From contig NZ_JAQZAN010000003.1 in assembly GCF_028737255.1 (NCBI RefSeq), positions 310,001-374,000 on the forward strand: a stretch of DNA of 64,000 nucleotides, read 5' to 3'. The notes under the pieces were generated by a model. It was not told where the DNA came from. It saw only the letters and a list, made by a program, of their open reading frames with translations, and did not search any database. Position 1 is the first letter of the stretch. Each line of letters begins with the position of its first letter. A program made the position numbers and the translations under genes. Origin of the DNA: Actinomycetospora straminea. GTDB lineage: Bacteria > Actinomycetota > Actinomycetes > Mycobacteriales > Pseudonocardiaceae. Shown piece by piece: positions 1-64,000 of the stretch.

Positions 1-115
1 GCAGCGCCGCCGCCCCGTCGGCGGCCAGGACGACGGTGTGGCCGTGCGCGGAGAGGTTGATCCGCAGGGTGCGGCGCAGGTGCGGGTCGTCGTCGACGAC
101 GAGGACGCGGCTCAC
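1..115 (-). CDS. kdpE: KdpE response regulator, N-terminal fragment (runs off the window)
   Basis: Only the first 38 codons are present. They translate to a receiver-domain start (VSRVLVVDDDP followed by HLRRTLRINL), with the acidic pocket Asp residues typical of OmpR/PhoB-type regulators. The GTG start overlaps the kdpD stop (GTGA), so the two-component pair is translationally coupled. KdpE is known to activate kdp under potassium limitation or osmotic upshift; assignment here rests on the receiver start plus the position directly after kdpD. The effector domain is outside the window. Confidence 0.88.
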   Translation of the reverse strand, partial: MSRVLVVDDDPHLRRTLRINLSAHGHTVVLAADGAAAL

Positions 116-2682
116 CGGGACACCGCGGCATCGGGACGGGCCCCGCGGCGCTCCGTCTCCCAGGGCACCGGCGCGGCCGGCAGCGCCAGCACCATCGTCA
201 GCCCGCCACCGGGGGTGTCCTCGGCGTCGAGCGTGCCGCCCATCGCCTCGGCGAAGCCGCGGGCGACGTGCAGGCCCAGCCCGACGCCGTTGGCGCGCCG
301 CCGGTCACCGAGCTGCTGGAACGGGGTGAACAGGCCGTCGCGCTGCTTGTGCGGCACGCCGGGCCCCCTGTCGACCACGCGCAGCTCGACGCGGTCGGCG
401 TACGCGCTCGCGCGCACCGCCACGGCGGACCCGCCACCGTGGCGCAGGGCGTTGTCGACGAGGTTCGCGACGATCCGCTCGGCGAGTCCGGCGTCGGCGA
501 GCACGTCGGGCAGGTCCTCGGCGACCTCCACCGCCACCCGCTGGGCGTCGGCCGGCGTCACCCCGGCGAGCGCCGCGGCCACCACCTCGTCGAGCCCCAC
601 CGGCTCGGTGATCGGTGTGACCGCCCCGGTCGCGAGGCGCGACGAGTCGAGCAGGTTGTCGACGAGCCCCGTGAGGCGGTCGGCGGACTCCTCGACGGTG
701 GCCAGCAGCTCCTGGCGGTCCGCGGTGGACATGCGCAGGGTCGGGTCGCGCAGGCTGCCCGCGGCCGCCTTGATCGCGGTGAGCGGGGTGCGCAGGTCGT
801 GCCCCACGGCGGAGAGCAGCGCGGTGCGCAGATCGGCGGAGTCGGCGCGGCGCTGCGCGTCGGTGGCCTGGGCGGCCATCCGGCGGTTGCGCAGGGCGAG
901 CAGCGCCTGGCCGCTCACCGCGGAGAACAGAGCACGCTCGCTGGCGGTCAGGCTCCGGCCGGTGGCGACGAGGTGCACGCCCTCGTCGATCTCGACGTCG
1001 GCGTCGGCGTCGGCGGGCTTCGCGCACGGGGTGCCGCCGGTGCAGGCCGTGACCTCCCAGCCGGTGCCCGCCGCCCGCTCGAGCAGCGCCACCGTCTCGA
1101 GGCCGAACGCCTCGCGCACGCGTTCGAGCAACTTGGGCAGCGGGTCGGAGCGGGAGAGCACGACACGGGCGAACGAGGCGAGCAGGGTCGCTTCGGTGCG
1201 CGCCGACGCGGCCTGGGCGGCGCGCCGGTCGGCCCGGTCGACGACGGCCGCGACGAGCAGCGCGACCACGACCATGGCCACGATGGCGAATGCGTTCTCG
1301 GGCTCGGCGACGGTCAGCGTGTAGAGCGGTGGGGTGAGGAAGACGTTGAGCAGCAGCCCGCCACCGATCGCGGCGACCAGTGCCGGTGCCAGCCCGCCGA
1401 TCATGGCCGTCACCACCGTGGCCAGGAAGAACAGCACCACGTCGGTGGACAGGTCGACCGATTCGCGCAGGAGTACCCCGACCAGCGTCGCCAGCACCGG
1501 CAGCAGCACGGCCGCGGGCCAGCCGTAGCGGTGTCGGCGGGCGGGCAGCGAGAGGCGCGGGCGACGCCGTCGCGCCTCACCGGCCTCGGCGTGGCTCACG
1601 AGGTGGACGTCGATCGAGCCGGACTCGGCGATGGTGGCGGCGCCGATCCCGGGGTCGAGCAGCCGGGCCCACCGCGAGCGCCTCGACGTCCCCAGCACCA
1701 GCTGTGTGGCGTTGGCGGTGCGGGCGAACTCGAGCAGCGCGGCAGGAACGTCGTCGCCGACCACGGTGTGGAACGAGGCACCGACGTCCTCGGCGAGCCG
1801 GCGGAGCTGCGGCCCGTCCGCGCGCGGTTCGGTCCCGGCGAGGCCATCGCTGCGCAGGACGTGCACGCACAGCAGGTCCGCCGACCCCGCGCGGCGGGCG
1901 ATGCGGGACGCACGGCGCAGGACCGTCGCGCTCTCCGGGCCACCGGTGACCGCGACGACCACCCGCTCGCGCGCCTCCCAGACCTCCGAGATGGCCTCTT
2001 GACTGCGGTAGCGCTGCAGGGCGACGTCGACCTGGTCGGCGACCCAGAGCAGCGCGAGCTCGCGCAGCGCGATGAGGTTGCCGGTGCGGAAGTAGTTGGC
2101 GAGCGAGGCGTCGATCTTCTCGGGCCGGTAGATGTTGCCGTGCGCCATGCGGCGGCGCAGCGCCTCGGGCGTGATGTCGACCAGCTCGATCTGGTCGGCG
2201 GCGCGCACCACGGCGTCCGGGATCGTCTCGCGCTGGCGCACGCCGGTGATGCGTTCGACGACGTCGCCGAGCGACTCGAGGTGCTGGATGTTGACCGTCG
2301 AGATCACGTCGATCCCGGCGGCCAGGAGCTCCTCGACGTCCTCCCACCGCTTCGCGTGCCGTGAGCCCGGCGCGCAGGAGTGCGCGAGCTCGTCGACCAC
2401 GCACACCTCGGGGGCGCGGGCCAGCACGGCGTCGACGTCGAGCTCGGTGAGCTCGGCGCCGCGGTGGTGGAAGACCTTGCGCGGGAGCACCTCGAGGCCC
2501 TCGAGGAGCTCGGCGGTCCTCGCCCGCCCGTGCGTCTCGACGAGCCCGACGACCACGTCGGTGCCCCGGTCGCGGCGGCGGCGGGCCTCGTTCAGCGCGG
2601 CGTAGGTCTTGCCGACGCCCGGCGCCGCGCCGAGGTGGATGCGCAGTTCACCCCGTCCTGAGGTCACCTCCTCATCGTGCAC
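112..2682 (-). CDS. kdpD: Sensor histidine kinase KdpD
   Basis: 856 aa, close to the usual KdpD length. The N-terminal KdpD domain has the Walker-like GAAPGVGKT at residues 18-26, followed by a universal-stress-like domain (about 240-370), a cluster of hydrophobic segments (about 390-490), a GAF-like region, the HisKA box with H628 in HDLRTP, and an HATPase domain ending with a GVGLGLHV G2 box. It senses low K+ and turgor and phosphorylates KdpE. The GTG at 2682 was chosen; a second in-frame GTG lies five codons downstream. It starts 9 nt after the kdpC stop and ends overlapping kdpE by 4 nt, so it belongs to the kdp operon transcript. Confidence 0.95.
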   Translation of the reverse strand: MHDEEVTSGRGELRIHLGAAPGVGKTYAALNEARRRRDRGTDVVVGLVETHGRARTAELLEGLEVLPRKVFHHRGAELTELDVDAVLARAPEVCVVDELAHSCAPGSRHAKRWEDVEELLAAGIDVISTVNIQHLESLGDVVERITGVRQRETIPDAVVRAADQIELVDITPEALRRRMAHGNIYRPEKIDASLANYFRTGNLIALRELALLWVADQVDVALQRYRSQEAISEVWEARERVVVAVTGGPESATVLRRASRIARRAGSADLLCVHVLRSDGLAGTEPRADGPQLRRLAEDVGASFHTVVGDDVPAALLEFARTANATQLVLGTSRRSRWARLLDPGIGAATIAESGSIDVHLVSHAEAGEARRRRPRLSLPARRHRYGWPAAVLLPVLATLVGVLLRESVDLSTDVVLFFLATVVTAMIGGLAPALVAAIGGGLLLNVFLTPPLYTLTVAEPENAFAIVAMVVVALLVAAVVDRADRRAAQAASARTEATLLASFARVVLSRSDPLPKLLERVREAFGLETVALLERAAGTGWEVTACTGGTPCAKPADADADVEIDEGVHLVATGRSLTASERALFSAVSGQALLALRNRRMAAQATDAQRRADSADLRTALLSAVGHDLRTPLTAIKAAAGSLRDPTLRMSTADRQELLATVEESADRLTGLVDNLLDSSRLATGAVTPITEPVGLDEVVAAALAGVTPADAQRVAVEVAEDLPDVLADAGLAERIVANLVDNALRHGGGSAVAVRASAYADRVELRVVDRGPGVPHKQRDGLFTPFQQLGDRRRANGVGLGLHVARGFAEAMGGTLDAEDTPGGGLTMVLALPAAPVPWETERRGARPDAAVSR

Positions 2683-2691
2683 CCGCGCGAC

Positions 2692-3366
2692 CTACCGGAT
2701 CCCCGGCGCCGCCGGGACGAGGGATGCGTTGAGCTCCGGCACGTCCACCCGGGGCTCGCCGAGGACCCCGAGGGTGCGCCCGTCGGTGGCGTCGGCGACC
2801 AGCGCCCGCACCCGGTCCTCCGGCAGCCCGGTGACCCGGGCGACGCGCGGCACCTGCTGCGCCGCGTACGCGGGGCTGATGTGCGGGTCGAGACCCGAGG
2901 CCGAGGCGGTGAGCGCGTCGGGTGGGATCGTGGCCGGGTCGACGCCGTCGCGGGCGGCGATCGCGGCGCGGCGCTCCTGCACCGCCGCGGCCAGGTCCTC
3001 CGCGCGGGGCCCGAGGTTCGTGCCGCCGGACGTGGTGGCGTCGGCCGGGCCGAGGCTGGCGACGGCGTCGTCGGGGGCCGAGGCCGAGGGCCGCGTGTGG
3101 AACCACGGGTCGGCGGCGGGTTCCGCCGGCACCGGGTCGATCCCGATGAGCGACGAGCCGCCGTTCGGTAGGACCGAGCCCTCGGCGTTGGCGTGCAGTC
3201 CCGGCAGGCGGCTCACGCCCCAGATCGCCGCCGGGTAGAGGACACCGCAGAGCACGGTGAGCACGAGCAGCACCCGAACCGAGGCGCCGAGCTGACGGCG
3301 CACCTGTGTGCCGCTGACGGCCGAGGGCGCCGACGCCTCGGTCCCGAGCTCCTGGACAGTGGTCAT
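2692..3366 (-). CDS. kdpC: K+-transporting ATPase subunit KdpC
   Basis: 224 aa with one N-terminal membrane segment (VLLVLTVLCGVLYPAAIWGV) after a short cytoplasmic start, then a soluble domain containing the family motifs NGGSSLIG, WFHTRPSA and NLGPR. KdpC is the single-span subunit that stabilises the KdpFAB complex and influences ATP affinity. The ATG lies 2 nt after the kdpB stop. Length matches the family and nothing looks damaged. Confidence 0.95.
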   Translation of the reverse strand: MTTVQELGTEASAPSAVSGTQVRRQLGASVRVLLVLTVLCGVLYPAAIWGVSRLPGLHANAEGSVLPNGGSSLIGIDPVPAEPAADPWFHTRPSASAPDDAVASLGPADATTSGGTNLGPRAEDLAAAVQERRAAIAARDGVDPATIPPDALTASASGLDPHISPAYAAQQVPRVARVTGLPEDRVRALVADATDGRTLGVLGEPRVDVPELNASLVPAAPGIR

Positions 3367-3368
3367 GA

Positions 3369-5444
3369 TCAGCCGATCCCCGGCACGAGCCGGACGACGA
3401 GGTCGATGAGGAAGATGCCGACGAACGGGACGACGACGCCGCCGAGCCCGTAGACGAGCAGGTTGCGGCGCAGGAGCCGGTCGGACGTCGACGGCCGGAA
3501 GCGCACCCCGCGCAGGGCGAGCGGGATCAGCGCGACGATGATCAACGCGTTGAAGACGACCGCCGAGAGGATCGCCGACTGCGGGGTGGCGAGCTGCATG
3601 ACGTTGAGCGCGGCGAGCTGCGGGAAGATCGCGAGGAACATCGCGGGCAGGATCGCGAAGTACTTCGCGAGGTCGTTGGCCAGCGAGAACGTGGTCAGCG
3701 CACCCCGGGTGATGAGCATCTGCTTGCCCACCTCGACGACCCCGATGAGCTTGGTGGGGTCCGAGTCGAGGTCGACCATGTTGCCGGCCTCCTTGGCCGC
3801 GGTCGTCCCCGAGTTCATGACGACGCCCACGTCGGCCTGCGCCAGCGCGGGCGCGTCGTTGGTGCCGTCGCCGGTCATGGCGACCATGCGCCCGCCGGCC
3901 TGCTCCTGGCGGATGAGCGCGAGCTTGTCCTCCGGAGTGGACTCGGCCAGGAAGTCGTCGACGCCCGACTCGGCAGCGATGGCGCGCGCCGTCACCGGGT
4001 TGTCGCCGGTGATCATCACGGTCTTGATGCCCATCGTGCGCAGCTCGGCGAACCGCTCCGCGATCCCGGGCTTGACGACGTCCGACAGCTCGACGACCCC
4101 GAGCGCCCGGCCATCGTCGGCGACCACCAGCGGCGTGCCGCCGCGCTCGGCGACCTCCGTCGAGATCGCCTCGAGGCGGGCGCGGTCGGTGTCGTCCCCG
4201 AGCCAAGCGAGGACCGCCGACGTGGCGCCCTTGCGCACCTCGCGCCCCTCGATGCTCACCCCCGACATGCGGGTGGTGGCGCTGAAGGGGACGAACTCGG
4301 CCGCGGCCTCGCGGGCATCGGCCTCGGCGGGGAGGTCGTGCTGCTCGGCGCACAGCGCGACGATCGAGCGCCCCTCCGGGGTGGTGTCCGCGAGGCTCGC
4401 GAGCCGGGCGGCCCGCGCCAGCTCGAGGGCCTCCACCCCGTCGAGGGGGTGGAGAGCCGTCGCGCGACGGTTGCCGTAGGTGATCGTCCCGGTCTTGTCG
4501 AGCAGGAGCGTCGACACGTCACCGGCGGCCTCGACCGCGCGGCCCGAGGTGGCGAGGACGTTGCGCTGCACCATCCGGTCCATGCCCGCGATGCCGATCG
4601 CGGAGAGCAGCGCGCCGATCGTCGTCGGGATCAGGCACACGAGCAGGGCGACGAGCACCACCAGCGACTGCTGCCCGCCCGAGTACGCCGCCATCGGCTG
4701 CAGCGTCACGACGGCCAGCAGGAACACGATCGTCAGCGCGGAGAGCAGGATCGTCAGGGCGATCTCGTTCGGCGTCTTCTGCCGCTGCGCGCCCTCGACC
4801 AGCGCGATCATCCGGTCGACGAACGACTCGCCCGGCTTCGCGGTGATCCGCACGACGATCCGGTCCGACAGCACCGTCGTGCCGCCGGTGACGGAGGAGA
4901 AGTCCCCGCCGGACTCCCGGACCACGGGCGCGGACTCGCCGGTGATCGCGGACTCGTCGACCGTCGCGATGCCCTCCACGATCTCGCCGTCGCCCGGGAT
5001 GACCTGCCCGGCCTCGACGACGACGCGGTCCCCGACCTGTAGATCCGCGGCCGGCAGCGTCGCGCCGTCCTCCCGGTACGCGACGGTGTCGGTGCGTGTG
5101 GCGCGCAGCGCGTCGGCCTGGGCGCGTCCGCGGCCCTCGGCGACCGCCTCGGCCAGGTTCGCGAAGACCACGGTGAACCACAGCCAGATCGCGATGAGCC
5201 AGGCGAACACGCTGGGGTCGACGATCGCCGCCACGGTGACGACGATCGACCCGACCCACACCACGAACATGACCGGGTTGCGGACCTGGTGGCGCGGGTC
5301 GAGCTTGCGCAGCGCGGTGGGCAGCGACTCGAGGAGCTGCGCGGGGCGGAAGGCCCCGGCGCCGACGGCGCGACCGGTGCGGGAGGCGTGGAGCTCCTCG
5401 GCCTCGGCCGGCGGGCGCGGGGTGTGGACGGTGGGGGCGGTCAT
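3369..5444 (-). CDS. kdpB: K+-transporting P-type ATPase subunit KdpB
   Basis: 691 aa. The phosphorylated Asp is D316 in [10 protein letters not shown]; the actuator-domain TGES motif and the hinge motif TGDGTNDAP are both present, with about seven membrane segments. KdpB hydrolyses ATP to drive K+ moved by KdpA. Starts at the ATG overlapping the kdpA stop by 4 nt (ATGA), as is usual for kdpAB coupling. All catalytic motifs are intact. Confidence 0.97.
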
Positions 5445-7078
5445 GCCAGTCCCTCCGCGAGGGGGCTCAGGGCGAGGGCCGGGAGGAAGGTGATCGCCGC
5501 GACCAGCACGATCGTGCCGGCGACGAGCACCGAGAACAGGGGCGTGCCGGTCGAGAGCGTCCCGGACGAGGGAGCGAGCCGCGGTTGGCGGGCGAGCAGC
5601 CCGGCCAGGGCGAGCACGGCGACGATCGGCAGGAAGCGGCCGAGCAGCATCGCGACCCCGAGCGTGGTCTGGAAGAACCCGCTCGTGACCGTCAGCCCGG
5701 CGAACGCCGAGCCGTTGTTGTTCGACGCGGAGGCGTAGGCGTACACGACCTCCGACAGGCCGTGCGGCCCGGAGTTGGTCATCGCGTCGGCGGTGGACGG
5801 CAGGGCGATCGCGAGCCCGGTGCCGAGGAGCACGAGCGCGGGCATCGTCAGCACCACGACCACCGCGCACGTCACCTCGCGGCGCCCGAGGCGCTTGCCG
5901 AGGTACTCCGGGGTGCGCCCGACCATGAGCCCGGCGAGGAACACCGCGACGATCGCGACGACGAGGATCGAGTAGAGCCCCGTCCCGACGCCACCCGGCG
6001 TCATCTCCGAGAACAGCATGTTCAGCATCGCCCCGCCACCGCCGAAGGCGGAGAAGCTGTCGTGCAGCGAGTTGACCGCACCCGTCGAGGTGCCCGTGGT
6101 CGAGTTGGCGAACAGCGCGGACCCGGGGATGCCGAACCGGACCTCCTTGCCCTCGAGGTTGGCCCCGGCGAAGGACGCGCTGCGCGCATCGGCGGTCCAG
6201 ATCACCGCGAGCATCGCCGCCCAGAGCCCGGCCATCACCGCCAGCAGCGAGACGCCTTGGCGCATCGAGCCGACCATGCGGCCGAACGTCCGCGTCAGCG
6301 ACACCGGGATCAGCAGCAACAGGAAGATCTCTAGCAGGTTCGAGATCGGGTTCGGGTTCTCGAACGGGTGCGCGGAGTTGGCGTTGAAGATGCCGCCGCC
6401 GTTGGTCCCGAGCTCCTTGATCGACTCCTGGGAGGCGGCCGGGGCGAGCGCGATCGTCGACGGCCGTCCGTCCGGGCCGACGACGTCGACGCCCGCCCGC
6501 AGGCTCATGACGACGCCCGTGGCGACGAGCGCGACGGCGGCGACCGCGGCGATGGGCAGCAGAATCCGCGTGCACCCGCGGACGATGTCGACCCACGCGT
6601 TGCCGAGCCGGTCGGTGCGGCTGCGCACGAACCCGCGGACCAGGGCGACGGCGACCGCCATGCCGACCGCCGCCGAGACGAAGTTCTGCACGGTCAGGCC
6701 GACCATCTGGACGGTGTGCCCCATGACCGTCTCGGGCACGTAGGACTGCCAGTTGGTGTTGGTGACGAACGAGATCGCGGTGTTGAACGCGATCCCCGGC
6801 TCGACAGCCCCGCGGTCGAACGACCACGGCAGCAGCGTCTGGAGGCGCTGCAGCAGGTAGAACAGGACGACCCCGGCGAACGAGAACGCGAGGACTGCGA
6901 CGGCGTAGGTGCTCGCCCGCTGCTCGGAGCGGGAATCGACGCGCGCGATTCGGTAGACGAGCCGCTCCACGCCCCAGTCGCCGTCGTCGGTGTAGACGCG
7001 GGCCATCCAGTCCCCGAGCGGACGCCAGGCCGCCGCGAGGAGCACGAGCAGGACCACGACCTGCAGGAGGCCGGCCAT
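5441..7078 (-). CDS. kdpA: K+-transporting ATPase subunit KdpA
   Basis: 545 aa, about ten membrane segments, the K+ channel-like subunit of KdpFABC. Selectivity-filter type segments are visible: [20 protein letters not shown] and ASNNNGSAF. These repeat the four pseudo-symmetric pore loops of the superfamily of K+ transporters. The ATG overlaps the kdpF stop by one base (TGATG) and the gene overlaps kdpB by 4 nt, giving a tightly coupled operon. Confidence 0.97.
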
Positions 7079-7164
7079 CAGAACTTCTCCGGGCGCAGCA
7101 GGGCGATCGCGAGGTAGATCAGCAGGCCGAGGGCGATCACGGCCCCCACCACGTTCGCGATCAC
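7078..7164 (-). CDS. kdpF: Small subunit KdpF
   Basis: 28 aa, a single membrane span ([19 protein letters not shown]) ending in RPEKF, the recognisable KdpF tail. KdpF is a lipid-like stabiliser of the KdpABC complex. The GTG start overlaps the stop of the 27-codon ORF upstream (GTGA) and its stop overlaps the kdpA start by one base, so the coordinates are fixed by both couplings. Confidence 0.92.
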
Positions 7165-7244
7165 AACCGGTCCAGCCCGCGGACGGCGAGCAGCAGGCCC
7201 GCGAAGACCGCGATCACCACGCCCGCGAAGAGGAGGTCGAGCAC
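7161..7244 (-). CDS. 27-aa single-span membrane peptide leading the kdp operon
   Basis: The reading frame translates to [27 protein letters not shown]: one membrane helix followed by a short basic tail. An AAGGGA ribosome site precedes the GTG by about 6 nt, and the stop overlaps the kdpF start (GTGA). Coupling and codon use suggest it is translated. Short membrane ORFs with a similar C-terminus (RGLDRL/RGxEKL) occur beside kdpF in other actinobacteria as far as I recall; their function is not established. A second KdpF-like accessory subunit is a plausible but untested role. Confidence 0.7.
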   Translation of the reverse strand: MLDLLFAGVVIAVFAGLLLAVRGLDRL

Positions 7245-7326
7245 CGGGTTCCCTTCGGTCGCGGCGCCGCGCCGTCGCGGCGCGCCGACCGTCGAGGTTC
7301 CGCGCGATCACGGCCCACGGGGGCCG

Positions 7327-7346
7327 CGTTGACGCGTCGTTGACGC
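7327..7346. promoter_or_regulatory. Tandem CGTTGACGC repeat between kdp and the DJ-1 gene
   Basis: Two identical 9-mers CGTTGACGC at 7327-7335 and 7338-7346, 11 bp start to start (about one helical turn), lie about 85 bp upstream of the first kdp ORF. Head-to-tail half-sites at this spacing are typical of OmpR/PhoB-type regulators such as KdpE. Binding by KdpE is inference. Confidence 0.5.
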
Positions 7347-7393
7347 CGCGGGGTCCGGTTTTCACGCCCTCGCCCCGGCGTGTGATCGGCGGC

Positions 7394-8008
7394 ATGCTGG
7401 GGCCCGTGAGTGAGCCCACGGAGCGGTGGCTGGCGATCCTGCTGTTCGACGGCGTCGAGGAGCTCGACGCGATCGGGCCCTGGGAGGTCCTGGCCTTCTG
7501 GACGGCGAACTTCCCGGACGACGGCTACCGGGTGACGACGTTCTCGGAGACCGGCGAGCCGGTGCGGTGCGCGAAGGGGCTCACGGTCGTCCCGGACCGG
7601 GCGACGGCCGACCTGCCGGCCGTCGAGATCCTCCTGCACCCCGGGGGCCGGGGCACGCGGCCACTGATGCGGGACGCCGCGCACCTCGAGCAGGTCAAGC
7701 GGTGGCGGGCGGAGGTGCCGCTGATGACCAGCGTCTGCACCGGCTCGCTCGTGTTCGCCGCCGCGGGCCTGCTCGCCGGGCGGCCCGCGACCACGCACCA
7801 CGCGTCACTCGACGTCCTCGGCGAGACCGACCCGAGCATCGAGGTCCGCCGCGACGACCGCTTCGTCGACGACGGCGACGTCGTGACCAGCTCCGGGGTC
7901 TCGGCCGGCATCGACATGGCGCTGCACCTCGTCGCGCGGCTGGTGAGCCCCGAGCGCGCCCGCCAGGTTCGGCGGGGCATCCAGTACGACCCGGAGCCGC
8001 CCGTCTGA
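7394..8008 (+). CDS. DJ-1/PfpI family protein (isonitrile hydratase-like)
   Basis: 204 aa. A single DJ-1/PfpI (class I glutamine amidotransferase-like) domain with the nucleophile elbow SVCTGS (C115), the early acidic residues LLFDGVEELDAIGP near residue 15-30, and the GIDMALHLV helix near the end. This pattern matches isonitrile hydratases and the sensor domains of AraC-type GATase regulators, but there is no DNA-binding domain here. Substrate not determined. ATG 7394 was chosen; GTG 7406 is an alternative. It abuts the convergent ACT-domain gene with no spacer (stops adjacent). Confidence 0.8.
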   Translation: MLGPVSEPTERWLAILLFDGVEELDAIGPWEVLAFWTANFPDDGYRVTTFSETGEPVRCAKGLTVVPDRATADLPAVEILLHPGGRGTRPLMRDAAHLEQVKRWRAEVPLMTSVCTGSLVFAAAGLLAGRPATTHHASLDVLGETDPSIEVRRDDRFVDDGDVVTSSGVSAGIDMALHLVARLVSPERARQVRRGIQYDPEPPV

Positions 8009-8404
8009 TCACCCGGTCAGGCCCCGCAGTACGTCCATCGCGTCGTCGCGCCGCTCCCAGGGCACGAACAGGTGGTCGTGGTGGAAGCCCGCGACGGCGT
8101 TGGTGCTGATCCCGGCGTCGGAGAGGGCGCGGGCGATCGCGGCGAGGAAGCCGACGGCCTCGAGCGCGGAGTGCACGCGCAGGGTGATGCCCGCGCAGGG
8201 GAACTCGCCGGCGAGCCCGTAGGTGTCGGCGTCGCCGGCGGTCACGACCGCGGAGACCCCCTCGTCCTCGCGGATCGTCGCCAGCGGGTCGAGGCCCGGG
8301 GGCAGGGCCGTCACCGTCACCCAGACGTAGCGCTCGGGGTGCAGGAGGGGCGCCATGCCCGCGAGCAGGCGGTCGAGGTCGGTGTCACCGCGCACGGAGG
8401 CCAT
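8009..8404 (-). CDS. ACT domain-containing protein
   Basis: 131 aa, two ACT-like beta-alpha folds: an N-terminal half with the YVWVTVTALPPG strand and a C-terminal half with EFPCAGITLRVHSALEAVGFLA. This is the pattern of the small stand-alone ACT_3-type proteins thought to bind amino acids. No catalytic domain. The ATG follows the sortase terminator hairpin on the same strand by about 16 nt, so it may have its own weak promoter or be read through. Function unknown beyond likely ligand sensing. Confidence 0.75.
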   Translation of the reverse strand: MASVRGDTDLDRLLAGMAPLLHPERYVWVTVTALPPGLDPLATIREDEGVSAVVTAGDADTYGLAGEFPCAGITLRVHSALEAVGFLAAIARALSDAGISTNAVAGFHHDHLFVPWERRDDAMDVLRGLTG

Positions 8405-8419
8405 CGTGCCCCGGACACA

Positions 8420-8452
8420 CGAAGGACCCCGGGCGAGGCCCGGGGTCCTTCG
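8420..8452 (-). terminator. Strong hairpin terminator after the sortase gene
   Basis: A 15-bp perfect stem (CGAAGGACCCCGGGC and complement) with the 3-nt loop GAG, directly downstream of the sortase stop. No long U-tract, as is common in high-GC actinobacteria. Confidence 0.8.
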
Positions 8453-8462
8453 GTGAACGGCG

Positions 8463-9080
8463 TCAGACCCGCTGCACCTCGACGAGGTCCGCGTAGACGA
8501 TGACGTTCGAGCGGTAGTGCCGGGCCGCCTGGTCGAAGTCCCCACCGCAGGTGATGAGCCGCAGCTGGGGATTGGCGGTGTCGTTGTAGACCGCGTCGGT
8601 CGGGAACGAGTCCTTCGGGATGGTCTCCACCCGCGACACCTCGAACACGGCCCGCTGGCCGTCGGCACGGTCGACGAACACCTGGGCGCCGGCGACCACC
8701 TCGTTCAGCTTGTTGAAGATGCCGGGCTGACCGCCGCCGTTGACGTGCCCGAGGATGATGCTCGGCCCCATCTCGCCGGGCGTCGGGCTCTGGTCGAACC
8801 ACGACGCCTGCATCGGCTGGGACACCGGCGGCACCGCGAGGCTGCCGTTCTCCTGCAGCCCCGTCGGCACGAGGCTCGACTCCGCCGAGATCGACGGCAC
8901 CGTGACACGGGTCGGGTTCGACGCCGCCAGCGGGTCGGGCGAGGAGAACGCCGACGGGCCGGACGAGTTCGCCCCGACGATCAGGGCCAGCAGAACCAGG
9001 ATCACGACCAGGCCGATCGAGATGTTGGTCATCGACGGCCCGGACTTGACGTCCTTGTCGGCCTTCTCGGTGGTGGCCAT
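8463..9080 (-). CDS. Class F sortase
   Basis: 205 aa. A short cytoplasmic start, one membrane anchor (about 19-40, ISIGLVVILVLLALIVG), then a sortase barrel. Catalytic residues are recognisable: H112 in LGHV, C178 in LITCGG and R190 in HYRSNVIVYA. Class F sortases are the single-domain actinobacterial transpeptidases acting on surface proteins. The gene starts 2 nt after the stop of a secreted repeat protein, so the pair is an operon and that protein is the obvious candidate partner, although it shows no clear LPxTG signal. Confidence 0.88.
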   Translation of the reverse strand: MATTEKADKDVKSGPSMTNISIGLVVILVLLALIVGANSSGPSAFSSPDPLAASNPTRVTVPSISAESSLVPTGLQENGSLAVPPVSQPMQASWFDQSPTPGEMGPSIILGHVNGGGQPGIFNKLNEVVAGAQVFVDRADGQRAVFEVSRVETIPKDSFPTDAVYNDTANPQLRLITCGGDFDQAARHYRSNVIVYADLVEVQRV

Positions 9081-9082
9081 GG

Positions 9083-9922
9083 TCAGTTGCCCGTGTCCAC
9101 GCCGCCGGACGGGACGCGCTTGACCTGCGTCGCGTACACCTCGCCGACCGGGCGGTAGTTGTACCAGTAGTGGCTCACCGAGCTGTTGAAGTAGCAGACG
9201 GTGCGGGCGTGGCCGTAGGCGTAGTAGCCGCCGTGGTCGTAGCTCGAGTCGTAGTCGTCACCCTCGTCGGTGGTGGTGAGGGTGGCTTCGCTGCGGTCGA
9301 GGTCGGCGTCGGTCTGGCCCGGGGTGCTCGAGTCCGAGTCCGCGGCGGACCGGAGGTTCAGCACGCCGCTGAGACCGCCGGACGGGATCGAGGAGACGGA
9401 GCCGCCACCGGAGGGCACCGACGAGGTGCCGGGGGAACCGCCACCGAGCGAGGGCACGGAGATGGTGCCGCCGCCGGTGTCGGCGCCCGTGCCGTCGGTG
9501 CCGTCGGTGCCGTCGGTGCCGTCGGTGCCGTCCAGGACGTCATCGAGAGGGGTGTCCGCGGCCGGGTCGGTGGCGGTGTCGAGGACGTCGTCCAGCGGGG
9601 TGTCGGCGGCCGGGTCGGTCACCGTGTCCACCGCATCGGCCACCGGGTCGGTCACGGGGTCGGTGCCCGGGTCGAGGACGGGATCGAGGACGGGGTCGAT
9701 CGGGTTGGCGTCGGTGTCGGTCGCGTCGGTGCTGTCCGTCGAGCTGTCGGTGCTGTCGTCGCTGCTGCCGTCGCGGTGGGGCGGGTGGTACGTCGACACC
9801 GAGACGCAGGTGTTGCTCGAGTAGTAGTCGGTCGCGGACGCCGAGCCCACGCCGAGCGACCCGATGAGCAGGACCCCGGCCCCGAGCACCAGGAACCGGC
9901 GTCCCTTCTCCTGACTGATCAT
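9083..9922 (-). CDS. Secreted Asp/Thr/Gly-rich repeat protein paired with the sortase
   Basis: 279 aa from the ATG at 9922, preceded by GAGAGAGG. Signal peptide with basic start and FLVLGAGVLLIGSLGVGSASA. Then DPVLDP-type repeats, a duplicated TDPAADTPLDDVLD unit (coding around 9535-9625), four to five TDG repeats (about 9490-9533), a Gly/Ser-rich linker and a Tyr-rich C-terminal domain with one Cys near each end of the mature chain (TCVSVS and VCYFN). The low-complexity centre looks like a wall-spanning spacer. No LPxTG motif, membrane helix or basic tail is seen at the C-terminus. Function unrecognised; a surface or structural protein is inferred. Confidence 0.75.
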   Translation of the reverse strand: MISQEKGRRFLVLGAGVLLIGSLGVGSASATDYYSSNTCVSVSTYHPPHRDGSSDDSTDSSTDSTDATDTDANPIDPVLDPVLDPGTDPVTDPVADAVDTVTDPAADTPLDDVLDTATDPAADTPLDDVLDGTDGTDGTDGTDGTGADTGGGTISVPSLGGGSPGTSSVPSGGGSVSSIPSGGLSGVLNLRSAADSDSSTPGQTDADLDRSEATLTTTDEGDDYDSSYDHGGYYAYGHARTVCYFNSSVSHYWYNYRPVGEVYATQVKRVPSGGVDTGN

Positions 9923-10050
9923 GCCTCTCTCCGTCCCCGGCCCTCGCCGGCCCGATCCCTGCACTGACCCGTCGCCCCGTCGACGTAGTCCGTGTCGGGA
10001 GTCACCCGTTCGTTGTTACTCGCTGGAAGCATCGTGACGAAAGCGTTAGC

Positions 10051-11154
10051 TCAGGCGTCGGACAGCGCCTTCGTTCCTGGTGCGGCATGGCGCTCCGACG
10101 ACTGGTCGATGCCCTCGTCCTCCACGGCGGCGACCACGGTCGGCTCCGCCGCGATCTCCGCGGGCTCCCTGGCCTCCGGTAGGTCCGTGCGCTCGACGCC
10201 GGCCGGGGGCTGCGGCGTGAGCGGCGCCGGCGGCTCCTCGCGACGGCGGCGTCGCCGGAGCCGCGCGACCCGGTCGGGCACCCAGCGCAGGACCTGCTCG
10301 GCCCGCTCCGGCGGGAGGAAGGCGAGGTACAGGGTCACGATGGTCATGCTGAAGAAGCCGACGGCCAGGGTGAGCTCGATCGACAGGTGCAGGAGCACAC
10401 CGATCGCCAGCACGTAGGGCCGTGCCACCTTGTTCCACACCAGCACGCCGACGGCGAGCTCCCCGGCGAGCGTGCCGTAGGTCGCGAGCTGGGCGAGCAC
10501 CAGCGAGTCCGTGGCGAACGACGGCACCGGGAAGCGGGTGACCTCCCCGATCCGGACCGCGTACGACACCGCCGTGCCGTCGCGCCAGTGCGCGCCGCCC
10601 GCCTTCTCCCAGACGGTGGAGATGTAGATGACGCTGAGCTGGATCTGCGCCAGGCGCAGGGCCCACGGCGCGCGGCGGGGGAAGCTCCAGAGCGCGCGGT
10701 CACGGCGCCACCGGTCGACCGACACCGCGGACCCGGCCGGCATGAGCAGCACGTAGAACGAGACGATCCGCAGCAGCGCGTCGCCCGCGTTGAAGGCGAG
10801 CGGGGCCGAGCGGGTCACCGACATCATCACGACGAAGACGACGAGGGCCGCCAGCCTCGTGCGGAACCCGACGGCGAGCGCCACGGCGGCGAGCAGCCCG
10901 AGCGACCACAGCACCCAGATCGCCGGCGTGCCCAGGACGAGGCTGAACATCGTCCAGCTGCCGAACGGCAGGTCGCGGGCCGTGATGACACCGCGCTCGC
11001 CGAAGAACGGTTCGAGCACCGGGACGAGCGACAGCATCCAGAGGGTCGCCAGGACACCGAAGACGATGCGGATGACCTCGACCGGCGCCGTCGACCGCGG
11101 CGCGAACCAGAACCGGTTCCAGCCTGCGCGGGCCCGCGCCCACCGGGCGGTCAT
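10051..11154 (-). CDS. HTTM domain membrane protein
   Basis: 367 aa, about eight to nine membrane segments, with the HTTM (vitamin K-dependent gamma-carboxylase-like) pattern: IRIVFGVLATLWML start, QLSVIYISTVWEKAGG and a HLSIELTLAVGFFSMTIV helix near the end. The C-terminal 70 residues are a charged cytoplasmic tail rich in Arg, Glu and Pro. Bacterial HTTM proteins are mostly uncharacterised. Start ATG 11154 overlaps the stop of the upstream gene (ATGA), so the two are coupled; a longer start at 11196 lies inside that gene and was rejected. Confidence 0.8.
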   Translation of the reverse strand: MTARWARARAGWNRFWFAPRSTAPVEVIRIVFGVLATLWMLSLVPVLEPFFGERGVITARDLPFGSWTMFSLVLGTPAIWVLWSLGLLAAVALAVGFRTRLAALVVFVVMMSVTRSAPLAFNAGDALLRIVSFYVLLMPAGSAVSVDRWRRDRALWSFPRRAPWALRLAQIQLSVIYISTVWEKAGGAHWRDGTAVSYAVRIGEVTRFPVPSFATDSLVLAQLATYGTLAGELAVGVLVWNKVARPYVLAIGVLLHLSIELTLAVGFFSMTIVTLYLAFLPPERAEQVLRWVPDRVARLRRRRRREEPPAPLTPQPPAGVERTDLPEAREPAEIAAEPTVVAAVEDEGIDQSSERHAAPGTKALSDA

Positions 11155-11729
11155 CGCCGGCTCGCCGGGGTCGTGAAGAACGGGATCTCCCGCCACTCGC
11201 CCGCGTCGGGACCCGGACCGGGGGGCAGGTTCTGCCGGGTGTGGCGGAGCAGCGTCACGCGCACCGGTTCGTGCCCGGCGGCGCGGTCCTGGTCGGCGAT
11301 CCAGCCCGCGAACGCGATCCGCTCACGCTCGGCGCCGCGCTTGCGCCACATCTGCTCGGCGTACTTGCGCCAGCGGTAGTCCCAGTACTCCGCGATCCCG
11401 ACGCCGCCCTCCATCGGGTAGACGCCGACGGTGCCGTCCGCCCGGTCGACGCGCGCCACGACCAGGTTGGTGGTGGTCGGCGGGCTGGGGGAGAACACGC
11501 CCCACCCCTGGTCGACCCCGGACGCGAGCAGGAACGGTCGGGTGATGTCACGCAGCTCCTCGCGGAGCTGGGACTTCGGGGCGACGCTCGCGAGCATGCC
11601 CAGGAGGACGAGCACGATGAGCACGGAGATGCCGAGCCGCTTCTGGCGGCTCAGGGTCTCCGGCGCCTCGGCCTCGTCCGGGTCACCGGACCCTGGTGGC
11701 GGGCTGTCCGTCTCCTGGGTCGTCGTCAC
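11151..11729 (-). CDS. Membrane-anchored protein of unknown function, partner of the HTTM protein
   Basis: 192 aa from GTG 11729, preceded by GGGGGAC. Acidic, Pro-rich start, one membrane segment (LGISVLIVLVLLGMLAS), then an extracytoplasmic domain with Trp/Tyr-rich stretches (WGVFSPSPPTTTN, YWDYRWRKYAEQMW) and a Pro-rich end. I do not name the family with confidence; small proteins of this kind are commonly found 5' of HTTM genes. The 4-nt overlap with the HTTM gene suggests that the two products act together in the membrane. Confidence 0.65.
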   Translation of the reverse strand: MTTTQETDSPPPGSGDPDEAEAPETLSRQKRLGISVLIVLVLLGMLASVAPKSQLREELRDITRPFLLASGVDQGWGVFSPSPPTTTNLVVARVDRADGTVGVYPMEGGVGIAEYWDYRWRKYAEQMWRKRGAERERIAFAGWIADQDRAAGHEPVRVTLLRHTRQNLPPGPGPDAGEWREIPFFTTPASRR

Positions 11730-11912
11730 GTCGTCCCCCGAACTCTCGATCTGGGTGCTCGCTCTCACACATCGGCGCCACGCGCTGAGCGTTACGGAGC
11801 AGGCAACTAAGCCCGTCGCGGGCGGCGCCGCACCGGCGCGTGGAGGACGTCGACGAGACCACCCAGCACGACATCTCAGCAATCGATGAGGTGTCGGGGC
11901 TACGGTGTCGGC

Positions 11913-13382
11913 GTGCTCGCGCGCCAGGGACACCGGCTCGTCGCCCTGCTCGTGCTGCTGGCGGGGGCGGTCGTGCTCGGGGTCCCGGCGGCCGGGGCGC
12001 ACGAGTCGACGCCCACCGGCGTCACCCGCCTCGAGCTCGACCTCGGGTCCCGGGCGCTCGCGCTGACGATCATCGCTCCGCCCGAGGGCGCGGGACGCCT
12101 GCCGGTGGTGGTGCTGCCGCGTGCGGACGCCCCGCCCGGCGAGGTCACGCTCGCCGCCGTCCGTCCGGGCGCCGCTGCCGTCGACGCCGTCGCCGTGCCC
12201 GCGGCCCCGGTCGGGCAGCCGCACGAGGCCGCGCTCGCGGTCGACGGCCCCGGCGCGTGGGAGGTCCTCGTCGACGACGGGAGCACGCTCGCCCGGGTCC
12301 CGATCACCGTCGCCGCGCCCGCGGGCACGCCCGGCTGGGTGTGGGCGGTGCGGGTCGGTGCGCTGGTCGGGGTCGCCGCGCTGATCGCCGCGGTGAGCCC
12401 GGGCGTGCGCCGGCGACCCCGCCTCGCGATCGGTCTCGGGGCGGTGGCGCTGGTCGGCGTGACGGTGGCGGTGACGGCGGTGGCGACGGCCCCGAGCACC
12501 GCGATCACCGCGGCACCGACAGCCGCCGCCGTGCCCCCGATCGGCGGGCCCTCGGGCCACGCGGGCCACGCCGGCGCGGCCCCCGCCGCGGCCCCCGCCG
12601 CGACCCCCGCCGCCGTCCCCACCACCACCGGCAGCGTCGTGCTCACGGCCACCACCGCGTCGACGCCGGCCGCGGGCACCCCGGTGGACCTGCAGCTCGA
12701 CCTCACCGACTCCGCCGGCGGCGCCGTCGTCGACGACCTCGCCGTCCACGACGACGCCCTCGTCCACCTCGCGGTGATCGGCCCCGACCGCCGCCTCGAC
12801 CACGTCCACCCGGTCCGCGTCGCGCCCGGGCGCTACGTCGTGCGCCTGACGCCGGGCGCGGCCGGGCGCTACGGCGTGTTCGCCGAGATGGAGCGCGCGG
12901 GCGACGGCGGGCACCAGGTGGCGCGGACCGCGATCGACGTCGGCGGCCCCGCGCCCGCCGCGGCGGCGCCGTCGCCCGGACCGGGAGCACGTCAGGTCGA
13001 GGGGATGCAGGTCGACGTCACCGTGTCCGACGCCGTGGCCGGGCGCCCGACGCGGGTCGTGGCGCGGTTCGCCGAGAACGGCCGGCAGGTCACCGACCTG
13101 CAGGGATGGCTCGGGATGGCCGCGCACCTCATGCTGCTCGGGCCCGGCGTCGCCGGCGCGCCGGACCCCGGCGACCCGGCGTCGGCGTTCGGGCACGTCC
13201 ACGACATGGGCCCTGCCACGACCGCCGGACCCGCCGGCACCTACGGGCCGGAGGTCGCCTTCGACCACACCTTCCCGCGCCCCGGCCGCCACCAGCTGTG
13301 GGTGCAGGTGCAGCGCGACTGGCGGATCGTCACGGTCCCGGTGACCGTCGACGTGGCGCCGGGGACGACACCGTCACCGTGA
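11913..13382 (+). CDS. Exported/membrane protein with two Ig-like (YtkA-type) domains
   Basis: 489 aa. Signal peptide (LVALLVLLAGAVVLGVPAAGAHE), an extracellular beta domain, a central pair of membrane segments (about 150-205), an Ala/Pro linker containing GHAGHAG, then two beta-sandwich domains with His-rich strands (RLDHVHPVR, FGHVHDMG, DHTFPRPGRHQLWVQV). The second type resembles YtkA/FixH-like domains of actinobacterial copper-handling proteins; a copper role is inference from the His/Met pattern. GTG 11913 sits 6 nt after a TACGGT box, suggesting a leaderless transcript. Confidence 0.65.
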   Translation: MLARQGHRLVALLVLLAGAVVLGVPAAGAHESTPTGVTRLELDLGSRALALTIIAPPEGAGRLPVVVLPRADAPPGEVTLAAVRPGAAAVDAVAVPAAPVGQPHEAALAVDGPGAWEVLVDDGSTLARVPITVAAPAGTPGWVWAVRVGALVGVAALIAAVSPGVRRRPRLAIGLGAVALVGVTVAVTAVATAPSTAITAAPTAAAVPPIGGPSGHAGHAGAAPAAAPAATPAAVPTTTGSVVLTATTASTPAAGTPVDLQLDLTDSAGGAVVDDLAVHDDALVHLAVIGPDRRLDHVHPVRVAPGRYVVRLTPGAAGRYGVFAEMERAGDGGHQVARTAIDVGGPAPAAAAPSPGPGARQVEGMQVDVTVSDAVAGRPTRVVARFAENGRQVTDLQGWLGMAAHLMLLGPGVAGAPDPGDPASAFGHVHDMGPATTAGPAGTYGPEVAFDHTFPRPGRHQLWVQVQRDWRIVTVPVTVDVAPGTTPSP

Positions 13383-13439
13383 CGGCGCGGCGACGTCCCG
13401 GTCGAGGCCCCAGGCGTGCGCCGCGGGGCGGAGTCCGCC

Positions 13440-14282
13440 TCAGGCGTACAGGGCCTCGGCGTTGCCGGCGAGGGTGAGCCGGCCGAGCTCGCCGTCGCCC
13501 ATCGCCTCGGCCATGCGGGCGAGCTCGCCGGTCCGGTCGCCCCAGGGCTCGTCGCTGGCGAACAGCACGCGGTCGTGCCCGATGCCGCGGCGCTCGATCT
13601 CGGCGGCGAGCCAGCGGGGCGCGAAGCCGATGGCCCAGCTGGTGTCCGTGTAGACCTGCTTGCCGGCCGCGATCCAGTCGAAGAACCGGCCCCCGACGAG
13701 CTTGATGTGCCCGCTCATCCCGCCGCCGAGGTGCACGAGGTGCAGCTTGACGTCGTCGGCGTAGCGCTCGACGAGCTCGCCGACCTCGTCGATGTCCGAC
13801 GCCGCGCCCGGCGAGGTGTGCACGTGCACGACGCGCCCGTGCTCGCGGGCTGCGTCGAAGATCGCCTCGAGCTGGGGGCGGCAGGCCTCGTCGGACGCCC
13901 GGCCGCCGAGCAGGAAGCTGATCTTGATGACGCGGACCTCGGGCTCGGCGGCGAGCCGCAGCGCGGCGGCCGTCTGCTCGGCGTCCTGCGGGCGCGGCGA
14001 GGCCCAGATGCCCGCCCGGACGCGCGGGTCCTTCTGCGCGGCCTCGAGGCAGAGCTCGTTGAGCGCGAACGAGGCGCTCGCGTCCGGCACGCCGTAGTTC
14101 GGGATGGCGACGGCCAGCTCGGTGCCCTCGGCGTCGAGGTCGGCGCGCAGGTCGTCGATCGTCGCCCGGGCGGTGACGTCGGGGTTCACCGGCGGCCCGC
14201 CGTAGAACGGGTAGGCCGGCAGGACGCCGAGGTGGCGGTGGGCGTCGTGCACGGCGCGGACGACTCGGTCGGCGAGGGCCAT
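13440..14282 (-). CDS. Amidohydrolase-2 family metal-dependent hydrolase
   Basis: 280 aa TIM-barrel protein. N-terminal DAHRH (metal-binding His pair, near residue 13-17), HVHTSPG on the fourth strand, LVHLGGG, and C-terminal FASDEPWGD with the conserved Asp. The family hydrolyses or decarboxylates lactones and carboxylic acids (for example 2-pyrone dicarboxylate and ACMS decarboxylase types); the substrate here is unknown. The upstream region carries a 24-bp element shared with the monooxygenase at 44580-45872. Confidence 0.8.
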   Translation of the reverse strand: MALADRVVRAVHDAHRHLGVLPAYPFYGGPPVNPDVTARATIDDLRADLDAEGTELAVAIPNYGVPDASASFALNELCLEAAQKDPRVRAGIWASPRPQDAEQTAAALRLAAEPEVRVIKISFLLGGRASDEACRPQLEAIFDAAREHGRVVHVHTSPGAASDIDEVGELVERYADDVKLHLVHLGGGMSGHIKLVGGRFFDWIAAGKQVYTDTSWAIGFAPRWLAAEIERRGIGHDRVLFASDEPWGDRTGELARMAEAMGDGELGRLTLAGNAEALYA

Positions 14283-14305
14283 GCCGCGAGTCCAGCAAGC
14301 GTGTG

Positions 14306-14329
14306 TTGCCGGGTGGTTGCGTCCGGACT
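14306..14329 (-). promoter_or_regulatory. 24-bp element shared with 45922-45945
   Basis: Begins TTGCCGGGTGG and ends TCCGGACT; 22 of 24 positions match 45922-45945 in the same orientation. It lies 24 bp before the ATG of the amidohydrolase gene. Likely a binding site for one common activator or repressor (inference). Confidence 0.55.
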
Positions 14330-14389
14330 CCTGGCGTGTGACGCGGCTCGTGCTCCGGGACCACGCTGCTCGTGAGAGCGTGCCTGTCC

Positions 14390-15145
14390 GTGCGCACGGT
14401 GCAGGTGGTGGGGATCGGTCTGGGCGACCCGGGGCAGCTGACGCTCGACGCGGTCGAGGCGCTCGGCGGCGTGGACGTGGTGGTCCTGCTGCACAAGCCG
14501 GGACCGGCCGACGAGCTGACCGCGATCCGCGCGCGGATCGTCGAGCGCTTCGCGCCGCAGGCCCGCGTCGTCGAGCGCGACGACGCGGTGCGCGACCGCA
14601 CGTCCCCGGACTACGAGGGCGCCACCGAGCGCTGGCGCGACGAGCGGGCCGCGCTCTACGAGCAGACGCTGCTCGACGAGGTGCCCGACGGCGGCTCGTG
14701 CGCGCTGCTCGTGTGGGGCGACCCGGCGATCTACGACGGCACGGTCGAGATGCTCCACCGCCTCGACGCCCGCGGCCGCGTGGCGCTCGACTGGCGGGTC
14801 GTGCCCGGGCTCGGCGCGCCGTCGGTGCTGGCCGCGGCGCACCGCACGACGCTGACCCGCACCGCCCGCGCCGCCACCATCACCCCGGCCCGCCGGGTGC
14901 TCGACGACAGCGTCGACTCGGGCGAGGCGGACCTCGTCGTCATGCTCGACGGCGCCCGCGACCACGGCCTGGCGCACCTGCCCGACGACGCCGAGGTCTA
15001 CTGGGGTGCCTACGTCGGGACACCGGACGAGGTGCTGATCGCGGGCCGCGTCGGCGACGTCCGCGAGCGCATCCTGGCCGCGCGCGCCGAGCACCGGGAG
15101 CGCAAGGGCTGGCTCATGGACACCTACCTGGTGCGCCGGCGCTGA
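14390..15145 (+). CDS. cobF: Precorrin-6A synthase (deacetylating) CobF
   Basis: 251 aa. Tetrapyrrole methylase fold: VVGIGLGDPGQLT N-terminal loop, LVWGDPAIYD central motif, VPGLGAPSVLAAAH, and the C-terminal RKGWLMDTYLVRR typical of CobF. It transfers a methyl from SAM to C1 of precorrin-5 with loss of acetate in aerobic cobalamin synthesis. GTG 14390 gives the family's usual MRTV-GIG start; GTG 14372 is a possible longer start. No other corrin biosynthetic gene adjoins it, but cobalt genes cbtBA lie 11 kb away. Its stop overlaps the next start (TGATG). Confidence 0.88.
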   Translation: MRTVQVVGIGLGDPGQLTLDAVEALGGVDVVVLLHKPGPADELTAIRARIVERFAPQARVVERDDAVRDRTSPDYEGATERWRDERAALYEQTLLDEVPDGGSCALLVWGDPAIYDGTVEMLHRLDARGRVALDWRVVPGLGAPSVLAAAHRTTLTRTARAATITPARRVLDDSVDSGEADLVVMLDGARDHGLAHLPDDAEVYWGAYVGTPDEVLIAGRVGDVRERILAARAEHRERKGWLMDTYLVRRR

Positions 15146-15528
15146 TGGACCTCGAGCCGGTCTACCGCGCGTACCTGGACTGCCTGAACGAGCGCGCGTT
15201 CGACCGCCTCGGCGACTACGTGCACGACGCGCTCGCGTACAACGGCGCGGCGTTCACGCTCGACGACTACCGCGCGCTGCTGGTCGGGGACGTGGCGGCG
15301 ATCCCGGACCTGCGGTTCGTGGCGGACCTGCTGGTCGTCGACGGCGAGCACGTGGCCTGCCGGCTGTGGTTCGACTGCACGCCGCGGGGCACCTTCCAGG
15401 GGCTGGCGGTCGACGGGCGCCGGGTCGCCTTCGCCGAGCACGTCTTCTACCGCTTCCGCGAGGGCCGGATCGCGCAGGTGTGGTCGGTGATCGACACCGA
15501 CGCGGTGCGGGGCCAGCTCGGGCCCTGA
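15145..15528 (+). CDS. SnoaL-like ester cyclase/NTF2-fold protein
   Basis: 127 aa, a single SnoaL-like (NTF2) fold: MDLEPVYRAYLDCLN start, FTLDDYRALLVG, RLWFDCTPRGTF and VFYRFREGRIAQVWSVID end, the signature of SnoaL-type predicted ester cyclases. It is translationally coupled to cobF through TGATG. A role in cobalamin metabolism is not supported by anything beyond this coupling; the family is catalytically diverse. Confidence 0.78.
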   Translation: MDLEPVYRAYLDCLNERAFDRLGDYVHDALAYNGAAFTLDDYRALLVGDVAAIPDLRFVADLLVVDGEHVACRLWFDCTPRGTFQGLAVDGRRVAFAEHVFYRFREGRIAQVWSVIDTDAVRGQLGP

Positions 15529-15541
15529 CCGAGCGCCTGCC

Positions 15542-15871
15542 TCAGCGCCGCAGCCCCGCCGCCGTCGACCCGCCGCGGACGCGCAGCCAGCGGACGAGGC
15601 CCTCGGCGCCGGACGCGACGGCCGCGTCGAGCGGCGTCTGGCCGAGGTGGTGATGGCAGCGGTTCAGCTGCGCGCCGTGCCGGAACAGGATCTCCACCGT
15701 GCTGAGGTGCCCGCCGCGGCAGGCGCTCCAGAACGCGAGGTCGACCTCGTCCCACCCCGGCGACGGCGAGACGTGCAGGAGCGCGACGACCGCCTCGTCG
15801 TCACCCACCGCCGCCGCGTCGACCAGGCCCGCGACGGAGCGGGCGGTCACGGCCCCCTCGACGTCCCCCAC
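15542..15871 (-). CDS. Ankyrin repeat protein
   Basis: 109 aa made almost entirely of ankyrin repeats: GDDEAVVALLHVSP, FWSACRGGHLSTVEILFRHGAQLN and GQTPLDAAVASGAEGLVRWLRVRGG. No signal peptide, so probably a cytoplasmic protein-interaction module. GTG 15871 is taken as start; another GTG about seven codons in is possible. Convergent with the SnoaL gene (13 nt between stops) and downstream of the histidine phosphatase-like gene on the same strand. Confidence 0.75.
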   Translation of the reverse strand: MGDVEGAVTARSVAGLVDAAAVGDDEAVVALLHVSPSPGWDEVDLAFWSACRGGHLSTVEILFRHGAQLNRCHHHLGQTPLDAAVASGAEGLVRWLRVRGGSTAAGLRR

Positions 15872-15911
15872 GAGGTCATTGTGGTTGCGCGCGACCGGCC
15901 GTGCTACTCGA

Positions 15912-16481
15912 TCAACTCGTGGCCGCGCCCAGCGACCGCAGGTTCCAGCGCCCCGAGCCCCCGGTGAGCACCGCGAGGGTCAGCGGCGCGACGTCGACGC
16001 GCCACGCGGCGGCGGGGCCGGCGCCCAGGGCGTGGGCCACCGCGGCCCGCACGACGGGCGGGTCGACGACGGCGAGGCCCACGGTGCGGTCCTCGCGCGG
16101 CAGGGCGTCCATCCAGCTCCCGACGCGCGCGACGTGCGCCGCCAGCGACTCCCCGCCGGGCGGCGCCGCGTCGGGGTCGGTGAGCCAGGCCTGCAGCGCC
16201 GCCGGGTCCTCGGCGGCGAGGTCGGCGGGGGCGCGCCCGGCCCACGCGCCCGGGTCGGGGCCGGCGGGCGCCTCGCCGTCGGCCACCCGCCCCGGCAGCA
16301 CCAACGTCGCGGTGCCCCGGCAGCGGGCGGACGGCGCGCACCACACCCGGGCGGGCTCCCCGAGCCGCCCGGCGAGCTCCGCGGCGGCGCGCCGTCCGCC
16401 GGTGTCGAGCGGCTCGTCGGCGGGGAAGCGGGCCTCGCGGGCGGCGGCGGTCGCGGCGTGGGCGAGCAGGTGCAGGCGCAC
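15912..16481 (-). CDS. Histidine phosphatase-like protein with degenerate RHG motif
   Basis: 189 aa from GTG 16481, preceded by GAGAGGGG. The fold signature of the histidine phosphatase superfamily is recognisable (RLHLLAHAATAAARE, then LDTGGRRAAAELAGRL and VWCAPSARCRGTA, GESLAAHVARVGSWMD), but the usual RHG is read as AHA, so the catalytic Arg is missing while the His is kept. Phosphatase activity is therefore doubtful. Proteins of this degenerate type occur near cobalt/cobalamin genes in actinobacteria as far as I recall. Lies at the end of the MFS-led gene string. Confidence 0.65.
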   Translation of the reverse strand: MRLHLLAHAATAAAREARFPADEPLDTGGRRAAAELAGRLGEPARVWCAPSARCRGTATLVLPGRVADGEAPAGPDPGAWAGRAPADLAAEDPAALQAWLTDPDAAPPGGESLAAHVARVGSWMDALPREDRTVGLAVVDPPVVRAAVAHALGAGPAAAWRVDVAPLTLAVLTGGSGRWNLRSLGAATS

Positions 16482-16525
16482 GAGGCCCCTCTCGATCGGT
16501 CGGCCGCCGCCGACGGTGTCACGCC

Positions 16526-17122
16526 CTACCGGGCGGACAGCAGCGGGCCGGCGACCGCGGCGACGACGAGCCCGGGGACGCGGCCGGCGGGGATGAGCCA
16601 GCCGGCCGGGGACCACAGGAAGCACAGGGGTGACGTCGCCCCGCACGCCGCCGACACCAGGCCGGTGACGACCAGCCAGCGGGGCAGCGCGTCGGCGCCG
16701 CCGAGGACGAGCGCGGCGGTCAGGGCCGCGAAGCCGACCCCGTGCACCGGGCCCCCGGCGACGAACGCGCTCCGCGACAGCCGCAGGGCGGTGTCGTCGT
16801 CGACGTCGCGGACGGTCAGCGTGGTGGCGATGACCGCCGAGGTGGCCAGCGAGGCGGCGGCGATCGCTCCGCCGCCCACCGCGAGGGGTCGCCACCTCGG
16901 GGAACGGCGCGCGACCGTGCCGGCGAGCCGCGCGAGCGACAGCGCCGAGATCGCCTGGCCCGTGGCGCCGAGGCGGGCGGCGCGGCGACTGCCCCGGAAG
17001 TAGGTGCGGACCCGCGCGCCGGTGGCCCCGGGGCGGGGGTACGGGGCGTCGGCGAGGGCGATCGCGCCGCCGACGCCGCCGAGGAAGCTCACGCCGACGA
17101 GCGGCCCGGTCAGGTCCCTCAT
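16526..17122 (-). CDS. Small polytopic membrane protein of unknown function
   Basis: 198 aa with four or five hydrophobic segments (for example LVGVSFLGGVGGAIALA at the start, LAVGGGAIAAASLATSAVIA, GVGFAALTAALVLGG and the C-terminal VPGLVVAAVAGPLL). No family recognised. The ATG overlaps the stop of the NAD(P)-binding protein (ATGA), so it is co-expressed with it and with the MarR-linked exporter upstream. Confidence 0.6.
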   Translation of the reverse strand: MRDLTGPLVGVSFLGGVGGAIALADAPYPRPGATGARVRTYFRGSRRAARLGATGQAISALSLARLAGTVARRSPRWRPLAVGGGAIAAASLATSAVIATTLTVRDVDDDTALRLSRSAFVAGGPVHGVGFAALTAALVLGGADALPRWLVVTGLVSAACGATSPLCFLWSPAGWLIPAGRVPGLVVAAVAGPLLSAR

Positions 17123-17994
17123 GAGCGCCCCCCGGTGAACGCGTCGCGGTGGGCGTCGAGCCAGTCGCCGAAGGTGCGGGCCGGGCGCCCGAGCACCTGC
17201 TCGACCGTCGGCAGGACCTCCACGCCGTCGCCGCCCTCGAGGGTGCGGGCGAGCGCGGCGTCGATGACGGCCTCGCGCATCCCGCTGCGGGCCATCCCCG
17301 CGCGGACCTGGTCGAGCGGCGGCTCGACCGCCCGCAGCGGCCGCCCGAGCAGGTCCGCGATCGCGGCGACCTCGTCGGCCGGGGTCATCGCCGCGGGTCC
17401 GGAGAGCCGGTGGACCGCGCCGTCGTGACGGCGGTCGGTGGCGGTGAGTGCGGCGGCTGCGACCGCGGCGATGTCGGCCGGGTCGATCGACGCGGCGGGG
17501 CGGTCGGCGAAGGGGACGCTGATGGCGTCGCCGCCGTCGAGCTGCCGGGCCCAGGCCAGCGCGTTCGACATGAACCGCCCCGGCCGCAGCAGGGTCCAGC
17601 GCAGGCCGCTCCCGGTCACCGCGCGCTCGACCCGCCGCCACCACGCGGCGAGGACGTCGTCGCCCTCGCCGCCGCTGAGCACCGACAGCAGCACGAGGTG
17701 CTCGACGCCGGCCCGCGCGGCGGCCTCGGCGAGCGCCGGGACGTGCGTGGGGCCGGCGTCCGGGTCGATGGCCTCGGCGGACACGAGGAATGCGCGCTCG
17801 ACGCCGGCGAAGGCGGCGGCCAGCGATCGGGGGTCGTCGGCGTCCCCGCGGACCACCTCGACCCCGGCGGGGACGGCGAGGTCGTGCGGCTTGCGGGTCA
17901 TGGCACGGGTGTGTCGGCCGTCGGCGGCGAGACGGGCGACCAGCTCGGCGCCGACGTGGCCGCTGGCGCCGGTGACCAGGACGGTGTCCTCCAC
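17119..17994 (-). CDS. NmrA-like NAD(P)-binding protein
   Basis: 291 aa from GTG 17994, with AAGGAG 7 nt upstream. Rossmann start VLVTGASGHVGAELV, atypical-SDR features RPGRFMSN and DPADIAAVAAAAL, and a C-terminal helix set typical of NmrA/HSCARG-like proteins that sense NAD(P)H redox or act as quinone/azo reductases. No Tyr-x-x-x-Lys catalytic pair is evident. Follows the MFS gene by 26 nt, so probably part of the MarR-controlled transcript. Confidence 0.78.
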   Translation of the reverse strand: MEDTVLVTGASGHVGAELVARLAADGRHTRAMTRKPHDLAVPAGVEVVRGDADDPRSLAAAFAGVERAFLVSAEAIDPDAGPTHVPALAEAAARAGVEHLVLLSVLSGGEGDDVLAAWWRRVERAVTGSGLRWTLLRPGRFMSNALAWARQLDGGDAISVPFADRPAASIDPADIAAVAAAALTATDRRHDGAVHRLSGPAAMTPADEVAAIADLLGRPLRAVEPPLDQVRAGMARSGMREAVIDAALARTLEGGDGVEVLPTVEQVLGRPARTFGDWLDAHRDAFTGGRS

Positions 17995-18020
17995 GGCGGA
18001 CTCCTTCGGGTGTCGTGGGG

Positions 18021-19439
18021 TCAGTGCTCGGTGCGGACGAGGACGGTGGTGACGAGGGCCGCGACCAGCAGGGCCGCGGCAGCGGCGCCGGCCGCGGTCG
18101 TGCTCCCGGCGACGAGGGCGTCGACCGACGGGCGGCTCCCGGCGGCGGTCGCACCGGCCGCGGCCACGGCGAGCGCGTTGAGCCCGGCCACGCCGAAGGA
18201 GCCGCCGAGCTGCTGGGCGGTGGAGACGACGGCGGCCGTCACGCCGGCGGCGGCGGGCCGCGCGCGGCTCGTCGCCAGGCTGATGACCGGGGTGAAGACG
18301 GCGCCGACGCCGACGCCGAGCAGCAGCTCGGCGGGCAGGACGCCGGACGCGTAGCCGCTGTGCGGGGTCAGGCGGGTCAGCAGGAGCAGGCCGGTCGCGG
18401 CGACGAGCAGGCCGGGGACCACGAGCGCCCGCGTCGGGACGCGCGCCATCACCCGGCCGGCGACCTGCGCGCCGACGAGCAGCGCCGCGGACAACGGCAG
18501 GAACGCGAGCCCCGTGCGCAGCGGCGAGAACCCGAGGACGACCTGCAGGAAGTAGGTCAGGACGAGGAACGCGCCGAGCACCCCGACCACGGAGAGCCCG
18601 AGGGTCAGGCACGAGCCGACGAGCACCCGGTCGGCCAGCACGGACAGTGGCAGCAACGGCTCCGGTGTCCGCGCCTCGTGGCGGACGAACGCGGCGAGCA
18701 GCGCGGCACCGGTGGCGAGCAGCCCGAGCGTCCACACGGCGGGCAGCGCGGCGGAGCAGCCCGCGACGAGCGCGACCAGCGCGGCGGTGACGAGCAGCGC
18801 GCCGCGCGTGTCCCACCGCCGGGGACCGCCGCCCTCGCCACGCGGGAGGAATCGCGCGCCCAGGGCGGTCACGACGACGATCGGCACGGCGAGGAACAGG
18901 CAGGCGCGCCACCCCACCGTCTCGGCCAGCAGCCCGCCGAGCACGAGCCCCACCGCGCCGCCCCCGCCCGCGACGGCGCCGAAGACCGCGAACGCCCGGC
19001 CGCGCTCGCGCGGGTCGGGGAAGCCCACCGACAGCAGCGCGAGCACGGTGGGCGCGAGCAGCGCGGCGAAGGCGCCCTGGAGGCCCCGGGCGACGGCCAG
19101 CCAGGGAAGGGCGGGCGCCAGCGCGGCGAGCGCCGAGGCGACGCCGAAGCCGGCGAGCCCGACGAGGAAGGTGCGGCGGCGACCGATGTGGTCGGCGATC
19201 CGGCCGCCGAGCAGCAGCGTCCCGCCGAGGACGGCGGTGTAGGCCGTGATCACCCAGTGGCGCTGGGCGTCGGGGAACCCCAGCTCGGCCTGCGCCGACG
19301 GCAGCGCGACGGTCACGACCGTCGCGTCGAGGGCGATCGTCAGCTGCGCCAGGGCGATCACGCCCAGGGCGATCCACCGACGGCGCGACAGTGCGCGCGT
19401 GGTGGCGGCGTCGTCGCGGACGGCGAGGGCTGCGCTCAT
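18021..19439 (-). CDS. DHA2-type MFS drug exporter
   Basis: 472 aa, about 14 membrane segments. N-terminal LDATVVTVALP (motif D1 of EmrB/QacA family), motif A GGRIADHIGRRRTF, motif C in the fifth helix region (GAVAGGGGAVGLVLGGLLAE). Proton-driven export of a hydrophobic compound is expected from the family. Its promoter overlaps inverted repeats and faces the marR gene, the classic arrangement of a MarR-repressed efflux pump. Confidence 0.88.
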   Translation of the reverse strand: MSAALAVRDDAATTRALSRRRWIALGVIALAQLTIALDATVVTVALPSAQAELGFPDAQRHWVITAYTAVLGGTLLLGGRIADHIGRRRTFLVGLAGFGVASALAALAPALPWLAVARGLQGAFAALLAPTVLALLSVGFPDPRERGRAFAVFGAVAGGGGAVGLVLGGLLAETVGWRACLFLAVPIVVVTALGARFLPRGEGGGPRRWDTRGALLVTAALVALVAGCSAALPAVWTLGLLATGAALLAAFVRHEARTPEPLLPLSVLADRVLVGSCLTLGLSVVGVLGAFLVLTYFLQVVLGFSPLRTGLAFLPLSAALLVGAQVAGRVMARVPTRALVVPGLLVAATGLLLLTRLTPHSGYASGVLPAELLLGVGVGAVFTPVISLATSRARPAAAGVTAAVVSTAQQLGGSFGVAGLNALAVAAAGATAAGSRPSVDALVAGSTTAAGAAAAALLVAALVTTVLVRTEH

Positions 19440-19462
19440 CGGGACCTCCTCGGTTGCCGACG

Positions 19463-19491
19463 ACGTTAGACATCTAAGAATTAGACGTCAA
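19463..19491 (-). promoter_or_regulatory. Promoter and MarR-type operator of the MFS exporter
   Basis: On the minus strand TTGACG (19491-19486), a 17-nt spacer and TAACGT (19468-19463) form a near-ideal housekeeping promoter. The palindrome TTAGACATCTAA (19466-19477) overlaps the -10 box, and a related TTAGACGTCAA (19481-19491) covers the -35 box. Repression by the divergent MarR protein is inferred from this overlap. Confidence 0.7.
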
Positions 19492-19524
19492 TGCGTTGGA
19501 TATCGAAGCGAGTACGCTGCGCCC

Positions 19525-19977
19525 ATGCCCGACGCCTCCGGTCCGCCCGCCGTGCCGCCGCTCGGACTGCAGCTCGCGAGCACGGCGCGCGAGGTCAGCC
19601 GCGCCTTCGACGCCGCGCTCGCCGCCGCGGGCGGGTCGATGTCGACCTGGCTGGTGCTGCTCTCCCTGGTGACGGGCCACGCCGAGAGCCAGCGCGAGCT
19701 CGCCGCCGCGGTGGGCATCCAGGGCGCGACGCTGACCCACCACCTCAACGGGATGGAGGCGGCCGGTCTCGTCACCCGCCGCCGCGATCCGGCCAACCGG
19801 CGGGTGCACCTCGTCGAGCTCACCGACGCCGGCCGCGCCGCCTTCCTCCGGCTCCGCGACGTCGCGGTGGAGCACGACCGGCGCCTGCGGGCGGGCCTCG
19901 ACCCCGACGACGAGGCCGCGGCCCGGCGGGTGCTCGACCGGCTCCGCGCGAACGTCGCCGCGGTCGAGGTCTCCTAG
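19525..19977 (+). CDS. MarR-family transcriptional regulator
   Basis: 150 aa. Winged helix: helix-turn-helix SQRELAAAVGIQGATLTHHLNGMEAAGLV (shown in the order helix 3, turn, recognition helix), wing RRRDPANRRVHLVELT. Divergent from the MFS exporter and probably its repressor as well as its own. A TACGCT box ends 6 nt before the ATG, so the mRNA is probably leaderless. Its stop shares two bases with the stop of the convergent ABC permease (CTAG). Confidence 0.88.
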   Translation: MPDASGPPAVPPLGLQLASTAREVSRAFDAALAAAGGSMSTWLVLLSLVTGHAESQRELAAAVGIQGATLTHHLNGMEAAGLVTRRRDPANRRVHLVELTDAGRAAFLRLRDVAVEHDRRLRAGLDPDDEAAARRVLDRLRANVAAVEVS

Positions 19978-21701
19978 CTGCTCGTCCGCGTCTCGGGCAC
20001 GAGGGCCACGACGACGGCGAGCAGCGCCAACCCGAGGACGGGCGCAGCGATGGTCCAGGGCGCGCGGTCGACGTAGGCGAGCGAGGCGGCGAGCACCGCG
20101 CCCCACTCCGGCGAGTCCGGCGGCGCGCCGAGCCCGAGGAAGCTCAGCGCGGCGATCCCGAGCGCGGCGTGCGGCACCCGCGCGAGCCCGTGGCGCACCA
20201 CCGGTACCACGACCGCGGGCAGGACGTGGAGCCGCGCGACCCGCCCCGGCGACGCCCCGACCAGCACCGCCGCCCGCACGTACCCCGATGCGCGCGCCTC
20301 CGTCGCGAGCGTGCGGGCGTGGACTGCCAGCGGCACCCACCCGACGGCGGCGACGGCGACCGCGGCGCCGAGCAGCCCGGGCCCCGCGACCGCGGCCACG
20401 ACCAGCCCGACGACGACCGGCGGCACGGCGTTGAGCACGTCCGCCACCCCTGCCCGCGCCGACCGCGCGCCGACGCCGACCGCGAGCCCGACGAGCACGC
20501 ACACCGCCGTCACCGCGACCGCGGTCCCGACCGTGAGCAGCGCGCCGTGCGCCATCCGGGCCCACAGGTCGCGGCCCAGCGCGTCGGCGCCCAGCGGCAC
20601 CGACCACGACGGCGGGGCGAGGCGGCGCTCAGTCACCGTGGTCGACGGGTCGCGCGGCAGGCCGGTGACGACGACGAGCGCGAGCACCCCGGCCCCGGCC
20701 CACGGCGCCCACGAGCGCGCCCGGCCCGACGTGTCGGGCACCCCGACCGCCACCTCCGCCCCCGCCCGCGCCGGCCCGAGCAGCGCCCGGTGCGCGAGCA
20801 CCCCGACCCCGCCCAGCACGAGCCCGAGCAGCACGAGCACGGTCACCGCCGCCTGGGCCAGCGGCAGGTCCTGCGCGAGCACGGCGTCCAGCGCCAGCGA
20901 GCCGACCCCGGGGATGCCGAAGAGCTGCTCGACCGCCACCGCGCTCCCCAGCAGGCCCACCGTGAGCAGCGCGACCTGGGGCACCGCCGTCGCCACGGCC
21001 CGCCGGGCGACGCCGAGCGCGACCGTGGCCGGTGGGGTGCCCCACGAGCGCCAGGTGCGCACCCACGGCTCGGCGAGCGCCGACTCCGTCGCCGACGACA
21101 GCATCCGCGCCAGCAGCCCGCCCGCGGGCAGGCCGAGCGCGAGCGCCGGGAGGACGAGGTACGACGGGCCGGCGAACCCGGTGCTCGGCAGCAGCCCCCA
21201 CGCCACCGCCACGACGGCGACGAGCACCGCACCGAGCACGATCTCGGGCACCGCACCCAGCACCGACGCCGCCACCGCGCTCCCGCGCCCGGCCGGGCCG
21301 CCCCGGTGCGCGGCGCGCCGGACGCCGGGGGCGAGCAGCGCCGTCGCGGTCACCGCGGCGACGACCACCGCGGCGAGCGCGAGCGTCAGCGACACCCCGA
21401 GCGCGGCGAGCACCGACGGCGTGACCGGGGCCCGCGACACCCACGAGACGCCGAGGTCGCCGGTGAGCGCCCCGCCCAGCCAGCCGACGGCGCCGGCCAC
21501 GGGGTCGGCCGGCAGGTCGAGCTCGGCGCGCAGCGCATCGAGGGCGGCGGGGGAGAAGCCGCGCTCGGGGTAGCGCACGCGCAGCACCGCGGCGGCCGGG
21601 TCGTCGTCCCAGAGCCAGGGCAGCGCGGCGACGACCAGCGCGAGCACCACGACCGCGAGCACGGCGGTGAGCAGCGGCAGGAGCCGGCGCGCGGTGGTCA
21701 C
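19974..21701 (-). CDS. Fused ABC permease (DppB-DppC type in one chain)
   Basis: 575 aa. The N-terminal half resembles OppB/DppB (first helix, a periplasmic segment with YPERGFSPAALDALR, and an EAA-like loop near EPWVRTWRSWG). The C-terminal half resembles OppC/DppC (VPLGADALGRDLWARM and the EAA loop SGYVRAAVLVGASPGRV, then ALSFLGLGAPPDSPEWG). Normally these are two proteins; here both pore halves are one polypeptide. It forms the channel for the importer encoded by the neighbouring genes. Separated from the substrate-binding gene by a 94-nt gap with a strong hairpin. Confidence 0.85.
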   Translation of the reverse strand: MTTARRLLPLLTAVLAVVVLALVVAALPWLWDDDPAAAVLRVRYPERGFSPAALDALRAELDLPADPVAGAVGWLGGALTGDLGVSWVSRAPVTPSVLAALGVSLTLALAAVVVAAVTATALLAPGVRRAAHRGGPAGRGSAVAASVLGAVPEIVLGAVLVAVVAVAWGLLPSTGFAGPSYLVLPALALGLPAGGLLARMLSSATESALAEPWVRTWRSWGTPPATVALGVARRAVATAVPQVALLTVGLLGSAVAVEQLFGIPGVGSLALDAVLAQDLPLAQAAVTVLVLLGLVLGGVGVLAHRALLGPARAGAEVAVGVPDTSGRARSWAPWAGAGVLALVVVTGLPRDPSTTVTERRLAPPSWSVPLGADALGRDLWARMAHGALLTVGTAVAVTAVCVLVGLAVGVGARSARAGVADVLNAVPPVVVGLVVAAVAGPGLLGAAVAVAAVGWVPLAVHARTLATEARASGYVRAAVLVGASPGRVARLHVLPAVVVPVVRHGLARVPHAALGIAALSFLGLGAPPDSPEWGAVLAASLAYVDRAPWTIAAPVLGLALLAVVVALVPETRTSS

Positions 21702-21755
21702 GCGCCCGCCCCGGCGTGTCCCGCGAGCGAGGTGGTGGCGATCCTGACCCTGGAC

Positions 21756-21778
21756 GCCAGCGTGGACGCCACGCTGGC
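21756..21778 (-). terminator. Intra-operon hairpin between binding protein and permease
   Basis: A 10-bp perfect stem (GCCAGCGTGG and complement) around the loop ACG, without a U-tract. In ABC operons such hairpins commonly act as partial terminators or mRNA stabilisers that raise the binding protein over the permease; that role is inferred here. Confidence 0.6.
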
Positions 21779-21795
21779 ACCCCCGAGCACCCCGC

Positions 21796-23298
21796 TCACC
21801 CCTGGTGGGTCGCGGCGGTGACGAGGAACTGCTCGTTGGGGTCCTCGGCCACGCCGGTGACGCCCGCGCCGAGGCCCACCCGCGCGCGCTCGGTGACGTG
21901 CGGGACCACCGCGTCGGCGGCGAGCACCCGCGCCTCCACCTCGAGCGCGGCGCGCCGGCGGGCCTCGACGTCGCTGCTCGCGGTGGCCGCGGCGAGGATC
22001 GCGTCGGTGGCGGGGTCGCAGTACCGCGCCTGGTTGTAGCTGCCGCCGCAGGAGAAGTCGCTGGCCAGGTAGCCGACGGGGTCGCCGGTGTCGAGCTGCT
22101 GGCTGCGGCTGATGATCACCGCGTCGAACGCCCCGGTGCCCAGCTGCGCCTCGAACGCCGAGCTCTCGAGCACCGTCACGTCGACGGTGAACCCGGCGCG
22201 GCGCAGCGCATCGGCATCCGCGGCGGCGATCTCGGGGAGCTCGGCGCGGTCGGAGTACGTCGCGAGACGGAGGCGCTGGCCCGCGACCGGCGCGGGCGGG
22301 GTCACGGGGTGCGGGGGACGGGCGGCGGCCCAGGGCGTCGCGGGCCCGAACAGGCCGGCGGCCGGGTCGGCGCGGCCCTCGTAGATCGAGCCAGCGACGT
22401 CCACGGGCGCCAGCGCAGCCCGGACCGCGGCCCGCACCCCGGGGTCGGCGAACACCGGCGCGCGCTGGTCGAGGTACACCGCGACGCTGCGGGGCAACGG
22501 CACCCCGACGACCTGCTGCGGCGGCGCGATCGAGGCCACCTGGGAGGCCGGGATCGCCTCGACGACGTCCAGCTCGCCCGCGCGCAGGGCGTTGGCGCGC
22601 GCGGCGCCGTCGGCGAGGAAGCGGGCGTCGATGCCCGGCGCGCCCACGGGTCCCCGCCACGACGAGGGGTTCGCGTCGAGCGTCGCGCCGGCGGACCCGT
22701 CGACGCGGGTGAGCACGAACGGCCCCGTGCCCGCCCGCACCGGGCTGGGCCGTGCCGGGTCGGCGTAGGCGGACGGGGCGAGGATCACCAGCTCCGGCGA
22801 GGAGAGGCGCTGGGGGAGCACCGGGTCGGGCACGGGCGTGGTGACGAGGACGCCGCCGGCCCCGTCAGGGACCGCCGTCAGCGCCGGCCCGGTGTCGGCC
22901 AGGGAGGCCAGCGCCCGTGGGGTCGGCGTGGCCGCGGCCGCGCGAGTGAGGCTGCCCGCGACCGCCTCCGGGTTGAGCGGCGAGCCGTCGTGGAAGGTCA
23001 CGCCGGAGCGGAGGACGAACCGCCAGCTCGTCGGCGAGACCTGCGTCCACGTCGTCGCCAGCGCCGGCGTCGGCGTGCCGCCGGTGAGGACCACCAGCGG
23101 CTCGGTGACGCCGAGGCGCGTCGCCAGCGTGGCCTCGTTGCCGTAGGGCGACAGGCCCGCCGTGGGCGGGAACGACAGCCCGACCCGCAGCCGGCCGTCC
23201 TGGCCGTCGCTCCCCGACACGCTGAAGCACCCGGTGAGCGCGAGGCCGAGCACGGCCAGGAGGACCCCGAGACGGTGGGTGGATCTCACTGGCTTCAC
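21796..23298 (-). CDS. ABC transporter substrate-binding lipoprotein (SBP family 5)
   Basis: 500 aa from GTG 23298 (GGGAGG upstream; GTGA overlap with the MFS stop). Lipoprotein signal LGVLLAVLGLALTGC, so it is anchored at the outer face of the membrane. SBP_bac_5 features: WRFVLRSGVTFHDGSPL, VRAGTGPFVLTRV and the late segment DFSCGGSYNQARYCDPATD. The family binds oligopeptides, nickel or metal-chelate complexes. A Cys pair near residues 410-425 is unusual. Substrate unknown. Confidence 0.88.
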   Translation of the reverse strand: MKPVRSTHRLGVLLAVLGLALTGCFSVSGSDGQDGRLRVGLSFPPTAGLSPYGNEATLATRLGVTEPLVVLTGGTPTPALATTWTQVSPTSWRFVLRSGVTFHDGSPLNPEAVAGSLTRAAAATPTPRALASLADTGPALTAVPDGAGGVLVTTPVPDPVLPQRLSSPELVILAPSAYADPARPSPVRAGTGPFVLTRVDGSAGATLDANPSSWRGPVGAPGIDARFLADGAARANALRAGELDVVEAIPASQVASIAPPQQVVGVPLPRSVAVYLDQRAPVFADPGVRAAVRAALAPVDVAGSIYEGRADPAAGLFGPATPWAAARPPHPVTPPAPVAGQRLRLATYSDRAELPEIAAADADALRRAGFTVDVTVLESSAFEAQLGTGAFDAVIISRSQQLDTGDPVGYLASDFSCGGSYNQARYCDPATDAILAAATASSDVEARRRAALEVEARVLAADAVVPHVTERARVGLGAGVTGVAEDPNEQFLVTAATHQG

Positions 23299-24557
23299 GA
23301 CGGCCTCCCGGCGGCGAGGGTGTCGGCGTGCAGGGCGGGCACGCGGCGGACGAGGACGCCCATGACGAGCGCGCTGGTCAGGGGCAGGGCGGCGGTGACG
23401 GCCCAGGGCAGGGCGGGCGGGCCGCCGGCGTCGAGCAGGGCCCCGAGCAGCGCGCTCCCGCCCAGCGCGGCGAGGCCGCCGGCGGAGGCGAGGACGCCGA
23501 AGTGCGCGCCGAGCCGCCGCTCGCCCGCGAGCCGCCCGACCGCGTCCTGCGCGACCGGCACGACCATCATCTGCCCGAGCGTCAGCGTCACCACGAACAC
23601 CACCGCCGGCACCGGCCCGGGCGCCCCGACGCCGACGAGCACCGCCGTGGCCAGGAACGACAGCGCGAGCACCGCGAACCCCACGGGGAGCGCGCGCGGA
23701 CCGAGCCGCCGGCGCACCACCTCGGCCAGCGGCACCTGCCCCACGACCACGATCACCGCCGACAGCACGAACAGCGCCCCGAGTAGCCCGGCGGACCCGG
23801 CGCGGGCGAGTTCCACGGGCAGCGCGAGGTAGAGCTGGTTGTAGCTCAGCAGCCACGACGAGTACGCCGCGGCGAACGCGAGGAAGGCCCGGTTGCGCAG
23901 CACCTCGCCCCACCCCGCGAGCACCGGTTCGCCGGCGTGGGCGGCGGGCTCGCGCGGCATGCCGCGGGCGAAGGCGACGAGGACGACGGCGAACACGCCC
24001 GCCGCGGCGAGCGCGGTCACCGCGAAGTCGACGGTCAGGAGCAGCGAGCCGAGCACCGGGCCGACGACCACGCCGACCTCCCCGGCGACCCCGACCATCG
24101 CGAACGCCTCGCTGCGCGTCGGGCCGTGCGTGCGCTCCAGCGCGCCGGCCCGCCGCGCCAGCTCGGCCTCCACCGCCGGCGAGAACAGCGCCGCCGCGAC
24201 GCCCGTGGCCACCGTCCCCGCGACGAGCAGCACGGGCCCCTCGGCGAGCGCGAGCAGCAGGAACCCGGCGATGCGCACCACGAACCCGGTGAGCGCGACC
24301 GGCCGGGTCCCGCACCGGTCGGCCAGCGCGCCGCCGAGGAAGAACAGGCCCTGCTGGCTGAACGTCCGCAGCCCGAGCAGGAGCCCGACCAGTGCGCCGC
24401 CGAGCCCGAGGTCGCGCGTGAGGTGCAGCGCGAAGAACGGCAGGACCAGGTAGAAGCCGGTGTTGAAGGCGAGCTGGCCGAGCACGACGAGGCGCATCGG
24501 GCGGGGCAGCTCGCCGAGGCGCCCGAGGATCGACCACCGGCGCAGCAGGACGCTCAC
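23295..24557 (-). CDS. MFS transporter embedded in the ABC operon
   Basis: 420 aa, 12 membrane segments, with motif A FFLGGALADRCGTRPV and a motif-C-like stretch in helix 5 (VGVAGEVGVVVGPVLGSLL), which suggests an exporter. It overlaps both the ATPase gene (GTGA) and the binding-protein gene, so all are one operon. An MFS exporter inside a nickel/peptide-class ABC operon recalls staphylopine-type metallophore loci (CntE with CntABCDF). No opine dehydrogenase or nicotianamine-synthase-like gene is near, so this analogy is tentative. Confidence 0.82.
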   Translation of the reverse strand: MSVLLRRWSILGRLGELPRPMRLVVLGQLAFNTGFYLVLPFFALHLTRDLGLGGALVGLLLGLRTFSQQGLFFLGGALADRCGTRPVALTGFVVRIAGFLLLALAEGPVLLVAGTVATGVAAALFSPAVEAELARRAGALERTHGPTRSEAFAMVGVAGEVGVVVGPVLGSLLLTVDFAVTALAAAGVFAVVLVAFARGMPREPAAHAGEPVLAGWGEVLRNRAFLAFAAAYSSWLLSYNQLYLALPVELARAGSAGLLGALFVLSAVIVVVGQVPLAEVVRRRLGPRALPVGFAVLALSFLATAVLVGVGAPGPVPAVVFVVTLTLGQMMVVPVAQDAVGRLAGERRLGAHFGVLASAGGLAALGGSALLGALLDAGGPPALPWAVTAALPLTSALVMGVLVRRVPALHADTLAAGRPS

Positions 24558-25324
24558 GGCACCTCCACGCCGAGCACGGCGTCGAGCAGCGCGCGGGTGG
24601 CGTCCGCGGACGGGCGGGCGAGGACGTCGTCGATCGGCCCGGTCTCGACGACCCGGCCCGCGGCCAGGACGGCGACGTCGGCGCAGAGCCGCTGGGCGAT
24701 CCCGAGGTCGTGGCTCACGAGCAGCAGCCGGGTCCCCGACGCGCGGGCGAGGTGGCCGACGAGGGTGACGAGGCGTCGCCGGGTCGTGGGGTCGACGGCA
24801 CTGAAGGGCTCGTCGGCGACGAGCACCGCCGGGCGGGTCGCGAGGGCGCGGGCCAGCGCGATCCGTTGCCGCTCGCCGCCGGAGAACGCGGCCGGGCGGC
24901 GGTCGGCGACGGCGGGGTCGAGGCCCACGGCGTCGAGCAGCTCGGCGACGCGCTCCCCGTGATCGCCGGGCACGCCCGCGCACTCCAGGGGCTCGCGCAG
25001 GCTCGCGCCGACCGGCAGCCGCGGGTCGAGCGAGCTGCCGGGGTCCTGGGCGACGACGCCGACGGCCCGGCGCAGCGCGCCGGGGCGGCGGGGGGTGACC
25101 ACCTCGCCGCGGAACCGCACCGTGCCCGCCTCGGGGGCCTCGAGGGCGAGCAGCACCCGCAGCAGCGTCGACTTGCCCGACCCGGACGCGCCCACGACCG
25201 CGAGGTCGCGGCCGGCGGGCACCTCGAGGTCGAGCCCGTCGAGGGCGGTGCGCACGACGCGGCGCCACGGCCGGTCGCCGGGCACGGTGTAGCGGCGGGT
25301 GACGCCGGCGAGGGTGAAGCTCAC
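24554..25324 (-). CDS. ABC transporter ATPase (DppF/OppF type)
   Basis: 256 aa. Walker A GASGSGKST, Q-loop VVAQDPGSSLDPRL, signature FSGGERQRIALARAL, Walker B VLVADEPFSAVD, H-loop VSHD. The pattern is that of the second ATPase in peptide/nickel importers, but the chain is about 50-70 residues shorter than OppF because the C-terminal oligopeptide extension is lacking. The GTG start overlaps the other ATPase gene (GTGA). Confidence 0.9.
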   Translation of the reverse strand: MSFTLAGVTRRYTVPGDRPWRRVVRTALDGLDLEVPAGRDLAVVGASGSGKSTLLRVLLALEAPEAGTVRFRGEVVTPRRPGALRRAVGVVAQDPGSSLDPRLPVGASLREPLECAGVPGDHGERVAELLDAVGLDPAVADRRPAAFSGGERQRIALARALATRPAVLVADEPFSAVDPTTRRRLVTLVGHLARASGTRLLLVSHDLGIAQRLCADVAVLAAGRVVETGPIDDVLARPSADATRALLDAVLGVEVP

Positions 25325-26112
25325 GCCCGCACCTCCGGCACCGACAGGCGCGCCGCCTCGACGAGCTCGCGGGTGACCGCGTGCTCCGGCGCGGCGAGCA
25401 CGCCGCGCACCGGGCCGGCCTCGACGACCCGGCCGTCGGCGAGGACGACGACCTGCTCGCAGACCGCGGCGAGCACCCCGAGGTCGTGGGTGACCAGCAG
25501 CAACGCGGTCCCCGACGCCGCGAGCGCGCGGTCGAGGTGGTCGAGCAGGGACCGGGCGACGGGGCCGTCGAGAGCCGCGGTCGGCTCGTCGGCGACGAGC
25601 AGGCGCGGACGGCAGGCGAGCGCCGCGGCGAGCACGACGCGCTGGCGCTGCCCGCCCGAGAGCTGCGACGGGCGGGCGCGGGCGAGCTCGGCGGGCAGGT
25701 CGACCGCGGCGAGCGCCTCGGCCACGCGGGTCCGGGCGGCGGCGCGGTCGAGGCCCTGGTGGCGCCGCAGCGGCATCGCGAGCTGGCGGCCCACGGACAG
25801 CAGCGGGTGCAGGGCGGTCGCGGCGTCCTGGGCGACGAGGGCGACACCGCGCCCCCGCACCCCGGCGCGCGCGGCCTCGGGCGCGCCGACGAGCTCGCGG
25901 TCGGCGATCCGCACGCTGCCGCCCGCGCACGTGCCGGGCGGCAGCAGGCCCGCGACCGCGGCGGCGGTCAGCGACTTGCCCGCGCCCGACGGCCCGACGA
26001 CGCCCCACCGCTCGCCCGGCGCGACGGTGAGCGTGACCCCGTCGACGCACCTCACGCCGCCGGCGGTGACGGTGAGGTCGCGGATCGCGGCGACCTCGGC
26101 GGCGGGGGGCAC
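25321..26112 (-). CDS. ABC transporter ATPase (DppD/OppD type)
   Basis: 263 aa. Walker A GPSGAGKSL, Q-loop VAQDAATALHPLLSVG, signature LSGGQRQRVVLAAAL, Walker B LLVADEPTAALD, H-loop VTHD. First gene of the five-gene importer operon (ATPase, ATPase, MFS, binding protein, fused permease). It lacks the Cys-rich C-terminal extension of OppD. Start GTG 26112 gives a short Pro-rich leader; no strong ribosome site is evident. Confidence 0.9.
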   Translation of the reverse strand: MPPAAEVAAIRDLTVTAGGVRCVDGVTLTVAPGERWGVVGPSGAGKSLTAAAVAGLLPPGTCAGGSVRIADRELVGAPEAARAGVRGRGVALVAQDAATALHPLLSVGRQLAMPLRRHQGLDRAAARTRVAEALAAVDLPAELARARPSQLSGGQRQRVVLAAALACRPRLLVADEPTAALDGPVARSLLDHLDRALAASGTALLLVTHDLGVLAAVCEQVVVLADGRVVEAGPVRGVLAAPEHAVTRELVEAARLSVPEVRA

Positions 26113-26203
26113 GGGCCGCGACCCTAGGGCCTTCTCGCCGTGCGTGGGTGGCTACCCGGCGTGCTCTGCAACGCAGGAGTCGCAGGCGCACACGTGCATG
26201 CGT

Positions 26204-26218
26204 TGCCAGTCATTGGCA
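26204..26218. promoter_or_regulatory. Inverted repeat between the ABC operon and cbtBA
   Basis: TGCCA-GTCAT-TGGCA at 26204-26218 lies in the 273-bp gap between the divergent ABC operon and cbtB. It is a possible metal-regulator operator; nothing identifies the protein. No cobalamin riboswitch boxes were found in this gap on either strand. Confidence 0.35.
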
Positions 26219-26296
26219 GCACGAGTCGTCGTTGGAAGGCCGGGTCGGAGCGCGTACAACCAGTTCAGGGCCCATAGCTCACCACATGCTGAGGCG

Positions 26297-26326
26297 TTGA
26301 CGACATGATCCCCGGGCCCCTAGCGT
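26297..26326 (+). promoter_or_regulatory. Predicted promoter of cbtBA
   Basis: TTGACG at 26297-26302, an 18-nt spacer and TAGCGT at 26321-26326 match a housekeeping sigma promoter. It would give a leader of about 50 nt before the cbtB start. Confidence 0.55.
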
Positions 26327-26385
26327 CTCCGCTGTCCGCCACCGCCGGGGCGGTCGCTCGTCGTGCGCCCGAAGAGGAGATGCCC

Positions 26386-26598
26386 GTGACCACTGCTGGT
26401 GCCGTCGCCCGCGCCAAGGCCACCGCGGTCCCCGCGTCGGAGACCCTGCCCTGGCTGATCAGCGCCGTCCTCGTCGGGCTGGCGCTCTACTACGTCGTCG
26501 GTATCGACCAGGGCGCCGTCTCGGTGCTCGGCGACACGACGGTTCTCCACGAGCTCGTCCACGACGCCCGCCACTTCCTCGGCTTCCCCTGCCACTAG
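26386..26598 (+). CDS. cbtB: Cobalt transporter subunit CbtB
   Basis: 70 aa with a single membrane segment (LPWLISAVLVGLALYYVVG) and the diagnostic C-terminal His motif HDARHFLGFPCH, presumed to bind Co2+. GTG 26386 has GAGGAG 6 nt upstream; the in-frame ATG at 26380 directly abuts that site and is less likely. First gene of cbtBA, which is B12-linked in many bacteria, here without a visible B12 riboswitch. Confidence 0.88.
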   Translation: MTTAGAVARAKATAVPASETLPWLISAVLVGLALYYVVGIDQGAVSVLGDTTVLHELVHDARHFLGFPCH

Positions 26599-26624
26599 GC
26601 CGCGGTCCGGCGGAGGAGTCGCAG

Positions 26625-27482
26625 ATGGAGGCACGGTCGTTCGTGCTCCGGGGCGTGGTCGCGGGTGCGGTGGCCGGGCTGGTCGCCTGGGTGTTCGCGC
26701 TGCTGTTCGCCGAGCCGCAGGTCGAGGCCGCGATCGCCTACGAGGAGGGTCGCGGCGAGGCCGAGGAGGCCCTGGCCACTGCGGCCGGGGCGGTCCCGGC
26801 GGGCGGCGCCGAGGAGGAGGTCGTCAGCCGCGGGGTGCAGGCCACGATCGGCCTCGGTGTCGGCATGGTCGCCATCGGGATCGCGCTGGGCCTGCTGTTC
26901 GCGGTGGTCTACACGCTGCTGCACGGCCGGGTGGCGCTGCGCCCGCGGGTGCTCGCGCTGGTCGTGGCCGGCGCCGGCTTCCTGACGATCTACGCGACGC
27001 CGTTCGTCAAGTACCCGGCGAGCCCGCCCGCGGTGGGCAGCGACGAGACGATCGGCGACCGCACCGCGCTCTACCTGGTCATGGTCATCGGCTCGCTGCT
27101 GTTCCTCGTGGCCGCGGTCGCCGTGGCCCGGCTGGTCCGCGGGCGGATCGGCACGTGGAACGCCGTGCTGGTCGGGGGTGTCGTCTACGTCGCGCTGTCG
27201 GCGGTCCTCACGACGGTGCTGCCGGGCCTGGGTGAGCTGACGATCAACGCCGTGGAGAACGGGCCGCGGGTCTCCGAGACGCCGCTGCCCCTGCGCGACG
27301 CGTCCGGGGCGATCCTCTACCCCGGCTTCGACGCCGACGTGCTCTACCACTTCCGCGTCGCGTCCTTCGCCGCGCAGGCCCTGCTCTGGGGCGTGCTCGG
27401 GTTGGCCTTCGGCGCGCTGGTCGAGCGCCGGCTCGCGAAGGGCGAGGTCGGCGAGCGCACGCCCGAGACGTCCGCCGCCTGA
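26625..27482 (+). CDS. cbtA: Cobalt transporter subunit CbtA
   Basis: 285 aa, predicted five to six membrane segments. Starts MEARSFVLRGVVAGAVAGLVAWVFA with EPQVEAAI, the usual CbtA N-terminus, and ends with FRVASFAAQALLWGVLG. Works with CbtB in presumed cobalt uptake for cobalamin. Lies 26 nt after cbtB with GGAGGAG upstream of its ATG. Confidence 0.88.
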   Translation: MEARSFVLRGVVAGAVAGLVAWVFALLFAEPQVEAAIAYEEGRGEAEEALATAAGAVPAGGAEEEVVSRGVQATIGLGVGMVAIGIALGLLFAVVYTLLHGRVALRPRVLALVVAGAGFLTIYATPFVKYPASPPAVGSDETIGDRTALYLVMVIGSLLFLVAAVAVARLVRGRIGTWNAVLVGGVVYVALSAVLTTVLPGLGELTINAVENGPRVSETPLPLRDASGAILYPGFDADVLYHFRVASFAAQALLWGVLGLAFGALVERRLAKGEVGERTPETSAA

Positions 27483-27523
27483 CCTGCTCGTCGTCCTGGG
27501 CGCAGGGCGCCGTCGCTCGCACA

Positions 27524-27551
27524 GACGGGCGAGGGGTGCCCATCGCCCGTC
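27524..27551. terminator. Bidirectional terminator between cbtA and feoB
   Basis: GACGGGCGA (27524-27532) and TCGCCCGTC (27543-27551) form a 9-bp perfect stem with a 10-nt loop between two convergent genes. Confidence 0.7.
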
Positions 27552-27561
27552 GCCACCCGGC

Positions 27562-28980
27562 TCAGGCCACGAGCCGCCAGACCAGGGCGGTCAGCGCGCA
27601 CACCGCGAACCCGAGCCCGAGGGGCAGCAGCGTGGCGACGGTCGTCCAGCGCACGCTGCGCGTCTCGTGCCAGATGGTGAGCACCGTCGTGCTGCACGGG
27701 TTGTGCAGCAACGTGAACAGCATGAGGTTCACCGCGGTCAGCAGCGTCCAGCCGCCCACGCCGACGAGCACCGAGCCGATCTGCGCGTCGTCACCCAGCT
27801 CCAGCATCACGCCCGGCGCGGCGCCGAGCGTGTTGGCGCCGAGGGTCAGGGTGAGCATGACGATCGTCGGGATGATGATCTCGTTCGCGGGCACCGCCAC
27901 GAGGTAGGCGAGCAGGATGACGCCGTTGAGCCCGATCACCCAGCCGACCGGTTCCAGCGCCGTCACGAGGTGCGCGGCCACGCTCGCGTCGCCCAGGTGC
28001 ACGTTGCCGATCAGCCAGATCACCGCGCCCGCGGGCGCCGCCATGAGCACCGCGCGCCGCAGCACCTTGAGCGTCCGGTCGATGATCGAGGTGTAGAGCG
28101 TGCGCAGCACCTGCGGCGGCCGGTAGGGCGGCAGCTCGAGCGAGTACACCGAGCTCTCGCCGCGCAGCACGGTGCGCGAGAGCAGCCACGACACCGCGAG
28201 CGTCACGCCGATCCCGACGATCACCACGGCGACGACGCTCCCGGCCGCGACCACCCCGGCCAGCGCCGGCGGCACCACGGCCCCGACGAAGATCGTGCCC
28301 ATGAGGATCAGCGTCGGCCAGCGGCCGTTGCAGATGCTGAAGTTGTTCGTGATGATCGCGATCAGTCGCTCGCGGCGGCTGTCGATGATGCGCGTGGCCG
28401 TGACACCGGCGGCGTTGCAGCCGTAGCCCATCATCATCGTCAGCGCCTGCTTGCCGTGGGCGCCGGAGCGGGCGAAGAGCCGGTCGAGGTTGAACGCCAC
28501 CCGCGGCAGGTAGCCGAAGTCCTCGAGCAGCGTGAACAGCGGGAAGAAGATCGCCATCGGCGGCAGCATCACGGCGATCACCCACGCCGTGGCCAGGTAG
28601 ACGCCGTCGACGAGCAGGCCGGTCACCCACCACGGCGCCCCGACGGCGGTGAAGCCGGAGAGCAGCCAGGCGTGCCCGTTCTCGACGAGCAGCTCGTAGA
28701 GCAGGTCCGAGGGCACCGCGGCCCCGGCGATCGTGAACCAGAAGACGCCGAAGAACAGCACGCCCATGGCGACGAAGCCCCACACGCGGTGGGTCAGGAC
28801 GCGGTCGAGGGCGCGGTCGACGGTGAGCTTCGCGCGCGCGTCGTCGCGATCGACGCTCGTCGCGGCGATCCGCGCGGCGTCGGTGTAGAGCGACTCGACG
28901 ATGCGGTCGCCGAGGTCGTGGGTGGCGTCGTCGGACAGCCCGCGGCGCAGGCGGGCGGCCTCGTCGAGGAGATCGGTCAT
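27562..28980 (-). CDS. feoB: FeoB membrane part, encoded separately from its GTPase
   Basis: 472 aa: the Fe2+ permease portion of FeoB without the G domain. About 60 cytoplasmic residues, then helices with the two Gate motifs (MMMGYGCNAAGVTATR and LLHNPCSTTVLTIWHE, each with the conserved Cys) and VPANEIIIP. ATG 28980 overlaps the GTPase gene stop by 4 nt (ATGA). In most bacteria FeoB is one chain of 700-800 residues; the two products here total the normal length, so the protein is split in frame order rather than truncated. Confidence 0.88.
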   Translation of the reverse strand: MTDLLDEAARLRRGLSDDATHDLGDRIVESLYTDAARIAATSVDRDDARAKLTVDRALDRVLTHRVWGFVAMGVLFFGVFWFTIAGAAVPSDLLYELLVENGHAWLLSGFTAVGAPWWVTGLLVDGVYLATAWVIAVMLPPMAIFFPLFTLLEDFGYLPRVAFNLDRLFARSGAHGKQALTMMMGYGCNAAGVTATRIIDSRRERLIAIITNNFSICNGRWPTLILMGTIFVGAVVPPALAGVVAAGSVVAVVIVGIGVTLAVSWLLSRTVLRGESSVYSLELPPYRPPQVLRTLYTSIIDRTLKVLRRAVLMAAPAGAVIWLIGNVHLGDASVAAHLVTALEPVGWVIGLNGVILLAYLVAVPANEIIIPTIVMLTLTLGANTLGAAPGVMLELGDDAQIGSVLVGVGGWTLLTAVNLMLFTLLHNPCSTTVLTIWHETRSVRWTTVATLLPLGLGFAVCALTALVWRLVA

Positions 28981-29810
28981 GCCGTCTGCTCCAGCGGGGA
29001 CGCGAGCGCACCCAGCGTCCCGTCCCGCACTGCCTGCTCGATGCCCGCGTCGCCCTCGAGCAGGCGCAGCGCCACCCAGCGGCTGTTGGGCACGCCGGGG
29101 AAGCGGGCCTCGACCTGCACGGCGAGCTCGGCGACGGCCCGCTCGAGCGCGGGGTCGCGGTGCACGAGGCGCAGGGGAGCGGGCGGGTCGTCGGTGCCCG
29201 CGACCTGCGCGATCGCCGCCAGCAGGTCCGGTAGCCCCTCGCCGCGGCGCGCCGCCGTGGCGACGACGGGGACGCCGAGCTCGCGGGTGAGGTGCCGGGT
29301 GTCGACGGTGATGCCGTGGCGGCGGGCCTCGTCGACGAGGTTGAGCGCGACCACCACCCGCCCGGTGATCTGGCGGATCTGCAGCACCAACGGCAGGTTG
29401 CGCTCCAGGCGCGTCGCGTCCACCACCACGACGACGACGTCCGGGCGCCCGAAGAGCAGCACGTCGCGGGCCACGTCCTCGTCGGTGCTGGTGGACAGCA
29501 GGGAGTAGGTGCCGGGCAGGTCGACGATGCGGTAGCCCGCGCCGCCGTAGGAGAACCCGCCCTCGGCACGCGCGACGGTCTTGCCCGCCCAGTTGCCGAC
29601 GTGCTGGCGCAGCCCGGTCAGCGCGTTGAACACGGTGCTCTTGCCCGTGTTCGGGTTGCCGGCCAGCGCGACGACGTGGTCGTAGCGGCCGGGATCCAGG
29701 CCCAGACGCGCGAGCCGGGACGACGCCGGGGAGAGCGCGCACGAGGCGCAGGCGTCGCCGCTGTGGTCGGGGGACGGTCCGACGCCCGGCGTCGGCAGCG
29801 GGGTCCCCAC
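28977..29810 (-). CDS. feoB: FeoB GTPase part
   Basis: 277 aa. G1 GNPNTGKST at 51-59, G3 DLPGTYSL, NLVD as the G4-like NxxD, then the helical S domain (GDI-like). The N-terminal 50 residues contain CASC (C21, C24), possibly a metal or redox site. It supplies the GTP switch that gates ferrous iron transport by the downstream membrane protein. Coupled to it by a 4-nt overlap and starting 3 nt after feoA. Confidence 0.88.
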   Translation of the reverse strand: MGTPLPTPGVGPSPDHSGDACASCALSPASSRLARLGLDPGRYDHVVALAGNPNTGKSTVFNALTGLRQHVGNWAGKTVARAEGGFSYGGAGYRIVDLPGTYSLLSTSTDEDVARDVLLFGRPDVVVVVVDATRLERNLPLVLQIRQITGRVVVALNLVDEARRHGITVDTRHLTRELGVPVVATAARRGEGLPDLLAAIAQVAGTDDPPAPLRLVHRDPALERAVAELAVQVEARFPGVPNSRWVALRLLEGDAGIEQAVRDGTLGALASPLEQTA

Positions 29811-29813
29811 GGG

Positions 29814-30053
29814 TCAGCCCTCCCCGGTGCCGGCCTGCTCGACGTGCACGGTGCGCGCCTGCCCGCGCCGCAGCACGACCAGCGCGCCGCGCACCTCGTA
29901 GGCGGTCGGGTCGCCCAGCGGGCTGACCATGTCCGCGCGGATCGCGGCCCCGGGCAGCAGGCCCAGGTCCATGAGGCGACGGCGCTCGCCCCCGCGGATG
30001 TCGAGCGCGGTGACGACGGCCCGCTGGCCGCGGGGCAGTTCGTCGAGGGTCAT
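29814..30053 (-). CDS. feoA: FeoA
   Basis: 79 aa SH3-like protein: MTLDELPRGQRAVV, GGERRRLMDLGLLPGA and ALVVLRRGQARTVHV. FeoA assists FeoB. First gene of feoA-feoB(G)-feoB(M). ATG 30053 was chosen because the longer frame runs through the operator palindrome and the dtxR stop. Confidence 0.88.
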   Translation of the reverse strand: MTLDELPRGQRAVVTALDIRGGERRRLMDLGLLPGAAIRADMVSPLGDPTAYEVRGALVVLRRGQARTVHVEQAGTGEG

Positions 30054-30108
30054 CGCTGACCACCCCCGTCCTGCTCGGGGACCTGGTTTCGTCCGGCCCG
30101 CCACTCGA

Positions 30109-30126
30109 AGTTCGGCTGGCCGAACT
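30109..30126. promoter_or_regulatory. Perfect 18-bp palindrome upstream of feoA (DtxR-family operator)
   Basis: AGTTCGGCTGGCCGAACT: two 8-bp arms with a TG centre, 56 bp before the feoA ATG and immediately after the dtxR-family stop. The TTnGGC-n2-GCCnAA layout matches DtxR/MntR-type boxes. Binding by the adjacent regulator is inferred. Confidence 0.7.
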
Positions 30127-30846
30127 CTACGACGCGGAGCCCCGGTGGAACACCCCTTCGACGACATCGTCGACCCACAGCGCGTCGGCGAGCTCCGGGC
30201 CGAGGTCGAGGTCGCGCTCCCCGTCGGCCGCGCCCACCCGCACCTCGAACGGCCCGCCGAAGGGCCGACGCGCGACCAGCTCGAGCCCCACGCCCAGCTC
30301 GATGGCCTGCTCGCGCAGCCACGTCAGCATCGCGGGCTCGGTGTCGTCGACGCGGACGAGGCGCCCGCGGTCGCCGGGCTCGAGGGTCGCGAAGCGGCGG
30401 GCGGTGAACTCCGCGACCGTGCCGTCCGCGGCGGGGATCGGGTCGCCGTGCGGGTCGTAGCGCGGGTGGCCGAGGCGCTCGTCCATGCGGTCGAGCAGGG
30501 TCGGCGAGACGTGGTGCTCGAGCACCTCGGCCTCGTCGTGCACCTCGTCCCAGCCGTAGCCGAGCTCGCGGACGAGGTAGGTCTCGAGCAGCCGGTGGCG
30601 GCGCAGCACGTCGAGCGCCGCGCGGGTGCCCGAGTCGGTGAGCCGCACGCCGCCGTAGGGCCGGTGCTCGACGAGGCCCTGGTCGGTGAGCTTGCGCAGC
30701 ATCCCCGACACCGACGACGCGCCGACCCCCAGGCGCCTGGCCAGCGCCGTCGTCGACGCCGGGCCCTCGCCGCGCTCGTAGACGGCGTAGATGGCCTTGA
30801 TGTAGTCGTCGACCGCCGCGGTGCGCGGCGCGACGGTCCCGGACAT
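30127..30846 (-). CDS. DtxR/IdeR-family metal-dependent repressor
   Basis: 239 aa. N-terminal winged helix (VDDYIKAIYAVYERG, TTALARRLGVGASSVSGMLRKL), metal-binding dimerisation domain with DEVHDEAEVLEHHVS and GHPRYDPHGDPIP, and a C-terminal SH3-like (FeoA) domain. Fe2+ or Mn2+ is the expected co-repressor. It lies directly upstream of feoA on the same strand, so it probably controls iron uptake and may be co-transcribed with it; which metal it senses cannot be told. Confidence 0.88.
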   Translation of the reverse strand: MSGTVAPRTAAVDDYIKAIYAVYERGEGPASTTALARRLGVGASSVSGMLRKLTDQGLVEHRPYGGVRLTDSGTRAALDVLRRHRLLETYLVRELGYGWDEVHDEAEVLEHHVSPTLLDRMDERLGHPRYDPHGDPIPAADGTVAEFTARRFATLEPGDRGRLVRVDDTEPAMLTWLREQAIELGVGLELVARRPFGGPFEVRVGAADGERDLDLGPELADALWVDDVVEGVFHRGSAS

Positions 30847-30950
30847 GCCGTCAGGGTAGCGCCGGGCCCTGTGCGCGGAACCGTGCACGGCCACGGCCCC
30901 GGTGGCGGGATCGACGCCACGCCGGACGCGCGCGGCTACCGTTCCGTGGC

Positions 30951-32018
30951 ATGGGCGACGTGCTGGACCGGGCGCGGGAGATCGCCGCCGACGTGCTGCT
31001 GCCCGCCGCGGACGAGGTGGACGCCACCGCCACGATCCCCGAGGCGCACTTCCGGGCCCTGGCCGACGCCGGGCTCTTCGGCCTCGCCGCGCCCCCGGAG
31101 CACGGCGGCCCGGACGTGGCGTTCGACGACTTCCTCGGCGTCGTCGAGACCCTCGCCGGCGCCTGCCTCGCCACGACCTTCACGTGGATGCAGCACCACG
31201 GCTCGGTGCGGGCGCTCGCCGCGACCGGCAACGATGCCCTGCGCGAGCGCCACCTCGCCGCCGCGGTCGCGGGCACCACCCGCTGCGGCGTCGCCTACGC
31301 GGGCGCCATCCCGCAGCCGCCGCTGCTGTGGGCGACCCGGGTCGACGGCGGCTGGCGCCTCGACGGCACCGCCCCGCTGGTCACCGGCTGGGGCCTGGTC
31401 GACCTGCTGCAGGTCTCGGCGCGCGACGCGGCGACCGCCGACGCCGACGACGCGGAGGCCCGCATCGTCACGGTGCTCGTGCCGGCCTCGGCGCCGGCCG
31501 GCGTCACCGTGCACCCCCTCGACCTCGCCGCCGCGAACGGCAGCCGGACCGTGCGCCTGCAGGTCGACGGCTGGGCCGTCGGCGACGACGCCGTGGTCGC
31601 GACGCCAACGCGCGCGCAGTTCCTCGCGGGCCAGCACGCGAGTGCGCGCGTCAACGGCTGCCTCGCCCTCGGGGTCGCGGGCCGCTGCGCCGCGCTCGTC
31701 GAGGAGGTGCTCGTCGAGGCGGGCGAGGAGGCAGGCGGGGAGGCGGTGGCGGCGACGCTGCGGAAGGCCCTCGACGCCGCTCGCGACGACCTCGACGCCG
31801 CGCTCGCCGACCCGGACGCGATGCCCGCGGCCCGCGCCGCGGCCTCGGCCCTCGCCGTGCGCGCGGCCGCGACGCTCACCGTCGCCGTCGGCAGCCGGGC
31901 GATCGTCGGCCGGCACCCGGCCCGCCGGCTCGCCCGCGAGGCGGCGTTCACGCTCGTCGCCGCCGGGCGCCCCGGGATCCGCGCCGCGCTGCTCGACGTC
32001 CTGCCGCCCGGCCCCTGA
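30951..32018 (+). CDS. Acyl-CoA dehydrogenase family protein
   Basis: 355 aa, shorter than the usual 380. N-terminal helical domain (LLPAADEVDATATIPEAHF, LFGLAAPPEHGG), beta domain (CGVAYAGAIPQPP, GWRLDGTAPLVTGW) and C-terminal helices. The canonical catalytic Glu and the end motif are not obvious, so it may be a hydroxylase-like or non-canonical member. TACCGT lies 8 nt before the ATG, suggesting a leaderless transcript. Divergent from the dtxR-family gene. Confidence 0.75.
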   Translation: MGDVLDRAREIAADVLLPAADEVDATATIPEAHFRALADAGLFGLAAPPEHGGPDVAFDDFLGVVETLAGACLATTFTWMQHHGSVRALAATGNDALRERHLAAAVAGTTRCGVAYAGAIPQPPLLWATRVDGGWRLDGTAPLVTGWGLVDLLQVSARDAATADADDAEARIVTVLVPASAPAGVTVHPLDLAAANGSRTVRLQVDGWAVGDDAVVATPTRAQFLAGQHASARVNGCLALGVAGRCAALVEEVLVEAGEEAGGEAVAATLRKALDAARDDLDAALADPDAMPAARAAASALAVRAAATLTVAVGSRAIVGRHPARRLAREAAFTLVAAGRPGIRAALLDVLPPGP

Positions 32019-32025
32019 CACACGA

Positions 32026-32056
32026 CGACCCCTCGGCCGGGGAGGTCGAGGGGTCG
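32026..32056. terminator. Bidirectional terminator between the acyl-CoA dehydrogenase and superoxide dismutase genes
   Basis: CGACCCCTCG (32026-32035) and CGAGGGGTCG (32047-32056), a 10-bp stem with an 11-nt loop between convergent genes. Confidence 0.75.
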
Positions 32057-32110
32057 CCGCGCACCGCGCAGTGGACGCTTGTCGGAACGATCACCGCGCG
32101 AGACCGGGGG

Positions 32111-32725
32111 TCAGGCCAGGGTGAGGCCGTTCGCGTGGTCGAAGCGCTCGGCGGCGTCGTTCCAGTTGACGACGTTCCACCAGGCCTTCACGTAGTCCGG
32201 CTTGACGTTCTGGTAGTCCAGGTAGAAGGCGTGCTCCCACATGTCGAGCATGACCACCGGCACGATGCCCAGCGGCACGTTCGCCTGCTGGTCGTAGAGC
32301 TGGAAGATGCGCAGCTTCCCGGTCAGGGAGTCGACGCCGAGGATCGCCCAGCCCGAGCCCTGGATGGTCGTCGCGACCGCGGTGAAGTGCTTCTGGAACA
32401 GGTCGAACGACCCGAAGTCGCGGTCGATCGCCGAGGCCAGGTCACCGGTCGGCTTGTCGCCGCCGTCCGGGCTGAGGTTCTTCCAGAAGATCGAGTGGTT
32501 GATGTGCCCGCCGTAGTTGAAGGCGAGGTTCTTCTCCCACAGCAGGGCCGTCGTCCCGATGGTGTCCTGCTCGCGGGCCTCGGCCAGCGCGTCGATCGCG
32601 GCGTTCAGCCCGGTCACGTAGGTGTTGTGGTGCTTGTCGTGGTGGAGCTCCATGATCTTGCCCGAGATGTGGGGCTCGAGGGCGCCGTAGTCGTAGGGCA
32701 GGTCGGGGAGCGTGTATTCCGCCAT
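32111..32725 (-). CDS. sodA: Superoxide dismutase (Mn/Fe family)
   Basis: 204 aa. [13 protein letters not shown] (metal ligand H28), [15 protein letters not shown], and the signature [12 protein letters not shown] with Asp and His ligands. Cytoplasmic, no signal peptide. Whether Fe or Mn is used cannot be decided from these residues. Its upstream region has a TTGCAG/CTGCAA inverted repeat. Confidence 0.95.
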
Positions 32726-32779
32726 CGGGATCTCCCGTCGGTGGGCTGCTGCGGGCCGTGAGGGGCCAGCCTGCTGCTG

Positions 32780-32802
32780 TTGCAGACAACTCGCAACTGC
32801 AA
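32780..32802. promoter_or_regulatory. Inverted repeat upstream of the superoxide dismutase gene
   Basis: TTGCAG (32780-32785) and CTGCAA (32797-32802) with an 11-bp spacer that itself contains GCAA, 55-77 bp before the start codon. The TTGC/GCAA arrangement resembles boxes of Fur-family (Nur-type) regulators that control sod in streptomycetes; the match is loose. Apart from this, I see nothing in the 269-bp gap 32726-32994. Confidence 0.4.
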
Positions 32803-32994
32803 GGGTGTTGGTCGAGGAGTGCGCCCTCGGGCGCACGGTGGGACCCGCCGCGGGACGCCGGATCGTCGACGTCGCGGGGCCGGTGCACCGGTGGTGCCCG
32901 CGCGGGACACGGGTGAACCGTCGTTCGGCACCGCGTCCGCGGCGGTGCTCGGGCGGCCCGTCCTCGTGAGGAGGCCCTGGGCCGGGCGGGGCGC

Positions 32995-33384
32995 TCAGTC
33001 GGCGTAGAGCCGGATCTCCAGGCCGTCGGGGTCGTGGACCGCCAGGACCGACCCGCCGCCCGACCCCGTGACGATCTCGCCGCGGCGCTCACCGAGCTCG
33101 TCCATCCGCGCCCGCCGCTGCTCGACCTGCGCGCGCTCGGGGACGAGCAGCGCCACCGGGTCGAACCCCGCGAGCGCGGCGGCCCGTGTCGGGTCCTCCC
33201 GCAGGGCGATGCCCGCGTCCCCGCCGTCGGGCAGGCGCAACGCCACGCCGCGGACCACGCCGTCGTCGTCCGCGAACTCGAGCACGACCTCGAGCCCCAG
33301 GACCCGCTCGTACCAGTCGCGGCTGCGCGCCAGGTCCGACACCGGCAGCTTGACGTGGTGGAAGCCGGTGACGGTGGCGGTCAT
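32995..33384 (-). CDS. VOC (glyoxalase/dioxygenase) family protein
   Basis: 129 aa, one VOC module pair: [26 protein letters not shown] start with His ligand, and a C-terminal [16 protein letters not shown] end with the Glu ligand. Typical of small lactoylglutathione-lyase-like or resistance proteins; substrate not assignable. Follows the 58-aa gene by 16 nt and is probably co-transcribed. Confidence 0.8.
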
Positions 33385-33400
33385 GCCCTCATGGTGGTGG

Positions 33401-33577
33401 TCAGGCGGCCTTCTCGGTACTCGGCAGCGCGTCCTGGATCGCGCGCAGCTCCTGCGCCACGGTGACGAGGCCGTCGCCGTTGACGCGCTTGAGCTCCTCC
33501 AGCACCTGAGCGAGCAGCGTGTTCGTGGTCTCCAGGGCCTCGCGCAGCGGGCCGGTCCCGGCGATGTCACCCAGCAT
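33401..33577 (-). CDS. 58-aa helical protein of unknown function
   Basis: 58 aa from ATG 33577 with GAGGAGG upstream. Two predicted amphipathic helices (LREALETTNTLLAQVLEELK and VTVAQELRAIQDALP) with a Gly-Asp-Gly turn between them; no signal peptide. It could self-associate as a coiled coil. No family recognised. Its promoter region carries the GGTACC element also found before the reductase-desaturase operon, hinting at a link to lipid metabolism. Confidence 0.65.
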   Translation of the reverse strand: MLGDIAGTGPLREALETTNTLLAQVLEELKRVNGDGLVTVAQELRAIQDALPSTEKAA

Positions 33578-33593
33578 GGTCGTCCTCCTCGGA

Positions 33594-33628
33594 TCGGTAC
33601 CTGAAGTACTAGGTACCGACGGTACCGG
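33594..33628. promoter_or_regulatory. Triple GGTACC operator region
   Basis: TCGGTACCT (33594-33602) and AGGTACCGA (33611-33619) are an exact inverted repeat; a third GGTACC lies at 33621-33626. The stretch 33612-33628 matches 42024-42040 in 15 of 17 positions. It sits 17-51 bp before the 58-aa gene start. Confidence 0.6.
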
Positions 33629-33666
33629 AGGTTCGGGAAGGGCACATCCCGGTCCGCACCAGCCGC

Positions 33667-34878
33667 TCAGCCCTGGCGGTAGGTCTCCAGGAAGCCGCCG
33701 ATGCGCGTGATCGCGTCGTCGAGGGTCACGGCGTGGGGGAGCGTGAGGATGCGGAAGTGGTCGGGCGTGGGCCAGTTGAACCCCGTGCCCTGCACGACCT
33801 GGATCTTCTCCTCGCGCAGGAGGTCGAGCACGAACTGCTCGTCGTCCTTGATCGGGTAGACGTCCGGGTCGAGGCGCGGGAAGGCGTAGAGCGCCCCGCG
33901 CGGCTTCACGCAGCTCACGCCCGGGATCGCGTTGAGCTTCTCGTACGCCCGGTCGCGCTGCTCGCGCAGCCGGCCGCCCGGCGCCGTGAGGTCGCTGATG
34001 CTCTGGCGCCCGCCGAGCGCGGCCTGGATCGCGTACTGCGCCGGGGTGTTCGCGCACAGACGCATCGAGGCCAGCATCGCCAGGCCCTCGAGGTAGTCGC
34101 GCGCGTGCTGGCGCGGGCCGGTGACGACGAGCCAGCCCGAGCGGAAGCCGGCGACGCGGTGGGTCTTCGACAGCCCCGAGAAGGTCAGCACGACCAGGTC
34201 CGGCGCGAGCGAGGCGACGTCGTGGTGCACGGCGTCGTCGTAGAGGACCTGGTCGTAGATCTCGTCGGCCATCACCATGAGGCCGCGCCGGCGGGCGAGG
34301 TCGAGCAGGCCCTCGAGGACCTCCTTCGAGTACACCGCGCCGGTCGGGTTGTTCGGGTTGATGATGACCAGCGCCTTGGTGCGGTCGCTGATCTTCGCCT
34401 CGACGTCGGCGAGGTCGGGCATCCAGTCGGCCTGCTCGTCGCACACGTAGTGCACGGCGCGCCCGCCCGCCAGCGTGGCCACAGCGGTCCACAGCGGGTA
34501 GTCGGGCGCGGGCACGAGCACCTCGTCGCCGTCCTCCACCAGCGCCTGCACGGCCATGGAGATCAGCTCGGAGACGCCGTTGCCGAGGAACACGTCGTCG
34601 ACGTCCACCTCCAGCCCGCGCGCCTGGTAGCGCTGCGCGACCGCCCGTCGCGCGGGCAGCACGCCGCGCGAGTCGGTGTAGCCGTGCGCCTGCGGGAGCA
34701 TCCGGATCATGTCCTGGACGATCTCCTCGGGCGCCTCGAAGTCGAAGAGCGCGGGGTTGCCGGTGTTGAGCCGCAGGACGCTGTGCCCCGCCTCCTCCAG
34801 CAGGTTCGCCTGCTCGACCACCGGGCCGCGGATCTCGTAACAGACGTCGCGGAGCTTGTTCGACTGCCGGAACTCCAC
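33667..34878 (-). CDS. PLP-dependent aminotransferase, AlaA/AlaT-like
   Basis: 403 aa. Class I/II aminotransferase: SNKLRDVCYEIRGPV start typical of AlaA-like proteins, LNTGNPALFDF, VLVPAPDYPLWT, IINPNNPTGAVYS, and the PLP-lysine motif SGLSKTHRVAGFRSGW. Probable alanine or broad amino-acid transaminase in the cytoplasm. GTG 34878 was chosen (GAGAGG 8 nt upstream, family-like N-terminus); 34884 and 34908 are in-frame alternatives. Confidence 0.88.
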   Translation of the reverse strand: MEFRQSNKLRDVCYEIRGPVVEQANLLEEAGHSVLRLNTGNPALFDFEAPEEIVQDMIRMLPQAHGYTDSRGVLPARRAVAQRYQARGLEVDVDDVFLGNGVSELISMAVQALVEDGDEVLVPAPDYPLWTAVATLAGGRAVHYVCDEQADWMPDLADVEAKISDRTKALVIINPNNPTGAVYSKEVLEGLLDLARRRGLMVMADEIYDQVLYDDAVHHDVASLAPDLVVLTFSGLSKTHRVAGFRSGWLVVTGPRQHARDYLEGLAMLASMRLCANTPAQYAIQAALGGRQSISDLTAPGGRLREQRDRAYEKLNAIPGVSCVKPRGALYAFPRLDPDVYPIKDDEQFVLDLLREEKIQVVQGTGFNWPTPDHFRILTLPHAVTLDDAITRIGGFLETYRQG

Positions 34879-34967
34879 CTGCACTACCTCTCGCACGTCG
34901 ACGGGCACCGCACCGGGCCGTGCTCACGGTCTACCAAACGAGGACGCGCGGACCGAGCACCCGGTTG

Positions 34968-34985
34968 TTCAACTCTTGGGTTGAA
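34968..34985. promoter_or_regulatory. TTCAAC-N6-GTTGAA inverted repeat
   Basis: Perfect 6-bp arms, 64-81 bp upstream of the dihydrofolate reductase-like gene. The half-sites resemble ArsR-family operators (TTCAA/TTGAA), but no such regulator gene is in the window. Confidence 0.4.
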
Positions 34986-35048
34986 TAGATGGTCCTTTGC
35001 GGATACCGTCACGTCCTGACCACGAACGACGCAGGTGAGGAGGCGGCC

Positions 35049-35639
35049 ATGGCCGTGGTGCTGGTGGCGACGATGTCGCTCGACGGGTTCATCGCCCGTC
35101 CCGACGACTCGGTGGGCCCGATCTTCGACTGGTTCTCGGCCGGCGACACCGACGTGCACGCCGGCGACGAGCAGCGTCCCTTCCGCACGGGGAAGGAGAG
35201 CGCGGACTGGCTGCGCGAGCAGTGGGGCCGCATCCGCGCGGGCGTCATCGGGCGCCACCTCTTCGACCACACCAACGGCTGGGAGGGGCGACCGCCCGCC
35301 GGCGAGCACGTCGTCGTGCTCACGCACACCGTCCCGACCGACTGGGCCCACTACGGCACCGCGCCCTTCACCTTCGTCACCGAGGGCATCGAGGCCGCCG
35401 TGGTCACCGCGAAGGAGCTGGCCGGCGACGCCGACGTCTCGGTGACCGCGGGTGACGTCGGGGGGCAGGCGCTGGCCGCCGGGCTGGTCGACGAGGTGGA
35501 GATCGACCTGGCGCCCGTCGTGCTGGGGCGGGGCAAGCGGTTCTTCGGCGAGGACGCCCCGGAGACGGTGCTCGAGGACCCGTACCTGGTCGTGCCCGGC
35601 CGCCGCGTCACGCACTTCCGCTACCGCGTCCGGCGCTGA
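35049..35639 (+). CDS. Dihydrofolate reductase family protein (RibD C-terminal type)
   Basis: 196 aa. VLVATMSLDGFIARPDDSVG start, GVIGRHLFDHTNGW, TAGDVGGQALAAGLVDEVEI and VVLGRGKRFFG, the marks of the RibD_C/DHFR-like family of NADPH reductases. Actual substrate unknown; many such proteins are not true DHFRs. ATG 35049 follows GAGGAGG. Its last 32 nt overlap the convergent MBL-fold gene. Confidence 0.82.
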   Translation: MAVVLVATMSLDGFIARPDDSVGPIFDWFSAGDTDVHAGDEQRPFRTGKESADWLREQWGRIRAGVIGRHLFDHTNGWEGRPPAGEHVVVLTHTVPTDWAHYGTAPFTFVTEGIEAAVVTAKELAGDADVSVTAGDVGGQALAAGLVDEVEIDLAPVVLGRGKRFFGEDAPETVLEDPYLVVPGRRVTHFRYRVRR

Positions 35640-36417
35640 ACCCAGCGCTGAACGCCGGCGCGAGGCGCGCCCAGTCGTCCGGGTCGTGCGTGACCCAGAC
35701 GTCCGCGCCGTGTGTCGCCGCGAGCCCGATCAGCCGGTGCAGCGACGCCAGGGCCTGCTCGCGGTCGGTGTCCGCGGCCATCGGCGCCGGGCGCTTGAGA
35801 GCCTCGTGGAGGTGGGCCGTGTCGCCCGAGAGCAGCAGGGGACCCGACGGGAGCCGGACGAGCACGCTGGTGTTGCCCGGCGTGTGGCCCGGCATCGCGA
35901 CCACGACCACCGCGCCGTCCCCGAAGAGGTCGTGGTCGCCCTCGACGAAGGTCCAGTCGGCGTCGCGGACGGGGGCGAGGTCGGCGGTGCGGGCGAGGTC
36001 GGCGACGGCCGGGTCGCTGCCGTCGACGGCACCCCGGTCGCCCGCGCCGAGCAGGAACCGCGCGTGCGGGACGTGGCGCAGGCCTCCGGTGTGGTCGAAG
36101 TGCACGTGGGTGATCACGACGTGGGTGACGTCGCCGGGCGACACGCCCGCGCGCGACAGTTGGCGGTCGAGCCGCTGGTCCGGGGTCATGCGGACCTCGG
36201 CGCCCAGCTCGGCGCCGTACGTCGCGACCGGGTCGTCCGCGGCCTCCGGCGCGAGCCCGCCGTCGACGAGCACGAGGCCGTCGTCGTGCTCCACGAGGAA
36301 CGTCGGCACCACCAGCTCGACGGGCCCGGGCGCCGCGCCGTCGAGCATGTCGGCACGGTCGAGCGTCAGCCGCGCGCCGTCGAGGGCGACGAGCCGCCGC
36401 GCGCATCCCCGTGTCAC
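35608..36417 (-). CDS. MBL-fold metallo-hydrolase
   Basis: 269 aa. Zinc motif THVHFDHTGG (HxHxDH), second His in AMPGHTPGNTS, Asp in LLLSGDTAHLH, and final His in VWVTHDPDDW. Resembles quorum-quenching lactonase-like and glyoxalase-II-like enzymes; substrate unknown. GTG 36417 chosen; other starts are possible. The 3' end overlaps the opposing reductase gene by 32 nt, coding FSAG repeats at its C-terminus. Confidence 0.82.
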   Translation of the reverse strand: MTRGCARRLVALDGARLTLDRADMLDGAAPGPVELVVPTFLVEHDDGLVLVDGGLAPEAADDPVATYGAELGAEVRMTPDQRLDRQLSRAGVSPGDVTHVVITHVHFDHTGGLRHVPHARFLLGAGDRGAVDGSDPAVADLARTADLAPVRDADWTFVEGDHDLFGDGAVVVVAMPGHTPGNTSVLVRLPSGPLLLSGDTAHLHEALKRPAPMAADTDREQALASLHRLIGLAATHGADVWVTHDPDDWARLAPAFSAGFSAGRGSGSA

Positions 36418-36474
36418 GCGCCGTGGATGCCCGCGTCGGGCACCGGGGCATCGCCGAGCGGGTAGCCGACATCC

Positions 36475-37179
36475 ATGAGCGACCGACTCGAGTTCTTCTT
36501 CGACCCGATCTGCCCGTTCTGCTGGGTGACGTCGCGGTGGGTCGTGGAGGTCGCGCGGCAGCGCCCGCTGGAGGTGACGTGGCGCCCGGTGTCGCTGGCG
36601 ATCCTCAACGAGGAGATCAGCTACGAGGAGCGGAAGAAGGCCTCGCCCGACTACCCCGACAGCCACGTCCGCGGCCTGGAGATGCTGCGCGTGGTCCACG
36701 CCGCGCGGGAGGCGCACGGGCCCGAGGTGGTGGGCGACCTCTACACCGCGCTCGGCGGGCTGGTGTGGGACGAGGACCCGCCCGAGGGCGACGACTTCCA
36801 CGCCGTCATGCACGAGATGGCCCGCCGGCGCGACCTGCGCCCCGCCCTCGAGCAGGTCGGCCTGCCCACCGACCTCGCCGACGCCGCCGACGACACCGCC
36901 CGCGACGACGACCTGCGCGCCGAGACCGAGGAGGCCGCGCGGCGCTGCGGGGGCGGGGTGGGCACGCCGATCCTGTCGTTCAGCCCGCCCGACGGGCCCG
37001 CGCTGTTCGGGCCGGTCATCGACGCCCCGCCGCGGGGGGACGACGCCCTGCGCCTGTGGGACGCGGTGGCGACGCTGGCACAGTGGCGGGGCTTCGCCGA
37101 GCTCAAGCGCACCCTGCGCTCGTTCCCGGACACGCCGATGTCGTCCAAGCTCGCCCGCACCGAGACGACGGTCCGCTGA
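36475..37179 (+). CDS. DsbA-family mycothiol-dependent nitroreductase-like protein (Rv2466c type)
   Basis: 234 aa thioredoxin-fold protein. LEFFFDPICPFCWVTSRWVVEV has the CPFC active site and the FDP-CP-CW-TSRW context of mycobacterial Rv2466c, a mycothiol-dependent nitroreductase involved in oxidative stress. Helical insert, then GVGTPILSF with the cis-Pro. Cytoplasmic. Its stop overlaps the NUDIX frame. Supports a mycothiol-using actinomycete host. Confidence 0.85.
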   Translation: MSDRLEFFFDPICPFCWVTSRWVVEVARQRPLEVTWRPVSLAILNEEISYEERKKASPDYPDSHVRGLEMLRVVHAAREAHGPEVVGDLYTALGGLVWDEDPPEGDDFHAVMHEMARRRDLRPALEQVGLPTDLADAADDTARDDDLRAETEEAARRCGGGVGTPILSFSPPDGPALFGPVIDAPPRGDDALRLWDAVATLAQWRGFAELKRTLRSFPDTPMSSKLARTETTVR

Positions 37180-37565
37180 CGCGCCGGGTCGTCGGCGCCC
37201 TCCTCGTGCGCGACGGGCGGGTCCTGCTGTGCCGCCGTCGCGCCGACCGGGCCTGGTACCCGGGGGCCTGGGACGTGCCCGGCGGGCACGTCGAGCCCGG
37301 CGAGTCCGCCCGCGACGCCCTGGCGCGCGAGTGCGTCGAGGAGCTGGGGATCACCGTGCGCGAGGCCGTCGCCCGGCCGCCGGTCGCGGTCGACGCGGGC
37401 ACCGAGCTGACGGTGTTCCTCGTGCGCGCCTGGGACGGCGAGCCGGCCAACCGCGCGCCCGGGGAGCACGACGAGCTCGGGTGGTGCGACGCCGACGACG
37501 CCCGCGCGCTCCCGCTCGTCGACCCCCGCCTGCTGGCCCTGGTCGTCGAGGTGCTGGCGGCGTGA
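37176..37565 (+). CDS. NUDIX hydrolase with non-standard start
   Basis: 129 aa. Complete NUDIX box GGHVEPGESARDALARE-CVEELGI. No ATG, GTG or TTG lies before the first beta strand: the frame's best start is CTG 37176, overlapping the previous stop (CTGA), with GTG 37206 as the next option at the cost of the N-terminal strand. Probably cleaves a nucleoside diphosphate derivative such as an oxidised nucleotide; substrate unknown. Co-transcribed with the nitroreductase-like gene. Confidence 0.75.
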   Translation: MTRRVVGALLVRDGRVLLCRRRADRAWYPGAWDVPGGHVEPGESARDALARECVEELGITVREAVARPPVAVDAGTELTVFLVRAWDGEPANRAPGEHDELGWCDADDARALPLVDPRLLALVVEVLAA

Positions 37566-37622
37566 TCGTGCGCAGACAGCGGTGGCGCGACCGGTGACGA
37601 CACCGGTCGTCGTGAACGCGCG

Positions 37623-39047
37623 TCAGGACCGGTAGCAGTAGGAGTCCGAGGACGCGTCGCCGCCCTGCAGCCGCACCTGGTGCACCCGCCGGCCGCGGAA
37701 CTCGTCGCCGTGCGGGAAGAAGGCCGGGTCGGGCGCCATGCCGCCCTCCGCGTCCACGTCCACGTCCACGTCCAGCTTGGCCATCCACGCACCGACGCCG
37801 TCGGGGTAGAACTGGTCGTCCCACGCGCCGTAGAGCGAGTTGGTCACGTACACGCGTCGTCCGTCCCGGCTGACCTCCACCATCTGCGGCCCGCCCGCCA
37901 GCGGCAGGTCGGGCGCCGCCGGGTGCGGCCGCCGGCCGACGATGCCTCCCAGGCGCACCGACCCGACCTCCCGGGGGTGCGCCGGGTCGGACACGTCGTA
38001 CTGCTTGAGCTCACCGGTGCCCCAGCACGAGACGTAGAGGAAGCGGTCGTCGACCGAGAGGTCGATGTCCGACACCAGCGGCGGGACCGCCCCGAAGGGG
38101 GCAAGGGCCGGCGGGAGCAGGTCCGCGTCGGCGGCTTCGGCGGGGATGGCGATGACCTTCTCGAGCTCGAAGGGTGCCTCCGGCGCCGGCCGGTGCCACC
38201 GCCACACCGACGCCGAGAGGTCCGCGGTGGAGACGACGACCCCGACGAACCCCCAGGTCGCCTCCGGATCGTGCGACGGGCGGACCTCGAGGACCATCTG
38301 GTGCTCGGCGCCGAGGTCGATGCTCTGCTGGTGCACGCCCTTGGCCAGGTCCCAGAAGTGCAGGGTGTGCCCGTAGCGGTTGCCGAGCAGGAGCTCGGGG
38401 ACGAGGCCGTCCTCGATCATCGAGGGGCTGCCCCACTCGCTCGTGATCAGCACGTTCTGGTTGAGGTGCCACCAGGCGTCGTAGGCGAAGTGCTGCGGAC
38501 CGCGGTCGGCCTCCCACGCGCGGAGCACGTCGAAGGTCGTGTGGTCGAGCAGCGCGATGCCGCCGGGGGCGTCCGGGTCGTCCAGGGGTCCACCGAGGCA
38601 GGTCAGGAAGACACCGTCCGGGCCGCAGTGCAGCGTGTGGGGACGCGAGTAGCCCGCCTTCTCCGACAGCTCGGCGCTGCTGATCGTCTTGATCAGCCGG
38701 GGCGAGCGCGGGTCGGGCTGCGTGTCGAGCACGTGGATGTCGGACGACCGCAGGCCGGGGACGAGCAGGTACCGCCGGGCCAGGCCCTCGGTGTCGTGAC
38801 CCTCGTGCACCAGGGCGCTGCTGCAGGCGTTCCAGCCGAAGTGGTGCAGCTCGGCGCCCGGGGTGAGGTCGGTCCACCCGACGACCCGCCCGTACTGCTC
38901 GGACCGCGGGTCCACGTCGACCACGGTCATGGCGTCGGGCTGCTGGCCCGACCGGTCGAAGGCCACGACGTACGCGAGCTCCTCCCTCGGCGCGGCCGCC
39001 GCGTCGGCGGGCGAGCGGTAGAAGGTCGGGTCCATGGTCGAGGTCAT
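37623..39047 (-). CDS. Selenium-binding protein / methanethiol oxidase family
   Basis: 474 aa, typical SBP56 beta-propeller: HHFGWNACSS, HTLHCGPDGVFLTCLG, WNVLITSEWGSP-like strand (NQNVLITSEWGSP), LVSDIDLSVDDRFLYVSCWGTGELKQYDVSDP and GGPQMVEVSRDGRRVYVTNSLY. Family members oxidise methanethiol with copper. The segment DVDVDVDAEGG near residue 430-440 is an odd acidic insertion encoded by GTC-GAC repeats. Cytoplasmic as read, no export signal. Confidence 0.9.
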   Translation of the reverse strand: MTSTMDPTFYRSPADAAAAPREELAYVVAFDRSGQQPDAMTVVDVDPRSEQYGRVVGWTDLTPGAELHHFGWNACSSALVHEGHDTEGLARRYLLVPGLRSSDIHVLDTQPDPRSPRLIKTISSAELSEKAGYSRPHTLHCGPDGVFLTCLGGPLDDPDAPGGIALLDHTTFDVLRAWEADRGPQHFAYDAWWHLNQNVLITSEWGSPSMIEDGLVPELLLGNRYGHTLHFWDLAKGVHQQSIDLGAEHQMVLEVRPSHDPEATWGFVGVVVSTADLSASVWRWHRPAPEAPFELEKVIAIPAEAADADLLPPALAPFGAVPPLVSDIDLSVDDRFLYVSCWGTGELKQYDVSDPAHPREVGSVRLGGIVGRRPHPAAPDLPLAGGPQMVEVSRDGRRVYVTNSLYGAWDDQFYPDGVGAWMAKLDVDVDVDAEGGMAPDPAFFPHGDEFRGRRVHQVRLQGGDASSDSYCYRS

Positions 39048-39223
39048 CGGGTCTCCCGCGAACGTCGAGGGGAGCGGCGGCTGGGTGCACCCAGGGTCAC
39101 ACCACCTCCGACGGGCGGGACAGGCGTCGTCCGTCGGCCCCGCACGGGCCCGATCGGGCGCGCGGCGCCCAAGGTCCCGGCCCCTCGTCCGCGCTCCGGC
39201 AGCGACGGGTCACGGCGAGTGGT

Positions 39224-40066
39224 TCAGGGACGCCGGGCGCGCACGATCCAGGTGGCGGAGTCGTAGCGCACGCCGAGCTCGTCGTGGTGCGCGGCGAGGT
39301 CGGCGCGCAGGGCGGCGATCGCGTCCTCGCGGGCCGCGGGGGAGAGGTCGGCGAGCAGGCCCGCCTGCTGGCCGGTGACGTAGCCGACCGCGTCGTCGGG
39401 GTCGTCGCCGAACGTCATCGGCGCCCGGTGCCCCGTCAGCTCGACGTCGACGAGGCCGGCGCCCTCGAGCAGCGCGCGCACGCCGTCGGGGTCGCCGAGC
39501 GAGAGCGGGCTCGGCCCGTGCGGGGGCGGGAACGCGACGTCGCGCCCGGCCGCGAGGATCGTCAGGAAGGACCGGATCCACTCCTGGTGCTCGAGGCCCT
39601 GCCAGGTCAGCAGCACCATGCGCCCGCCGGAACGCAGCGCGCGGGCGAGGTTGGCGAAGGCGGCGGGCTTGTCGGCGAAGAACATCGTGCCGTGCCGGCT
39701 GACGACGACGTCGGTGCCGCCGGGCGGGAACGGGTGCACCTGGGCGTCGCCGGTCTCGAAGACCGTGTTGGTGAGCCCGGCCGCCGCCGCCCGCCGGGCG
39801 GCGATGGCGAGCAGGCGGGTGGACAGGTCGATGCCCGTGACGATCGCGGGCGCCGCGCGGGGGGCGAGGTCGACGGTCGTCTGGCCGGCCCCGCAGCCGA
39901 CGTCGAGCACCGACTCGCCCCCCACCACGGCCGCCGCCTCCAGGAACGGCCCGCGGTGCCCGGCGACCGCGGCGTCGAAGCGGTCGGCGTGCTCGGCCCA
40001 GAACGCCCCGGTGTCGCCGTCCCAGGCGTCGCGCATGGCCGCGTTGCCCGCGGCGACCTCGCTCAC
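39224..40066 (-). CDS. Class I SAM-dependent methyltransferase
   Basis: 280 aa. Motif I SVLDVGCGAGQTT, followed by GIDLSTRLL and GDAQVHPF, then a post-motif MVLLTWQG strand. Substrate unknown. Last gene of a MerR-ECF sigma-methyltransferase string, 24 nt after the sigma factor gene. Nearest matches in layout are UbiE/CouO-like methyltransferases. Confidence 0.85.
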   Translation of the reverse strand: MSEVAAGNAAMRDAWDGDTGAFWAEHADRFDAAVAGHRGPFLEAAAVVGGESVLDVGCGAGQTTVDLAPRAAPAIVTGIDLSTRLLAIAARRAAAAGLTNTVFETGDAQVHPFPPGGTDVVVSRHGTMFFADKPAAFANLARALRSGGRMVLLTWQGLEHQEWIRSFLTILAAGRDVAFPPPHGPSPLSLGDPDGVRALLEGAGLVDVELTGHRAPMTFGDDPDDAVGYVTGQQAGLLADLSPAAREDAIAALRADLAAHHDELGVRYDSATWIVRARRP

Positions 40067-40090
40067 GGCAGCCCCCTCACGGCAGCCCCG

Positions 40091-41104
40091 TCACCGCAGC
40101 TCGGCCGGCAGCCCGAACCGCGCGTGGTGCTCGGCGCCGATGAACGAGGTCACCGCGGCGATCCGGTCGCCGCGCAGGGTGAGGACGTCGATCGACCACG
40201 GGCGGTGCGGCTCGTCCGCGGGCGCCGCGGGCGGACGGAGGTACGACGCCACCGCGACCTGCCCGTTCGCCGTGACCTCGAGGTGGCGCCACGACCCGCA
40301 GCCGCCGAGCGGGACGGCGCGCGCGAAGGCCGCCACCGGCCCGAGGCCCGCGTACCAGTGCGCCATCGGCGGCATCGACCACGTGACGTCCTCGGTGAGC
40401 AGCGCGACGAGCGCCTCGGCGTCGCCCCGCTGCAGCGCGGAGGAGTAGCCGGTGACGACGTCGCGCAGCCGGGCGTCGTCGACCTCGCGCAGCGTGCGCT
40501 GCTGGGTGGGGTCCGGGACCTTCTCGGCGACCAGCTTCCGGGCCCGCTGCAGCGCCGAGTTGACCGACGCCGTCGAGGTGTCCATCGTCGCGGCGATCTC
40601 CGCGGCCGAGAACCCGAGCACCTCGAACAGCACCAGCGCCGCCCGCTGGTTGCCCGGCAGGTGCTGCAGGGCGGCGACGAACGCGAGCTCCACCGCCTCG
40701 CGCTCCTCGGCCCGCGCGCCCGGCTCGTCGGGGTACGGGCCGAGCCACGCGACCTCGGTGACCGGCACGTCGCCCGTCACGGGCCGGTCGCTCGCGGGAC
40801 CGAGGTCCATCGGCAGCGCCCGACGGCCGCGCGCGTCGACGAGGTCGAGGCACACGCGCGTGGCGACGGTGTGGAGCCACGTGCGCAGCGAGCTGCGCCC
40901 CTGGAAGCCGCCGAGCCCCCGCCACGCCTTGACCAGCGCGTCCTGCAGCGCGTCGTCGGCGTCGTGGGCGGACCCGAGGATGCGGTAGCAGTGCGCGTGC
41001 AGCTCGCGGCGCAGCGGCGCGACCAGCCGGCCGAAGGCGGCGTCGTCCCCGTCCCGGGCCAGCGCGAGATCGCCGTCGACGTCCCGGACCGTCGTCTCGC
41101 CCAC
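40091..41104 (-). CDS. ECF sigma factor with C-terminal SnoaL-like domain
   Basis: 337 aa. Sigma region 2 (YRILGSAHDADDALQDALVKAWRGL), region 4 (LPGNQRAALVLFEVLGFSAAEIAATM, TASVNSALQRARK), then an NTF2/SnoaL domain (about 205-337, GDAEALVALLTEDVTWSMPP). This is the SigG/SigJ-like long ECF type, in which the extra domain replaces or supplements an anti-sigma factor. No anti-sigma gene is adjacent. Starts 3 nt after the MerR gene stop. Confidence 0.87.
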   Translation of the reverse strand: MGETTVRDVDGDLALARDGDDAAFGRLVAPLRRELHAHCYRILGSAHDADDALQDALVKAWRGLGGFQGRSSLRTWLHTVATRVCLDLVDARGRRALPMDLGPASDRPVTGDVPVTEVAWLGPYPDEPGARAEEREAVELAFVAALQHLPGNQRAALVLFEVLGFSAAEIAATMDTSTASVNSALQRARKLVAEKVPDPTQQRTLREVDDARLRDVVTGYSSALQRGDAEALVALLTEDVTWSMPPMAHWYAGLGPVAAFARAVPLGGCGSWRHLEVTANGQVAVASYLRPPAAPADEPHRPWSIDVLTLRGDRIAAVTSFIGAEHHARFGLPAELR

Positions 41105-41107
41105 GCC

Positions 41108-41896
41108 CTAGGAGTCTGCCGCAGCCGGCCCCTCGGGGTCCCGTCCCCGCTCGAAGTCCTCGGAGGCCTCGTCGAGGAAGAGCGAGATCGCGGCGGGCAT
41201 CGACTCGCGGAACGTCGCGAGCAGCGCCTGCGCGGCCACCGGTTGCAGCGCGCCGACGACGTCGCGGACCTGCTGGGTACGGTCGGCGGGCAGCCCCTCG
41301 CCGACGTACTCGGCCCACACCGTGCGCCGGAACAGGTCGACGAACCGCGCCGTCACCGCGCCGACGTGGGTCGTCAGCTCCTCGCGCATGACGATGAGGT
41401 CGGCGGCGGGCATCCCGAGGCGCACCGCCTCGGCCCCGGCGCGGACCAGCCCGGGGTTGGGGATGCGGGCGCGCCCGCCGTCGAGCTCGACGATCAGCCC
41501 GGCGTCGACGAGCGCCCGCCAGGTCTCGTCCCCGACCTCGACACCGAGCCAGCCGGGCAGCTCCGCGGCCGCCATCTCCAGCGCGGGCTCTGGGGCCCAG
41601 GGCGCGAGCATGTGCAGGTACTGGGAGAGCGCCTCCTCGGCGGACTGCCGGGGGGTCGCCGTCACGAGGCGCTCGATCGCCGACAGCGAGAAGCCCTGCT
41701 CCTGGAGCTGGGTGATGAGCTCGAGGCGGGCGAGGTGCTCCGGGCCGTAGTAGCCGGTGCGACCCCGGAGGCGCGGGGACGGGAGCAGGCCGCGGGCGGC
41801 GTGGGCGCGGACGTTGCGCACCGTCATCCCCGCTCGTCGTGCGAGCACGTCGACGGTCATGTCCTGCGTCGACCGTCCCTCGTCCCCGGTGTCCAC
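41108..41896 (-). CDS. MerR-family transcriptional regulator
   Basis: 262 aa. N-terminal MerR HTH: DVLARRAGMTVRNVRAHAARGLLPSPR, RTGYYGPEHLARLELI, then a long helical C-terminal effector domain. No Cys metal cluster, so probably not a metal sensor. GTG 41896 sits 8 nt after TAGCGT, suggesting a leaderless transcript; ATG 41860 is the alternative. Heads the MerR-ECF-methyltransferase operon and is divergent from the reductase-desaturase operon. Confidence 0.83.
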   Translation of the reverse strand: MDTGDEGRSTQDMTVDVLARRAGMTVRNVRAHAARGLLPSPRLRGRTGYYGPEHLARLELITQLQEQGFSLSAIERLVTATPRQSAEEALSQYLHMLAPWAPEPALEMAAAELPGWLGVEVGDETWRALVDAGLIVELDGGRARIPNPGLVRAGAEAVRLGMPAADLIVMREELTTHVGAVTARFVDLFRRTVWAEYVGEGLPADRTQQVRDVVGALQPVAAQALLATFRESMPAAISLFLDEASEDFERGRDPEGPAAADS

Positions 41897-41946
41897 CGCC
41901 CCCCACGCTACTGATCGTCCTTCGTGACACCTCGAGGCGACATATG

Positions 41947-41960
41947 ACACGTGATCGTGT
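41947..41960. promoter_or_regulatory. ACACG-TGAT-CGTGT inverted repeat
   Basis: Perfect 5-bp arms (41947-41951, 41956-41960) about 50 bp upstream of the MerR start. MerR-type operators are palindromes within promoters, so this is the candidate autoregulatory site; TGACAC also recurs at 41926. Confidence 0.4.
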
Positions 41961-42023
41961 TTCATGACGCGGGCCACGGGTCATCCCAGGGCAACGCACC
42001 AGTAACTGTGACGGCTGGTTCCT

Positions 42024-42040
42024 GGTACCAACGGTACCGT
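42024..42040. promoter_or_regulatory. Double GGTACC element before the reductase-desaturase operon
   Basis: GGTACCAACGGTACCGT; two 8-bp palindromes (TGGTACCA, CGGTACCG) 9 bp apart. It matches 33612-33628 in 15 of 17 positions and lies 24 bp before the chosen GTG. Confidence 0.6.
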
Positions 42041-42063
42041 GTAGCGTGGTGGAGGTGAGCGAC

Positions 42064-43182
42064 GTGACCGAAGGCCAGACTCCCGGCCGACTCCCCAGCG
42101 GTGTGCGCCGTCTGCGCAAGGTGGCCTCCCGCTTCACCACCCCGCTGCTCCCCGACGACTACCTGTCCCTGATCAACCCCTTGTGGTCGGCCCGCGAGCT
42201 GCGCGGGAAGGTCGTCAAGGTGGTGCCCGAGACCGAGGACGCGGTCACCCTCGTCATCAAGCCCGGCTGGGGGTGGTCGTTCGACCACCAGGCGGGCCAG
42301 TACGTGGGCATCGCGGTCCAGGTCGAGGGGCGCTTCCACTGGCGGTCCTACTCCCTGACGTCGCCGCCGAAGAAGGACCAGGGCCACCTCTCGGTCACGG
42401 TCAAGGCGATGCCGGAGGGCTTCCTCTCGAAGCACCTGGTGGAGGGCCTCGAGCCCGGCACGATCGTGCGCCTGGCCCCGCCGAAGGGCGAGTTCGTCCT
42501 CCCCGACCCGCCGCCGAAGAAGATCCTGTTCCTCACCGGCGGCAGCGGCGTCACGCCGATCATCGCGATGCTGCGCACCCTCGACCGCCGCGGCACGATG
42601 CCCGACGTCCTCGTCGCGCACTCGGCGCCGGACGAGGACAGCCTGATCTTCGCCGACGAGCTCGACCGGCTGGCCGAGAAGCACGAGAACCTGCGGCTGC
42701 ACAAGCAGTACACGCGCACGGAGGGCCACCTCGACCTGGAGAACCTCGCCGACCTCTGCCCCGACTGGCAGGAGCGCCAGGCCTGGGTGTGCGGCCCGAA
42801 CGCGCTGCTCGACGAGGCCGAGCGCGTGTGGTCCGAGGCCGGGCTCGACGAGCAGCTGCACCTCGAGCGCTTCTCGGTCGACCTCGCCGGCGGCGAGGCC
42901 GAGGGCGGCACGGTGACCTTCAGCCAGTCCGGGAAGGACATCGAGATCGACGGCGCCACGACGCTGCTCGAGGCCGGCGAGCAGGCCGGCCTCCAGCTCC
43001 CGTTCGGCTGCCGCATGGGCATCTGCCACACCTGCGTCGTCCCGCTGCGCCAGGGCGTCGTCCGCGACCTGCGCGACGGCACCGAGCACCGGGCCGACGG
43101 GTCCGGCGGCGCCGACTGGGACGCGGTGAAGATCCAGACCTGCGTCGGTGCCGCCGCCGGCGACGTCGTCCTCGATGTCTAG
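42064..43182 (+). CDS. Ferredoxin reductase (Rv3230c-like), electron donor to the desaturase
   Basis: 372 aa from GTG 42064 (GGAGG 8 nt upstream; 42046 and 42055 are alternatives). FAD domain with HWRSYSLTSPP, NAD domain with FLTGGSGVTPIIAML and VCGPN, and a C-terminal plant-type 2Fe-2S ferredoxin with C316, C321, C324 and C360. In mycobacteria the homologue Rv3230c passes electrons to the stearoyl-CoA desaturase DesA3; the same gene order here supports that role. Confidence 0.9.
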   Translation: MTEGQTPGRLPSGVRRLRKVASRFTTPLLPDDYLSLINPLWSARELRGKVVKVVPETEDAVTLVIKPGWGWSFDHQAGQYVGIAVQVEGRFHWRSYSLTSPPKKDQGHLSVTVKAMPEGFLSKHLVEGLEPGTIVRLAPPKGEFVLPDPPPKKILFLTGGSGVTPIIAMLRTLDRRGTMPDVLVAHSAPDEDSLIFADELDRLAEKHENLRLHKQYTRTEGHLDLENLADLCPDWQERQAWVCGPNALLDEAERVWSEAGLDEQLHLERFSVDLAGGEAEGGTVTFSQSGKDIEIDGATTLLEAGEQAGLQLPFGCRMGICHTCVVPLRQGVVRDLRDGTEHRADGSGGADWDAVKIQTCVGAAAGDVVLDV

Positions 43183-43270
43183 TAGCGACGTCTAGTCCCG
43201 ACGCCCGGTCCCCGTCCCCCGCAGTCAACGCCAGCACGGTCACCAGTCCCCGCCGGAGAGGAACCGAGAC

Positions 43271-44506
43271 ATGGCCATCGCCGACGTCAAGGAGTTCGCC
43301 CACCTCACTGAGGCGGACGTGGAGGCACTCGGACGCGAGTTCGACCAGATCCGCGCCGACTTCGAGGAGAAGCTCGGCGAGGAGGACGCCACCTACATCC
43401 GGCGTCTCATCACCATCCAGCGGCGTCTCAACGTCGCCTCCCGGGCGATGCTGTTCGGCAGCCACCGCCGCGAGCTGTGGTGGGCCGGCGCGCTGACGCT
43501 GGCCGTGGCCAAGATCCTCGAGAACATGGAGATCGGCCACAACGTCATGCACGGCCAGTGGGACTGGATGAACGATCCGGAGGTCCACTCGTCGACGTGG
43601 GAGTGGGACAACGTCTGCCCCGCGGACCAGTGGAAGCACTCCCACAACTACCTGCACCACACGTACACGAACGTGATCGGCAAGGACAAGGACGTCGGGT
43701 ACGAGATCCTCCGCGTCCGGTCCGACCAGCCGTGGCACCCGTACTACCTGACCCAGCCCGTCGTGAACGCGATGCTGATGCTGGCGTTCGAGTACGGCGT
43801 CTCGCTCCACGACCTCGACATCGACGGGCTCGTCCGCTGGCAGATCGAGGACCCGGAGGAGTTCAAGAAGAAGTTCAAGGGGATCCTGGTCAAGCAGGCC
43901 CGCCAGATCGGCAAGGACTACATCCTCTTCCCGGCCCTGACCGGCAAGAACTTCCGCCCGACGGCGACGGCGAACCTGACGGCGAACCTCATCCGCAACG
44001 TCTGGTCCTACGCGATCATCTTCTGCGGACACTTCCCCGACGGCGCCGAGGTGTTCACCGAGGAGGAGCTCGAGTCCGAGACGCAGGGCGAGTGGTACCT
44101 GCGCCAGCTGCTCGCCTCGGCGAACTTCACCGGCAACCGGCTGATGCACGTCATGTCCGGCAGCCTCGGCTACCAGATCGAGCACCACCTGTACCCGGAC
44201 CTGCCGTCCAACCGGTACCCGGCGATCCAGGAGCGCGTCCGCGCGCTGTGCGAGAAGTACGACCTGCCCTACACCACGGGCTCGTTCCCGAAGCAGTTCT
44301 GGCAGGCCACGCGCTCGATCTGGCGGCTGTCGCTGCCCGCCAGGAAGATGCGCGAGGCCTCGGAGAAGCGCCAGTCGCTCGGGCTCCCGCGCTACCGCGG
44401 CGCCGTGCCGTCGACCGGTGACCAGACGCCGCAGGCCGGCCAGACCCCACCGGCCCCGGCCAACACCCCGGGGCACCCGAACCCCACCGGATCGACCTCG
44501 GCCTGA
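43271..44506 (+). CDS. Membrane fatty acyl-CoA desaturase (DesA3-like)
   Basis: 411 aa. Three His boxes: H90-H94 in GHNVMHG, H123-H130 in HSHNYLHHTYTN, and H305-H306 in QIEHHLYPDLP, which bind the di-iron centre. Expected to introduce a cis double bond into stearoyl- or palmitoyl-CoA at the membrane. GAGAGGAACC precedes the ATG. The last 35 residues are a Pro/Thr/Gln-rich tail not needed for the fold. Forms an operon with the reductase (88-nt gap). Confidence 0.92.
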   Translation: MAIADVKEFAHLTEADVEALGREFDQIRADFEEKLGEEDATYIRRLITIQRRLNVASRAMLFGSHRRELWWAGALTLAVAKILENMEIGHNVMHGQWDWMNDPEVHSSTWEWDNVCPADQWKHSHNYLHHTYTNVIGKDKDVGYEILRVRSDQPWHPYYLTQPVVNAMLMLAFEYGVSLHDLDIDGLVRWQIEDPEEFKKKFKGILVKQARQIGKDYILFPALTGKNFRPTATANLTANLIRNVWSYAIIFCGHFPDGAEVFTEEELESETQGEWYLRQLLASANFTGNRLMHVMSGSLGYQIEHHLYPDLPSNRYPAIQERVRALCEKYDLPYTTGSFPKQFWQATRSIWRLSLPARKMREASEKRQSLGLPRYRGAVPSTGDQTPQAGQTPPAPANTPGHPNPTGSTSA

Positions 44507-44520
44507 GGCTCCCCGGCGAG

Positions 44521-44557
44521 TCGGCGGAGCGTCACCGGTGCGGTGGCGCTCCGCCGA
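44521..44557. terminator. Bidirectional terminator after the desaturase gene
   Basis: TCGGCGGAGCG (44521-44531) and CGCTCCGCCGA (44547-44557), an 11-bp stem continued by an inner CACC/GGTG pair, between convergent genes. Confidence 0.8.
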
Positions 44558-44579
44558 CGTCCGTCCGCTCCAGGACCCT

Positions 44580-45872
44580 CTAGGAACCCAGCGCCAGGAC
44601 GTTGCAGACGTCGCCGCGCGGGCCCGTGCCGGTGAGGCCGCGCTGGGAGCGGATGCGCTCGGCGAGGTACTCGGCGTCGCGCCCGACGCCGGAGAAGCGG
44701 CCCGAGCCCCAGGTCCACAGCCACGGCAGGCCGAGGAAGTACAGGCCCGGCGAGCTGGTCACGCCGCGGGTGTGGGCCGGCGCGCCGCGCCCGGTGAACA
44801 CCGGCACGTCGACCCAGCGGAAGTCCTGGCGGAAGCCGATGCACCACACCACCGACGTGATGCCCGTGTCGGCCAGGCGCAGCTCGGTCGTCTCGGCCCG
44901 CGGGCGCCACACGGGCGTGTAGCGCTCCTCGACGGGGGCGTCGACCTGCTGCTCGGCGATGTACTTGTCGATCGTGTCCTTGATCGACTCCGAGACCTCG
45001 TCGGCGTGGTCGAGGCGCCTCGTGAGGTCGGCGTCGAAGTGCAGCACGCCGTCGCGGTGGTCGGTGAGCAGGCCGTAGAGGCGCATGCCGTCGCGGGCGT
45101 GGGCGCGCAGGTCGATGTCGCGGCCGCCGTCGCGCCCGGTGACGTAGTGGTTGGCCTGGGCCCGGACCGCCTCGCGCCGCGGGTGCTCGGTGACGGGCAT
45201 GTCGTAGTAGCCCATCTCGGCGAGCCAGTCGGTGACGTCGCGGCCGCGGTAGAACCGCGCCACCCGCGGCGCGTCGCCGACGACGAGGTGGACCTGCCGG
45301 CCCTCGAGGTGCAGGTCCTCCGCGATCTGCGCGCCGGACTGCCCGCTGCCGACGACGAGGACCTCACCGGGAGGCAGCTGCGCGCCGCTCTTGTAGTGGT
45401 GCGACTGGACCTGCGTGATCCCGGCCGGGAGCGGCTCGGACAGCGGTGGGGTGATCGGCGTGTGGTAGCCGCCGGTGGCGACGACGACCTGATCGGCGGT
45501 GAGGTCGCCGGCGCTCGTCGTCAGGTGGTAGGTGCCGCGCGGGTCGCGGGAGACGCGGGTGACCTCCACGCCCTCGACGATCGGCGGGTCGACGAACGCC
45601 CGGTACGCCTCGAGGTAGTCGACGATCTGGTCGCGGACCATGAAGCCGTGCGGGTCGTCGCCCGCGTACGGGAAGTCGGGTAGCTGGCACTGCCAGTTGG
45701 GCGTGACCAGGCAGAACGTGTCCCAGCGGTAGGTCTTCCAGGAGTGCGCCACCTCGGCCCGCTCGAGCACGACGTGGTCGATGCCCCGACGGCCCAGGCA
45801 CCGGCTCATCGACAGCCCGGCCTGCCCGCCCCCCACGACGACGACCGGCCAGTGCCCGCCCGACAGTTCCAT
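44580..45872 (-). CDS. Flavin-containing monooxygenase-like oxidoreductase
   Basis: 430 aa. FAD GGGQAGLSMSRCL near residue 14, SWKTYRWDTFCLVTPNW, ATG motif VVVATGGYHTP, NADPH site VVGSGQSGAQIAEDL, and C-terminal GLYFLGLPWLWTWGS. This pattern is that of class B-like FMOs (Baeyer-Villiger or N-oxygenase types). Substrate unknown. Preceded by the 24-bp element shared with 14306-14329. Same strand as the luciferase-like and hydrolase genes, but 99 nt after them. Confidence 0.86.
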   Translation of the reverse strand: MELSGGHWPVVVVGGGQAGLSMSRCLGRRGIDHVVLERAEVAHSWKTYRWDTFCLVTPNWQCQLPDFPYAGDDPHGFMVRDQIVDYLEAYRAFVDPPIVEGVEVTRVSRDPRGTYHLTTSAGDLTADQVVVATGGYHTPITPPLSEPLPAGITQVQSHHYKSGAQLPPGEVLVVGSGQSGAQIAEDLHLEGRQVHLVVGDAPRVARFYRGRDVTDWLAEMGYYDMPVTEHPRREAVRAQANHYVTGRDGGRDIDLRAHARDGMRLYGLLTDHRDGVLHFDADLTRRLDHADEVSESIKDTIDKYIAEQQVDAPVEERYTPVWRPRAETTELRLADTGITSVVWCIGFRQDFRWVDVPVFTGRGAPAHTRGVTSSPGLYFLGLPWLWTWGSGRFSGVGRDAEYLAERIRSQRGLTGTGPRGDVCNVLALGS

Positions 45873-45921
45873 GATCGCTCCCCGCGTCGCTCGGATTCCT
45901 CCTCACGATCAGCGGGGTCGA

Positions 45922-45945
45922 TTGCCGGGTGATTGCCTCCGGACT
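45922..45945 (-). promoter_or_regulatory. 24-bp element shared with 14306-14329
   Basis: Starts TTGCCGGGTGA and ends TCCGGACT; differs from 14306-14329 only at positions 11 and 16. Lies 50-73 bp before the monooxygenase ATG. In the gene's direction it contains two GCAA direct half-repeats. Confidence 0.55.
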
Positions 45946-45971
45946 GCGCGCTCGTTGCCGCGTGTAACGGG

Positions 45972-47129
45972 TCAGGACGAGACCGGGACCGGCGCCCGCT
46001 TGAGCTCCGGGATCACCTCGCGGGCGAAGATCTCCGTGTTGCGGCGGACCATGTCGGCCGGCATGGCGCCGATCGTCAGCATCGCCATGAGCTGGCCGAA
46101 CCCGAGCTCGTCGCGCAGCTCGCCGAGGCGGTTGCGGACCTGCTCGGGCCCGCCGACCACGACGTACCCGTGCTCGAGCAGCTCCTCGTAGGACAGTTCC
46201 GGGTAGGCCTTCAGATTGGCCTTGAGCAGGCCCTTCATGGCCGCCGGGCTCATGTACCCGGGCGGGAAGACGATCTCGAGGCCCTGCCGGAGCCCCCGGT
46301 GGAAGAGCCACTCGACGTACTGGCGGGCCTCGCGGTGGGCCGACGCGTCGTCCTCGCCGACGAACACCGGCAGCGCCATCCCGATCTTCTCGGGCTCCGG
46401 GACGTAGCCCAGGTCCGCGGCGGCGGCGCGGTAGCCGTCGAACCACGTCTTCACGACCTTCGTCGGGGCGTACACCGAGACGTAGGTGTAGTGGTTTGCG
46501 GCGACCCAGCGCATCGTCTCCGGGCTGCCGGCGCCGGGGACGGCGATCGGCGGATGCGGCTGCTGCAGCGGGCGCGGCCAGATGTTGACGTAGCGGTACT
46601 CGTAGTGCTCGCCGTACCAGCTGAACGGACCCGGCTCGGTCCACGCCTTCTTGATCAGGTCGTGGGCCTCGTTGAACCGCGTCCGCGAGTCGGCGGGGTT
46701 GATGCTGTGGCCGAAGTGCTCCCAGCCGATCCCGCGCACGAAGCCCGAGAGCAGCCGGCCCTTCGTCAGGTGGTCGAGCATCGCGATCTCCTCGGCCACC
46801 CGCAGCGGGTTGCCGCGCAGGGGGATCGCGTTGCCCAGCACCATGATCGTCGCCCGGCTGGTCCGGCGGGCCAGCGCCGCGGCCATGATGTTGGGCGAGG
46901 GCATCGTCCCGTAGGCCGACTGGTGGTGCTCGTTGACGACGATGCCGTCGAAGCCCACCGCCTCCGCGTACTCGAGCTCGTCGAGGTAGCGGTGGTAGAG
47001 GTCGACGCCGATCGCCGGATCGAAATGGGCGTTCGAGAAGGTCAGCGACGGCGAGGGGTACTTCTCGACGTCGTCGAAGTCGTCGGGCAGGTACGGGTAC
47101 GGCATCAGGTGGAAGAAGTTGACCTTCAC
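45972..47129 (-). CDS. LLM-class (luciferase-like) flavin-dependent oxidoreductase
   Basis: 385 aa TIM barrel: VKVNFFHLMPYPYLP start, GFDGIVVNEHHQSAYG, LGNAIPLRGNPLRVAEEIAMLDHLT, GRLLSGFVRGIGWEHFG, PPIAVPGAGSPETM. A two-component FMNH2-dependent monooxygenase is expected. GTG 47129 overlaps the hydrolase stop by 4 nt. A separate flavin reductase is not encoded nearby. Confidence 0.88.
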   Translation of the reverse strand: MKVNFFHLMPYPYLPDDFDDVEKYPSPSLTFSNAHFDPAIGVDLYHRYLDELEYAEAVGFDGIVVNEHHQSAYGTMPSPNIMAAALARRTSRATIMVLGNAIPLRGNPLRVAEEIAMLDHLTKGRLLSGFVRGIGWEHFGHSINPADSRTRFNEAHDLIKKAWTEPGPFSWYGEHYEYRYVNIWPRPLQQPHPPIAVPGAGSPETMRWVAANHYTYVSVYAPTKVVKTWFDGYRAAAADLGYVPEPEKIGMALPVFVGEDDASAHREARQYVEWLFHRGLRQGLEIVFPPGYMSPAAMKGLLKANLKAYPELSYEELLEHGYVVVGGPEQVRNRLGELRDELGFGQLMAMLTIGAMPADMVRRNTEIFAREVIPELKRAPVPVSS

Positions 47130-47929
47130 TTCTCGGCTCCCAGGTGCTCGACGATCGCGGCGGTGACCTCGGCGGGCCTCTCTCCGTGGAGGGCGTGTCC
47201 GCAGTCCTCGACGACCCGGAGCTCGGCGTCCGGGATGCGGGCGGCGTAGCGCTCGGCGTGCGCGCGGGGGACCAGGCGGTCCTCGCCCGCGGCGAGCACG
47301 AGGGTCGGCGCGCTGATCCGGTGCAGGCGGCGCTCGAGCTTCGGGTCGTTGAGGAACGGGTGCCAGCCGAAGCGGGCCAGGGCGCCGAGGTCGCGGTAGG
47401 TGGCGAGGATCTGGTCGGTGGTCGGTGCGGCCGACAGCGCGGCGGTCACCAGGGCCTCGTCGTGGAACAGCGCGCGCATCAGCTGCGGCGGGTTCATGAG
47501 GAACAGGTCCGCCACCGGCGCCTCCGGGATCCGCAGCCCGACCGCCGCCCCGAGCACGAGCCGGCGCACGCGCTCGGGGGAGTGCACCGCGAGCTCGGCG
47601 GCCACCCAGCCGCCGAACGACAGGCCCACGACGTCCACCTGCGCGAGGCCGAGACCGTCGAGCAGGTCGAGGTAGTGGTAGACGAGGTCGTCGACGGTGT
47701 GGATCTCGGGCAGGTCGTCGGAGAGGCCGAACCCGGGGTGGTCGGGGGCGACGAGGTCGCCGGTGGCGACGAGCCCGAGCTGCAGCGGGCCCCACTCGTT
47801 CGCGCCGCCGGCGGAGTGCAGGAGGAGCACCGGGTGGCCCTGCCCGGCGCGGCGGTAGGCGATCTCGCCGCTGCCGGCCTTCCTGCGCTGGACCGCCGGC
47901 GTGGCCGGCTCGGCGTCGGTGACGGTCAT
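47126..47929 (-). CDS. Alpha/beta hydrolase
   Basis: 267 aa. VLLLHSAGGANEWGPL oxyanion region, nucleophile elbow GLSFGGW, acid Asp in GEDRLVPR, catalytic His in CGHALHGERP. Resembles meta-cleavage product hydrolases and esterases. With the LLM and FMO genes it forms an oxygenation-then-hydrolysis set, consistent with Baeyer-Villiger-type ring or chain breakdown (inference). Confidence 0.85.
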   Translation of the reverse strand: MTVTDAEPATPAVQRRKAGSGEIAYRRAGQGHPVLLLHSAGGANEWGPLQLGLVATGDLVAPDHPGFGLSDDLPEIHTVDDLVYHYLDLLDGLGLAQVDVVGLSFGGWVAAELAVHSPERVRRLVLGAAVGLRIPEAPVADLFLMNPPQLMRALFHDEALVTAALSAAPTTDQILATYRDLGALARFGWHPFLNDPKLERRLHRISAPTLVLAAGEDRLVPRAHAERYAARIPDAELRVVEDCGHALHGERPAEVTAAIVEHLGAEK

Positions 47930-47939
47930 GGACCCTCCT

Positions 47940-47967
47940 GGTCAGGAAGCGCCGGTTCGGGTCAGGA
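47940..47967. promoter_or_regulatory. GGTCAGGA direct repeats, 20 bp apart
   Basis: Identical 8-mers at 47940-47947 and 47960-47967, two helical turns apart, between the hydrolase gene and the divergent AraC-type gene. This spacing is typical of AraC-family binding sites. Confidence 0.5.
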
Positions 47968-48069
47968 TGTGACTGCGGACACTACGAAGAGCGCCGCGCT
48001 CCGCACGATCCGTTGACCGCCGACGTCGGCCGGTTCCTGCAGCGGATCCCGTCCTCGGGGGGACACGAG

Positions 48070-49068
48070 ATGTCACTCGCCTTCACCGAGGACCTGGTGC
48101 GCCCGGACCTCGGCGACGCGGACACGGTCGACATCCGCACGCCGCACCCGTCCCTGGCCCGCTCGCGGACGATCGAGTTCCTCGGCTGCGGGCACGCGAT
48201 GACGGTCGACGGCGACGCCGACGACTTCGACGCCGCGGTGTCCTGGCGGCGGGTCGGCGAGGTCGGTGTGCTGCGCTCGCGCTACCGCGCGCCCGTCACC
48301 GTCACCTGCACGCCCCCGATCCCTTGGGTGACGATCAGCTTCGTCCCGCGCGGCGCGGTGTCGTTCGCGGCCGCGGGGCGGACCACCACCGGCGACCGCC
48401 GTCGCGGCGTCGTCCTCGACTACGCCGAGCGCGTGGACATGCGCTGGGGCCCGGGCACCGAGCAGTTCATGGTCGCGGTCGCGCGCGACCGGCTCGAGCG
48501 GGGGCTGCGCACGCTCGTCGAGGACGCCCCCGACGCGCCGCTGGTGTTCGAGCCGGGACTCGAGGTCGACGGCGCGGGGCACGCCGTGGTCGGCGCGGTG
48601 GCGAGCCTGCGGGCCCTGCTCGCGCACTCGTCCGGGCCGCCGCCGGCGGTCCTGACCGGCGAGGTCGAGCACGCCGTCGTGACGGCGCTGCTGCTCGGGA
48701 CGCGGCACAACCACCGGGAACGGATCTTCCGCCGGTCACCGCCCGCGCCGCCGCGGGTGCTGCGCCGGGTGCTCGAGCTGGTCGAGTCCGCCCACGACCG
48801 GGCGCTCACCGTCGCCGACCTGGCCGCGCACGCCGGCACCAGCGAGCGGGCGCTGCACGCGGCCTTCCGCCGCGAGCTCGGCACCACCCCCATGGCCTAC
48901 CTGCGGGGGCGTCGCCTCGACGCCGCCCGCGAGGACCTGCTCGCCGCCGAGCCGGGCGACGGGGTCGCGGCGATCGCAATGCGGCACGGGTTCGCGCACC
49001 TCGGGCGGTTCGCGGCGGCGTACCGGGCGCGGTTCTCCGAGGCGCCGTCGACGACGTTGCGGCGGTGA
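48070..49068 (+). CDS. AraC-family transcriptional regulator
   Basis: 332 aa from ATG 48070 (GGGGGGAC upstream; TTG 48013 is a longer option). N-terminal AraC_binding_2-like domain (about 1-200) and a C-terminal pair of HTH motifs: LTVADLAAHAGTSERALHAAFRRELG and VAAIAMRHGFAHLGRFAAAYRARF-SEAP. Likely activator of the divergent hydrolase-LLM-monooxygenase genes. Confidence 0.87.
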   Translation: MSLAFTEDLVRPDLGDADTVDIRTPHPSLARSRTIEFLGCGHAMTVDGDADDFDAAVSWRRVGEVGVLRSRYRAPVTVTCTPPIPWVTISFVPRGAVSFAAAGRTTTGDRRRGVVLDYAERVDMRWGPGTEQFMVAVARDRLERGLRTLVEDAPDAPLVFEPGLEVDGAGHAVVGAVASLRALLAHSSGPPPAVLTGEVEHAVVTALLLGTRHNHRERIFRRSPPAPPRVLRRVLELVESAHDRALTVADLAAHAGTSERALHAAFRRELGTTPMAYLRGRRLDAAREDLLAAEPGDGVAAIAMRHGFAHLGRFAAAYRARFSEAPSTTLRR

Positions 49069-49077
49069 GCCGGCGGC

Positions 49078-49926
49078 TCAGAGGTCGACGAGGACGATCC
49101 CGACGGTCACCACCGCGGCCGCGACCACGCGGCTGCGGCCGAAGCGCTCGCCGAGGAACACCGTGCCGATCACGGCGCCGATGACGATGCTCGTCTCGCG
49201 GAGCGCGGCGACGGCGGCGGTGGCCCCGCTGGTCTGGGCGACGAGCACCAGCCCGTAGGCGGCGAGCGAGACCAGGCCGCCGCCGAGGCCGGCGAGGAGG
49301 ACTCTCCGGTCCAGTGTGCGGAGCCGTCGTCCCCGACGGGCCAGGGCGATCACCGGCATCACCGGCCCCTGGAGCAGGAACATCCACGCCGCGTAGACCG
49401 GGACGGGCGTGGTGGCGACGGCGGTGGCGTCGACGGCCGTGGCGTCGACGACCGTGTAGGCGGCGATGCTCAGTCCCGTCGCCAGCGCGGCGCCGAGGGC
49501 CGGGAGCGAGGCGCGGGAGAGGCGGCCGCCGTCGAGGGCGAGGCTGAGCAGCCCCAGCGAGATCACGCCGATCCCGACCAGCTGGAGGGCGGGCACGTGC
49601 TCGCCGCGGGCGAGCTCGACCAGCGCGACGACCCACGGCGCGGTCCCGCGGGCGACGGGATACACCTGGCTGAAGTCGCCGAGCTGGTAGCTCCACCACA
49701 GCAGCAGCACGTAGACGACGTGGATGCCCGCCGAGGCCAGGATCGCCGGCCAGGCTCCGGCCGGCGGCGGGCCCAGCGCCAGCGCGGCGCCGCCGCCGAC
49801 CACGACGTAGGTCGCGCCGATGAGCGCGAACCCGACGAGGCGGTCGGGGACGCCGTGGGCGACGGCGTTCCACGTCGCGTGCAGGACCGCGGCGAGCAGG
49901 GTGAGGATCGTGATCGCGGGTGTCAC
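49078..49926 (-). CDS. EamA/DMT-family membrane transporter
   Basis: 282 aa, ten membrane segments in two EamA halves (ILTLLAAVLHATWNAVAHG; GGLVSLAAYGLVLVAQTSGATAAVAALRETSIVIGAVIG, written as one hydrophobic tract with the PxR-like turn replaced). Metabolite or drug exporter by family. Convergent with the AraC gene. Its upstream leader holds two hairpins. Confidence 0.84.
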   Translation of the reverse strand: MTPAITILTLLAAVLHATWNAVAHGVPDRLVGFALIGATYVVVGGGAALALGPPPAGAWPAILASAGIHVVYVLLLWWSYQLGDFSQVYPVARGTAPWVVALVELARGEHVPALQLVGIGVISLGLLSLALDGGRLSRASLPALGAALATGLSIAAYTVVDATAVDATAVATTPVPVYAAWMFLLQGPVMPVIALARRGRRLRTLDRRVLLAGLGGGLVSLAAYGLVLVAQTSGATAAVAALRETSIVIGAVIGTVFLGERFGRSRVVAAAVVTVGIVLVDL

Positions 49927-49948
49927 CGAGGAGGCTCCCTGGTGTCGC

Positions 49949-49992
49949 TGCCCGACCGGAGGCGGGCACGTCGAACAGGAGCCCTCGGGGCT
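49949..49992 (-). promoter_or_regulatory. Two hairpins in the leader of the EamA gene
   Basis: TGCCCG/CGGGCA (49949-49954 with 49963-49968) and AGCCC/GGGCT (49980-49984 with 49988-49992), 22-66 nt before the start codon. Possible structured leader or riboswitch; no known class recognised. Confidence 0.35.
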
Positions 49993-50326
49993 TCTCTCCC
50001 GTCAGGTGTCGACCGGCCCGGACCGTGGGTCGGGGGCGGTCGTGGCGCCGCTCGGTCCAGACCCCGGCCGTCCCTGGTTGTGGGCTGGGCGGCGGGAGGC
50101 GGGCGGAACCCTAGGCGCAACCACGTGCTGGGACGGGACCCTAACCCGGCATCGCCCCGGGCGAGGGGTCGAGCGGGGCGTCCGCGGGGCCCTCGTGCCC
50201 GCTGAGGAGCGGGGAGCCGGGTGGTCGGAGGGCCTCCTGGTCACGAGCCGGGTCGCCCCGGCGGACGAGTCGCCACGCGAGCCGTCGGATGGTCGCGAAG
50301 CGGCCCGCGGTGTCGGGGTGACCCCG
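49993..50326. other. Intergenic region without a recognisable gene
   Basis: About 330 bp between the EamA leader and the HNH gene promoter. Short open frames exist on both strands but lack ribosome sites, protein-like composition or neighbours. I see no RNA gene, transposon end or attachment site. Confidence 0.5.
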
Positions 50327-50347
50327 TATCATCGAACACGTGTTCGA
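50327..50347 (+). promoter_or_regulatory. lexA box: Leaderless promoter with LexA (SOS) box
   Basis: TATCAT at 50327-50332 ends 7 nt before GTG 50340, so transcription should begin at or next to the start codon. TCGAACACGTGTTCGA (50332-50347) is a perfect match to the actinobacterial SOS box TCGAAC-N4-GTTCGA and covers both the end of the -10 box and the start codon. Confidence 0.85.
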
Positions 50348-52124
50348 CAGCGGATGGGCGGCGGTGGCCGAGGAGCCACGTCCCTCTGCTGCGCCGTGCT
50401 GGTCGCGGTGGGCGCCGGGCCCCGAGCTCGCGTCGGCCCTGGAGGGCTCCGAGCCCGTCGACCTCGCCGACGACGAGGGCTACGACGCCGCGGAGCGACT
50501 CGCCGGCTGGGAGGCGATCGTCAACTGGGCGACCGGCCGCCTCCATCGCGAGACCGCCCACTACCTGCAGGCGCGCGTGGCCCGGGCGCGCGGCGCCGGG
50601 CGGGGCGAGCTGGCGTCCGAGGCCGTGGCGATGGAGGTCGCCACCCTCGCCCGCATCTCACCGCGCTCGGGCGAGATCCGCATCCACCAGGCCGGCGCCC
50701 TCGTCGAGCAGCTGCCGTGCACGCTCGCGGCGCTCGAGGACGGGCGCATCTCCCTCGGGCACGCGCGGGCGGTGCTCGACCAGGTCGAGCTCTGCGATCC
50801 CGGCACCGCCCGGGCGGTGGACGCCGAGCTGTGGGCGCGCCCGGCCCGCGACCGCACGCCGGCGCAGCTGCGCGACGTGGTCCGCCGGATCGTGGCCCGG
50901 CTCGATCCCGAGATGGTCCGCCGCCGCCCCGAGCAGGCCCGGAAGACGCGGGAGCTGCGCTACTGGTCGGAGGACCACGGGGCCACCGGCGTGATCCAGC
51001 TGCGCCTGCCCGGCGACGAGGCGCGCGGCGTCTACTCGATCATCGACACCCTGGCCCGCGCCGCCGGCGACGCCCCGGACGGCGAGCAGCGCACCCTGGC
51101 GCAGAAGCGCGCCGACACCGCCCGCGACCTGGTGCTCGACGGCGCCACGGCTGGTGGCGGCGACTGCTGCTGCGGTGACGCCGCGGGCGTCGGCGTGACG
51201 GGCGAGGGTGCCGCGGGTGACCGCCGCGACGCCGACGCCGAGGACGCGTCGAGCGCCGAGGACGCGTCGAGCACCGAGGACGCGTCGAGCACCGAGGACG
51301 CGTCGAGCACCGAGGACGCTGAGGACACCGAGGACGACCCCGCCGCGGACGTGTCCGGGGAGCGCGGGGCGCCGCGACCCGACGCCGAGGACGCGCGCGA
51401 CCCGGCGCGCGGGGTCCGGGCCGGGCGGCGGTCGCCGATCCGGGCCGAGGTGCGGGTGACCATCGGGTGGGACGTGCTGGCCGGGTTCTCCGACCGTCCG
51501 GGTGAGCTCGAGGGCCACGGCCCGATCCCGGCCGCCATGGCCCGACGTCTCGCGTCCGACCCCGGCGCCTGGTGGCGGCGGCTGCTGACCGACCCGGTCA
51601 CCGGCACCGCGGCCCACCTCGACGCCCGCCGCTACCGACCACCCGCGTCGATGCAGGACTTCGTGCGGGCCCGCGACATGACGTGTGCGGCGCCCGGGTG
51701 CCGGGTGCCGGCGGCGCGCTGCGACCTCGACCACGTGGTGCGCTACGAGCACGACAAACCGGGTGGTGGTGCCGGGCGCACCCGTGGCGACACCCTCAAG
51801 CCCGCGTGCCGTCGACATCACCGGATCAAGACGCACGGAGGGTGGTCGGCGACGCTCGGCCCCGACCCGGACGGCGGCAGCGCGCCGGTGATCACCTGGA
51901 CGTCCCCGTCGGGCCATCGGTGGTGGGTGCGCTCGCCGGCGCTCGACCCGCCGTTGGACCGGCCGCAGTGGGGCGACGGCGTCCCTGACGACCCGCGTCA
52001 TGATCAGGACGAGGACAGGGGCGGGGCAGCCGGCGGCGAGGTCGACGGCTGGCCGTCGCTGGTCGACTCGTGGCGACGGCGGGAGGCGGTGCGTCCGGCG
52101 GACCACGGTCGGCGGGCGGGCTGA
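50340..52124 (+). CDS. DUF222/HNH endonuclease-domain protein (13E12 family)
   Basis: 594 aa. N-terminal DUF222 helical domain (LAGWEAIVNWATGRL to about 290), an acidic low-complexity linker (four 18-bp DNA repeats at 51240-51311, coding EDASSx), then a C-terminal HNH nuclease fold: CAAPGCRVPAARCDLDHVVRYEH and LKPACRRHHRIKTHGGW with the zinc Cys pairs and catalytic His. Homologous mycobacterial 13E12-repeat genes are LexA-controlled; the start codon here lies inside a SOS box. Role in DNA damage response or mobile DNA is unknown. Confidence 0.86.
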   Translation: MFDSGWAAVAEEPRPSAAPCWSRWAPGPELASALEGSEPVDLADDEGYDAAERLAGWEAIVNWATGRLHRETAHYLQARVARARGAGRGELASEAVAMEVATLARISPRSGEIRIHQAGALVEQLPCTLAALEDGRISLGHARAVLDQVELCDPGTARAVDAELWARPARDRTPAQLRDVVRRIVARLDPEMVRRRPEQARKTRELRYWSEDHGATGVIQLRLPGDEARGVYSIIDTLARAAGDAPDGEQRTLAQKRADTARDLVLDGATAGGGDCCCGDAAGVGVTGEGAAGDRRDADAEDASSAEDASSTEDASSTEDASSTEDAEDTEDDPAADVSGERGAPRPDAEDARDPARGVRAGRRSPIRAEVRVTIGWDVLAGFSDRPGELEGHGPIPAAMARRLASDPGAWWRRLLTDPVTGTAAHLDARRYRPPASMQDFVRARDMTCAAPGCRVPAARCDLDHVVRYEHDKPGGGAGRTRGDTLKPACRRHHRIKTHGGWSATLGPDPDGGSAPVITWTSPSGHRWWVRSPALDPPLDRPQWGDGVPDDPRHDQDEDRGGAAGGEVDGWPSLVDSWRRREAVRPADHGRRAG

Positions 52125-52207
52125 CACACCGGCCTCGGACCGCCGTCACCTCCCGCAGACCGGGAGCCCCTGCTGCGCCGGGCCCGCGACCACAGCAGGC
52201 TGGGAGC

Positions 52208-53386
52208 GTGCGGACGGACGTGGTCGTCGTGGGCGCCGGGCCGGCGGGGCTGGTCCTCGCGTGGCTGCTGCAGCGGGCGGGGGTGGAGACGACCGTCGTG
52301 GAGGCCCAGCCGCACGACCAGCTCGGCAAGCTCCCCAAGGCCGGCATCGTCGAGTACCGGACCGTGCAGCTGCTGACCGCCGAGGGCCTGGGCGGCGCGG
52401 TCCTCGACTTCGCGGCCGAGAACCACCGCTGCGAGTTCCGCACCGCCGACGAGTCGGTGCTCGTCGACTACGGCGCGCTCACCGGCGGGCGGCCCCACTA
52501 CGTGTTCCCGCAGCACGAGCTCGTCGCCCGAGTCGCCACGTCGTTCCTCGACGAGGGCGGCCGGGTGCTGTTCGAGCACCGCGTCACCGGCGTCGAGCAG
52601 GACGCCGACGGCGCGCGGGTGACCACGACCGGGCCGGACGGGCCGCAGGAGCTCCACGCCGAGGTGGTCGTGGGCTGCGACGGGGCGGGCAGCGCGGTGG
52701 CCCGGTCGCTGGCCGGGCACGTCACCTCGCACGAGCGTCGCCACCCCCAGCGCTTCCTCGTCATCAGCGCCGCGATGCCCCCGCTGGTCGACCACACGAT
52801 CTACGCGGCCCATCCGCGCGGCTACGCCGCCCACATGCGCCGGCTGCCCGAGGTCACGCGCCTCTACCTCGAGGTCCCCGGCGACCAGGGCCCCGCCGAC
52901 TGGCCGCACGACCGCATCCGCGACGAGGTCGGCCGGCGGCTCGGCGCCGACCTCGGTGGCGTCGAGCTCCCGGAGGTCGACGTCCTCGACCTCCGGGTCC
53001 GGGTGACGACGCCCATGCAGCACGGCCGGGTCTTCCTGGTCGGCGACGCGGCGCACCTCATCACACCCGCCGGCGGCAAGGGCATGAACCTCGCGATCTT
53101 CGACGCCGTGGAGCTCGCCCACGGGCTGGTCGAGCGGTTCGGCCCGCAGGGCGACCCCGCCCGCAGCGAGCGCTACAGCGCGACCCGCCTGCCCGCGATC
53201 TGGCGCACCGAGGCGTTCTCCGACTGGTTCCTGCGGATCATGACGGCCCCGCCCGGCGCGGGCGACGAGCGCGACGGCTTCGGCCTCGGGCTGCGCGAGG
53301 GCTGGGTGTCGTCGCTGCAGCGTGACCCGCTGCTGCGCCGGTGGTTCGCCCACTCCTACGCGGGCGTCGACCCGCAGGACGCGTAG
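52208..53386 (+). CDS. pobA: 4-hydroxybenzoate 3-monooxygenase (PobA)
   Basis: 392 aa, close to the 394 of Pseudomonas PobA. VVVGAGPAGLVLAWLLQ (FAD), HYVFPQHELVARV, VVGCDGAGSAVA (DG motif), AAHPRGYAAHMRR and GDAAHLITPAGGKGMNLA. Hydroxylates 4-hydroxybenzoate to protocatechuate with NAD(P)H. GTG 52208 chosen to begin two codons before the FAD strand. Convergent with qsuB (one base between stops); both enzymes yield protocatechuate. Confidence 0.78.
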   Translation: MRTDVVVVGAGPAGLVLAWLLQRAGVETTVVEAQPHDQLGKLPKAGIVEYRTVQLLTAEGLGGAVLDFAAENHRCEFRTADESVLVDYGALTGGRPHYVFPQHELVARVATSFLDEGGRVLFEHRVTGVEQDADGARVTTTGPDGPQELHAEVVVGCDGAGSAVARSLAGHVTSHERRHPQRFLVISAAMPPLVDHTIYAAHPRGYAAHMRRLPEVTRLYLEVPGDQGPADWPHDRIRDEVGRRLGADLGGVELPEVDVLDLRVRVTTPMQHGRVFLVGDAAHLITPAGGKGMNLAIFDAVELAHGLVERFGPQGDPARSERYSATRLPAIWRTEAFSDWFLRIMTAPPGAGDERDGFGLGLREGWVSSLQRDPLLRRWFAHSYAGVDPQDA

Positions 53387-53387
53387 C

Positions 53388-55217
53388 TCAGGCAGCTGGG
53401 CCGGCCACCCGCGCCCGCCGGTGTGCCGCCATGCGCGCGGGGGCGTCGGCGGCGCCGTGCCCCGCGTAGCCGCCGACGCGCTGGACGGCCTCGACGAACA
53501 CCCGCCCGCCGAGCACCTCGGTCACGACGTGCCGGTACTCGCCGTGCTCGTCGCGGTCGACCAGGACGCGGTGGGCGCGCAGCTCGGCGGCCGTCTCCTC
53601 GTCGACCCACCCCCGGGCGACGAGGTCGTCGTAGTGGTTCGGCCCGACGTCGACCAGCCGCACGCCGGCGGCTGTCGCCGCCCGCGCGACGGCGAGGACG
53701 TCGTCGACGGCCAGCGCGAGCGACTGCGGCGCGGGGACCCCGGGCGCCCAGCCCCCGCGGCGGACCACCGACGACGACAGCACGATGCGCAGCGCGTCCG
53801 CGCCCGTCCCCGCGGCGAGCAGCCGGCTGCGGACCAGCCCGAACGGCGCGGCGACCTCCCACTCGCCGACGGGCTCCAGGCCGAGGCAGGCGCGGTGGAA
53901 GAGCGAGGTCTCGCCGACGTCGTCCCACGGCGGCGTCAGCGCGACGTGGTCGATGCCGGCGACGTGGCCCGGACGGCGCGGGACCCCGGTCGGCACGAAG
54001 TCGCCGGGCCAGAAGTCGGCGCGGCCGGGCTCGGGGCGCTGCGGGCAGCAGAGCAGCAGTGACCCGTCCGGCGCGCCGACGGCACGCAGGTCGGCCTCGT
54101 CCGCGGCGTGTGGCAGGTCCCGGCGCGGGGCGAGCAGCGCCTCGGCCCGGCGCGCCAGGGCCTCCGGGTCGTCGGTGCGCACCGCGAGGCCCGCGATCGA
54201 CGTGGTGGGCACCGGCTCCTCGCTGACGACCACCCGCGCCTCGCCCGCCTCCCACAGCGTCACCGGCTTCGTGCGGTGCCGACCGGTGGCGTCGAGACCC
54301 AGCGCGTGCAGGACGGTGCCGATCTCGTCGGCGGTGTCGGGGTCGACGGCGAGCTCGACGAACGCGGGGCCGTGCACCGGCGGGCGCGGCGGCAGGGTGC
54401 CGGCGACGCCGACCGTCTCCTCGAGGGCGAGCAGCGAGCGCCGCGCGTCGCGGGCGGCGCGCCACGGGTCGGCCTGGCGCACGACGTCGTTGAACACCTC
54501 CAGCGACCACGGCCCGGCGTACCCCGCGGCGGCGACCGCGCCGGTGAACCCCGCGAGGTCGAAGGCGCCCTGACCGGGGAAGAGCCGGTGGTGGCGGCTC
54601 CACGGGAGCACGTCCATGGCGAGCTCGGGGGCGTCCGCGAGCTGCACGAAGAAGATCTTCTCGCCGGGGACGTCGCGGATCGGCGCGGGGTCGGAGCCGC
54701 GCGAGAGGATGTGGAAGCTGTCGAGGCACACGCCCAGCGCCGGGTGGTCGGCGGCTTCGACGATGCGCCACGACCGGTCCCAGGTGTCGACGTGCCGGCC
54801 CCACGCCAGCGCCTCGTAGGCCAGGCGCAGGCCCCGGTCGGCCGCCCGCGACGCGGCGACGTGCAGCTGCTCGGCGGCGAGGTCGTCGTCGTCCACCGCG
54901 TGCGGGTGCACCGACGAGCACACGAGCGCGGTGGTGACACCGAGCTGCTCCATCACCGCGAACTTGCGGTCGAGGCGGCGCAGGGCGTCGGCGAAGTCGT
55001 CCGGCGGGAGCGCCTCGAGGTCCCGGACCGGCTGGAACAGCTCGATCGCGAGCCCCAGGTCGGCGCACCGCGCGGCGATCTCCGCCGGCCGCTCCGGCGA
55101 GGCCAGCATGTCCGGCTCGAAGATCTCCACGCCGTCGAAGCCCGCCGCGGCGGCCGCGGCCAGCTTGTCCTCGAGCAGCCCGGAGAGGCAGACGGTGGCG
55201 AGGGCGTGACGGGGCAC
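53388..55217 (-). CDS. qsuB: 3-Dehydroshikimate dehydratase, fused TIM-barrel and HPPD-like domains (QsuB type)
   Basis: 609 aa from GTG 55217 (AAGGAG 7 nt upstream). N-terminal xylose-isomerase-like TIM barrel (1 to about 290; FDGVEIFEPDML, ALVCSSVHPHA, LGVCLDSFHILSRG, FFVQLADAPEL, SLEVFND) and C-terminal 4-hydroxyphenylpyruvate dioxygenase-like VOC domain (about 310-590; HVAGIDHVALTPP, ILSSSVV-like strand). Converts 3-dehydroshikimate to protocatechuate in quinate/shikimate catabolism; the C-terminal domain's role is uncertain. Follows aroE by 58 nt containing a 13-bp direct repeat GACGGCAGGGTCA. Confidence 0.88.
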   Translation of the reverse strand: MPRHALATVCLSGLLEDKLAAAAAAGFDGVEIFEPDMLASPERPAEIAARCADLGLAIELFQPVRDLEALPPDDFADALRRLDRKFAVMEQLGVTTALVCSSVHPHAVDDDDLAAEQLHVAASRAADRGLRLAYEALAWGRHVDTWDRSWRIVEAADHPALGVCLDSFHILSRGSDPAPIRDVPGEKIFFVQLADAPELAMDVLPWSRHHRLFPGQGAFDLAGFTGAVAAAGYAGPWSLEVFNDVVRQADPWRAARDARRSLLALEETVGVAGTLPPRPPVHGPAFVELAVDPDTADEIGTVLHALGLDATGRHRTKPVTLWEAGEARVVVSEEPVPTTSIAGLAVRTDDPEALARRAEALLAPRRDLPHAADEADLRAVGAPDGSLLLCCPQRPEPGRADFWPGDFVPTGVPRRPGHVAGIDHVALTPPWDDVGETSLFHRACLGLEPVGEWEVAAPFGLVRSRLLAAGTGADALRIVLSSSVVRRGGWAPGVPAPQSLALAVDDVLAVARAATAAGVRLVDVGPNHYDDLVARGWVDEETAAELRAHRVLVDRDEHGEYRHVVTEVLGGRVFVEAVQRVGGYAGHGAADAPARMAAHRRARVAGPAA

Positions 55218-55275
55218 GATCGCTCCTTCCGACGGCAGGGTCACGACGACGGCAGGGTCAGGACGACGGGGGCGG

Positions 55276-56151
55276 TCAGGGAGACGCGGCGACCAGCTCG
55301 GTGAAGTGGCCGAGCATCCGGTCCGCGTCGGGCTCCACGCCGGTGAAGAGCCGGAACGCGTCGATGGCCTGGAACACGGCCATGCCGCCGCCGTCGAGCA
55401 CCCGCAGCCCGCGGGCCCGGGCCGTGCGCACGAGCTCGGTCTCCAGCGGCCGGTACACGACGTCGGCGACCCACAGCCGCGGGTCCAGCAGCTCGGCGGG
55501 CACGGGGGAGCCGGGGTGGCCGGCCATCCCGGTCGGTGTCGCGTGGACCAGGCCGTCGGCGTCGGCGAGCGCCGCGGCCAGGGCCGACGCGGGCACGGCC
55601 GAGGCCGCCGGCACCGCCCGCGCGAGCGCCGCCGCGCGGGACGGGTCCGCGTCCACCACGGTCAGCCGGCCGGCCCCGAGGCGCACCAGCGCGTGCGCGA
55701 CGGCCGCGCCCGCGCCGCCGGCCCCGAGCACCACGACGTGCCCGAGCGCGGCGTCCGGCAGCCCGCGGCGCAGGGACGTCGCGAACCCCGACCAGTCGGT
55801 GTTGTCTCCGGCGGCGATGCCGTCGGGGCCGAGCACGATGGTGTTCACCGCGCCCAGGGCCTCGGCGTCGGGGGACAGGGTGTCGAGGTGCGGCAGCACG
55901 GTCTGCTTGACGGGGTGGGTGAGGTTGAGGCCCCGGAAGCCGGCGAGCCGGGCCGCGTCGAGCACGCGGCCGACGTCGCCGGCACCCAGCCCGAGCACGT
56001 CGAGGTCGAGGCGCTGGTAGAGGTAGCGCATCCCCTGCGCGTCGCCCTCGCGCTCGTGCAGTGCCGGGGTCAGCGACGGCCCGATCCCGGAGCCGACGAG
56101 GCCCACGAGCACCCGCGAGGTGCCGACCAGCGTGCCGTTGGGCGACCTCAC
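55276..56151 (-). CDS. aroE: Shikimate/quinate dehydrogenase (AroE family)
   Basis: 291 aa. Substrate site GSGIGPSLTPALHE, catalytic K82 in LNLTHPVKQT, NAIV-like GAVNTIVLG, GDNTDWSGF (Asp ligand), NADP loop VVLGAGGAGAAVAHAL. The SGIGPSLTP start and operon place with qsuB and an MHS transporter suggest a catabolic quinate/shikimate dehydrogenase rather than the biosynthetic AroE. GTG 56151 overlaps the transporter stop. Confidence 0.86.
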   Translation of the reverse strand: MRSPNGTLVGTSRVLVGLVGSGIGPSLTPALHEREGDAQGMRYLYQRLDLDVLGLGAGDVGRVLDAARLAGFRGLNLTHPVKQTVLPHLDTLSPDAEALGAVNTIVLGPDGIAAGDNTDWSGFATSLRRGLPDAALGHVVVLGAGGAGAAVAHALVRLGAGRLTVVDADPSRAAALARAVPAASAVPASALAAALADADGLVHATPTGMAGHPGSPVPAELLDPRLWVADVVYRPLETELVRTARARGLRVLDGGGMAVFQAIDAFRLFTGVEPDADRMLGHFTELVAASP

Positions 56152-57500
56152 CACGAGCCGGCCGACGCCGCCGCGGCCGGCGCGTCGTGGAACGTCTCGA
56201 GCTCGGCGGTCGGGACGTGCGCGGTCTCGCGGGTGGTCGCGGCGGCCGCGGCGGCGAGGACGCAGAGCACCGCGCCCAGGACGGCGACCGGCACCCAGCC
56301 GTTCGGGCCGTCGCCGGCCATCGCGGCGGCGATCGTCGGCACGAACCCGCCGATGGCGAACCCGATCTGCGTGCCCAGCGCGACGCCGGTCAGGCGCACG
56401 CGCGTCGGGAACATCTCGCCGTAGAGCGCGGGCCACACCCCGTTGGCGGCGCTGTAGACGACGCCGGAGAGCAGGATGCCGGTGAGGAAGACGAGCAGGT
56501 AGGCGCCAGACGAGATCGCCCACAGGTACAGGGCGAAGGCGACCGCGCTGCCCAGCGCGCCGCCGATGAACACCGGCCGGCGCCCGATCCGGTCGGCCAG
56601 CCGCGCCCACAGCGGGATCGCGGCGAGCGCCACGACGTTGGCGAGGATGCCGACCCAGAGCATCGCGGTGCGCGAGAGGTCACGGTCGCCGGTGGCGAAC
56701 GACAGGGCCCAGACGCTGACGAGCGTGCTCACCGACGACACGAGCGCGGCCAGCACGACGCGCAGCACCGCTGCCCAGTGCTTGCGCAGCAGGACGACCA
56801 GCGGGGCGCCGTCCTGCTCGGTGTCCGTCTCGGCGAAGACCGGCGTCTCGCCCAGGGTGCGCCGGATGACCAGGCCCGCGACGACCACGACCACGCTCAG
56901 CCAGAACGGCACCCGCCAGCCCCAGCTCAGCAACTGCTCCTGCGGCAGGGCGGCGAACGGCAGGAACACCGCGGACGCGAGCACCAGGCCGGCCTGCGTG
57001 CCGCCGAGGGTGAAGCTCGTGAAGAAGGCGCGTCGCCCGTCCGGGGCGTGCTCGAGCGTCATCGAGCTGGCGCCGGCCTGCTCGCCGCCCGCGGAGAAGC
57101 CCTGCGCGAGGCGCGCCACGACGAGCAGGATCGGTGCGACCACGCCGGCCGTCGCGTAGCTCGGCAGGCAGCCGATCGCGAACGTCGACACCCCCATGAG
57201 CAGGATCGTCGCCACGAGGACGCGCTTGCGCCCCACGCGGTCGCCGATGTGCCCGAGCACGATCGCGCCGAGCGGGCGGGCGACGTAGCCGACGCCGAAC
57301 GTCGCGAGGGCCAGCAGCGTCCCGGCGGCCGGGCTCGACGACGGGAAGAACACGTCGTCGAAGACCAGTGCGGCGGCCGTGCCGTAGATGAAGAAGTCGT
57401 AGTACTCCAGCGCGCTGCCGATCCAGGCGGCCAGCGCGGCCCGGCGCGGCTGGGCCTGTGGCGGTGCGGCGTCAGGAGTGGGTGCGGAGGGGTGCGTCAT
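56148..57500 (-). CDS. MHS-family MFS transporter (ShiA/PcaT-like)
   Basis: 450 aa, 12 membrane segments. LAAWIGSALEYYDFFIYGTAAALVF and motif A GHIGDRVGRKRVLV, then LVVARLAQGFSAGGEQAGA, are MHS signatures. Family members import shikimate, alpha-ketoglutarate or aromatic acids with H+. First gene of the transporter-aroE-qsuB operon, so the likely substrate is shikimate, quinate or dehydroshikimate. ATG 57500 has GGGAG upstream. Confidence 0.88.
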   Translation of the reverse strand: MTHPSAPTPDAAPPQAQPRRAALAAWIGSALEYYDFFIYGTAAALVFDDVFFPSSSPAAGTLLALATFGVGYVARPLGAIVLGHIGDRVGRKRVLVATILLMGVSTFAIGCLPSYATAGVVAPILLVVARLAQGFSAGGEQAGASSMTLEHAPDGRRAFFTSFTLGGTQAGLVLASAVFLPFAALPQEQLLSWGWRVPFWLSVVVVVAGLVIRRTLGETPVFAETDTEQDGAPLVVLLRKHWAAVLRVVLAALVSSVSTLVSVWALSFATGDRDLSRTAMLWVGILANVVALAAIPLWARLADRIGRRPVFIGGALGSAVAFALYLWAISSGAYLLVFLTGILLSGVVYSAANGVWPALYGEMFPTRVRLTGVALGTQIGFAIGGFVPTIAAAMAGDGPNGWVPVAVLGAVLCVLAAAAAATTRETAHVPTAELETFHDAPAAAASAGSW

Positions 57501-57554
57501 GGGCGGGCTCCCGGCTCGTGCGGCGGTGCACGACACCCGCGGCGGACCGCGAAT

Positions 57555-57581
57555 GTACCGTTTGGTTACGTACCGGATGGT
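57555..57581. promoter_or_regulatory. Direct repeats GTACCGTTTGGT / GTACCGGATGGT
   Basis: Two 12-mers at 57555-57566 and 57570-57581, each with an ACC-N4-GGT core, 55-80 bp upstream of the transporter start. A related ACCAGATGGT lies before the tetR gene (58340-58349). Probable TetR operators. Confidence 0.6.
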
Positions 57582-57640
57582 GAGTTGGATGACACCGCCG
57601 TGTCAAGGGAGGGTCAGGTCCGGGCCGGCCCGGACCGGCG

Positions 57641-58300
57641 TCAGTCCCGGCCGACGTGCGCCGTCAGGTACTCGACGACGAGGTCGCCCAGCATCCGGCG
57701 GTAGTGGTCGCGCCGGGCGGGGTCGAGCATGTCCCGGCCCAGCACGGCGTGGAACGTGTGCCGGTTGGCCGTGCGGAACACGCAGAACGCGCTGATCACC
57801 ATGTGCACGTCGACGGCGTCGACGTCGTCGCGGAAGAGCCCCGACGCCCGCCCGCGCGCGAGCACGCGGTCGAGCACCTCCACGGCCGGCTCGGCGAGGC
57901 CGGGCAGCACCGACGAGGTGCGCAGGTGCTCGGCGTGGTGGATGTTCTCGATGCTCACGAGGCGGATGAAGTCCGGGTGGGCCTCGTGGTGGTCGAAGGT
58001 CAGGTCGGTCAGCGCGCGGACCGCGGCGGTGGGGTGCAGGTGCTCGACGTCCACGTCCTGCTCGAGCGCGCGGATGCCGCGGTACGCCTGCTCGAGGACC
58101 GCGAGGTAGAGGCCCTGCTTGCTGCCGAAGTAGTAGTAGAGCATCCGCTTGGTGGTACGGGTCTTCGCGGCGATCTCGTCGACGCGCGCACCGGCGAGGC
58201 CGCGGGTCGCGAACTCCTCGGTGGCGACGGCGAGGATCTCGGCGCGGGTGCGCACCGCGTCCCGCTGCTTCTCGCCGGTGGTCTGCCGACCTGCGCCCAC
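57641..58300 (-). CDS. TetR-family transcriptional regulator
   Basis: 219 aa. HTH: RTRAEILAVATEEFATRGLAGARVDEIAAKTRTTKRMLYYYFGSKQGL (given in order), then a helical ligand domain with a His/Glu-rich stretch. Located just upstream of the transporter-aroE-qsuB operon on the same strand; likely its repressor with a shikimate-pathway ligand. Its own upstream region has ACCAGATGGT. Confidence 0.87.
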   Translation of the reverse strand: MGAGRQTTGEKQRDAVRTRAEILAVATEEFATRGLAGARVDEIAAKTRTTKRMLYYYFGSKQGLYLAVLEQAYRGIRALEQDVDVEHLHPTAAVRALTDLTFDHHEAHPDFIRLVSIENIHHAEHLRTSSVLPGLAEPAVEVLDRVLARGRASGLFRDDVDAVDVHMVISAFCVFRTANRHTFHAVLGRDMLDPARRDHYRRMLGDLVVEYLTAHVGRD

Positions 58301-58339
58301 GCGAGGAAGTCAATCACGGGTCGCGGCCGTCACGAATGA

Positions 58340-58349
58340 ACCAGATGGT
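58340..58349. promoter_or_regulatory. ACCAGATGGT site upstream of tetR
   Basis: Same ACC-N4-GGT core as 57555-57581, 40 bp before the tetR ATG; candidate autoregulatory site. Confidence 0.45.
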
Positions 58350-58392
58350 GAACGACCCCCCCCGACGATGCCGGGGTGGTCGTCGCCCGCCG

Positions 58393-59829
58393 TCAGCCGC
58401 CGTGCGTCGCCCCCGAGTGGTACTCGGTGTACTGGTACGGGTTGTCGAGGATCGTGGTCTCCGGGATGTCCGGGTTCATCCCCTGACGCCAGGCGTCCTC
58501 GCCGAGCTCGCCGCGCAGGTGGTCGACGGTCTGCTCCACCGCGCGCCGGGCCGCGGCCAGGTCGATCCCGACGAGGCGGTGGTCGCGCTTCACGACCCGC
58601 CCGTCGACGAGCACCGCCTCGACGTCGCCGCGCTGGGCCTGGAACGCGACGTGGCCGTGCGGGTGGAGCAGCGGGAACATCACCGGCGAGTGCTCGTTGC
58701 GGATCAGCACCAGGTCGGCCTTCTTGCCCACCTCGACGCTGCCCAGGTCGTCCTCGCGGCCCAGGGCGCGCGCCCCGCCGCGGGTGGCCATGTCGACGAC
58801 GTGCTCGGCGCGCAGGGCGGCGTGGGTGACGGTCTCGCCCTTGGCGTGGGCCTCGAGGTGCTCGCGGGAGCGGTCCGCGCCCAGCGTGGTGCGCATGGCC
58901 GTGAACAGGTCGCCGCTCCACCACACCGAGGTGTCCATCGACAGCGAGACCGGGATGTCGTGGCTGCGCAGCACCCAGGTGGGCGGGTAGCCCTGCCCGG
59001 CGCTCTGCTCGCTCTCGGTGGACACCGACACCGAGCCGCCGGTGGCCGCGATCCGCTGGTAGGAGTCGGCGGACAGCGTCGCGGCGTGCACGTAGACGGT
59101 GTCCGGGCGGGCGAAGCCGTGCTCGTGCATGAGGCGGATACCGTCGTCGTTGGTCGCGCCCCACACGCCGGCGTGGGTGGTGACGGGCAGGCCCAGGTCG
59201 CGGGCGACCTCGAACGCGGGCTTCTCCGGGAACGACGGGTCGCCGGTGACGTCGAAGGCGAGCTGGAAGCCCTCGACGTCGCCGCGGCGGCGGTCGAGGA
59301 AGTCGCGCAGCTCCGGGGTCGCGGTCCAGTTCTGGGGCGCGTCCTGGATGTTGCCGTAGGCGAGCACGAAGCGGCCCGGGACGGCGGCGAGCGCGTCGAC
59401 CGCGGCATCGGCGTGCTCGGTGCTCTGCAGGCCGTGCGACCAGTCGACGCAGGTGGTGACGCCGGCGTCGACGGCCTCGATGGCGGCGAGCAGGTTGCCC
59501 GCGTGCACGTCCTGCGGGCGGAAGCGCCGGCCCCAGTCGAGGTAGTACCAGACGAAGTACTGGGTGAGCGTCCAGTCGGCGCCGTAGCCGCGCATCGCCG
59601 TCTGCCACATGTGCCGGTGCGTGTCGACCATGCCCGGCATGACGATCCCGCCGCGCGCGTCGATCTCCTCGGTGCCCGCCGGGACCTCGAGGTCGACGCC
59701 GATCGCGGCGACGCGGTCGTCGACGACGAGTACGTCGTGGCCCTCGAGCACGGTGTGCACGGCGTCGACGGTGAGCACCGTGCCGCCCCGCAGGACGACG
59801 GGACGCCGCTCGGCGGCGGGCTGGCTCAT
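58393..59829 (-). CDS. Amidohydrolase (cytosine deaminase / chlorohydrolase-like)
   Basis: 478 aa from ATG 59829, with GAGGAG 6 nt upstream. Composite amidohydrolase: beta-sandwich start VVLRGGTVLTVD, metal motif VDTHRHMWQ, His in PVTTHAGVWG, VHAATLS, Asp in SMDTSVWW, end motif LGSVEVGKKADLVLI. Deaminates or hydrolyses an aromatic or N-heterocyclic compound; substrate unknown. The palindrome at 59855-59869 lies just upstream. Confidence 0.86.
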   Translation of the reverse strand: MSQPAAERRPVVLRGGTVLTVDAVHTVLEGHDVLVVDDRVAAIGVDLEVPAGTEEIDARGGIVMPGMVDTHRHMWQTAMRGYGADWTLTQYFVWYYLDWGRRFRPQDVHAGNLLAAIEAVDAGVTTCVDWSHGLQSTEHADAAVDALAAVPGRFVLAYGNIQDAPQNWTATPELRDFLDRRRGDVEGFQLAFDVTGDPSFPEKPAFEVARDLGLPVTTHAGVWGATNDDGIRLMHEHGFARPDTVYVHAATLSADSYQRIAATGGSVSVSTESEQSAGQGYPPTWVLRSHDIPVSLSMDTSVWWSGDLFTAMRTTLGADRSREHLEAHAKGETVTHAALRAEHVVDMATRGGARALGREDDLGSVEVGKKADLVLIRNEHSPVMFPLLHPHGHVAFQAQRGDVEAVLVDGRVVKRDHRLVGIDLAAARRAVEQTVDHLRGELGEDAWRQGMNPDIPETTILDNPYQYTEYHSGATHGG

Positions 59830-59854
59830 GGAGCGCTCCTCGATGGGCACGTCG

Positions 59855-59869
59855 CGGACAGGCGTCCGT
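59855..59869. promoter_or_regulatory. Operator-like palindrome CGGACAGGCGTCCGT
   Basis: Differs by one base from CGGACAGGTGTCCGT at 62796-62810. Lies 26-40 bp upstream of the amidohydrolase start and opposite the IclR gene. Confidence 0.55.
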
Positions 59870-59990
59870 CAGACGGTCGGATGACGTGGGTCACCTTCGT
59901 CCGATGATGGTCGAGTTGTCAACGACCCCGCCGGCAGGAGGCCCGGCGAGCCGGTCGTGGTCGTGCTGTCCGTCCAGCGGTCACAGCGGC

Positions 59991-59996
59991 TACAGT
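59991..59996 (+). promoter_or_regulatory. Likely -10 box of the iclR gene
   Basis: TACAGT, with a TGTCCGT half-site at 59967-59973 near the -35 position, 32 nt before the GTG. Suggests IclR autoregulation. Confidence 0.4.
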
Positions 59997-60027
59997 GCCG
60001 CGAGCCAGGTCGTGGAGGGGAGGCACC

Positions 60028-60834
60028 GTGCCGCGAGACGGAGCGGGGCCCGACTTCATCGAGGCCCTCGCGCGCGGGCTGGACGTCATCACCGCCTTCG
60101 GTGCCGAGCGCCCGGTGATGACGCTGGCCGAGGTCGCGGCGGCGACGGGGCTCGCGCGGCCGACGGCGCGGCGCATCCTGCTCACGCTCGCCGAGCTCGG
60201 CCACGTCCGCGCGGTCGAACGCGGGTACGTGCTCACCCCGCGCGTGCTCGACCTCGGCGTGGCCTACGTCGACGCCCTGGGCCTGTGGGAGGTCGCGCGC
60301 CCGCACCTCGAGCGCCTGGTCGAGCGCACCGGCGAGTCGTGCTCGATCGCGCAGCTCGACGGCTCGGACATCGTCTACGTCGCGCGCGTCGCCGTCCCGA
60401 AGATCGTCGCGCTGAGCGTGCAGATCGGGACGCGCTTCCCGGCCCTGCCGACGTCGCTGGGCAAGGTCCAGCTCGCCGCCCTCCCGCCCGACGAGCTCGA
60501 GCGCGTCCTCGCCGAGCCCACCCGCTCGGGTCTCACCCCGCGCTGGCGGCCCGACCCCGCCGAGCGCGACGCGGTGCTGCGCGAGGTCCGCGCCCGCGGC
60601 TGGGCGCTGACCGACGAGCAGCTGGCGCCGGGCATCCGCTCGGTGGCCGCACCCCTGCGCGACGGCGAGGGCCGCGTCGTCGCCGGCGTCAACGTCAACT
60701 GCCACGCCGCCGAGACGTCGGTGACGCACCTCCTCGAGCACCACCTGCCGCTGCTGCTCCAGGCGGCCGGCGACATCTCCGCCGACTTCGCCCGCCGCGC
60801 GGCACTCCCGCGGCGGACGCTGCCGGCGTCCTGA
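60028..60834 (+). CDS. IclR-family transcriptional regulator (PcaR-like)
   Basis: 268 aa from GTG 60028, preceded by GGGGAGG. HTH MTLAEVAAATGLARPTARRILLTLAELGHV, then the IclR effector domain (PHLERLVERTGESCSIAQLDG, LPTSLGKVQLAALP, AAPLRDGEGRVVAGVNV). Similar to PcaR/PobR-type regulators of aromatic catabolism. Divergent from the amidohydrolase gene and convergent with the dioxygenase gene. Confidence 0.88.
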   Translation: MPRDGAGPDFIEALARGLDVITAFGAERPVMTLAEVAAATGLARPTARRILLTLAELGHVRAVERGYVLTPRVLDLGVAYVDALGLWEVARPHLERLVERTGESCSIAQLDGSDIVYVARVAVPKIVALSVQIGTRFPALPTSLGKVQLAALPPDELERVLAEPTRSGLTPRWRPDPAERDAVLREVRARGWALTDEQLAPGIRSVAAPLRDGEGRVVAGVNVNCHAAETSVTHLLEHHLPLLLQAAGDISADFARRAALPRRTLPAS

Positions 60835-60843
60835 GCGGGTCGC

Positions 60844-61824
60844 TCAGGACTCCTCCTCGTCGGGGGCCACCGGCGTCTCGATCGGCTCGAGCTTCGAGAA
60901 GATCTCTTCGCGGCGGTGCTCGAACTGCTCGGGCAGCTGGAAGCGCTGCCCGAGCTCGTGCGGGGACTCGTCGCAGGTCCAGCCGCCCTCGGCGTGGGTC
61001 ACGGCCAGCTCGAACAGCGCCCCGCCCGGGGTGCGCACGTAGACCGACTTGAAGTACTTGCGGTCCTTGAGCTCGGAGATGTCGGTGTAGCCGTTGCCCT
61101 CGATCTCGAACTTGAGGTCGTCCTGGTTCTCCAGGGTCTCGAGGTTCCACGCGACGTGGTGGAAGGTGCCGGCGCCGTAGCGCCAGGTGCCCTGGTCGTC
61201 GGTGTTGTCGGCGATCAGCTCGACGTGGTTGCCGTGGCTGTCCTGCCCGACCTGGTACGCCGCGCGGTCGCCGTCCTCGACGAGCTTGCCCTGCGAGTGG
61301 AAGACCTCCTCGGAGAACTCGACCATGCGCTCGGGGGTGGCCACGTGGATCCCGGTGCCGTGGATGCCGTGGATCGCGTACTCCGGCGGCACGCCCTGCC
61401 CCGGGTGGCCGACGCGCGGGTCGCCGTCGGCGGGGACCAGGGCGTACTCGATGCCGCAGGGGTGGCGGAACTCGAGGCGGCGCCGGTCGAAGACCTCGGT
61501 GTTCGTGACCTCGACCCCGCGGGAGGTCAGCCGCCGCTCCCAGAAGTCCAGCGAGTCGGCCGGCGCGGCGAGCAGCACCTCGCGCGCCTGGTTGGTGCCG
61601 CGGCGCCCGACCAGCCCGGCCTGGCGCCACGGGAACGTCGTGAGCACCGCCGACGGGTCGCCGGCCGCGTTCGAGTAGTACAGGTGGTAGATCGGCAGCG
61701 AGCCGTCGAAGAGCACGGTGCGCTTGATGAAGCGCATGCCCAGCGTGTCGACGTGGAAGTCGACGTCCTCCTGGGCGCCGGCCACCGAGAGCGTCGTGTG
61801 GTGGGAACCGCGGATGTGGGACAC
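60844..61824 (-). CDS. Ring-cleaving dioxygenase, MhqO-like (VOC family)
   Basis: 326 aa from GTG 61824, GAGGAGG 5 nt upstream. Two VOC modules: GSHHTTLSVAGAQEDVDFHVDTLGMRFIKRTVLFD (His ligand early), a second HGTGIHVATPERM and FHHVAWNLE (His) and GGALFELAVT (Glu ligand). The order and sequence pattern match MhqO-type hydroquinone dioxygenases. Ends 9 nt before the iclR stop (convergent). Confidence 0.84.
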   Translation of the reverse strand: MSHIRGSHHTTLSVAGAQEDVDFHVDTLGMRFIKRTVLFDGSLPIYHLYYSNAAGDPSAVLTTFPWRQAGLVGRRGTNQAREVLLAAPADSLDFWERRLTSRGVEVTNTEVFDRRRLEFRHPCGIEYALVPADGDPRVGHPGQGVPPEYAIHGIHGTGIHVATPERMVEFSEEVFHSQGKLVEDGDRAAYQVGQDSHGNHVELIADNTDDQGTWRYGAGTFHHVAWNLETLENQDDLKFEIEGNGYTDISELKDRKYFKSVYVRTPGGALFELAVTHAEGGWTCDESPHELGQRFQLPEQFEHRREEIFSKLEPIETPVAPDEEES

Positions 61825-62012
61825 GGGACCTCCTCGGGAACGGGCGGAGCTCGGTCGGCGACGCCGGGTGTGGCCCGCGTCTCGCGCCTGCCCCACACTG
61901 CCCGGACCGGGGCGCCCTCCGCGACCCGAGGCCGGGTCGGTGCCGACCGACCCGCCCGACCGACGTGCCCGACCGACGTCGCCGACCGGGCCGGGCCGGC
62001 GGCGCGGTGGCC

Positions 62013-62045
62013 TACCGTCGGACCATGCGGGACGGGATCGCGTGA
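62013..62045 (+). promoter_or_regulatory. Leaderless 6-codon mini-ORF before the hydrolase gene
   Basis: TACCGT (62013-62018) ends 6 nt before ATG 62025, which opens MRDGIA-stop; its TGA (62043-62045) overlaps the hydrolase GTG (62042). This would couple hydrolase translation to a leaderless start. Confidence 0.5.
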
Positions 62046-62734
62046 CGGCGCGGGTCGGGGCTCTGCAGGCCCCCGGGGTGGAGCTCCACGGGGCGCCGCC
62101 GGGATCCGGCGCCCTCGCCGTGGTCCTGCTGCACGGCCGCGACCAGGACCCCGCGTGGATGCGCGAGCACGTGGTCGACCGCCTCGCGGAGCGACTGCCC
62201 GACGGGGCCGTCACGTGGGTCCTCCCCGCCGCACCCGAACGTGCGTGGTACTCCGGGCGCGTCCACGACCCGCTCGAGGAGACCCGTGCTGAGCGCGACC
62301 GCGCCGCCGCCGTGGTGGACGGGCTCGCCGACGCCCTCGCCGCGCACGGCCACGACGCCCGGTCGACGGTGCTCGCGGGCTTCTCCCAGGGCGCCTGCCT
62401 CGTGGCCGACCACCTCCTGCGCCGTCCCCGCCGGTGGGCCGGCGCGGTGGTCTGGACGGGCGCGGCCTTCGGCCCGGTGGGCACCGACCGGTGGTCCGCG
62501 CCCGACCCCGCCCCCGACCCCGGCCCGCTCGCCGGCCTGCCGGTGCTGCTCACCAACGGCGACGCCGACGCGTGGATCCCGCTGACGGCCACCGAGGAGC
62601 TCGCCGGGCTGCTCCGCGACCGCGGGGCCGAGGTCGAGCTGCGGGTGCAGCCGGGCCGTGACCACGAGGTCGCCGACGACGAGGTGGACGCGGCGGCGGC
62701 GCTGCTGCGGCGGCTCGCGGGGGGCGCCGGCTGA
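62042..62734 (+). CDS. Phospholipase/carboxylesterase-type alpha/beta hydrolase, MhqD-like
   Basis: 230 aa. VVLLHGRDQDPAWM, nucleophile elbow AGFSQGACLVADHLL, acid LTNGDADAWIP, His in PGRDHEVADDE. This is the pattern of MhqD and YtpA-like carboxylesterases, which in Bacillus sit in the quinone-stress regulon with MhqO. No SD site stands out before the GTG; the mini-ORF upstream may supply coupling. Divergent from the MhqO-like gene. Confidence 0.8.
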   Translation: MTARVGALQAPGVELHGAPPGSGALAVVLLHGRDQDPAWMREHVVDRLAERLPDGAVTWVLPAAPERAWYSGRVHDPLEETRAERDRAAAVVDGLADALAAHGHDARSTVLAGFSQGACLVADHLLRRPRRWAGAVVWTGAAFGPVGTDRWSAPDPAPDPGPLAGLPVLLTNGDADAWIPLTATEELAGLLRDRGAEVELRVQPGRDHEVADDEVDAAAALLRRLAGGAG

Positions 62735-62794
62735 GGTGCTCGCCCCGCCGGGGTTGACGATCTCGGCCGTCGCGAGCAGGCTCCCGGGGCGTAC

Positions 62795-62810
62795 ACGGAC
62801 AGGTGTCCGT
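62795..62810. promoter_or_regulatory. Operator palindrome ACGGACAGGTGTCCGT
   Basis: 7-bp arms with GG centre, 25-40 bp before the CoA transferase ATG; 14 of 15 bases shared with 59855-59869. Confidence 0.6.
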
Positions 62811-62834
62811 ACAGCGGACGGAGGGGTAGGACGC

Positions 62835-64000
62835 ATGGCGCAGGAGGACGACCCGGCCGCGGCGACGGGCGGGGGCCCGCTCGCCGGGCTCCTCGTGGCC
62901 GACTTCTCGCGCGTGCTCGCCGGGCCCTACGCCACGATGTTGCTGGCGGACCTGGGCGCGACGGTGATCAAGGTCGAGTCCCCGCAGGGCGACGAGACCC
63001 GCACCTGGATGCCGCCGACCCGCGGCGAGACGTCGACCTACTACCTCGGCATCAACCGGGGCAAGCGTTCCATCGCTCTCGACCTGCGCCAGGACGACGA
63101 CGTCGCGCTCGCCAAGGAGCTCGCCCGCCGCGCCGACGTCCTCATCGAGAACCTGCGCCCCGGCGGCATGGCCAAGTACGGGCTGGACTACGCCTCGGTG
63201 TCCGCCGACAACCCGACGCTGATCTACGCGTCGATCTCCGGCTTCGGGTCGACCGGGGGCGCGCACGTCCCCGGCTACGACCTCATGGTGCAGGCGGTCT
63301 CGGGGCTGATGAGCCTCACCGGCTCGCCCGACGGCCCGCCGTTCCGCGCCGGCATCTCGATCTTCGACGTGATGGCGGGCAAGGACGCCCTCATCGGCAT
63401 CCTCGCCGCCCTGCGCCACCGCGACGCCACGGGTCGCGGCCAGCACGTCGAGCTCTCCCTGCTCGCGTCGGCGATGTCCGGGATGGTCAACCAGAGCTCG
63501 GCCTACGCCGCGGGCGGCGTCGTCCCGACGCGCATGGGCAACGCCCACCCCAGCGTCGTGCCCTACGAGCCGCTGCCCACCGCCGACAACGACCTCATCG
63601 TCGCCGCGGCCAACGACGGCCAGTTCCGCAAGCTCTGCGGCGTCCTCGGGATGCCCGAGCTCGCCGACGACCCGCGCTTCCGGCGCAACGCCGACCGCAC
63701 CGAGAACCGCGACGAGCTGCGCCCGATCCTCGTCGAGGCGCTGTCGGGCAAGGGCGCCGACGAGTGGTTCGACCTCCTCGTCGAGGCCGGCGTGCCCGCC
63801 GGCCCGATCAACAGCGTCGCCGGGGGGTTCGCGATCGCCGAGCGCTTCGGGCTCGACCCGATCGTCGAGGTCGGCGCGGGCGAGCGGGCGGTGCCGACCA
63901 CCCGCAACCCGATCCGCTTCTCCGAGACCCCGGCGACCTACGAGCTGCCGCCGCCCGAGCTCGACGAGCACGGCGCGGAGCTGCGGAAGTGGCTGACCTC
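62835..64000 (+). CDS. CaiB/BaiF-type CoA transferase (class III), cut by window end
   Basis: At least 388 aa, no stop before the window edge. VADFSRVLAGPYATMLLADLGATVIKVE, YYLGINRGKRSIALDLR, ENLRPGGMAKYGLDYAS, GYDLMVQAVSGLMSLTG with the catalytic Asp (D149), AGISIFDVMAGKDALIG and GVPAGPINS are hallmarks. Transfers CoA between carboxylic acids, here probably an aromatic or alicyclic acid. ATG 62835 follows GGAGGGGTAGG. Close to complete: about 400 aa is usual. Confidence 0.9.
   Translation, partial: MAQEDDPAAATGGGPLAGLLVADFSRVLAGPYATMLLADLGATVIKVESPQGDETRTWMPPTRGETSTYYLGINRGKRSIALDLRQDDDVALAKELARRADVLIENLRPGGMAKYGLDYASVSADNPTLIYASISGFGSTGGAHVPGYDLMVQAVSGLMSLTGSPDGPPFRAGISIFDVMAGKDALIGILAALRHRDATGRGQHVELSLLASAMSGMVNQSSAYAAGGVVPTRMGNAHPSVVPYEPLPTADNDLIVAAANDGQFRKLCGVLGMPELADDPRFRRNADRTENRDELRPILVEALSGKGADEWFDLLVEAGVPAGPINSVAGGFAIAERFGLDPIVEVGAGERAVPTTRNPIRFSETPATYELPPPELDEHGAELRKWLT

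Follow-up and report, generated by a model that had tools for sequence, protein, structure and literature searches.

A repeated element upstream of two minus-strand genes

Within the window (the whole 64,000-nucleotide stretch of Actinomycetospora straminea DNA analysed here), an amidohydrolase gene and a gene for a flavin oxidoreductase of the MSMEG_0569 family, hereafter the flavoprotein, are each preceded by a copy of a 24-bp sequence (Table 1). As the preliminary description had reported, positions 14306-14329 and 45922-45945 are identical at 22 of 24 positions and have the same orientation. Both copies are intergenic, the first ending 23 nt ahead of the amidohydrolase start codon and the second 49 nt ahead of that of the flavoprotein. 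When up to three mismatches were allowed, these were the only two sites in the 6.29-Mb genome, and a plasmid similarity search returned no match. In DNA of 75% GC, pairs with 22/24 identity are not rare: the window holds 27 pairs of 24-mers with at least this identity (18 direct and 9 inverted), so that the length of the match alone is weak evidence, and only the 14306/45922 pair lies outside predicted genes at both ends. The significance of the pair therefore derives from its conservation.

Table 1. Positions of the two arrays, their predicted -10-like hexamers and the genes downstream.
Feature	Position	Strand	Remarks
Amidohydrolase (PF04909)	13440..14282	(-)	nit1C neighbour in most loci examined
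Predicted -10-like hexamer TGGACT	14289..14294	(-)	from alignment
Site 1, tandem array	14305..14342	(-)	contains the reported 24-mer; top match in the window of the matrices from other genera
MSMEG_0569-family flavin-dependent oxidoreductase (TIGR04046)	44580..45872	(-)	nit1C component; 663.9 bits, cut-off 498.35
Predicted -10-like hexamer GATCGT	45905..45910	(-)	10 nt past the last unit of site 2
Site 2, tandem array	45921..45968	(-)	contains the reported 24-mer; second match in the window of both matrices

The full element is longer than 24 bp and spans approximately the arrays of Table 1. Read in gene direction, site 1 has the form GTCAC-n6-GGAGT-n6-GCAAC-n6-GCAAC, and is the sole match in the window to GnnAC-n6-GnAACA, while site 2 has the form GTTAC-n5-GCAAC-n6-GCAGT-n6-GCAAT-n6-GCAAT. 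The units are thus GnnAC/GnAAY-like, with a spacing of ~11 bp, and stop 10 nt from a -10-like hexamer. At site 1 this hexamer lies 6 nt ahead of the ATG, and the amidohydrolase start is predicted from the sequence to be leaderless; gene starts are those of a simple GC-frame caller or of alignments. A tetrapyrrole-methylase gene (14390-15145) is divergent from the amidohydrolase gene, a short intergenic region being common to both.

The hexamers differ among promoters. Those of the flavoprotein carry an A as second and a T as sixth base in 16/16 orthologues; alignments of amidohydrolase promoters gave CAGGGT in three of six, the remaining three having TGGACT or TGTACT, and those of gene 0572 mostly TGTGCT or TGAGCT. 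Among nit1C promoters, TGnACT often takes the place of TAnnnT. The amtB promoter of the same genome reads TTAAC-n6-GAAAC-n6-CGACG-n6-GAAAC-n10-CATCCT. The distance from the last unit to the A2/T6 hexamer is 10 nt in all 16 amtB and all 16 flavoprotein promoters of the genus, with six of the 16 amtB promoters carrying an additional xAxxxT hexamer at spacing 7.

Another array, resembling those of the nitrogen regulator GlnR, lies at 41980-42006 (GTCAT-n6-GCAAC-n6-GTAAC), upstream of ferredoxin-reductase/desaturase genes; three relatives examined for comparison lack its pattern, and it was therefore not counted as a third array. The region of about 41938-42040 also holds other blocks that are conserved in the four species aligned, a near-palindrome, TATGACAC...GTGTTTCA, and a GGTTCC-type repeat; they precede the reductase gene, in the interval separating it from a MerR gene.

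Conservation of the element within the genus and across genera

Among 18 genomes of the genus, the 24-mer with at most three mismatches was found at 11 sites in eight genomes, all of them directly upstream of an orthologue of the flavoprotein or the amidohydrolase. The flavoprotein is present in 16 of the 18 genomes (82-100% identity), and a related array lies upstream of all 16 close orthologues. The amidohydrolase is present in six and was not found in the other 12, so it is not indispensable; related arrays precede all six copies, as judged by eye, and are partly diverged. A two-box pattern, [GT]nnA[CT]-n6-GnAA[CT], was found within 300 bp upstream of 15/16 flavoprotein, 14/16 0572 and 3/6 amidohydrolase genes. 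It also occurred in 18 of the 30 amt loci, mostly (16 loci) as the TTAAC-n6-GAAAC type, and gave 16 matches among 197 gene upstreams taken for comparison, 12 of them at target genes included in that set.

An extended pattern, AGTC-n5-GNAAY-n6-GNAAY, gave 27 matches in the 18 genomes, compared to one for the reversed control, and none in 30 amt upstreams. Twenty-six of the 27 lie at a flavoprotein, 0572 or amidohydrolase gene; for the remaining match (G017:C5), no target could be recognised within the 3-kb locus. All three exact matches in the A. straminea genome are upstream of genes of the nit1C system; with one mismatch allowed, the same genome gave four matches and three for the control. 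The genome-wide motif search proposed in the preliminary description, run here with the extended pattern, thus did not place the motif mainly in coding regions or at random positions. In the wider family, matches occur in 144 of 390 genomes, and the reversed pattern is also found frequently: the specificity of the short IUPAC pattern does not extend beyond the genus. One genome of the family (G308) has 40 matches (19 forward, 21 reverse) and zero for the control, possibly representing a repeated element.

To extend the comparison beyond the genus, a genome scan for the amidohydrolase was used; it confirmed 88 loci, of which the best 80 were analysed, 76 of them outside Actinomycetospora and with related species over-represented. 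The commonest arrangement near the amidohydrolase is flavoprotein-amidohydrolase-0572-radical SAM. Among these best 80 of 88 loci, gene 0572 is found in 74, the radical SAM gene in 73 and the flavoprotein in 70, and 53 have the full order flavoprotein-amidohydrolase-0572-radical SAM-0567-two hydrolases-glycosyltransferase. The two promoters had been described as unrelated, but they are not: the genes behind them are members of a single cluster in most loci examined. The six loci without 0572 comprise four from Actinomycetospora and two from Pseudonocardia, the latter two having the amidohydrolase and no site.

A 41-bp matrix was trained on 41 of 73 operon-head upstreams from outside the genus (those with a site within 250 bp), using a seed that was hand-written after viewing Amycolatopsis sites found by a GlnR-like pattern. 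In the window, site 1 (33.7 bits) and site 2 (16.1 bits) ranked highest, the next match scoring 3.4. In a whole-locus scan, 75 of the best 80 of 88 loci have a site at 14 bits or more, and so do 73 of those 74 that hold gene 0572; L276 has nit1C genes and no site, and its contig starts inside the flavoprotein gene. The 32 loci left out of training all have a site, mostly some 300-450 bp before the flavoprotein; in L220, the one such distant-site locus inspected, a small ORF lies between site and gene. Overall, the loci contain 79 matches versus one in reversed sequence, and none of 208 upstreams of internal nit1C genes passes 10 bits. In Pseudonocardia lacus, where the flavoprotein is divergent from amidohydrolase-0572-radical SAM, the motif is found each way (38.0 and 17.3 bits). 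Additional matches away from the nit1C promoter were seen at L243:12721 (25.1 bits) and L238:2425 (14.5 bits).

De novo expectation-maximisation from random seeds, applied to 59 non-redundant upstreams of the 73 (the same loci as for the matrix), gave the motif GGTAACgc..c.TTgTTCCGGATGAaACcg.tCGGaAAt, for which sites 1 and 2 are again the best in the window (21.4 and 21.0, next -2.0). Between the units lies a conserved TTCCGGA block; the 41-bp motif that includes it is conserved across genera and is absent from amtB. When the 41-bp matrix was applied to upstreams of the genus at a threshold of at least 14 bits, 9/16 flavoprotein, 15/16 0572, 3/6 amidohydrolase and 0/16 amtB regions passed. The whole 41-bp motif therefore does not match amtB, a recognised GlnR target, and the negative amtB scores indicate that it goes beyond a generic GlnR box: it is nit1C-specific, and GlnR boxes are not defined by it.

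The dispersed nit1C system of Actinomycetospora

The other nit1C genes of the A. straminea genome are present in a cluster on another contig (G000:C7) with one matrix site in 20 kb (26.9 bits), so that nit1C, flavoprotein and amidohydrolase constitute three separate units with related promoters instead of one contiguous cluster. Neither flavoprotein nor amidohydrolase occurs in the nit1C stretch of this genome or in those of G007 and G013. At the nit1C promoter itself (L299:12598-12638 and upstream, in G000:C7; also L150), an extra GTCAC-n6-GAAAC box lies 52 bp 5' of the array. A second flavoprotein, 43% identical to that of the window, is encoded elsewhere in the genome (G000:C33:115363-116601).

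In four relatives that were read closely (L108, L109, L110 and L114), the flavoprotein is divergent to the nit1C genes, namely 0572, radical SAM, 0567, two C-N hydrolases, which match nitrilase models below those models' cut-offs, and a glycosyltransferase. Sixteen genomes have high-identity copies of both flavoprotein and 0572; by coordinates, the two are adjacent in seven and lie on different contigs in the other nine, A. straminea included. In one Actinomycetospora group the flavoprotein has stayed next to 0572, and the amidohydrolase, where present (G002, G009 and G017), is on another contig; in the group of the window all three are apart. A plausible order of events would be inversion of the flavoprotein, departure of the amidohydrolase and then departure of the flavoprotein. 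In most actinomycete loci examined, a single promoter would head flavoprotein, amidohydrolase, 0572, radical SAM, 0567, nitrilase-like genes and glycosyltransferase, while in the window's group the cluster is split into three transcription units, each with a promoter copy, which would allow co-regulation to survive without linkage.

The genus thus offers a natural series, with the flavoprotein beside nit1C or with all units apart, for studying promoter retention during the breakup of a cluster. The common promoter and the gene order tie the amidohydrolase to nit1C and single it out as a gene for testing, and more nit1C members can be found with the 41-bp signature. In the open-access literature, searched in part, we found no report of an amidohydrolase in nit1C and none of a common actinomycete nit1C promoter.

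Candidate regulators and comparison with known systems

Taken together, these findings give good support to the original proposal of a shared regulator for both genes, and the repeated GCAA in gene direction had also been seen correctly. The assignment of the site to the AraC or LuxR class is most likely wrong, as an 11-bp spacing over four to five units is the layout of an OmpR-family regulator, GlnR. We consider it probable that the repeated element is the core of a conserved nit1C nitrogen-starvation promoter driven by GlnR, and the two elements of the window are most likely promoters of a dispersed nit1C regulon under its control. At sites 1 and 2, GlnR would bind about four head-to-tail units ~11 bp apart, with 10 nt between the end of the last one and the -10, and would turn the genes on when nitrogen is scarce, with transcription presumably starting downstream of the predicted hexamers.

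A GlnR gene is present in the A. straminea genome, its best PDB matches including GlnR entries, and a close homologue is found in 16 of the 18 genus genomes. It was not found in the 59% and 83% complete assemblies of G011 and G015, of which G015 nonetheless has sites. GnnAC/GnAAC units separated by 6-nt spacers are found exactly at site 1 and, with GCAAT variants and one n5 step, at site 2, and the 10 nt between last unit and hexamer is the distance seen in amtB of the genus. Counting against GlnR are the failure of amtB promoters to match the 41-bp motif, the TTCCGGA block, for which it does not account, the end of site 2 in GCAAT rather than the published GnAAC, the 10-bp first step of site 2, and the presence of the amidohydrolase in just six of the 18 genomes, with three of its promoters scoring below 14 bits.

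The conservation of the TTCCGGA-bearing 41-bp motif across genera and its absence from amtB would also be expected if a nit1C-specific regulator other than GlnR, of OmpR or SARP type and encoded elsewhere, bound the 11-bp repeats, alone or with GlnR. SARPs too use 11-bp repeats near the -10, and a SARP (AfsR-like) gene adjoins the flavoprotein in G002 and G005. In G017 and G010, however, the flavoprotein lacks this neighbour, and the SARP gene was rejected as a candidate because it has no close relative among the PF00486 loci of the A. straminea genome, the best match being 41% identical. Moreover, the gene families recurring in at least 10 of the best 80 of 88 loci number eight, all of them amidohydrolase or nit1C and none a regulator, which indicates that there is no conserved linked regulator at the thresholds used. 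GlnR of Mycobacterium smegmatis, in addition, binds upstream of 0572 (PMC4222082, available sections), and on balance we regard a nit1C-specific regulator as unlikely.

Far less probable is binding by the AraC-family regulator encoded at 48013-49068 or by another AraC/LuxR protein. AraC sites can be direct repeats, and this AndR-like gene lies ~2 kb from site 2, but only four of the 18 genomes hold a close orthologue of it (at least 85%), with a weaker paralogue (about 42%) elsewhere in several, and the site is also found in G001, G003, G013 and G015, where the nearest AraC relatives are partial or no more than 42% identical. The idea was rejected on this mismatch between the distributions of gene and site. 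Similarly, an ECF sigma gene at 40091-41104 and the frequency of TGnACT instead of TAnnnT could point to an alternative sigma factor promoter rather than an activator site, which we find very hard to reconcile with GnAAY units lying 10 and 21 nt before the hexamer, versus the usual 16-18 nt, and with the xAxxxT hexamers of site 2 and amtB. Chance, for all the comparable pairs in the window, is contradicted by conservation in the genus and by recovery with motifs from other genera, and has next to no probability.

The GlnR reading agrees with what is reported for M. smegmatis. In the sections available, purified GlnR binds upstream of msmeg_0572 in a gel shift, and MSMEG_0565-0572 are listed in the section on wild-type and glnR-mutant transcriptomes (PMC4222082); a GlnR ChIP-seq peak at MSMEG0572 is listed with a value of 263.4, which we take as an expression change (PMC3662644, part seen). 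By locus numbers, MSMEG_0565-0572 are neighbouring genes in one stretch, in contrast to the three loci here. The consensus given in the portions at hand is gTnAc-n6-GaAAc in an a-b-a-b arrangement for Streptomyces coelicolor and Gn2AC-n6-GnAACA for M. smegmatis (PMC3662644, PMC10704036), and the design of the four-site head-to-tail complex of GlnR with RNA polymerase described there (PMC3662644; review, PMC10704036) matches the arrays found here. Like GlnR boxes, these arrays consist of several tandem GnnAC/GnAAC units with 6-nt spacers, site 1 fitting the M. smegmatis consensus exactly; unlike them, nit1C promoters add the conserved TTCCGGA between units, many have a TGnACT -10, and site 2 has GCAAT units and one 10-bp step. 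It is possible, rather than probable, that a nit1C promoter code shared across many actinomycete genera combines the GlnR array with a second input (TTCCGGA and the TGnACT -10), kept the regulon together through its three-locus breakup in Actinomycetospora, and identifies the amidohydrolase as functioning within actinomycete nit1C metabolism.

The nit1C system is widespread, and its full pathway is described as unsettled in the sections available (PMC1199592, PMC11049912). In Pseudomonas, nit1C, with the NitC nitrilase and cyanide assimilation, is under a sigma54-type regulator, NitA (PMC11049912, part seen), of which the present loci gave no incidental sign. The genes examined here share with that system homologues of 0572, radical SAM, 0567, nitrilase-like hydrolases, flavoprotein and glycosyltransferase, but actinomycetes have the amidohydrolase alongside, and in A. 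straminea the system is split into three loci.
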